Part shown: positions 1-22,314 of the stretch, one piece after another
Numbering within the stretch: position 1 is the stretch's first letter
Layout of the letters: the number at the start of each line of letters is the position of its first letter
Virus record (IMG/VR): IMGVR_UViG_3300006805_000187
Span: 1-22,314 of that record
Length of the DNA stretch: 22,314 nucleotides
Origin: a virus
Strand: one strand, 5' to 3'
Made by a program: the position numbers and the translations under genes
Notes under the pieces: model-generated
Seen by the model: only the letters and a program-made list of their open reading frames with translations
The model's database searches: none
What the model was told of the DNA's origin: nothing

Positions 1-47
1 AGCACGTATGGAGCGAGAAGCGGATGAAGTTCCTCAAAACGCTCTAG
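1..47 (+). CDS. 3' end of an upstream gene (partial)
   Basis: The reading frame starting at base 3 is open into the window and ends with TAG at 45-47, reading HVWSEKRMKFLKTL. The stop is followed after one base by the ATG of the helicase gene, the same tight stop-to-start junction seen elsewhere in this window (for example 3356/3358 and 4097/4099). That packing is the only argument that this frame is real. Fourteen residues are too few to assign a family. Confidence 0.45.
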   Translation, partial: HVWSEKRMKFLKTL

Positions 48-48
48 T

Positions 49-1518
49 ATGGAATTGTTCGAACACCAACGGACAGGCATCGCGTTCCTCAAAAAAGTGA
101 AGAAGGCAATCCTTGCGGACGAGATGGGACTCGGAAAAACCCGGCAGGCGATCATCGCCGCCGGGGAGGAATCGAAAGGCGGGGTGTTGGTCGTCTGTCC
201 GGCATCACTCAAAATCAACTGGCTACGTGAAATCAAAGCCGTCTATCCGACGGACGACATTCACATCCTTACGACGACGGAACTCGATCCGGACCCGGGG
301 GAGGGATGGTGGATCGTGAACTATGACATTTTGGAAAAGAAGCTAGAGTACATCGAGCAGCTGATCGGGGCGGGGGTCAAGACTCTCGTCCTCGACGAAG
401 CGCATTACATCAAAGGCAAGAGCATCAGGGCGACCGTCATCGTCGGGGGGAAGATCAAAAAGAAAAGCGACAAAACGCAAATGATGTTCGACGGCATCGC
501 AAAAAAGATGGAGCGGGTCTATTGCCTCACAGGCACGCCGCTCATGAACCGGCCGATCGAACTGTTCAACCTCCTCAAAGCGATAGGACACGACCTCGGA
601 CGCGTGCGGAGTTATTTCGCAAAACGATACTGCGGGGCATTCCTCAAAACCATCATCCGGCGTTCACCGTTCCCGCCGATCCGATACCTGGACGAGAGCG
701 GGGCAACGAACCTACCGGAGTTGCGGAGACAGATCGAGGGAGTGATGTTGCGTCGCAAGAAAAAGGACGTGCTCGACCTTCCGGCGAAGATCGTTTCCAT
801 CATGGAGTGCGAACTCTCGCATGAATGGCAGAAGACATACGACAGCGCGTGGGACGACTACATGCGGTTCCTTGCGGAAAATCCGGAGGAAGGTCGCGAC
901 GTCGAGGGCATCCTCATGGCGCGACACTTGGTCGAGATCACGAAACTCAAGCAGGTGTGCTCGCGTTCCAAGATGGCTCGGATGGTCGCCGACATCCGGA
1001 ACGCCGTCGAGCAGGGACAGAAGGTGATCGTCTTCTCGCAGTACACCGAAACCATCCGGCAAATCAACGACGCGATCAAAGAGAAAGTCACAGGTGCAGA
1101 TCCGATATTTGCGGTTACGCTCACGGGGTCTGATGACATGGACGCGCGACAGAAGGCCGTCGACAGTTTCCAAAACGAAGAAACGATCAAGGTGTTCATC
1201 GCGAACATCAAAGCCGGCGGCGTGGGGCTCACGCTCACGGAAGCCTCGATCGTCATGTTCGCGGATATGGAATGGTCGCCGGAGATCCACGCGCAAGCGG
1301 AAGACCGCGCACACCGCATCGGCCAGGAAGGTACGGTCAACGTCTACTACTACATCGCGATGGGGACGATAGAGGAAGACATCGTGGAAATCCTGAACGC
1401 AAAGAAAGACGTCATGAACCAGATCCTAGAGGGCAAGACGACAGGTAAAAAAGCGGAATCCATGCAGGAGGCATTTCTGAAGATGATCGCGGAAAAAGTT
1501 ACCAACAGGGAATCCTAG
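49..1518 (+). CDS. SNF2-family DEAD/DEAH-box DNA helicase/translocase
   Basis: This is a complete 489-residue superfamily 2 ATPase of the SNF2 type. Lobe 1 has the Walker A motif DEMGLGKT (24-31), the Walker B motif DEAH (116-119) and motif III LTGTP (160-164). Lobe 2 has the arginine-finger motif VI QAEDRAHRIGQ (416-426), typical of SNF2 and not of RecQ or DEAD RNA helicases. Phage members of this size are near-minimal ATPase cores without accessory domains. SNF2 proteins translocate on double-stranded DNA and remodel protein-DNA complexes or branched DNA. The position just ahead of a Rad52-type annealing protein and a PD-(D/E)XK nuclease suggests a role in recombination or replication-fork processing, which is inference. 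The start follows the previous stop by one base and has no ribosome-binding site. Confidence 0.95.
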   Translation: MELFEHQRTGIAFLKKVKKAILADEMGLGKTRQAIIAAGEESKGGVLVVCPASLKINWLREIKAVYPTDDIHILTTTELDPDPGEGWWIVNYDILEKKLEYIEQLIGAGVKTLVLDEAHYIKGKSIRATVIVGGKIKKKSDKTQMMFDGIAKKMERVYCLTGTPLMNRPIELFNLLKAIGHDLGRVRSYFAKRYCGAFLKTIIRRSPFPPIRYLDESGATNLPELRRQIEGVMLRRKKKDVLDLPAKIVSIMECELSHEWQKTYDSAWDDYMRFLAENPEEGRDVEGILMARHLVEITKLKQVCSRSKMARMVADIRNAVEQGQKVIVFSQYTETIRQINDAIKEKVTGADPIFAVTLTGSDDMDARQKAVDSFQNEETIKVFIANIKAGGVGLTLTEASIVMFADMEWSPEIHAQAEDRAHRIGQEGTVNVYYYIAMGTIEEDIVEILNAKKDVMNQILEGKTTGKKAESMQEAFLKMIAEKVTNRES

Positions 1519-1544
1519 ACGGAATAATAGTAATCATTTATAAT
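1516..1544 (+). promoter_or_regulatory. Sigma70-like promoter immediately before the 1552 gene
   Basis: A perfect -10 TATAAT (1539-1544) lies 17 bases after a -35-like TAGACG (1516-1521, four of six consensus bases). The first three bases of the -35 box are the TAG stop codon of the helicase gene. Transcription would be expected to begin near 1551-1552, on the second in-frame ATG, so the mRNA would be leaderless. Confidence 0.6.
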
Positions 1545-1551
1545 TATGGAC

Positions 1552-1863
1552 ATGGACAAGGAACTCAAAAAGGCAATCGAAAAGGTGAAGGGTCGCCTGT
1601 GGAGTTGGAACTATCGCGTCAAGGACGTGACCAAAATCCCGGGGATGAAATATCACCTGATCGTGAACGGGGCACATAGAGTCTACGTCCGGACGGCAAA
1701 GTCGCCGGAAAAGATAGAGATCAAAGCCGACGGTTCACCGGTGTATGAGGACGAGTGCGACGTGGTCGCATGCGTCGAAGGCAAGGCAGTGGTCTACATG
1801 AAGTCGGGGGACGTGAAAACGAGCACGACGCGGGCGTACGAAGTGATGGACCTTCACAATTGA
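1552..1863 (+). CDS. Small protein resembling a degenerate PD-(D/E)XK endonuclease
   Basis: Two in-frame ATGs exist, 1546 and 1552. I prefer 1552 because the -10 box ends at 1544 and 1546 would lie upstream of the expected transcription start. The product is 103 residues. From the 1552 start, the segment from about residue 33 (YHLIVNGAHRVYVRTA) followed by CDVVACVEGKAVVYM resembles the layout of small PD-(D/E)XK endonucleases (typically YDLIVdg..RvqVKTa, then a D/Y-rich strand). However, the expected Asp is His and the expected E-x-K is Y-x-R, so the active site would be dead if the homology is right. Family assignment is weak. Otherwise it is an unrecognised small basic protein with its own strong promoter between the helicase and recombination genes. 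Confidence 0.7.
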   Translation: MDKELKKAIEKVKGRLWSWNYRVKDVTKIPGMKYHLIVNGAHRVYVRTAKSPEKIEIKADGSPVYEDECDVVACVEGKAVVYMKSGDVKTSTTRAYEVMDLHN

Positions 1864-1872
1864 GACAGGCGG

Positions 1873-1950
1873 GCGGGTGCTCGCCGTGGGGATGGTGAAC
1901 CGAAACAAGCCACGTAGCTGATAGATCGGACCTCCTCGGCGGTCACCCGC
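1873..1950 (+). ncRNA. Structured intergenic RNA candidate with a long closing stem
   Basis: Bases 1873-1886 (GCGGGTGCTCGCCG) pair with 1937-1950 (CGGCGGTCACCCGC) in 12 of 14 positions: seven pairs, a 2x2 internal loop, then five pairs. The helix can continue with GGGG (1888-1891) against 1932-1935. The enclosed bases also hold CCGA (1900-1903) / TCGG (1926-1929). The element fills most of the 129-base gap between two genes and has no trailing T-run, so it is not a simple terminator. Seven terminal pairs and a length of 78 suggest a tRNA, but the T-loop and anticodon arm are missing. It could be a small RNA, a processing site or a leader structure for the 1993 gene. Confidence 0.45.
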
Positions 1951-1973
1951 AACAAAGGTCGAATGACAGTTTT

Positions 1974-1979
1974 TATTCT
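1974..1979 (+). promoter_or_regulatory. Possible weak -10 box before the 1993 gene
   Basis: TATTCT lies 13 bases ahead of the ATG at 1993, the same spacing as the clear promoter before the portal gene. No good -35 hexamer is visible at 16-18 bases upstream, so support is mainly positional. Confidence 0.25.
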
Positions 1980-1992
1980 CACTCAAAACATC

Positions 1993-2625
1993 ATGAAAAA
2001 AGAAACCAAGAACGCTCCCGTCGAGGAGCCGAAGAATGAAATCGAAGTCGTACGGCAATCCGTGTCACGGATGAAAACGATGATCGACGCATCGCCGGTC
2101 ACAACGGACGAGGAGCTCGGGACAGTTGCCGAAAAGATCAAGAACGTGAAGACGCTTGCGAAAGCGATCAAAGAGAAAAAGGACAAGTTCGTGGCTCCCG
2201 CAAAAGCTATTGTCGAAGAAGCCAAGGCCACGTTTGATCCGCTCATCAAGGAGTGTGACAACGCGGAGATCATCCTGAAGGAGCGAGCGCAAAAGTACAT
2301 GCTCGCGAAAGAGGAAAAGGATCGTCTCGAACGAGACAAGATCGCGGCGCGTGTCGAGAAAGGAACGATGAAGGCCGAGACGGCCGTCGCGAAGATGGAA
2401 GCCATGCCGGAAGTCCAAAACACGGTCAGAACAGATACCGGAGCAGGACTACGCATGGCAAAACGAAAGGTCGCAAAGATCACGGACGCTTCAATCATCC
2501 CGGACGAGTTTTGGATCGTGGACGAAGTACGCGTACGGCGTGAAGCGCTGGAGCGTGACAAGTACGGAAAGGACCCGATCCCTGGAGTCGTTATCGAGGA
2601 AGTGGCAAACCTCTCAAGCGTATGA
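1993..2625 (+). CDS. Coiled-coil phage protein upstream of the Rad52-type gene
   Basis: I place the start at 1993 (MKKETKNAP...), giving 210 residues, because the context CAAAACATCATG matches other starts here. The frame could extend to 1963, but that would place a -10-like box inside the gene. Residues about 30-160 are highly charged and helical, rich in Lys/Glu with Ala/Leu/Ile spacing, so a long coiled coil is likely. The C-terminal part is more compact and ends near IPGVVIEEV. Phages often carry a helical protein of this type next to single-strand annealing proteins. I do not recognise a catalytic motif. The stop overlaps the next start (ATGA at 2622-2625), implying translational coupling with the Rad52-type gene and a possible partner role, which is inference. 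Confidence 0.85.
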   Translation: MKKETKNAPVEEPKNEIEVVRQSVSRMKTMIDASPVTTDEELGTVAEKIKNVKTLAKAIKEKKDKFVAPAKAIVEEAKATFDPLIKECDNAEIILKERAQKYMLAKEEKDRLERDKIAARVEKGTMKAETAVAKMEAMPEVQNTVRTDTGAGLRMAKRKVAKITDASIIPDEFWIVDEVRVRREALERDKYGKDPIPGVVIEEVANLSSV

Positions 2626-3356
2626 CACAAGAACCAACGATCGTCCCAATCGAGGACGAGAACCCGGAGAAACCAATCGTAGGCATCGACGACAAGAAAA
2701 GTCTCGCGACGGTGCCGAAGAACATCAAACTGCAACTATCGACGACAAAGAAAATGACGGACGACCAGATCATGGCCATCCGGTCGAGAACGCCGGGGCA
2801 GTTCATCAAGACGTTCGCAGGGCGTGGAGGTAAACAACTCTCGTACATTCCGGTGGCACTCTACGTACGCAAGCTCAATTTCGTATTCGGATACGGGGCA
2901 TGGTCGTTCGAGATCACCAAGTCCGAAGTGATGGAGGGGCAAGCGGTCGTTCAGGGGTTACTCATCGTGCCGGAGATTGGACTACGCATCGCGCAGTTCG
3001 GCGGTCATCCGGTCGCACGCAGCAAGGAAACGAAGGAGGCCGTCGACATCGGGGACACGTTCAAGGCCGCCGCGAGCGACTGTCTCAAAAAGTGTTGCTC
3101 GATGATCGGGATGTTCGCAGACCTGTACTCGCCGTCCGACTTCGTGGAGTTGGAACCGCCGAAGGAGGCGAGCGCCGACGAAAAGGAAATGCAGAACATG
3201 AAGCGGATCATCGAAAAGAGCGACGCGAAGGGGATCAAAAAATCCGTGGATGGCGTGAAGAAGTCCAAAAAGTATTCCAAGGAACAAAAGAAAACGATCC
3301 TCGGATGGATGGATAAGCGCATGAGTGCGTTGCCGGACGGGGAGCCGGTGAGCTGA
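2622..3356 (+). CDS. Rad52-family single-strand annealing protein
   Basis: The product is 244 residues. After about 40 variable residues comes the Rad52/22-type core: TPGQFIKTFAGRGGKQLSYI (residues about 57-76), a beta-rich stretch around VFGYGAWSFEI, and the signature DIGDTFKAAASDCLKKCCSM (about 141-160). This matches the family pattern D-x-GDTFKAAA-x-DALKKA. Such proteins anneal complementary single strands during phage replication and recombination. The C-terminal about 70 residues are Lys-rich and probably flexible, and could bind DNA or a host single-strand binding protein. The substitution of CC for the usual small residues in 'LKKCCS' is a minor oddity. It is coupled to the upstream coiled-coil gene by ATGA and followed after one base by a nuclease gene, a typical annealase/exonuclease pair. 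Confidence 0.92.
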   Translation: MTQEPTIVPIEDENPEKPIVGIDDKKSLATVPKNIKLQLSTTKKMTDDQIMAIRSRTPGQFIKTFAGRGGKQLSYIPVALYVRKLNFVFGYGAWSFEITKSEVMEGQAVVQGLLIVPEIGLRIAQFGGHPVARSKETKEAVDIGDTFKAAASDCLKKCCSMIGMFADLYSPSDFVELEPPKEASADEKEMQNMKRIIEKSDAKGIKKSVDGVKKSKKYSKEQKKTILGWMDKRMSALPDGEPVS

Positions 3357-3357
3357 T

Positions 3358-3972
3358 ATGCGACCGCGCGCATACCTCTCATGGTCGAGCCTCGACCTGT
3401 TCGAACGCAGCAAAGAACGATGGATCGAGCTTTACCTCAAAGGGAACGAGATCCGATGGAACGAACGCGGGCAGGCCGGTATCGACCTCGGACGAAAGAT
3501 GGCGGGGGCGCTCGAGCATGACGAGCTCACGGGAGACGTCGAGCTGGATCTCACGATCGGCAACATGCCAAAGTTCGAGGTGATGGAGATGGATGTGCGC
3601 GGCGAGTTGAAGCGAGGGAGGGGGGAAGATCCGATCCCCCTTCTCTCGAAACTCGACAGCGCGAAGCGTGACCTATCGGGATTCAAGGAATACAAGCAGG
3701 GGGTGAACCCTTGGACCAGGGCCAAAGTGGATAGAGCCGGACAGATCACGTTCTACGCCACGAATATCTACTGCCTCACGGGAAAGATCCCGGACGACAT
3801 CGAGCTCGTATGGGTTCCGACGGAGCGCGGGATGGATGGGAGCAACAGGGTGATCGGAGACATCGTGCGGTTCAAGACCCGACGCACGATGGCGGACGTC
3901 CTCGGCATGATGGTACGCATGCGGAAATGCTGGGACGAACAAGAGCGGGTCTGTAATGCGGAATTGCTATGA
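3358..3972 (+). CDS. PD-(D/E)XK exonuclease-like protein (RecB/Cas4-like fold)
   Basis: The product is 204 residues. The N terminus (AYLSWSSLDLFERSKERWIELYL) matches the opening helix of PDDEXK_1-type phage nucleases. The core shows Asp100 and E111-Y112-K113 (D-x10-E-x-K), followed by GQITFYA (128-134), the conserved Gln/Tyr helix of RecB-like nucleases. Then comes DDIELVWVPTE, a strand common in this group. No four-cysteine iron-sulfur cluster is visible, so it is not a full Cas4. It probably generates the single strands used by the adjacent Rad52-type protein; this pairing is inferred from synteny. The stop codon overlaps the start of the next small gene. Confidence 0.85.
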   Translation: MRPRAYLSWSSLDLFERSKERWIELYLKGNEIRWNERGQAGIDLGRKMAGALEHDELTGDVELDLTIGNMPKFEVMEMDVRGELKRGRGEDPIPLLSKLDSAKRDLSGFKEYKQGVNPWTRAKVDRAGQITFYATNIYCLTGKIPDDIELVWVPTERGMDGSNRVIGDIVRFKTRRTMADVLGMMVRMRKCWDEQERVCNAELL

Positions 3973-4097
3973 CGAAAGAACCGAAACTGCGGACGTGTAC
4001 GAAATGCAAAGGTAAGGCATTGCCGGCGACCATGTTCTCGGATACTCGCGAGACGGTGTGCGTGCCATGCAAACGAGCGGCCAAAAAACAAAAGTGA
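3969..4097 (+). CDS. 42-residue zinc-ribbon protein
   Basis: An ATGA junction with the nuclease gene opens a 42-codon frame (TGA at 4095-4097), and the next gene starts one base later. The sequence has two CxxC knuckles, CTKC (residues 10-13) and CVPC (31-34), separated by 17 residues, and a basic C-terminal tail ending KRAAKKQK. This is a classic treble-clef or zinc-ribbon spacing and predicts one zinc ion. Small proteins of this type often bind nucleic acid or form part of larger complexes. Perfect tiling between neighbours and the paired cysteines are strong evidence that it is real despite its size. Confidence 0.85.
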   Translation: MTKEPKLRTCTKCKGKALPATMFSDTRETVCVPCKRAAKKQK

Positions 4098-4098
4098 T

Positions 4099-4566
4099 AT
4101 GGCCTACGAAAAAACCGTTTGCCACGAGTGCGGACAGACCACCGATTACCTGATGAACCTCGACAAAGGATCGGCGATGATCGTCGTCGCGATCTACCAG
4201 GCGCAAAAGCGTTTGGATAAGTCACGAGTCCATTTGGTCAAAGAGATGGCGTGTACGTCGCCGGCCGAATACGGGGGGTACTACGGGATGGTGAAGGCGG
4301 GGTACCTCACAATGCGAATGATCGGGAACGCAACGAAGCCGGCCAATTTCGGACTGATCTCAAATGCCGATAATTCCGGAAGGTATAACGTGACCGAAGA
4401 AGGGATCGAATTCTTGCGGGGGAATCCGGTAGACAAGTCCATCATCATCGACAAGTCGACGCATCGCAAAAAGGGCGATTACGAATTGAGCCGGAAGACC
4501 ACCATCAAAAAGCTCATGCGGGCAATCGAGGTGTTTTGGGAAGTCGAGGGAGTCCCGACGGTATGA
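4099..4566 (+). CDS. Zinc-knuckle plus winged-helix-like DNA-binding protein
   Basis: The product is 155 residues. CHECGQ (residues 8-13) provides a CxxC pair, followed by a helical stretch (LDKGSAMIVVAIYQAQKRL) and a segment resembling a winged-helix wing (AGYLTMRMIG...GRYNVTEEGIEFLRG). The final 'y.vTeeGieFl' is a common ending of winged-helix domains. Only one clear CxxC pair is present, so zinc binding would need another Cys/His pair or a dimer. Proteins of this form occur in phage early regions, but I cannot name a target. It sits one base after the zinc-ribbon gene and shares ATGA with the next gene. Confidence 0.85.
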   Translation: MAYEKTVCHECGQTTDYLMNLDKGSAMIVVAIYQAQKRLDKSRVHLVKEMACTSPAEYGGYYGMVKAGYLTMRMIGNATKPANFGLISNADNSGRYNVTEEGIEFLRGNPVDKSIIIDKSTHRKKGDYELSRKTTIKKLMRAIEVFWEVEGVPTV

Positions 4567-4892
4567 CGACAGAACAGATCGTGCAGGCCGCACGGAGGAA
4601 TGGAGGCAGGAGGTTCGTCGTTTCGTGGAGGTATCGGGACAACGGGATCATGAACCAATGCAAGTCGCTCGTGCATGCCGGAGTCATGAAGGAGGTATGG
4701 GAAGGGCCCGGATCAAACACGTTCATCCTCCAAAGCGACGAAGTGGTCGAGAGATGGGTCGCGAAGCGGGAGGCGTTGAAGGAACGCAGAAAAACGCATC
4801 CGAACAAGATCACGCAATACGTGAAGGCCAGAAAACTAGCCAGTAAATTACGACAAGCAAATGCACAAGACACCCAAAAAGGTATTCGATGA
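4563..4892 (+). CDS. Small basic protein of unknown function
   Basis: I choose ATG 4563 because it forms an ATGA overlap with the upstream stop; the frame extends to 4536 but would then overlap its neighbour further. The product is 109 residues beginning MTTEQIVQAARRNGGRRFVV. The first half alternates helices and short strands compatible with a helix-turn-helix or winged-helix domain (TTEQIVQAARRNGG, then LVHAGVMKEVWEGPGSNTFIL). The second half is a long basic helix rich in Arg/Lys/Glu. I do not recognise a family; DNA binding is a guess from charge and layout. It overlaps the next gene by 32 bases. Confidence 0.75.
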   Translation: MTTEQIVQAARRNGGRRFVVSWRYRDNGIMNQCKSLVHAGVMKEVWEGPGSNTFILQSDEVVERWVAKREALKERRKTHPNKITQYVKARKLASKLRQANAQDTQKGIR

Positions 4893-5223
4893 CATCCTCG
4901 CGGAGAGGCCGACATGTGAACGGAAAGAGATCCTACATGACCACGAGTGCGGAGGCCGGTCGACGATGGAACATTGTTTCATCTACGCCGGCCGCCAGGT
5001 CAACGACAAATGGGCGATCATTCGCATTTGTGAAAAGGCCCACGGGGTTGGAGCGTACGCACTCGATGGGATACTCGACAAACAAATCAACCGATGGATC
5101 GCGCTCGGGCATGCGACGGATGAAGACCTGGCAAAATACCCAAGGGCGGAGTGGCAGAGAATGAAACAATACCTAAATCGTATCTATGAACCAAAAAGAC
5201 CAACGCATCAAAAAACTGCTTGA
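4861..5223 (+). CDS. Cys/His-rich HNH-like protein
   Basis: The product is 120 residues. It contains CERKEILHDHECGG, then EHCFIYAGRQ and ICEKAHGVG, so the order is Cys...His-x-His-x-Cys...Glu-His-Cys...Cys-x3-His. This spacing resembles HNH or treble-clef folds, in which 'EH' and a later 'C-x-H' line the metal site. The second half (INRWIALGHATDEDLAKYP...WQRMKQYLNRIY) is a helical region seen next to such zinc sites in phage proteins. I cannot confirm the central Asn, so catalytic activity is uncertain. It overlaps both neighbours (32 and 38 bases), implying coupled translation in the recombination operon. Confidence 0.75.
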   Translation: MHKTPKKVFDDILAERPTCERKEILHDHECGGRSTMEHCFIYAGRQVNDKWAIIRICEKAHGVGAYALDGILDKQINRWIALGHATDEDLAKYPRAEWQRMKQYLNRIYEPKRPTHQKTA

Positions 5224-5383
5224 CCGTGGAGTGACTAACAAGGCCGAGATTGCACGCAAGATCGGCTACGGAGGCAACCTAGCGGGAGGCATTGAACGCG
5301 TGGAGGAAGGGATAAAGCGTCTCGGTTTCGTCTCACCGAGCAACAAGATGATGGGGGAATCCCCGGAAAGGAAAACAGTATGA
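5186..5383 (+). CDS. 65-residue helix-turn-helix-like protein
   Basis: This small frame overlaps the previous gene by 38 bases and joins the next through ATGA (5380-5383). The sequence RGVTNKAEIARKIGYGGNL (about residues 14-32) has the layout of a helix-turn-helix: helix, short turn, and a recognition helix starting at NKAEIARKI. The rest is a short helix (ERVEEGIKRLGF) and a charged tail. It could be a small regulator or a partner of the downstream protein. The ATGA link and lack of space for another frame make it credible. Confidence 0.65.
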   Translation: MNQKDQRIKKLLDRGVTNKAEIARKIGYGGNLAGGIERVEEGIKRLGFVSPSNKMMGESPERKTV

Positions 5384-5853
5384 TCAAGCCAAAGTTCCTC
5401 GTGCAGGTGTTGAACGGCACGATGGTATTCAAGGATCGTCCGGCCTTCACAAATTACATGCGGAAGTTCGAGGAGGGGCAGGAACTCGAGATCACGATCG
5501 GCCCGAAGTTCCGACGACGGACGCAAGGTGACAAAGCAGCAGGGGAGGAAACGAATTTCAACGGGTACTACTGGGCGGTGCCGGTCCGGATGATATCGGA
5601 CGAGATGGGAGAGATCGACGACAACGTCACGCACAACCTATTGCAAATGCTTTTCAACAAGAGAGGCGTTCAAACGGTCGATGGAACCGGACACCACCAC
5701 AACGTCGAGATCCCGAGAGGAACAAAGGATTTGAGCGGAGCGGAGTTCGCGGAGTACTGCTCGAAGATCCGAATGTGGGCGTCGTTACCGAAAGAACAAG
5801 GCGGGCTAGGGGTGTACATCCCGGAACCTCACGAGGCGGAATACGAGGCGTAG
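5380..5853 (+). CDS. NinB-like recombination-associated protein
   Basis: The product is 157 residues. It carries the pattern of small phage NinB/Orf-type proteins: a beta-rich N terminus, then NGYYWAVPVRMISDEMGEI (about 65-83, usually Q-N-x-x-Y-W with the Gln here replaced), a helix with a His and Leu repeats (THNLLQMLF), and a C terminus of the form LSGAEFAEYCSKIRMWAS...LGVYIPEP. This ending is common in phage proteins of this group. They are thought to act with single-strand binding or annealing proteins, and the position at the end of a Rad52/nuclease operon fits. Family membership is judged from motif shape only. The G-Y-Y-W core without Q-N is a mild deviation. Confidence 0.7.
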   Translation: MIKPKFLVQVLNGTMVFKDRPAFTNYMRKFEEGQELEITIGPKFRRRTQGDKAAGEETNFNGYYWAVPVRMISDEMGEIDDNVTHNLLQMLFNKRGVQTVDGTGHHHNVEIPRGTKDLSGAEFAEYCSKIRMWASLPKEQGGLGVYIPEPHEAEYEA

Positions 5854-5879
5854 GCAGGGCAGGGCAACGCTGATACGAT
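5851..5879 (+). promoter_or_regulatory. Extended -10 promoter before the replication gene
   Basis: TGATACGAT (5871-5879) is an extended -10 (TG-N-TACGAT) with a -35-like TAGGCA (5851-5856) exactly 17 bases upstream. The -35 again starts with the TAG stop of the preceding gene. The predicted start lies about 12 bases ahead of ATG 5899, leaving a short leader without a Shine-Dalgarno sequence. Confidence 0.6.
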
Positions 5880-5898
5880 ATTTGAGAACCAAAACACC

Positions 5899-6621
5899 AT
5901 GAATACATCGACCATTCGGAGCATGCTCCAAAGACCGGTCGCGGTTCCGGTTATCCTGATCAAGGTGACCGGATCCGTGAAGCTAGCCGTCCTATGGAGC
6001 CAGTTACTTTATTGGACAGAGCGCACGAAAGATCCGCAGGGGTGGATCTACAAAACGCAAAAAGACCTGTACGACGAAACGGGAATGAGCCGAAAGGAAC
6101 AAGAGACAGCCCGTGACTTGGGTGCCAAGCTCGGTGTCCTCATGAGCGACGTGAGGGGGAAGCCGCCGACCGTCCACTACCGCGTAGACATGGATCGGAT
6201 GATCGAGCTCATCGAACGACACGAGAAAGAAAATCCGGCAGAGACAAAGGTCAAAGAGAGCAGGGGGGTGGCGGGCATTTCATACCTGACAACAATCTCG
6301 GACGAGGACGTGGCGGAGATCGCGGCAAAGTTCTCGGTCACGACCAAGTGCGTACGTGAACGGGCGCAAGACGTGATCGACTACTGCGAGGCCAAAGGCA
6401 AACGGTATTCGGACTATAAGGCCGCACTGCGGAACTTCCTCAAAATGCACATCCAACGACATCCGGACGCGGTCGTCCGGGCGGCAACACCGTCGGCAGT
6501 CGTACACCAACAGCAGGACATCCGACGGGACGACATGACGCCGGAGGATCGGGCGCGCGCGAATAAGAAACTAGACGAAATGCGGGCGGAGCTCGCACGT
6601 AAAAAAGCCATGAATGTATGA
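5899..6621 (+). CDS. Phage replication initiator-like protein (winged helix plus C-terminal helical domain)
   Basis: The product is 240 residues. The N-terminal half has the winged-helix layout of phage replication proteins: AVLWSQLLYWTER (about 30-42), WIYKTQKDLYDETGMSRKEQE (about 50-70) as the helix-turn-helix, then a wing ending VHYRVDMDRM. The C-terminal half contains VIDYCEAKGKRYSDYKAALRNFLK (about 155-178), matching the DnaD-like or lambda-O-like motif (x-Y-x2-KGK-x-Y-x-D-x2-AA-x-R-N-x-L). Such proteins bind the phage origin and recruit the helicase loader. It has its own promoter and follows the recombination operon. The C terminus overlaps the next small gene (ATGA at 6618-6621). Confidence 0.85.
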   Translation: MNTSTIRSMLQRPVAVPVILIKVTGSVKLAVLWSQLLYWTERTKDPQGWIYKTQKDLYDETGMSRKEQETARDLGAKLGVLMSDVRGKPPTVHYRVDMDRMIELIERHEKENPAETKVKESRGVAGISYLTTISDEDVAEIAAKFSVTTKCVRERAQDVIDYCEAKGKRYSDYKAALRNFLKMHIQRHPDAVVRAATPSAVVHQQQDIRRDDMTPEDRARANKKLDEMRAELARKKAMNV

Positions 6622-6797
6622 GCCAACGACAAACCAAACGCGAACGGAGATTCCTTCGCAAGCAATTCGAGGAACGGTATCAGGACACGGCGGACATGCT
6701 CGCAAAGAGCGACCACCAGTTCTTGAAGCCACGCCCGAAGTGGATACCGACATTCGTCTGGATCTGGGGGCTACGTTTATTCGTCCGCATCAAATGA
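6618..6797 (+). CDS. 59-residue single-pass membrane peptide
   Basis: ATG 6618 overlaps the upstream stop (ATGA) and its own TGA (6795-6797) overlaps the ATG at 6794, so it tiles exactly between two genes. The N-terminal 45 residues are strongly basic (MSQRQTKRERRFLRKQ...). The C terminus WIPTFVWIWGLRLFV (about 43-57) is hydrophobic and aromatic, long enough for a short transmembrane or interfacial helix. By the positive-inside rule the N terminus would face the cytoplasm. Being first in the glycan cassette, it could anchor the LicD-like or glycosyltransferase proteins at the membrane, which is inference. A different frame covering 6614-6794 is open but reads as noise. Confidence 0.75.
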   Translation: MSQRQTKRERRFLRKQFEERYQDTADMLAKSDHQFLKPRPKWIPTFVWIWGLRLFVRIK

Positions 6798-7372
6798 CTA
6801 TGGAACCGAAACCGACAAAAGAAGCGGCGGGCAAGGCGCTGATCGAGTTCGCAAAGATATTGGACGACATGGGGATCATCTTCGAGCTCGATGGAGGGAC
6901 ATTGCTCGGGATGTACCGCGATGGGGATTTCTGCGACGACGACCAGGACGACATCGACCTGACGACACTCAACGATCCCGGAGTCATGCACGAGATACTG
7001 GACAGAGCCGCGGCTCAAGGGTTCAAGGTATACAAGACATGGAGAGAGGAAGAAAAAAAGAGCGCGCAACTGTCCGTGAAAAAAGGGTGCGTCAAGATAG
7101 ACCTCATGTTCAAACGGAAGAAAGGGGGGCGCGTATGGTGGACGGTCTACCGTGGGGGCAAGGTCGTCTATAAATCCATCCGGGCCGATAGGTACAACGC
7201 ACGCCTGTACGAGACGCCGTACGGGGTCTACCTGATCCCAGGAGAGGCGCCGGACGGGACGGAAGCGTATCTCACGGAACGATACGGGGACTGGCGAACG
7301 CCGGTTCATCGTGACAATTACTCATGCTATTCAACAGACAAAGCGATCGTAAAATCCTATGAAGAAATATAA
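6794..7372 (+). CDS. LicD-like (fukutin-related) phosphotransferase
   Basis: The ATGA junction at 6794 defines a 192-residue product; an upstream extension in the same frame to 6614 overlaps the membrane peptide and lacks homology-like sequence. The nucleotidyltransferase-fold signature is clear: FELDGGTLLGMYRDGDF (30-46) and DDQDDIDL (49-56). It matches LicD/fukutin proteins, where G-G-T-L-L-G binds phosphate and the D-x-D pair binds metal. LicD proteins transfer phosphocholine, and relatives transfer other CDP-linked phospho-alcohols, onto glycans. Coupling to a cytidylyltransferase gene (14-base overlap) supports this. Which alcohol is used cannot be read from the sequence. The enzyme is shorter than typical LicD (about 270), so only the core is present. 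Confidence 0.88.
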   Translation: MTMEPKPTKEAAGKALIEFAKILDDMGIIFELDGGTLLGMYRDGDFCDDDQDDIDLTTLNDPGVMHEILDRAAAQGFKVYKTWREEEKKSAQLSVKKGCVKIDLMFKRKKGGRVWWTVYRGGKVVYKSIRADRYNARLYETPYGVYLIPGEAPDGTEAYLTERYGDWRTPVHRDNYSCYSTDKAIVKSYEEI

Positions 7373-7766
7373 AATCGGCATCACGTTCGGGGTCTTCGAT
7401 CTCTTGCATGAGGGACACCTGCGTCTCCTGAAACGGGCGAGCGAACGGTGCGAGCTTTTGATCGTGGCCGTTTCGGCAGATGGGTACGTACGGGATACGA
7501 AAGAGATCCGTCCGGCCATGCCGACGACGGCACGCAAGGCATGCGTCAAAGCCCTGCCGTTCGTGGATCGTGTGATCACGCAAGGTCACTCATTCACGAA
7601 GCAGGACGCAATCAAGCGGTACAAGCCGGACGTGATATTCGTCGGCGACGACTGGACACCTGCCACGTTCGGAGGTGAAGGGTTAGGGGTTCCGGTGGAA
7701 TACCTGGAACGCACGAAAGGTGTTTCCTCATCCAAGCTGCGGGAGATCATCGAAGGCAAGCTATGA
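7359..7766 (+). CDS. Cytidylyltransferase, TagD/glycerol-3-phosphate type
   Basis: The product is 135 residues, the usual size of TagD-like enzymes. The HxGH nucleotide-binding motif sits at H17-E18-G19-H20 within GVFDLLHEGHLRLL. Downstream come the conserved FVGDDW strand and RTKGVSSSKLRE (118-129), the counterpart of the family RT-x-GISTT-x-(I/L)R motif. Members couple CTP to glycerol-3-phosphate, phosphocholine or phosphoethanolamine, releasing diphosphate. Substrate cannot be set from the sequence alone. It overlaps the LicD-like gene by 14 bases and the glycosyltransferase by four (ATGA at 7763), so the three are almost certainly co-translated and likely form one pathway: activation here, transfer by the LicD-like enzyme. 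Confidence 0.93.
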   Translation: MKKYKIGITFGVFDLLHEGHLRLLKRASERCELLIVAVSADGYVRDTKEIRPAMPTTARKACVKALPFVDRVITQGHSFTKQDAIKRYKPDVIFVGDDWTPATFGGEGLGVPVEYLERTKGVSSSKLREIIEGKL

Positions 7767-8746
7767 AGAACGTCACCGCCGTCATCATTTCGTTCCTTCG
7801 GCAGGAATATACGACCGAGTGCGTGCGTTCACTTCGGGAAATGTACCCGGGGATCAAAATCCTCGTGGCAGAGAACGGGGAATACAACAGGAAGCTCGCG
7901 GATTTCATCCACGGACAGGAAGGGCAATACTTCCTCATGCCGTTCGACAGCGGCGTATGCTACGCACGCAACCGACTGATGGAGCTCGTACGGACGGATT
8001 TCGTACTGGTCGGGGACGACGACTTCTTCTACACCAAAGAGGCGAGCATCGACAAAATAAAAAAAGTCATGGAGCAGAAAGGAAACGAGGACATGGCACT
8101 GATGGGTGGTCGGGTTAGGGAGCAGGGAGTGCTGAAGAATTACCAGGGGGACATTGAGATCGGCGACGGGTTCTTCCATTACACGTCGTTGGATCTAGAC
8201 AGGGCGGACTACGTGCACGATCCGGAGACGGGGATCCAATACGAGAAGGTAGACATCACGTTCAATTTCTTTTTGGCCCGGACCGAACTCGTGCGGGATA
8301 TCCCGTGGGACGAAAAGATCAAAGTCGCGTATGAGCATTCGGACTGGTTCATCTCATTGAAGAAGGCAGGGCGGAAAGTCTTTTTTTGCCCACAGTCGAT
8401 CGTCGTCCACAAACCGGAGCACATACAGATCAAGGACATCGGACGGTACAAAGTCTATCGACACCGACGGAGCGATAAGGTTCATTTTTTTCGCAAGCAT
8501 GGGATCAAATACTCGATCAATTTCAACGGGCAAAAAACCACGTTCGACGATTCGCTCGAGACAGCGAAGAAGGTCAAACGGGAACGAGGATCCGCAACGA
8601 TCGAGAAGGCGTACACGATGGACAGATCATTCTCGTGGAACGGGACGCAATACAATTCCGGCGAGGTGATCTATACCGACCGACCGATCGACGGAATGAG
8701 GGCGGTCGGGGTTCGTGTGGATAACTTGCAAAAAGCCCGAAAATAG
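7763..8746 (+). CDS. GT-A family glycosyltransferase
   Basis: The product is 327 residues. The N-terminal 240 residues have the family 2 or B4GALNT-like GT-A fold: VIISFLRQEYTTECVRSL (8-25) as the nucleotide-binding start, FDSGVCYARNRLMELV (61-76), and the metal-binding VGDDDFFYT (83-91) with D85-D87. A later acidic segment, AYEHSDWFISLKKAG, is where the catalytic base is usually found. The C-terminal about 60 residues (FSWNGTQYNSGEVIYTDR...) form a small beta-rich extension not typical of the family. The role is sugar transfer from a nucleotide-sugar; donor and acceptor are unknown. It ends the cassette, followed by a promoter for a separate gene. Two T7 runs (around 8380 and 8485) lie in the gene. 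Confidence 0.9.
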   Translation: MKNVTAVIISFLRQEYTTECVRSLREMYPGIKILVAENGEYNRKLADFIHGQEGQYFLMPFDSGVCYARNRLMELVRTDFVLVGDDDFFYTKEASIDKIKKVMEQKGNEDMALMGGRVREQGVLKNYQGDIEIGDGFFHYTSLDLDRADYVHDPETGIQYEKVDITFNFFLARTELVRDIPWDEKIKVAYEHSDWFISLKKAGRKVFFCPQSIVVHKPEHIQIKDIGRYKVYRHRRSDKVHFFRKHGIKYSINFNGQKTTFDDSLETAKKVKRERGSATIEKAYTMDRSFSWNGTQYNSGEVIYTDRPIDGMRAVGVRVDNLQKARK

Positions 8747-8754
8747 GGCATAAT
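8726..8754 (+). promoter_or_regulatory. Sigma70-type promoter for the secreted protein
   Basis: TTGCAA (8726-8731) and CATAAT (8749-8754) are separated by exactly 17 bases. The box lies across the end of the glycosyltransferase gene. The first ATG (8764) follows the -10 by only nine bases, so transcription would start two or three bases before it. Confidence 0.65.
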
Positions 8755-8763
8755 CTAGGAACT

Positions 8764-9306
8764 ATGCAAAACACCATGAAAATCGGGGCATTCATTGGGG
8801 CCTTGGCAATCGCCATGGCCGCCCCGTCGGCTCACGCCGCAACCGAAATTGGAGGATACCCATGCTACGGCACGTATCCGATCTACGTTGACGGTCAACC
8901 GACCAACCCATGTGCTACGGCAAACCCGAGCGTCGTCCGTGACGCTTGGACAAACGCTTCGATCGTCGGATGGAACGGACCAGTCGCTCAAACCCAGGAC
9001 GACTCGAAGGCGCGCGTCACGGCACTCGAACAGCAAAATGCGACACTGCAATCACAAGTCCAGGCGCTCACGCAAAAGGTGAACCAGCTATCGAACGCAG
9101 TCGGCGCATCACTTCAGCCGATCATACCGGTGGGAGGTGGACAGCAGGTCGTGACGAAGGACTACGACGCACGCATCGCGGCCATCGAGAAAGAACAAAA
9201 GACCGTGAGCGGATACATGTACATCCTCGAACAGCGCATCGGCGAGAACTACGCCCGCATGATGGATCTGTTCGCGCCGGTGTACAAGATCCTCAAGTTG
9301 AAATAA
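8764..9306 (+). CDS. Secreted coiled-coil protein with a Sec signal peptide
   Basis: The product is 180 residues. The N terminus has Lys6, a hydrophobic core (IGAFIGALAIAMAAP) and SAHA/AT, a good signal peptidase I site after Ala25. ATG 8776 is an alternative start, sharing the context CAAAACACCATG with the 5899 gene; either start gives the same mature protein. Mature residues include Cys34 and Cys50, which could form a disulfide after export. Residues about 80-115 (SKARVTALEQQ...VNQLSNAVG) are a heptad-patterned coiled coil and about 135-165 a second helix. No lipobox is present. It is unrelated to any lysis protein I recognise. With its own promoter and next to the glycan cassette, a role at the host surface is plausible, for example superinfection exclusion. 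Confidence 0.88.
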   Translation: MQNTMKIGAFIGALAIAMAAPSAHAATEIGGYPCYGTYPIYVDGQPTNPCATANPSVVRDAWTNASIVGWNGPVAQTQDDSKARVTALEQQNATLQSQVQALTQKVNQLSNAVGASLQPIIPVGGGQQVVTKDYDARIAAIEKEQKTVSGYMYILEQRIGENYARMMDLFAPVYKILKLK

Positions 9307-9310
9307 AAAC

Positions 9311-9334
9311 GTGAGCTATGGAGGAACAGCTCAC
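9311..9334 (+). promoter_or_regulatory. Hairpin enclosing the methyltransferase start codon
   Basis: GTGAGCT (9311-9317) pairs perfectly with AGCTCAC (9328-9334), leaving a ten-base loop that holds ATG 9318-9320 and GGAGGA. It could hide or present the initiation site and act as a translational switch or protein-binding operator. Confidence 0.4.
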
Positions 9335-10601
9335 ATGGGCAACGGCAGTCCGTAAGGTCGCCGACCTGATCCACTGGGAACAAAATCCCCGGAAGATCGC
9401 AGAAAAAGACTTCGAGAAACTCAAGGCGCGTATCAAGTTGCGCGGGTTCCACGACGTCATAAAGATCGACACCGAGAACGTGATCCTTTCGGGCAACATG
9501 CGAAAGGACGCGCTCGAGGCATTGGGGATCGAGGAAGTGAACGTCCTCGTACCAAGTCGAGCACTGACCACCGAAGAAAAGGTGGTTATTGCGTTAGAGA
9601 GCAACCGAAACGACGGGGAGGATGACGGCGACAAACTGATGGAGCTCGGCGTCACCAATTTGTTCGAGGCCGGATACGACGAGGCAGAGCTATCCGAGAT
9701 TTTCGACCACATCGACACGGACGAAGGAGGTTTCAATGAAAAGAAAGCCGTCGAAGACGCGCAAAAACAGGTTGAAGTGAAGAAGGGGGACATCTATCGC
9801 ATGGGCGATCACGTGCTCATGATCGGGGACTCCACGAATCCGGAGGACGTCACAAAGCTCATGGGGGGGGGCGCCGCACAAATGATCTATTGCGATCCCC
9901 CGTACAACATCGGACTGGACTACTCCAAGGGGATCGGGACAACAGGGAAATATCAGGGCGTGGGAAAGGCAGACCTCGACGACTCAAAGTCGGACGAGGG
10001 CTATTCGACGTTCGTCGAAGCCACGATCCGCAACGCGGTGGAACATGCGGACGAAAACACCCACGTATTCTACTGGTGCGATGAACGGTACATCTGGGTA
10101 TTCCAGACATTGTTCGAAGCGTACGGGGTGGCGAACAAGCGGGTGTGCCTTTGGATCAAGAACAACCAAAATCCAACGCCGGGCGTCGCCTTCAACAAAG
10201 CCTACGAGCCATGCGTCTACGGAACCATCGGCCGGCCGTACCTCAACCCGAACATCCGGAACCTGAACGAGATCATGGATAAGGAGATCGGGGCGGGCAA
10301 CCAAACGCACGAGGACATCTTGGACCTGTTCACGATCTGGCTATCGAAGCGGGACAACGCCACGGAGTACGAACACCCGACACAGAAGCCGACGAGCCTG
10401 CACGAGAAGCCACTCAAACGGTGTACGGCGCCCGGGGACACGGTTCTCGACCTCTTCGGGGGTAGCGGATCAACTCTCATGGCATGCGAGCAGCTGAAGC
10501 GAAAATCCCGACTGATGGAAACAAACCCGATTTTCGGCCAAGTCATCAAGAACCGATGGGAGGCATTCACGGGACGCAAGGCGGAGAAGATCGAGGGATA
10601 A
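9318..10601 (+). CDS. ParB-like domain fused to a class-beta DNA methyltransferase
   Basis: The product is 427 residues. Residues about 10-110 form a ParB/sulfiredoxin-like domain (LIHWEQNPRKI..., GFHDVIKID, ILSGNMRKDALEALG, then EEKVVIALESNRND). The methyltransferase follows: DPPY at 193-196 is the catalytic motif IV, and FGGSGS (380-385) near the C terminus is the S-adenosylmethionine-binding motif I. Motif IV before motif I makes it a class-beta N6-adenine or N4-cytosine enzyme. This fusion is common in phages and may mark phage DNA against host restriction. No restriction endonuclease is next to it, so it looks like an orphan. A G9 run at 9863-9871 lies just upstream of the DPPY motif. 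The start codon lies in a hairpin loop. Confidence 0.93.
   Translation: MEEQLTWATAVRKVADLIHWEQNPRKIAEKDFEKLKARIKLRGFHDVIKIDTENVILSGNMRKDALEALGIEEVNVLVPSRALTTEEKVVIALESNRNDGEDDGDKLMELGVTNLFEAGYDEAELSEIFDHIDTDEGGFNEKKAVEDAQKQVEVKKGDIYRMGDHVLMIGDSTNPEDVTKLMGGGAAQMIYCDPPYNIGLDYSKGIGTTGKYQGVGKADLDDSKSDEGYSTFVEATIRNAVEHADENTHVFYWCDERYIWVFQTLFEAYGVANKRVCLWIKNNQNPTPGVAFNKAYEPCVYGTIGRPYLNPNIRNLNEIMDKEIGAGNQTHEDILDLFTIWLSKRDNATEYEHPTQKPTSLHEKPLKRCTAPGDTVLDLFGGSGSTLMACEQLKRKSRLMETNPIFGQVIKNRWEAFTGRKAEKIEG
9863..9871 (+). repeat. G9 homopolymer inside the methyltransferase gene
   Basis: Nine consecutive G residues encode the glycine run in LMGGGAAQM, just ahead of DPPY. Gain or loss of one base would frameshift before the catalytic motif. 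Poly-G tracts of this sort drive phase variation of methyltransferases in some bacteria; here it is a candidate only. Confidence 0.6.
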
Positions 10602-10605
10602 CGAT

Positions 10606-10803
10606 ATGTACTGGTTTCGACCAAGCAAAAAATACGACCCGACGCCTTACTCCCGCATCAAACGCATGTGGCATGCCTTGAATGGTTGCCCAATCACACA
10701 GGAGACAAAGCCAATACGTGGAAGGAACGGGAACATTTGGATCGACTGCACTTGCGGCCTTGCATGGGACATCGGAGAAACAGAGTATGATGGGAGAGGG
10801 TAG
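10606..10803 (+). CDS. 65-residue protein with a C-terminal CxC motif
   Basis: ATG 10606 follows the methyltransferase stop by four bases. The sequence starts MYWFRPSKKYDPTPYSRIKR and contains Cys at CPIT and CTCGLAWD (near residues 28 and 48-50). The Cys spacing could hold a metal or be incidental. It is rich in Trp and Tyr, has no long hydrophobic segment, and I do not recognise it. Support comes from position in a tight operon and a composition unlike the shadow frames. It precedes the terminase genes by 32 bases. Confidence 0.6.
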   Translation: MYWFRPSKKYDPTPYSRIKRMWHALNGCPITQETKPIRGRNGNIWIDCTCGLAWDIGETEYDGRG

Positions 10804-10835
10804 AGAGAACGGGAGACGATACCAAACGACAGCAA

Positions 10836-11489
10836 ATGACAGGTATGCAAAACGACTTATCCACAATCAAGGACGAAAACCAGCTAGAAATTGCGGCGAA
10901 AAGCGGCATCTTGAACGTGGAACAAGAGACAGCGAAGAAGCACGAGCGGGAGGAACAAGAACGGACGACGATCAAAAAGAAGTTGTTTATAGAGTTTTTT
11001 ACAAAGAGCAAGGGGATCATTTCTCATGCGTGTGCGAAAACAGAAATAGACCGCGAGACATACCGACGATGGAAAAAAGAGGATCCCGAGTTCACGAAGG
11101 CGATTGAGGCGGCGCTTGGAAACCAAATTGAAGACGTACGGGATGTGCTGAACGAACTCGTGTTCGTGAAGAAGCACGCGCCATCGGTTCACTTCTGGCT
11201 CAACAAACGAGATCCGGCATTCCGCGACAGGTCGATCACGGAAGTGGTGGTGGGAGACAAGACGCTCGAAGACGTACTCGCCGACGACGAGGACGCACTA
11301 AACAAAAACGACGATGACACCAACGAGGAAACAACGAAGCAACCTGGAGCTGATACAGGGGCTACTCAAGATCCGGGACAAGCGGAAGGTACTCAAGCCG
11401 TTCCGATTGAACCCGGCACAGGCCCTTTATTGGGGGAAGAAGACGCGCCGAAACATCATCCTCAAGGCCCGACAGAAGGGGTTGAGTAA
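10836..11489 (+). CDS. Terminase small subunit-like DNA-binding protein
   Basis: The product is 217 residues; ATG 10845 is an alternative start. Residues about 45-130 resemble the helical DNA-binding domain of small terminase subunits: KLFIEFFTKSKGIISHACAK, DRETYRRWKKEDPEF (about 70-84), then KAIEAALGNQIEDVRDVLNEL and WLNKRDPAFRDRS, the usual 'f.Lk...p..y' ending. The recognition helix would be around RETYRRWK. The last 55 residues are acidic then Gly/Pro/Thr-rich and low in order; they overlap the large subunit gene by 176 bases in another frame. Its role is to bind packaging sites and bring DNA to the large subunit. The position immediately before the large terminase supports the call. Confidence 0.82.
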   Translation: MTGMQNDLSTIKDENQLEIAAKSGILNVEQETAKKHEREEQERTTIKKKLFIEFFTKSKGIISHACAKTEIDRETYRRWKKEDPEFTKAIEAALGNQIEDVRDVLNELVFVKKHAPSVHFWLNKRDPAFRDRSITEVVVGDKTLEDVLADDEDALNKNDDDTNEETTKQPGADTGATQDPGQAEGTQAVPIEPGTGPLLGEEDAPKHHPQGPTEGVE

Positions 11490-12792
11490 GATCATCGACG
11501 CCGACCAGCTCATCGACTGCATCCGGAAACCGACAAACGCCGTGGTCATCTCCCATGAAAAGGAGGCGACCAAGCGTTTGTTTGCATCCGTGAGAGGGTT
11601 CATCGAAGACATGGAGATCAAGCCCGCCATTTCCATCGACTCGAAAACGGAAATCCAATTCCCGAAAGCGCATAGCTCGTACTTCATCGGGACGGCAGGG
11701 CAAAAGACATTCGGACGTGGAGACACGATCCAGCGGGCACACCTCTCGGAAGCGTCTTTCTATGACGCGCTCGAGGAGATCATGAACGGCGTCGGTGAAG
11801 CGGCGGAGTACGGGCAGATCGACATCGAGACGACGGCGAACGGACGCGGGGAGTTCCACGACATGTGGCAGAAGGCCAAGAGCGGGCGCTCGGCATACAC
11901 GCCGATATTCATCCCGTGGTTTATCGACACGGAATACTCGACGGACAACCTGACGGAAAAAGAACGGGACGGGTTGTCGAGCTCGGTCAAAGCCATGTTC
12001 GACATCCCGGACGACCAATTCATCGCGGACTTGGAGCAGGAAGAAAAGGAACTGGTGGCGAAGGTAGCAACGGACTACGGGATCATGTTGACAGCCGGAC
12101 AATTGAAATGGCGGCGCTATAAGATCTGGGACAAGGGGCTGATGTTCTTCCAGGAATACCCCGAGGACGACGTCTCGTGTTTCTTGCAAAGCGGACGGAC
12201 GGTCTTCTCACTCATCAAGCGGGACCCGTCGCGAAAGATCCCACTCGACAACCTCGAACTCTGGAAGGCAAGCAAAGAGGAAAAGGAAGCGGTGAAGACG
12301 CGCCGGATGTATGCGGGGGTGGACTGCGCGGAAGGGACGCAAACGGGAGATCGTCACGTGTTCTCGGTGATCGACGTGCCACAGGATATACCGGCCGCCG
12401 TGGTGTACGAATACGCCTCGAATGATCCCATCGATGTGTTCTGGCTCAAGGTTGGGAAGATCGTCAAGAGTTTCAACATCCACCTCGGCATCGAAAAGAA
12501 CGGGGTCGGCGTCGCGCACATCGAGAAAGCCAAGGCCATGCGGTTGAGGTTCCTCGAATGGGACACGACGGGAGCGAACCGTCCGACGATGATCACGGAA
12601 CTCGAAGAAGCGTATCGCAAGGGGGAACTGCACGAATCGTATATCGAGGCTGAGGACGAACTGCGGGACATGGTCTACAACGAGAAAGGGAAGGCGGAAG
12701 CACGCAAGGGGAAGCATGACGACCGGCCAATGAGCCGAGCCATCGCGTGGCAGATCCGCAAGCGTCCGGTTCCGGGGGTCACGCTCATCTAA
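11314..12792 (+). CDS. Terminase large subunit (packaging ATPase/nuclease)
   Basis: The product is 492 residues. The ATPase part has a Walker A-like KARQKGLSK (51-59), the variant typical of phage terminases, and HLSEAS near 143-148 as the Walker B region, where Ser replaces the usual Asp before Glu. A coupling segment follows (ETTANGRGEFHDMW). The RNase H-like nuclease has AGVDCAEG with Asp337, then GIEKNGVGVAHIEKA, and KHDDRPMSRAIAW near the C terminus as the last metal site. The motifs are complete, so packaging and cutting should both be functional. ATG 11314 is the only ATG upstream of Walker A, so the 176-base overlap with the small subunit gene appears genuine, unless translation starts at an in-frame TTG near 11404. 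Confidence 0.95.
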   Translation: MTPTRKQRSNLELIQGLLKIRDKRKVLKPFRLNPAQALYWGKKTRRNIILKARQKGLSKIIDADQLIDCIRKPTNAVVISHEKEATKRLFASVRGFIEDMEIKPAISIDSKTEIQFPKAHSSYFIGTAGQKTFGRGDTIQRAHLSEASFYDALEEIMNGVGEAAEYGQIDIETTANGRGEFHDMWQKAKSGRSAYTPIFIPWFIDTEYSTDNLTEKERDGLSSSVKAMFDIPDDQFIADLEQEEKELVAKVATDYGIMLTAGQLKWRRYKIWDKGLMFFQEYPEDDVSCFLQSGRTVFSLIKRDPSRKIPLDNLELWKASKEEKEAVKTRRMYAGVDCAEGTQTGDRHVFSVIDVPQDIPAAVVYEYASNDPIDVFWLKVGKIVKSFNIHLGIEKNGVGVAHIEKAKAMRLRFLEWDTTGANRPTMITELEEAYRKGELHESYIEAEDELRDMVYNEKGKAEARKGKHDDRPMSRAIAWQIRKRPVPGVTLI

Positions 12793-12797
12793 AAAGG

Positions 12798-12806
12798 TGC
12801 TACAAT
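12798..12806 (+). promoter_or_regulatory. Extended -10 promoter before the portal gene
   Basis: TGCTACAAT (12798-12806) is an extended -10. The 12-base GGTGCTACAATC occurs again at 15587-15598. ATG 12820 follows after 13 bases, giving a leader of roughly six bases and no Shine-Dalgarno sequence. No convincing -35 is seen, as often with extended -10 sites. Confidence 0.6.
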
Positions 12807-12819
12807 CCGATCAAACACT

Positions 12820-14979
12820 ATGCCTTGGTACACTCGCGCGATGAAGTTCCTTTCGGGGAACCGCAAAAAAGAGGTGGTCATCGAAGGGGGTCTAGAGATC
12901 CTGTCGAGACTCACGAGCGGCAACATTTCGCCGACGGGACTGCTCGAGAAATACCGGAAGTCGTTGTACGTGTTCGCATGCGTGCAAAAGATCGCGGTCA
13001 AGGTGGCGAGCATCGACCTCGAGCTCTATCGGGTGATGAACTCGAAGGGCGACACGAAAGAGATCGACGCGCACCCGGCGCTCGACCTTCTGTACAAATG
13101 CAACCCGTTCCAAACGCGCAGCGAGTTCTGGCAGCTCACGATGATCAACCTCCTCTGCACAGGGGACGCGTTTTGGTACAAGGTGCGTAACGGCAGCGGG
13201 AAGGTGATCGAACTCTGGAACCTGCGGCCTGACCTCATGACGGTTGTCGCCGATCCGACGCGGTTCGTGAAGCGCTACGAATTGCGGAAGTTCGACGGGA
13301 CAAAAGAGAACTTCGATCCGGAGGACATCGTACATTTCAAGAAGCCGGATCCTCTCTCATCGCATACCGGAATGAGCCCGCTCAAGGCGGCCGTGACGCG
13401 CGTCGAGAGCGAGGGATATATGAACGAATACCAAAAGGACTTTTTCTTGAACTCGGCACGTCCTGACGCGGTGATCAAGAACCCGTCGCTCGCACTCGAC
13501 GCATCGCAAAAGGAAGACATCAAAGAGGCATGGGAACGGAAGTATCGCGGCGTGGGCAAGGGCAGCAAGGTCGCGATCTTGGACGGCGGTCTGGAGTACC
13601 AGGTCATTTCGCTATCGCAAAAGGAAATGGATTACATCGAATCCATGAAGGTCACGCGCGACGACATCCTCGTGGCGTTCGGCGTACCGAAATCTGTCTT
13701 GGGGATCACGGAAGACGTGAACCGGGCCAACTCGGAAACAGGTCTTGCGGTCTTCCTTGGTGAGACGATCAAGCCGGAAATGGAAAGCATGGTCGAGAAG
13801 GTGAACGAGGAACTGGTCATCCCGGACTTTGGGGACGAGTTCTATGTGGACTTCGAAGACCCGACGCCGAAGAACCGCGAACAGGAAAAGGACGAGCTGA
13901 CGGGGTACACGGCGAGCGGCATCATGTTGCTGAACGAAGCACGCGACGTGCTCGGACTTCCACCGATCAAGGGCGGGTGGTCGCTCTACAAGCCTCTTGC
14001 GGAACAGCCGGTCGGCGGACTGTCACAAGCCGAGAAGGCCATCGTCATCGGGGGCACGAACGAGAAAGAAGCCTACGAGAACGGCGGCCGCAAACGGAAA
14101 GTACGCAAGTTCGATTTTCGCGGGCACTCGATCCTCAAAATGAAGCTGGAAGCGAGGGAGGAACTGCTGGCCGCAGCGATCACGCTCGCGACAAACGCAC
14201 GCAAAGGGATCAAACGGAAGAAGCAAAAGGGGTCGATCATCAAGGCCGAGATCCGGACGAGCTACAACGAATGGGTGAACAAGGCCATCGACGCTCGCGC
14301 ACGGGGGCTCAAAGAGGCTACAAACGAGTTTTTCGAGGGGCAAAAGGAGCGGGTCATGAAGGCATTTGATAAAGAGACGAAGGGCAAGAGTAAGAAAAAC
14401 AAGTTGGCAGCGGGCGACATCATGGACGAGAAGGCAGAAATCGGGCTCGCGATCGAGTTCATCTCGCCACACCTCCAGTCGATCATCGAACAGGCAGGCA
14501 AGGAGGGGATGGATCTCGTGAACCCTGCAGAGGACTTCCAGGACACCGAACACATCCGCAAGTTCATCAAGGCCCGGGCAAAGGAGTTCGGCAAGAGCAC
14601 GACATCGACAACGCTCGAAGGATTGGACCGGACACTCGCGGAAGGGTTGCAGGAAGGCGAGGGGATCTACGAATTGCGGAAGCGGGTCGAGGCGGTCTAT
14701 GAGGACTTTCCGGCACACCGATCGGAACTGATCGCACGCACGGAAGCCACGGCCGCCACAAACAAGGGTTTCGTGGAATCCTATCGGCAGTCGGGAGTAG
14801 CAACGGGCAAGGAATGGCTGAACTCCGGGGACGATCGAGTACGAGACGAACACAAGGACCAACCGATCGGCGTCGGCGGACAGATCATCCCACTTGACGA
14901 CAAGTTCTCGAATGGACTCGACGCGCCGAACGAGCCGAATTGCCGGTGCGTCCTGGCTCCTGCGTTCATCGAGGAATAA
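12820..14979 (+). CDS. Portal protein fused to a MuF-like minor head domain
   Basis: The product is 719 residues. Residues about 1-420 are an HK97-type portal: YVFACVQKIAVKVASIDLELYR (about 47-68), NPFQTRSEFWQL, LLCTGDAFWYKVRN, IVHFKKPDPLSSHTGMSPLKAA, and the C-terminal wing marker VPKSVLGITEDVNRAN. It forms the 12-subunit DNA channel at one capsid vertex. Residues about 440-640 are helical and Lys-rich. Residues about 630-715 are a phage Mu F/SPP1 gp7-like domain: RSELIARTEATAATNKG, KEWLNSGDDRVRDEH, and the ending EPNCRCVLAPAF, where PNCRC is the family signature. In most phages these are separate genes, so this is a head-assembly fusion. A second in-frame Met at residue 8 is a less likely start. 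Confidence 0.94.
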   Translation: MPWYTRAMKFLSGNRKKEVVIEGGLEILSRLTSGNISPTGLLEKYRKSLYVFACVQKIAVKVASIDLELYRVMNSKGDTKEIDAHPALDLLYKCNPFQTRSEFWQLTMINLLCTGDAFWYKVRNGSGKVIELWNLRPDLMTVVADPTRFVKRYELRKFDGTKENFDPEDIVHFKKPDPLSSHTGMSPLKAAVTRVESEGYMNEYQKDFFLNSARPDAVIKNPSLALDASQKEDIKEAWERKYRGVGKGSKVAILDGGLEYQVISLSQKEMDYIESMKVTRDDILVAFGVPKSVLGITEDVNRANSETGLAVFLGETIKPEMESMVEKVNEELVIPDFGDEFYVDFEDPTPKNREQEKDELTGYTASGIMLLNEARDVLGLPPIKGGWSLYKPLAEQPVGGLSQAEKAIVIGGTNEKEAYENGGRKRKVRKFDFRGHSILKMKLEAREELLAAAITLATNARKGIKRKKQKGSIIKAEIRTSYNEWVNKAIDARARGLKEATNEFFEGQKERVMKAFDKETKGKSKKNKLAAGDIMDEKAEIGLAIEFISPHLQSIIEQAGKEGMDLVNPAEDFQDTEHIRKFIKARAKEFGKSTTSTTLEGLDRTLAEGLQEGEGIYELRKRVEAVYEDFPAHRSELIARTEATAATNKGFVESYRQSGVATGKEWLNSGDDRVRDEHKDQPIGVGGQIIPLDDKFSNGLDAPNEPNCRCVLAPAFIEE

Positions 14980-14983
14980 AACA

Positions 14984-14992
14984 TGCTACAAT
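14984..14992 (+). promoter_or_regulatory. Extended -10 promoter before the protease gene
   Basis: TGCTACAAT (14984-14992) is identical to the box before the portal gene and lies nine bases ahead of ATG 15002. Transcription would start two to three bases before the ATG. The match and position also settle the start codon of the protease. Confidence 0.65.
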
Positions 14993-15001
14993 TCCAACGA
15001 T

Positions 15002-15823
15002 ATGAAAAAGACCCTGCTTAGCAGTAACCGCATCGTCAAGGCCTTCACGCTCGAAGTGAAGGCGGTCAATGAGAAAGATCACATCGTCGAAGGGATCTTC
15101 TCGACGGCAGCCATCGACCGCCACGGCGAGGTGGTTGTGCAAGAAGGATGGAAGCTCGACGACTACATCAAAAACCCCGTCGTGCTCTGGAGCCATGACA
15201 ATTACCAGTTCCCGCTCGCGCAAATGACGCGCATCGGATTTGAGAACGGGAACCTTGCGGGAGCGATGAAGTTCGCCGTCGAGGAATACGACATGGCGGC
15301 GACCGCGTTCGCCCTCATGAAAGGCAAGTACCTCCGAGCGTTCTCCGTCGGGTTCATGAACAACGTCTACGAGATCGACAACGGCAGCGACGTCGTGAAG
15401 CTGATCGAAAACGTCCTGCTCGAAGTGTCGGTCGTGAACGTGCCGGCAAACCAGGAGGCGCTCGCAAAGATCAAGGCACTGGACGTCCTGAAAGACGCAG
15501 AACCGCAGGACGGGGAACCGAAGGGCGACGAGACGAAGCCCGAAGACAAGAAAGAGGACGAACCGAAAGCGACGGACGAGGGGGAAGGTGCTACAATCGC
15601 AGAAGACAACGCCCTCAAGGCTCTGTCGAGTAACGAAAAAACCATACGCAGGGCAATCAAGGCGCTTACCGACGCACTGAACGCACTGACGGAAGCCGAT
15701 AACCAAGTTGGTAAAAAGGTCGAACACTCCGCGAAGCCGCGGGCGGCAACAAAAAAAGTATCGGTCACGACGATCAACCGGGCTCTCCGTGAGCTCATGG
15801 AGGTCAAACGCAAACAGCAATAA
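15002..15823 (+). CDS. HK97-type prohead protease
   Basis: The start at 15002 gives 273 residues; the frame is open upstream but overlaps the portal gene and lacks homology-like sequence. The catalytic core (about 10-155) has the herpes/HK97 protease order: IVEGIFSTAAIDRHGEVV (28-45), SHDN with His65, LRAFSVGF with Ser115, and LLEVSVVNVPAN with Glu141. It processes scaffold regions of the capsid protein during head maturation. After residue 165 comes an acidic, Lys/Glu/Pro-rich linker (about 165-200) and a helical, basic C terminus (about 200-273), possibly a scaffold-like segment joined to the protease. An internal TGCTACAAT promoter lies within the linker-coding region, at 15589-15597. Confidence 0.94.
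   Translation: MKKTLLSSNRIVKAFTLEVKAVNEKDHIVEGIFSTAAIDRHGEVVVQEGWKLDDYIKNPVVLWSHDNYQFPLAQMTRIGFENGNLAGAMKFAVEEYDMAATAFALMKGKYLRAFSVGFMNNVYEIDNGSDVVKLIENVLLEVSVVNVPANQEALAKIKALDVLKDAEPQDGEPKGDETKPEDKKEDEPKATDEGEGATIAEDNALKALSSNEKTIRRAIKALTDALNALTEADNQVGKKVEHSAKPRAATKKVSVTTINRALRELMEVKRKQQ
15589..15597 (+). promoter_or_regulatory. Internal extended -10 promoter within the protease gene
   Basis: A third copy of TGCTACAAT lies inside the coding region, where it encodes the GATI stretch. No ATG follows within about 40 bases, so it would supply a separate capsid transcript with a leader of about 250 bases, or a message for a C-terminal protease fragment from a non-ATG start. The match could also be coincidental. 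Confidence 0.4.
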
Positions 15824-15854
15824 CTCATCCCACTAAATCAGAACAACCTCACAT

Positions 15855-17237
15855 ATGAAGTTGCAGCTCAACAAAATCCTGGCCAAGGACGCCGCCGACC
15901 TCGACGAGGCCGAAAAAGCGTTCCTCCGCGACCAGGTGGACTCGCTCTCCGACGAGCAAAAAGAAAAGTTCGCTGACGTTTTGAGCGAGGAAAAGTCCTT
16001 CGATCTCGAAGCCGTCAAGAACGCCCTCAACGAACCTCTCTCGAAGTTCGAGGCGAAGGTCGACAAGATGGCGGACGCGATCGTTGAAAAGTTCACGAAG
16101 GGTGTCGAAGCCGCACGCGCCAAGGCGCAGGCCGGCGAAAGCACCGAAGACGTCGACGACGCGGACAGCACGCGCGACTTCTTCAAGGCGTTGATCTCCG
16201 GCGACAAGCAGGAAGTCAAACGCGTTTCCTCGGAAGCGTGGAAATCGGCCTTGAAGTCGACGGATAAGGCTACGAAGAACCGCGCCAAGGCTTTGCAAAA
16301 GGCCATGACGACCAGCTCATCCGGTGAAGCACCGGACGACGCGCAGGCCGGGCTCCTCGTTCCGCCGGAACTTCTCGCCGAAGTTCTCCGCATCAAAGAA
16401 ACCCAATACGGCTTGGCACGTCGCGACATGCGATACCTTCCGTTCTCGGGCCCTGGTAACTCCCGCGTGATCCCTGCTCTGGGCACTTCCGTACAGGTCT
16501 ACTGGACCGACGAAGGCGGCAAGAAAAAGAGCACGCAGCCGAAGTTCAACATTGTCACTCAAACCTTGAAGAAGCTCGCGGCCATCGTCCCGATGACCGA
16601 AGAAATCGTCGAGGACAGCGCAGTCAACCTCACGGCACTCTTGGCGGATCTCTTCGCCGAAGCGGTATCGAAGGAAGAAGACTTGCAGTTCTTCGCCGGT
16701 ACGGGTTCTCCTTGGACGGGTATCTTGAACAACGGTTCCGTCAACGACGTCTCGCAGGCGTCCGGTGACTCGACACAGCTCACGGCGGATGACCTCCTCG
16801 ACATGATCGACGAGACTCCGACGGGTGCGCTCGAAGGTTCCAAGTTCTACATGAACCGCAAGACCCTCACGAACATTCGCAAATTGAAGGGCGAGGATGG
16901 ACAATACATCTTCCAGCGCCCGCAGGACGGTATCCCGGGTACGATCTGGGGCTACGACTACGAACTTTCGGACGCCTTCCCGGCTCCTTCGGAAGTCTCG
17001 ACAGGCGAAGCGTACATCTTGTTCGGTAACCTGAAGCAGGCCGCCATCTTCGGCGACAAGCAACAGCTCCGCATCAAGTTGCTCGACCAGGCCACGATCA
17101 CCGACACGGACGACGAAACGGTCTTGAACCTCGCGGAACAGGACATGATCGCGCTCCGCATCGTGGAACGTGTGGGCTACGTGCTCGCATTGCCGACGGC
17201 ACTCACGGTGCTCAAGGCCGCCGCGACAGAATCCTAA
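15855..17237 (+). CDS. Major capsid protein, HK97 fold with N-terminal delta domain
   Basis: The product is 460 residues. Residues 1-about 150 are acidic and helical (LDEAEKAFLRDQVDSLSDEQ..., KVDKMADAIVEKF...), the delta-domain scaffold expected to be removed by the upstream protease. The mature part starts near AGLLVPPELLAEVLRIKETQ and shows the HK97 gp5 pattern: SRVIPALGTSVQVYWTDEGGKK, LKKLAAIVPMTEEIVEDS, FFAGTGSPWTGILNNGSV, FYMNRKTLTNIRKLK, and the C-terminal QQLRIKLLDQATI...ERVGYVLALPTAL. It forms the icosahedral shell. The start context is CTCACATATG with no Shine-Dalgarno sequence. Codon use is visibly smoother (more GGT, TTC, AAG) than in the early genes, in keeping with high expression. 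A strong hairpin follows the stop codon. Confidence 0.96.
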   Translation: MKLQLNKILAKDAADLDEAEKAFLRDQVDSLSDEQKEKFADVLSEEKSFDLEAVKNALNEPLSKFEAKVDKMADAIVEKFTKGVEAARAKAQAGESTEDVDDADSTRDFFKALISGDKQEVKRVSSEAWKSALKSTDKATKNRAKALQKAMTTSSSGEAPDDAQAGLLVPPELLAEVLRIKETQYGLARRDMRYLPFSGPGNSRVIPALGTSVQVYWTDEGGKKKSTQPKFNIVTQTLKKLAAIVPMTEEIVEDSAVNLTALLADLFAEAVSKEEDLQFFAGTGSPWTGILNNGSVNDVSQASGDSTQLTADDLLDMIDETPTGALEGSKFYMNRKTLTNIRKLKGEDGQYIFQRPQDGIPGTIWGYDYELSDAFPAPSEVSTGEAYILFGNLKQAAIFGDKQQLRIKLLDQATITDTDDETVLNLAEQDMIALRIVERVGYVLALPTALTVLKAAATES

Positions 17238-17243
17238 CCATTG

Positions 17244-17282
17244 ACCGGACGCAGGGCGGGGGAAACCTCGCCCTGATCCGGT
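17244..17282 (+). other. Strong hairpin after the capsid gene, GAAA tetraloop
   Basis: ACCGGA (17244-17249) pairs with TCCGGT (17277-17282). Inside, AGGGCG (17253-17258) pairs with CGCCCT (17269-17274) and continues with three more pairs to a GAAA tetraloop (17262-17265). There is no T-run after it, so it is more likely an mRNA stabiliser, processing site or Rho-assisted terminator than an intrinsic terminator. Confidence 0.65.
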
Positions 17283-17322
17283 AGGGAGGGAGATAACTCA
17301 CGCAAAAAAACAATCCACCACT

Positions 17323-17751
17323 ATGGACTCCGAACACAAAGTCCTGTACCACGAATCGGAACTGACCAGCGACCAAATCAAGGCGCTCGTCGCAACCGAC
17401 GTGGAACTTGTCGCAGCTCCTGGAGCAGGCAAGATCGCACGCGTCATCGGTCCGGTTATCCTGACCATGATCCCTGCCGAAACGTCGCCGCTCGCCTACA
17501 CGTGGGCGAACACCGACCACAACATTTTCGTGCAGGACGCGACCTTCGACTCCGACGCGGAAGCGCAGGCGCTCATCGAAGCCTCGGCATCGGCCCGCTT
17601 CACCGCACAGCTCCGTCCGGTCGTCACGTCGACGCCACTCACGGAAAACGAAGCCATCAAGATCGGCGCATCCGGCACGGGCGAACCCGCCACCGGCAAC
17701 GGCACGCTCAAGGTCAAGTTCCAGTACATCGTCATCGACGTCACGAACTAA
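17323..17751 (+). CDS. Putative capsid decoration or head-associated protein
   Basis: The product is 142 residues. ELTSDQIKALVATDVELVAAPGAGK (about 13-37) matches a motif frequent in phage virion proteins of this size (LT-x-x-QI-x-AL-x-x-TP-x-x-LV-x-APGAGK), usually followed by a beta-rich body. The body here ends NGTLKVKFQYIVIDV, a strand-rich C terminus. Position right after the major capsid gene suggests a head decoration or vertex protein, though this family is mostly unannotated. APGAGK looks like a P-loop but lacks the rest of an ATPase. The start context is CACCACTATG, eight bases after AACAAT. Confidence 0.8.
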   Translation: MDSEHKVLYHESELTSDQIKALVATDVELVAAPGAGKIARVIGPVILTMIPAETSPLAYTWANTDHNIFVQDATFDSDAEAQALIEASASARFTAQLRPVVTSTPLTENEAIKIGASGTGEPATGNGTLKVKFQYIVIDVTN

Positions 17752-17805
17752 CTCATCCCCGTCGGGGAGTGAGTATCGGGGGAGCAATCCCCCGCTCCCA
17801 CTCCC
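17751..17805 (+). other. Tandem hairpins with a competing alternative stem
   Basis: The first hairpin pairs ACTCATCCCC (17751-17760) with GGGGA-TGAGT (17764-17774, one bulged G). The second pairs CGGGGGA (17777-17783) with TCCCCCG (17788-17794) around a GCAA tetraloop. GGGAGTG (17765-17771) can instead pair with CACTCCC (17799-17805), which would break the first hairpin. The layout resembles an attenuator, but no T-run follows. Confidence 0.55.
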
Positions 17806-17826
17806 TGAACAATAACCATCAAACGT

Positions 17827-18543
17827 ATGGCCGCAACCGTACAAATCGACGAAGCCAACGGCGCACCGAAGCGGGCAGCCGCCGCGACCGGAACCACGGC
17901 GAACAAACTCGTAGACTCCGCCGGGGCATTTACATCCGGCGTAACCGTTGACGTAGGCGACCAAGTCCACAACACGACAGACGACACCTACGCGTTCGTC
18001 ACGAACGTCGACTCGGCAACAGCCCTCTCCCTATCCGCTGACATCATGGTGTCGGGTGAGTCGTACTCGATCCAGGGCGAAGGCACGGCAAACATCTCGG
18101 ACACGGATATGGGGACAGCAGACTCTCCGACGGTGGATCCGGTCGCGAACCCTGTCACGCCAGGAGCAAACACGTACGAGAAGTACCAGCGCTTCCATGT
18201 CACGAACATGGGAGGGTCATCTCTCATCGACAACCTGAAAGTCTGGCGCACGGGCGCACTCGGGGGCGCAGCCGTCCACGTGACGAACGCCCGCGAAACG
18301 TCCTACGCACGCAAGGCGTACGCGACGCCGGTCACGACGAACTCGACGCAAGGCACGCAGACCATGCCGACGTCGGAACCTTCCGGCGCGAACCTCGGCA
18401 TCGCAGGATCGCTCTCCGGATCAATCGCAACCGCAAACAACGCCGCGTACTCCGACTTCTTGGTTCACCAGATCCAGACGAACGCCGCCGACACCGCAGG
18501 CAGCACGTCCACGATGAACTACCAGTACGACGAAACAGCCTAA
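17827..18543 (+). CDS. Beta-rich virion structural protein with an inserted module
   Basis: The product is 238 residues. The start MAATVQIDEANGA and the later segment GTADSPTVDPVANPVTPG... EKYQRFHVTNMGGSSLIDNLKVWRTGALG resemble a phage virion family that normally runs directly from one to the other. Residues about 20-84 (KLVDSAGAFTSGVTV.GDQVHNTTDDTYAFVTNVDS...SADIMVSGESYSI) form a separate small beta module of a kind often found repeated in phage virion proteins, so it looks inserted. The C-terminal third is Ala/Ser/Thr-rich. No catalytic motif is visible. Position between head and fibre genes suggests a head or neck component. Confidence 0.78.
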   Translation: MAATVQIDEANGAPKRAAAATGTTANKLVDSAGAFTSGVTVDVGDQVHNTTDDTYAFVTNVDSATALSLSADIMVSGESYSIQGEGTANISDTDMGTADSPTVDPVANPVTPGANTYEKYQRFHVTNMGGSSLIDNLKVWRTGALGGAAVHVTNARETSYARKAYATPVTTNSTQGTQTMPTSEPSGANLGIAGSLSGSIATANNAAYSDFLVHQIQTNAADTAGSTSTMNYQYDETA

Positions 18544-18548
18544 TGACA

Positions 18549-18604
18549 GGGAGGATCGGAAGATCCAGAGAGCTCACAAGAGCAGGAACGCCCTGCCGCC
18601 TCCC
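18549..18604 (+). other. Branched RNA structure in the intergenic region
   Basis: GGGAG (18549-18553) pairs with CTCCC (18600-18604). Inside are GATC/GATC around a GGAA tetraloop (18554-18565) and CAGG...CCTG (about 18583-18595). This gives a compact three-stem fold in the 167-base gap before the 18711 gene. Confidence 0.4.
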
Positions 18605-18665
18605 TTCCCACAATCGAATATCGTCGCAACTCAATGCGGACACCCGACTCAACTCAATGAATCAC

Positions 18666-18702
18666 GGAACCCCGGGAAGCCACGCGCCCTGGGGTTCCTT
18701 TT
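18666..18702 (+). terminator. Rho-independent terminator
   Basis: GGAACCCC (18666-18673) pairs perfectly with GGGGTTCC (18691-18698), followed directly by TTTT (18699-18702). GGG (18674-18676) and CCC (18687-18689) can extend the stem past one bulged T. It lies nine bases ahead of ATG 18711, so it should end transcription of the head genes and reduce read-through to the fibre genes. Confidence 0.8.
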
Positions 18703-18710
18703 GTAAAAAT

Positions 18711-19133
18711 ATGATCTACACCTATTTCGACGAAAACGAGAAGAAATATATCGAAGTCCCGATCGAGCGCTGGGTATGGGGCGTCGTATACAGGGACGGA
18801 AGCGAACTCCACCAGTTCGGCAACGATGGGAAGTTCCACCGGATCGGCGAAGTGAAGCAGGAAGAAGTCACGATGGCGACGATCTACCGCTACGACAACA
18901 TGAAAAAGAGGATCGACATCCCGTTCCGTGAGGGCATGAAATTGATCCACAAGTACCGGATGGTGAAGCCGGGGGCGTATGACAGCGTGAACGCGGGGCC
19001 AAACGGTTTCGTCCGTTGCTACATGTTCGGGTACAAGTACGGGGGAGCGCATTCGTATAATTTCATTTTGCCGGATGACCGGATCGTCACGAGCCCTTGC
19101 GACGACGTAGACCTGACCAAGTTCGAGATCTAA
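18711..19133 (+). CDS. Conserved small phage protein, function unknown
   Basis: I place the start at ATG 18711 (140 residues). The frame is open to 18543, but that extension would contain the terminator and reads as noise. The N terminus has ERWVWGVVYRDGSELHQF (about 19-36) and DGKFHRIGEV (39-48), a strand-rich pattern seen in small phage proteins of unknown role. A second beta segment follows (FVRCYMFGYKYGGAHSYNFILPDDRI). No catalytic or membrane motif is visible. It starts right after a terminator in the context TGTAAAAATATG, so a promoter overlapping this A/T-rich stretch is likely though not clear. Confidence 0.75.
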   Translation: MIYTYFDENEKKYIEVPIERWVWGVVYRDGSELHQFGNDGKFHRIGEVKQEEVTMATIYRYDNMKKRIDIPFREGMKLIHKYRMVKPGAYDSVNAGPNGFVRCYMFGYKYGGAHSYNFILPDDRIVTSPCDDVDLTKFEI

Positions 19134-19156
19134 GACAGCCGAAATAAAAAAAGAGT

Positions 19157-22027
19157 ATGGCTCGATTGTGGATGTCCGGCTTTGAAAAAGGAGTCGGAAG
19201 CATCAATGACCAGTTCGACATCAACACGTCCGGAAGCGGGACGTACTCTTCGTTATACGGCCGCTACGGCGGGATCGGGTGGAGTCCGGCACTGACATCG
19301 GGAACGCCAAACTACAACGGGGCGAACTTTGCGACGGGCAACGTGAACGGCCCGATCTTCATGCGGTTCTATTTCCGCCTCGTGACGACCCCGTCGGCCG
19401 ATAACACGATCTTCCGTTGCCAGAACTCATCGAACACGGGGATCGTATTCTTGAAACTCACGAGCACGGGAACGCTCCAGCTCTCGGACGAAGACGGGAA
19501 CATCGGATCGGCGTCGGGGGTGCTCGAAGCGAACCGCTGGTATCGGGTGGAAGTGAAGGTGGACGCGTCGGGGGCAGGTAGCACGGACATCGTGGAAGCG
19601 TGTCTTGATGGCAATGTTTTCGCGACGAGCGCAACGCGCAACCTCTCGACAGGAGTCCAGAAGTTCATCATCGGGACGAACATCGGATCGGAAGCGCAGA
19701 CACAAGGCGAATGGCATTTCGATGACCTTGCATGCAACGACTCGACCGGATCGCAACAGACGGGCTATCCGGGGACGGGAACGATCATCAACCTCGCGCC
19801 GAACGCGGCCGGTGACTCCAACCAATTCCTCAAATCCGGTGGCGGGGCGGGAGACGCGAACAACTACCAGGAAGTGGACGAGCTGAACCCGGACACGAAC
19901 ACGACGTACCTCAAATCGAATACGACGGGGCACATCGACTTCTACAACGTGGCGAACTCGGGGCTATCCTCGAACGTCAAGATCGTGGCCGTCGGGGTCA
20001 ACATGCGTTTCGCGGGAGATGGGGCGAGCGCGAACGGGACGATCCGGTGCAAACTGAAAAAGACGAGCGGCGGCACGATCGTGAACGGCGCGACGCAATC
20101 GCCGACATCCACCTCCTACCTCACGAACGCGGTCGCGATCCCGCGTTACCAGCAGATCATGCGGACAGTGGATCCGGACGGGACCGAATGGACGACAACG
20201 ACCGTCGACTCCATGCAGATCGGCGTCGAGTGTGTCGCGTCGAACACGAACGGGGTTCGTATCACGCAAATCTCGGCAGACGTCGAATACATCCCGGTCG
20301 ATCTCATTGCCACGATCACGGACAATTTCAATGACAACGTCCTGGACATCGGCAAGTGGTCGAATTGGGGAGGGGCGCAGGTCGCGGAAACAAGCGCACA
20401 GTTGCAATTCACCTCGACACTCGCGTCGGGGTATTACGGCGTCGACTCAAACGACGCCGTCATCACAAAAGTCTTTGACCTACGGTCGAGCTCCGTATCG
20501 GTGAAGGTCGCAAATGCGGGAAACCAATCCATCCCCAGCTTTGAGTTTTATTTCCAGCTCGACCAGGACGCCGACAAAAACGGCTTCGGCGAAGGGACAA
20601 ATACGCTCTGGTTCCGCATCACGGGCGGTACGATACAGGCGTTCAAGACCGTGGCGGGATCGGCAACGGGGCTCAACTCCGCAACGTACAACTCAACGAC
20701 GCACAAATATCTCCGCATCCGTGAAGCATCGGGAACGACCTACTGGGAGTATTCATCGAACGGCGTTTCATGGTCGACGCTCGACTCGCAGTCGAACCCG
20801 ATCACACCGGATCGGATGGTGCTCAAGTTGTTCATTGGTACGTGGCAGGTGGAAGGATCGACAACCGTCGCGGCAGTGGACGACGTGAACATCACGCCGA
20901 ACATCACGCCGACAGCGGTCACGAAGTCGCTCCGGTACGCGGTATCGCCAGACCATGCGATCACCAAATCGCTGAAATACACCGTCGAGAAAAAGGCATC
21001 GACGACCAAGAGCCTTCGCTATGCGGTATCTCCCGAAGGAGTGGTCACGAAGTCATTGCGTTACGCCGTAAGCCCCGAAGTGGGGGTGACAAAATCCCTG
21101 ACGTACCGCGTGAGTAGCGAGCACGACGTCACTAAGAGCCTAAAATATACGGTGCAAGCCGAGGCAGCCGTCACGAAAACACTCGTCTATACGGTCACGA
21201 CCGAGCAGTCGACGACTAAGAGCCTCGTCTATCGGGTCGGGATGGTGGGGACAGTCACCAAGTCCTTGCAGTACGAAGTCATCGGAACCCAATCCATCGC
21301 GATCACGCGCGGGATGACGTACGCGGTTGCAACCGACACGAACACACAAAAGAGCTTGCGCTACGCGGTCGCCGTCGAGGGGCCGATCACGAAATCCCTT
21401 TCGTACTCCGTGGCCGTGGAAACGCCGGCAACGAAACAACTCCGGTATTTCGTCCAGAGCGATAGCGTGCAAACCCGACAACTCAAGTACGACGTGGCGG
21501 TGGAAGGGGTGATCATGAAGTCCCTCGCCTACGGGCTGGCGACAGAGCACGCGATCCAAAAGGGATTGACCTACATCGTGATCATCCCGGGGCTCATACT
21601 CAAGACACTCAAATACGCTACTAGGGGCAAGAAATCGACCACCAAGGGGCTCATTTACCGGATCGGGACTCATGGGACGCTGACCAAGGGGCTGACGTAC
21701 CGGGTGCAGGGGGAGCAAACCAACAACCGAACCCTCAAATACGCGGTGCAGACGTCGACCGCGATCACCAAATCGCTGACCTATGTCCGGGAATTGGGGG
21801 GCACGTTGCAGAAATCCCTGACGTACCGGATCGACATCACGGTCGAGGTGGGACTACAGAAGTCCCTCCGCTATACGATCCGGCACTATCCCTACACGAA
21901 GAAAGGGTCACCGTACGAAAAGAAGGCGTCGCCGTTCACGAAAAAAGCCAGTCCCTACGTTTCACAGTCGCCAAGCCCGATCGGAAAAAAGGCCACGCCG
22001 TACAACCCACTCCCGCCACTCGTCTAA
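19157..22027 (+). CDS. Fibre-like virion protein with LamG-like domains and 23 tandem 14-residue repeats
   Basis: The product is 956 residues. Residues 1-about 195 form a concanavalin/LamG-like sheet domain (MARLWMSGFEKG..., FMRFYFRLVTTP, RWYRVEVKVDAS, EWHFDDLACND). Residues about 209-380 are a beta module common in phage virion proteins (AGDSNQFLKSGG..NNYQEVDELNPD). Residues about 387-578 are a second LamG-like domain (DNFNDNVLDIGKWSNWGG...YLRIREASGTTYWEYSSNGVSW). Residues 587-912 hold 23 units, mostly 14 residues, with core TKSLxYxV. Residues 912-956 carry a Lys-rich tail of P-(Y/F)-x-KK-x-S units. LamG-like domains bind glycans, so host recognition is likely. The gene lies between head genes and a connector, an unusual place for a fibre. 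Confidence 0.85.
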   Translation: MARLWMSGFEKGVGSINDQFDINTSGSGTYSSLYGRYGGIGWSPALTSGTPNYNGANFATGNVNGPIFMRFYFRLVTTPSADNTIFRCQNSSNTGIVFLKLTSTGTLQLSDEDGNIGSASGVLEANRWYRVEVKVDASGAGSTDIVEACLDGNVFATSATRNLSTGVQKFIIGTNIGSEAQTQGEWHFDDLACNDSTGSQQTGYPGTGTIINLAPNAAGDSNQFLKSGGGAGDANNYQEVDELNPDTNTTYLKSNTTGHIDFYNVANSGLSSNVKIVAVGVNMRFAGDGASANGTIRCKLKKTSGGTIVNGATQSPTSTSYLTNAVAIPRYQQIMRTVDPDGTEWTTTTVDSMQIGVECVASNTNGVRITQISADVEYIPVDLIATITDNFNDNVLDIGKWSNWGGAQVAETSAQLQFTSTLASGYYGVDSNDAVITKVFDLRSSSVSVKVANAGNQSIPSFEFYFQLDQDADKNGFGEGTNTLWFRITGGTIQAFKTVAGSATGLNSATYNSTTHKYLRIREASGTTYWEYSSNGVSWSTLDSQSNPITPDRMVLKLFIGTWQVEGSTTVAAVDDVNITPNITPTAVTKSLRYAVSPDHAITKSLKYTVEKKASTTKSLRYAVSPEGVVTKSLRYAVSPEVGVTKSLTYRVSSEHDVTKSLKYTVQAEAAVTKTLVYTVTTEQSTTKSLVYRVGMVGTVTKSLQYEVIGTQSIAITRGMTYAVATDTNTQKSLRYAVAVEGPITKSLSYSVAVETPATKQLRYFVQSDSVQTRQLKYDVAVEGVIMKSLAYGLATEHAIQKGLTYIVIIPGLILKTLKYATRGKKSTTKGLIYRIGTHGTLTKGLTYRVQGEQTNNRTLKYAVQTSTAITKSLTYVRELGGTLQKSLTYRIDITVEVGLQKSLRYTIRHYPYTKKGSPYEKKASPFTKKASPYVSQSPSPIGKKATPYNPLPPLV
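20915..21892 (+). repeat. 23 tandem 42-base protein-coding repeats (14-residue units)
   Basis: Units align as x-[VIT]-T-K-S-L-[RKT]-Y-x-V-x-x-E-x, for example AVTKSLRYAVSPDH, AITKSLKYTVEKKA and DVTKSLKYTVQAEA. Twenty-one units are 14 residues and two (the ninth and the twenty-second) are 16. DNA copies are well diverged although the protein core (Lys, Leu, Tyr) is kept, which indicates age and selection and not a recent expansion. The alternating polar/hydrophobic core suggests one or two short beta strands per unit. Confidence 0.9.
21890..22024 (+). repeat. Lys-rich heptad repeats at the fibre C terminus
   Basis: From residue 912 the protein reads PYTKKGS, PYEKKAS, PFTKKAS, then a variant, then IGKKATPY. 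The seven-residue unit P-(Y/F)-x-K-K-(A/G)-S is strongly basic and distinct from the 14-residue repeats before it. Confidence 0.75.
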
Positions 22028-22033
22028 AACCGC

Positions 22034-22039
22034 TATAAT
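22034..22039 (+). promoter_or_regulatory. TATAAT -10 box before the connector gene
   Basis: A perfect TATAAT lies nine bases ahead of ATG 22049, in the context AATCAAAACACTATG. No -35 hexamer is clear. As at 8764 and 15002, the leader would be two to three bases. Confidence 0.55.
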
Positions 22040-22048
22040 CAAAACACT

Positions 22049-22314
22049 ATGGCCGAGATCATCGTCACAAAGTCACTCAAGTACTTCATGCGGCCGGAAG
22101 GGCCGAAGGGGTATACGACGCGCGAACGGATCGAGAATTACCTCCTGATCACGATCGACCCGTCGTTTTACACGCAGGTCAACGACTGGATCATGGAAGT
22201 CGAGGAATACATCGACCACAAGACCGGCCGCAACTTCGTGGCATCCGGCCCCGAGGAACGCGTCTTCGACGGGGACGGTTCGCACAAGCTGATCATCGAC
22301 GACGCAGCCGAGAT
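22049..22314 (+). CDS. Head-tail connector-like protein (partial, runs off the window)
   Basis: The first 88 residues are present and the frame stays open to the window end. RERIENYLLITIDPSFYTQVNDWIMEVEEYIDHKTGRNF (about 25-63) matches the N-terminal helices of HK97 gp6-like connectors (x-YL-x-I...V-x2-x-I-x2-x2-x-I...TGR-x-F), which sit below the portal. The first 18 residues, AEIIVTKSLKYFMRPEG, are not part of that fold and match the 14-residue repeat of the upstream fibre protein. The promoter nine bases upstream supports this start over Met14. Confidence 0.8.
   Translation, partial: MAEIIVTKSLKYFMRPEGPKGYTTRERIENYLLITIDPSFYTQVNDWIMEVEEYIDHKTGRNFVASGPEERVFDGDGSHKLIIDDAAE

Follow-up and report, generated by a model that had tools for sequence, protein, structure and literature searches.

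The window analyzed here, a virus record of 22,314 bases, carries a capsid gene, the gene of a long repeat fibre and a head-tail adaptor gene in that order, and ends inside the adaptor; in relatives, further conserved neck-type genes follow. A single unit of the kind repeated in the fibre stands near the N terminus of the adaptor (Table 1). This raises the question of whether the stray unit is real, how it could have reached a second virion protein, and whether it has a part in holding the fibre.

Table 1. Coordinates of the features discussed, in the window unless another contig is named.
Feature	Position	Strand	Basis
Repeat fibre ORF, 956 aa, stop codon included in the coordinates	19157..22027	+	N-terminal phrog_14065 match
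Array of the fibre repeat, 23 units each 14 residues long, with the consensus xx[IV]TKSLxYx[VI]xxx	20912..21889	+	Unit count
Fibre C-terminal tail PYTKKGSPYEKKASPFTKKASPY..., SPYxKK-type	21890..22024	+	Common to fibres with unrelated repeats
TATAAT box, separated from ATG 22049 by 9 nt	22034..22039	+	Equivalent -10-like box in most relatives
Head-tail adaptor ORF of 88 codons, cut off by the contig end	22049..22312	+	37-64% identity to 17 adaptors
Single fibre-type unit IIVTKSLKYFMRPE, adaptor residues 4-17	22058..22099	+	PSSM scores, chance calculation
Alternative start codon Met14, disfavoured	22088..22090	+	48 nt from the TATAAT box
Conserved adaptor region PKGYTTRERIENYLLITIDPSF...	22103..22312	+	Alignment; AlphaFold2 pLDDT about 90-95 for residues 21-50
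L276 (genome G015, contig C12): SERxIELxGK repeat protein with PYSKK tail, encoded immediately upstream of an adaptor homologue	7004-8737	minus	

The fibre array occupies residues 586-911 and consists of K[STGQ]LxY-type units spaced by 14 residues, except for two spacings of 16. A sequence-only reading of this locus had described 23 fibre units that are diverged in DNA and keep Lys, Leu and Tyr. Our count is the same, the mean pairwise identity among the units is 46% at the nucleotide and 37% at the amino acid level, and the three residues are conserved in 95%, 94% and 98%, respectively, of 974 distinct units of the wider family. Upstream of the array, residues 1-384 match phrog_14065 (E 1e-61, profile search), and residues 1-581 are 28.5% identical to gp13 of Streptomyces phage Hiyaa, annotated as a 'minor tail protein'. 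For the repeat in the window fibre, neither Pfam nor PHROGs gave a family, and the repeat region matched no record at E 1e-5 in the annotated phage collection; a Pfam TIP49_C hit, which falls within the repeats and below its own cut-off, was discarded as spurious. When eight units were modelled as a monomer with AlphaFold2, each yielded one strand of 9-11 residues at a mean pLDDT of 45, which made the model too uncertain for a fold search. A strand per unit, in a monomer model of that confidence, can be set beside the trimeric triple beta-spiral shafts with their strand-turn repeat of ~15 residues.

The repeat extends well beyond this phage. A two-unit DNA pattern led to 70 viral contigs, with more from further scans, and the matches listed from bacterial genomes failed at the unit filter. 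Filtering left 52 distinct repeat ORFs of 8-72 units each, with a spacing of almost always 14 or 15 residues. To judge from these sequences, the TKSLxY repeat is a widespread and previously undescribed phage fibre module. At siphovirus-like loci, the fibre gene lies directly upstream of the adaptor gene, and further small conserved neck-type genes come after. A fibre of L007 matches one metagenomic podovirus record, chiefly via its N-terminal domain. Some phages have paired, adjacent repeat fibre ORFs (L066 4527-9180, L007 522-5432, L009 136-6911, and L035), and the pairs in L007 and L009 are placed elsewhere than directly before an adaptor. At the podovirus-like loci L013, L014, L017, L022, L045, L056 and L068, no adaptor follows the repeat ORF; a conserved protein of ~450 aa with an SFRGGKSDY-type motif is encoded 3′ of it, directly or one gene on, and the L013 copy of this protein had no PHROG match.

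An alignment-based search for relatives of the adaptor found 40. The window protein was aligned with 17 of these at the identities given in Table 1, and none closer than 64% was found among the relatives. All but one of the 18 members of this alignment matched the head-tail adaptor family phrog_442 (E up to 1, best 4.6e-21); the incomplete 88-aa ORF of the window itself had no PHROG match. Profile matches to the PDB were weak ('head completion protein', E 0.07), and Foldseek with the 88-aa model gave no useful match. AlphaFold2 placed the N-terminal tail as a coil outside the well-modelled fold, at low confidence (pLDDT <50 for most of residues 1-10). The earlier description of the connector as unrelated to the fibre thus stands, since full-length relatives match head-tail adaptor families, phrog_442 best. 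The adaptor ORF is in the reading frame of the fibre, with the fibre stop codon alone between them, and 10 of 30 relatives have this frame in common, as expected by chance.

To judge the stray unit, we scored it with two PSSMs. With the matrix made from the window units, it reached 22.3 bits, next to 23.7-38.4 bits for the true units and 9.8 bits for the best of 5,931 sequence windows in the other genes. With the family matrix from the 974 distinct units, it scored 16.2 bits, which ranks at the 14th percentile of true units, and the highest control score was 9.2 bits (126,633 sequence windows from 585 proteins). The chance of such a match is 2.4e-7 per position, so that ~0.0015 matches are expected in the rest of the protein encoded by this phage and 2e-5 in the adaptor ORF. 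All six residues of the core, TKSLKY, are intact. The unit on the adaptor N terminus is real, and the sequence-only reading was right to place one fibre unit there. At the nucleotide level it is 33-57% identical to the fibre units, as these are among themselves, and hence was not copied recently from any unit now in the fibre; it uses the same codon as the closest fibre unit at five of the eight residues that they share. Descent from a terminal fibre unit was considered, as the FMR of the adaptor unit resembles the VMR/VIR of the terminal units.

The relatives show how exceptional this tail is. Before the first Y[TSCI] motif, 30 distinct adaptors encoded behind a repeat fibre have 1-8 residues and the window protein has 21, and in every other protein of the alignment with 17 adaptors KGYTT is preceded by a few residues at most. 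The excess fits one inserted unit (7 + 14 = 21). No fibre unit was present in the adaptors of the 30 distinct phages in which the same repeat fibre is encoded immediately upstream. This absence, which the sequence-only reading had named as an outcome that would refute it, makes the unit private to one phage, and it is therefore not a general docking or strand-swap module. The other proposal, a mobile tag added to several virion proteins, is not supported by the 585 other locus proteins, all of which scored at or below 9.2 bits; clear isolated units elsewhere belonged to a short sibling repeat ORF or to a cut-off fibre end. Two candidates were set aside. An apparent tail on the L210 adaptor arose where a tblastn match ran past the adaptor start into the upstream fibre end, and this adaptor starts MIQKGYTT, without a tail. 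The large protein encoded at L038 7699-10288 has a weakly unit-like N terminus, MPVIQKTSTYDVKKN, whose 8.2 bits are at chance level for the number of windows searched.

Against this background, it is very improbable that an unrelated N-terminal extension came to resemble the unit by chance. Such a reading could appeal to the fact that the case is one sequence only, with eight of 14 residues in common with its best-matching unit, but the expected number of matches is far below one, the nearest control is well below the score of the adaptor unit, and the excess length is about that of one repeat. We consider an assembly artefact, in which a piece of fibre sequence was fused to the adaptor gene, extremely improbable. 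The region is repetitive and the junction is seen in one contig only, a second copy (L002) ending at window position 21646; against this, no fibre unit matches the adaptor unit above 57% at the nucleotide level, so there is no shared sequence to mislead an assembler, and neither the reading frame nor the promoter-like box is disrupted. The unit could also be an untranslated intergenic remnant if the true start were Met14, as in the short relatives, an objection that had been raised from the outset and that we consider unlikely to hold. The product, MRPEGPKGYTT..., would have eight residues before the first Tyr, within the family range. However, a -10-like box (≤1 mismatch) lies 4-20 nt upstream of the ATG in 23 of 35 adaptor relatives, compared with 13% at random positions, and mostly at 6-18 nt; the TATAAT box of the window fits ATG 22049 and is too distant from ATG 22088 (48 nt). 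Furthermore, the A/C-rich context before ATG 22049 resembles that of the portal and decoration gene starts and the context before 22088 is unlike other starts, the supposed remnant is in frame and without a stop codon, and decay of the TKSLKY core would be expected if the remnant were untranslated. Translation from ATG 22049 is therefore favoured on these sequence features.

With regard to these boxes, TGn-TATAAT-like sequences stand only a few bases upstream of the adaptor ATG, both in the window (22034-22048) and in most relatives within L195-L234, and a TG one base ahead of the box is frequent in relatives. A further sequence, TGCTACAAT, is found 13 nt before the portal ATG (window 12798-12819). 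By eye, no clear Shine-Dalgarno sequences were seen there. These features may reflect transcripts that are leaderless or nearly so.

What the unit does on the adaptor is a separate matter. From the comparisons above, we infer a long virion fibre in which each 14-residue unit forms one beta-strand of 9-11 residues, as in the low-confidence model. Its N-terminal end would carry globular domains, and its SPYxKK-type tail is the probable anchor to the virion near the neck. The insertion of a single such unit between the start codon of the adaptor and its first conserved residues would be unique to this phage, and most likely came about when the start of the neighbouring gene underwent illegitimate recombination with a fibre array of this or another phage. 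The unit would then be translated as a flexible N-terminal tail that is most likely tolerated, or at most serves as an auxiliary strand able to pair with the fibre; it would not be the conserved way of holding such fibres. A recombination-born, translated and near-neutral tail is the reading that we cautiously favour. What speaks against near-neutrality is that the core is intact although, at the nucleotide level, the unit has diverged from all those of the phage's own fibre, which could reflect selection or import from an unsampled array.

Adaptor rings are multimeric. A ring of such adaptors could display docking strands for the fibre, with each tail strand completing or capping the fibre sheet. 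We regard private docking of this kind as unlikely, though it ranks next after the near-neutral tail and ahead of a Met14 start. The intact core and the multimeric ring count for it, as do natural fibre-adaptor fusions, which show that both parts can sit together, and the prediction, at low confidence, of one strand per unit; against it, the unit is absent from every compared relative with the same fibre, and the combination of exchangeable repeats and a kept C-terminal tail makes that tail the better anchor candidate. The more specific proposal, that fibre-type beta-strands on the adaptor ring pair with the array, so that a neck fibre docks by strand exchange in this phage only, appears decidedly unlikely. 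In itself, the stray unit is a curiosity; it provides an instance from nature in which a repeat unit has crossed the boundary between two virion-protein genes.

The anchor is better sought in the tail of the fibre. Fibres at the same locus in L216, L217, L230 and L276 have unrelated repeats and yet PY/KK-type tails; the repeat of the L276 fibre-like protein, SERxIELxGK, is also 14 residues long. Because fibres differ in repeat type yet retain the C-terminal tail, the SPYxKK-type tail is a better candidate for the anchor than the repeat. Of the earlier proposal that the unit binds the fibre to the neck, two parts survive: a probably translated tail of fibre origin on this one adaptor and, given the gene order and the existence of natural fibre-adaptor fusions, a plausible neck position of the fibre. 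The unit as a general means of binding is not borne out. Taken together, the comparison reveals a large undescribed class of fibres of uncultivated phages, encoded mostly directly before a head-tail adaptor, with an exchangeable repeat type, a kept short SPYxKK-type tail and related fibres that are sometimes fused to an adaptor. This class provides a testable idea of where such fibres are positioned and how they are held.

The adaptor relatives also bear on the host. One strong adaptor match (E 2.9e-58), with the PYSKK-tailed repeat protein of L276 encoded upstream of it, comes from a genome that belongs to the same phylum as a Levyibacteriota genome. The match is a hint that Patescibacteria may be hosts in the wider phage group, and for the phage of the window it is only a lead. 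Elsewhere in the window (6614-8746), three adjacent genes resemble, by eye, those of a LicD-like protein, a cytidylyltransferase and a glycosyltransferase, and surface-sugar modification by the phage is possible.

Among known systems, the lactococcal neck passage structure (collar-whisker) has neck fibres with carbohydrate-binding modules, and that of TP901-1 is non-essential, co-expressed with the capsid and proposed to attach at the portal (PMC6669499). It is a functional parallel, with coiled-coil shafts and N-terminal anchoring. Adaptors of phrog_442, the family matched by the relatives of the window adaptor, carry no repeat-unit tail in any of the 30 compared behind repeat fibres. Another comparison is phage Hiyaa, whose gp13 (phrog_14065) has the same N-terminal region as the window fibre, likewise precedes the head-to-tail adaptor, gp14, in the same place after the major capsid gene, and bears long C-terminal tandem repeats. 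In contrast to the window fibre, its repeat motif is unlike TKSLxY and its tail is GP-rich, and the Hiyaa adaptor has ~90 residues before the adaptor domain that are Ig-like by eye and contain no repeat unit. The natural fusions are found in two podovirus records. In MW202473 (L235, 6004-8265), a single ORF joins an N-terminal beta-type domain and many beta-type repeats to a C-terminal tail-tubular-protein-A domain (phrog_394, E 1.2e-35); MW202478 can be aligned over 89% of this ORF. The N-terminal part of these 'tail tubular protein A' fusions is 31% identical over 157 residues to a TKSLxY fibre of L007; they differ in longer, different repeats, in a podovirus-type adaptor domain, and in being full fusions without a separate adaptor gene. 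Strand-exchange docking, if true, would place the window between separate fibre and adaptor genes and these full fusions.
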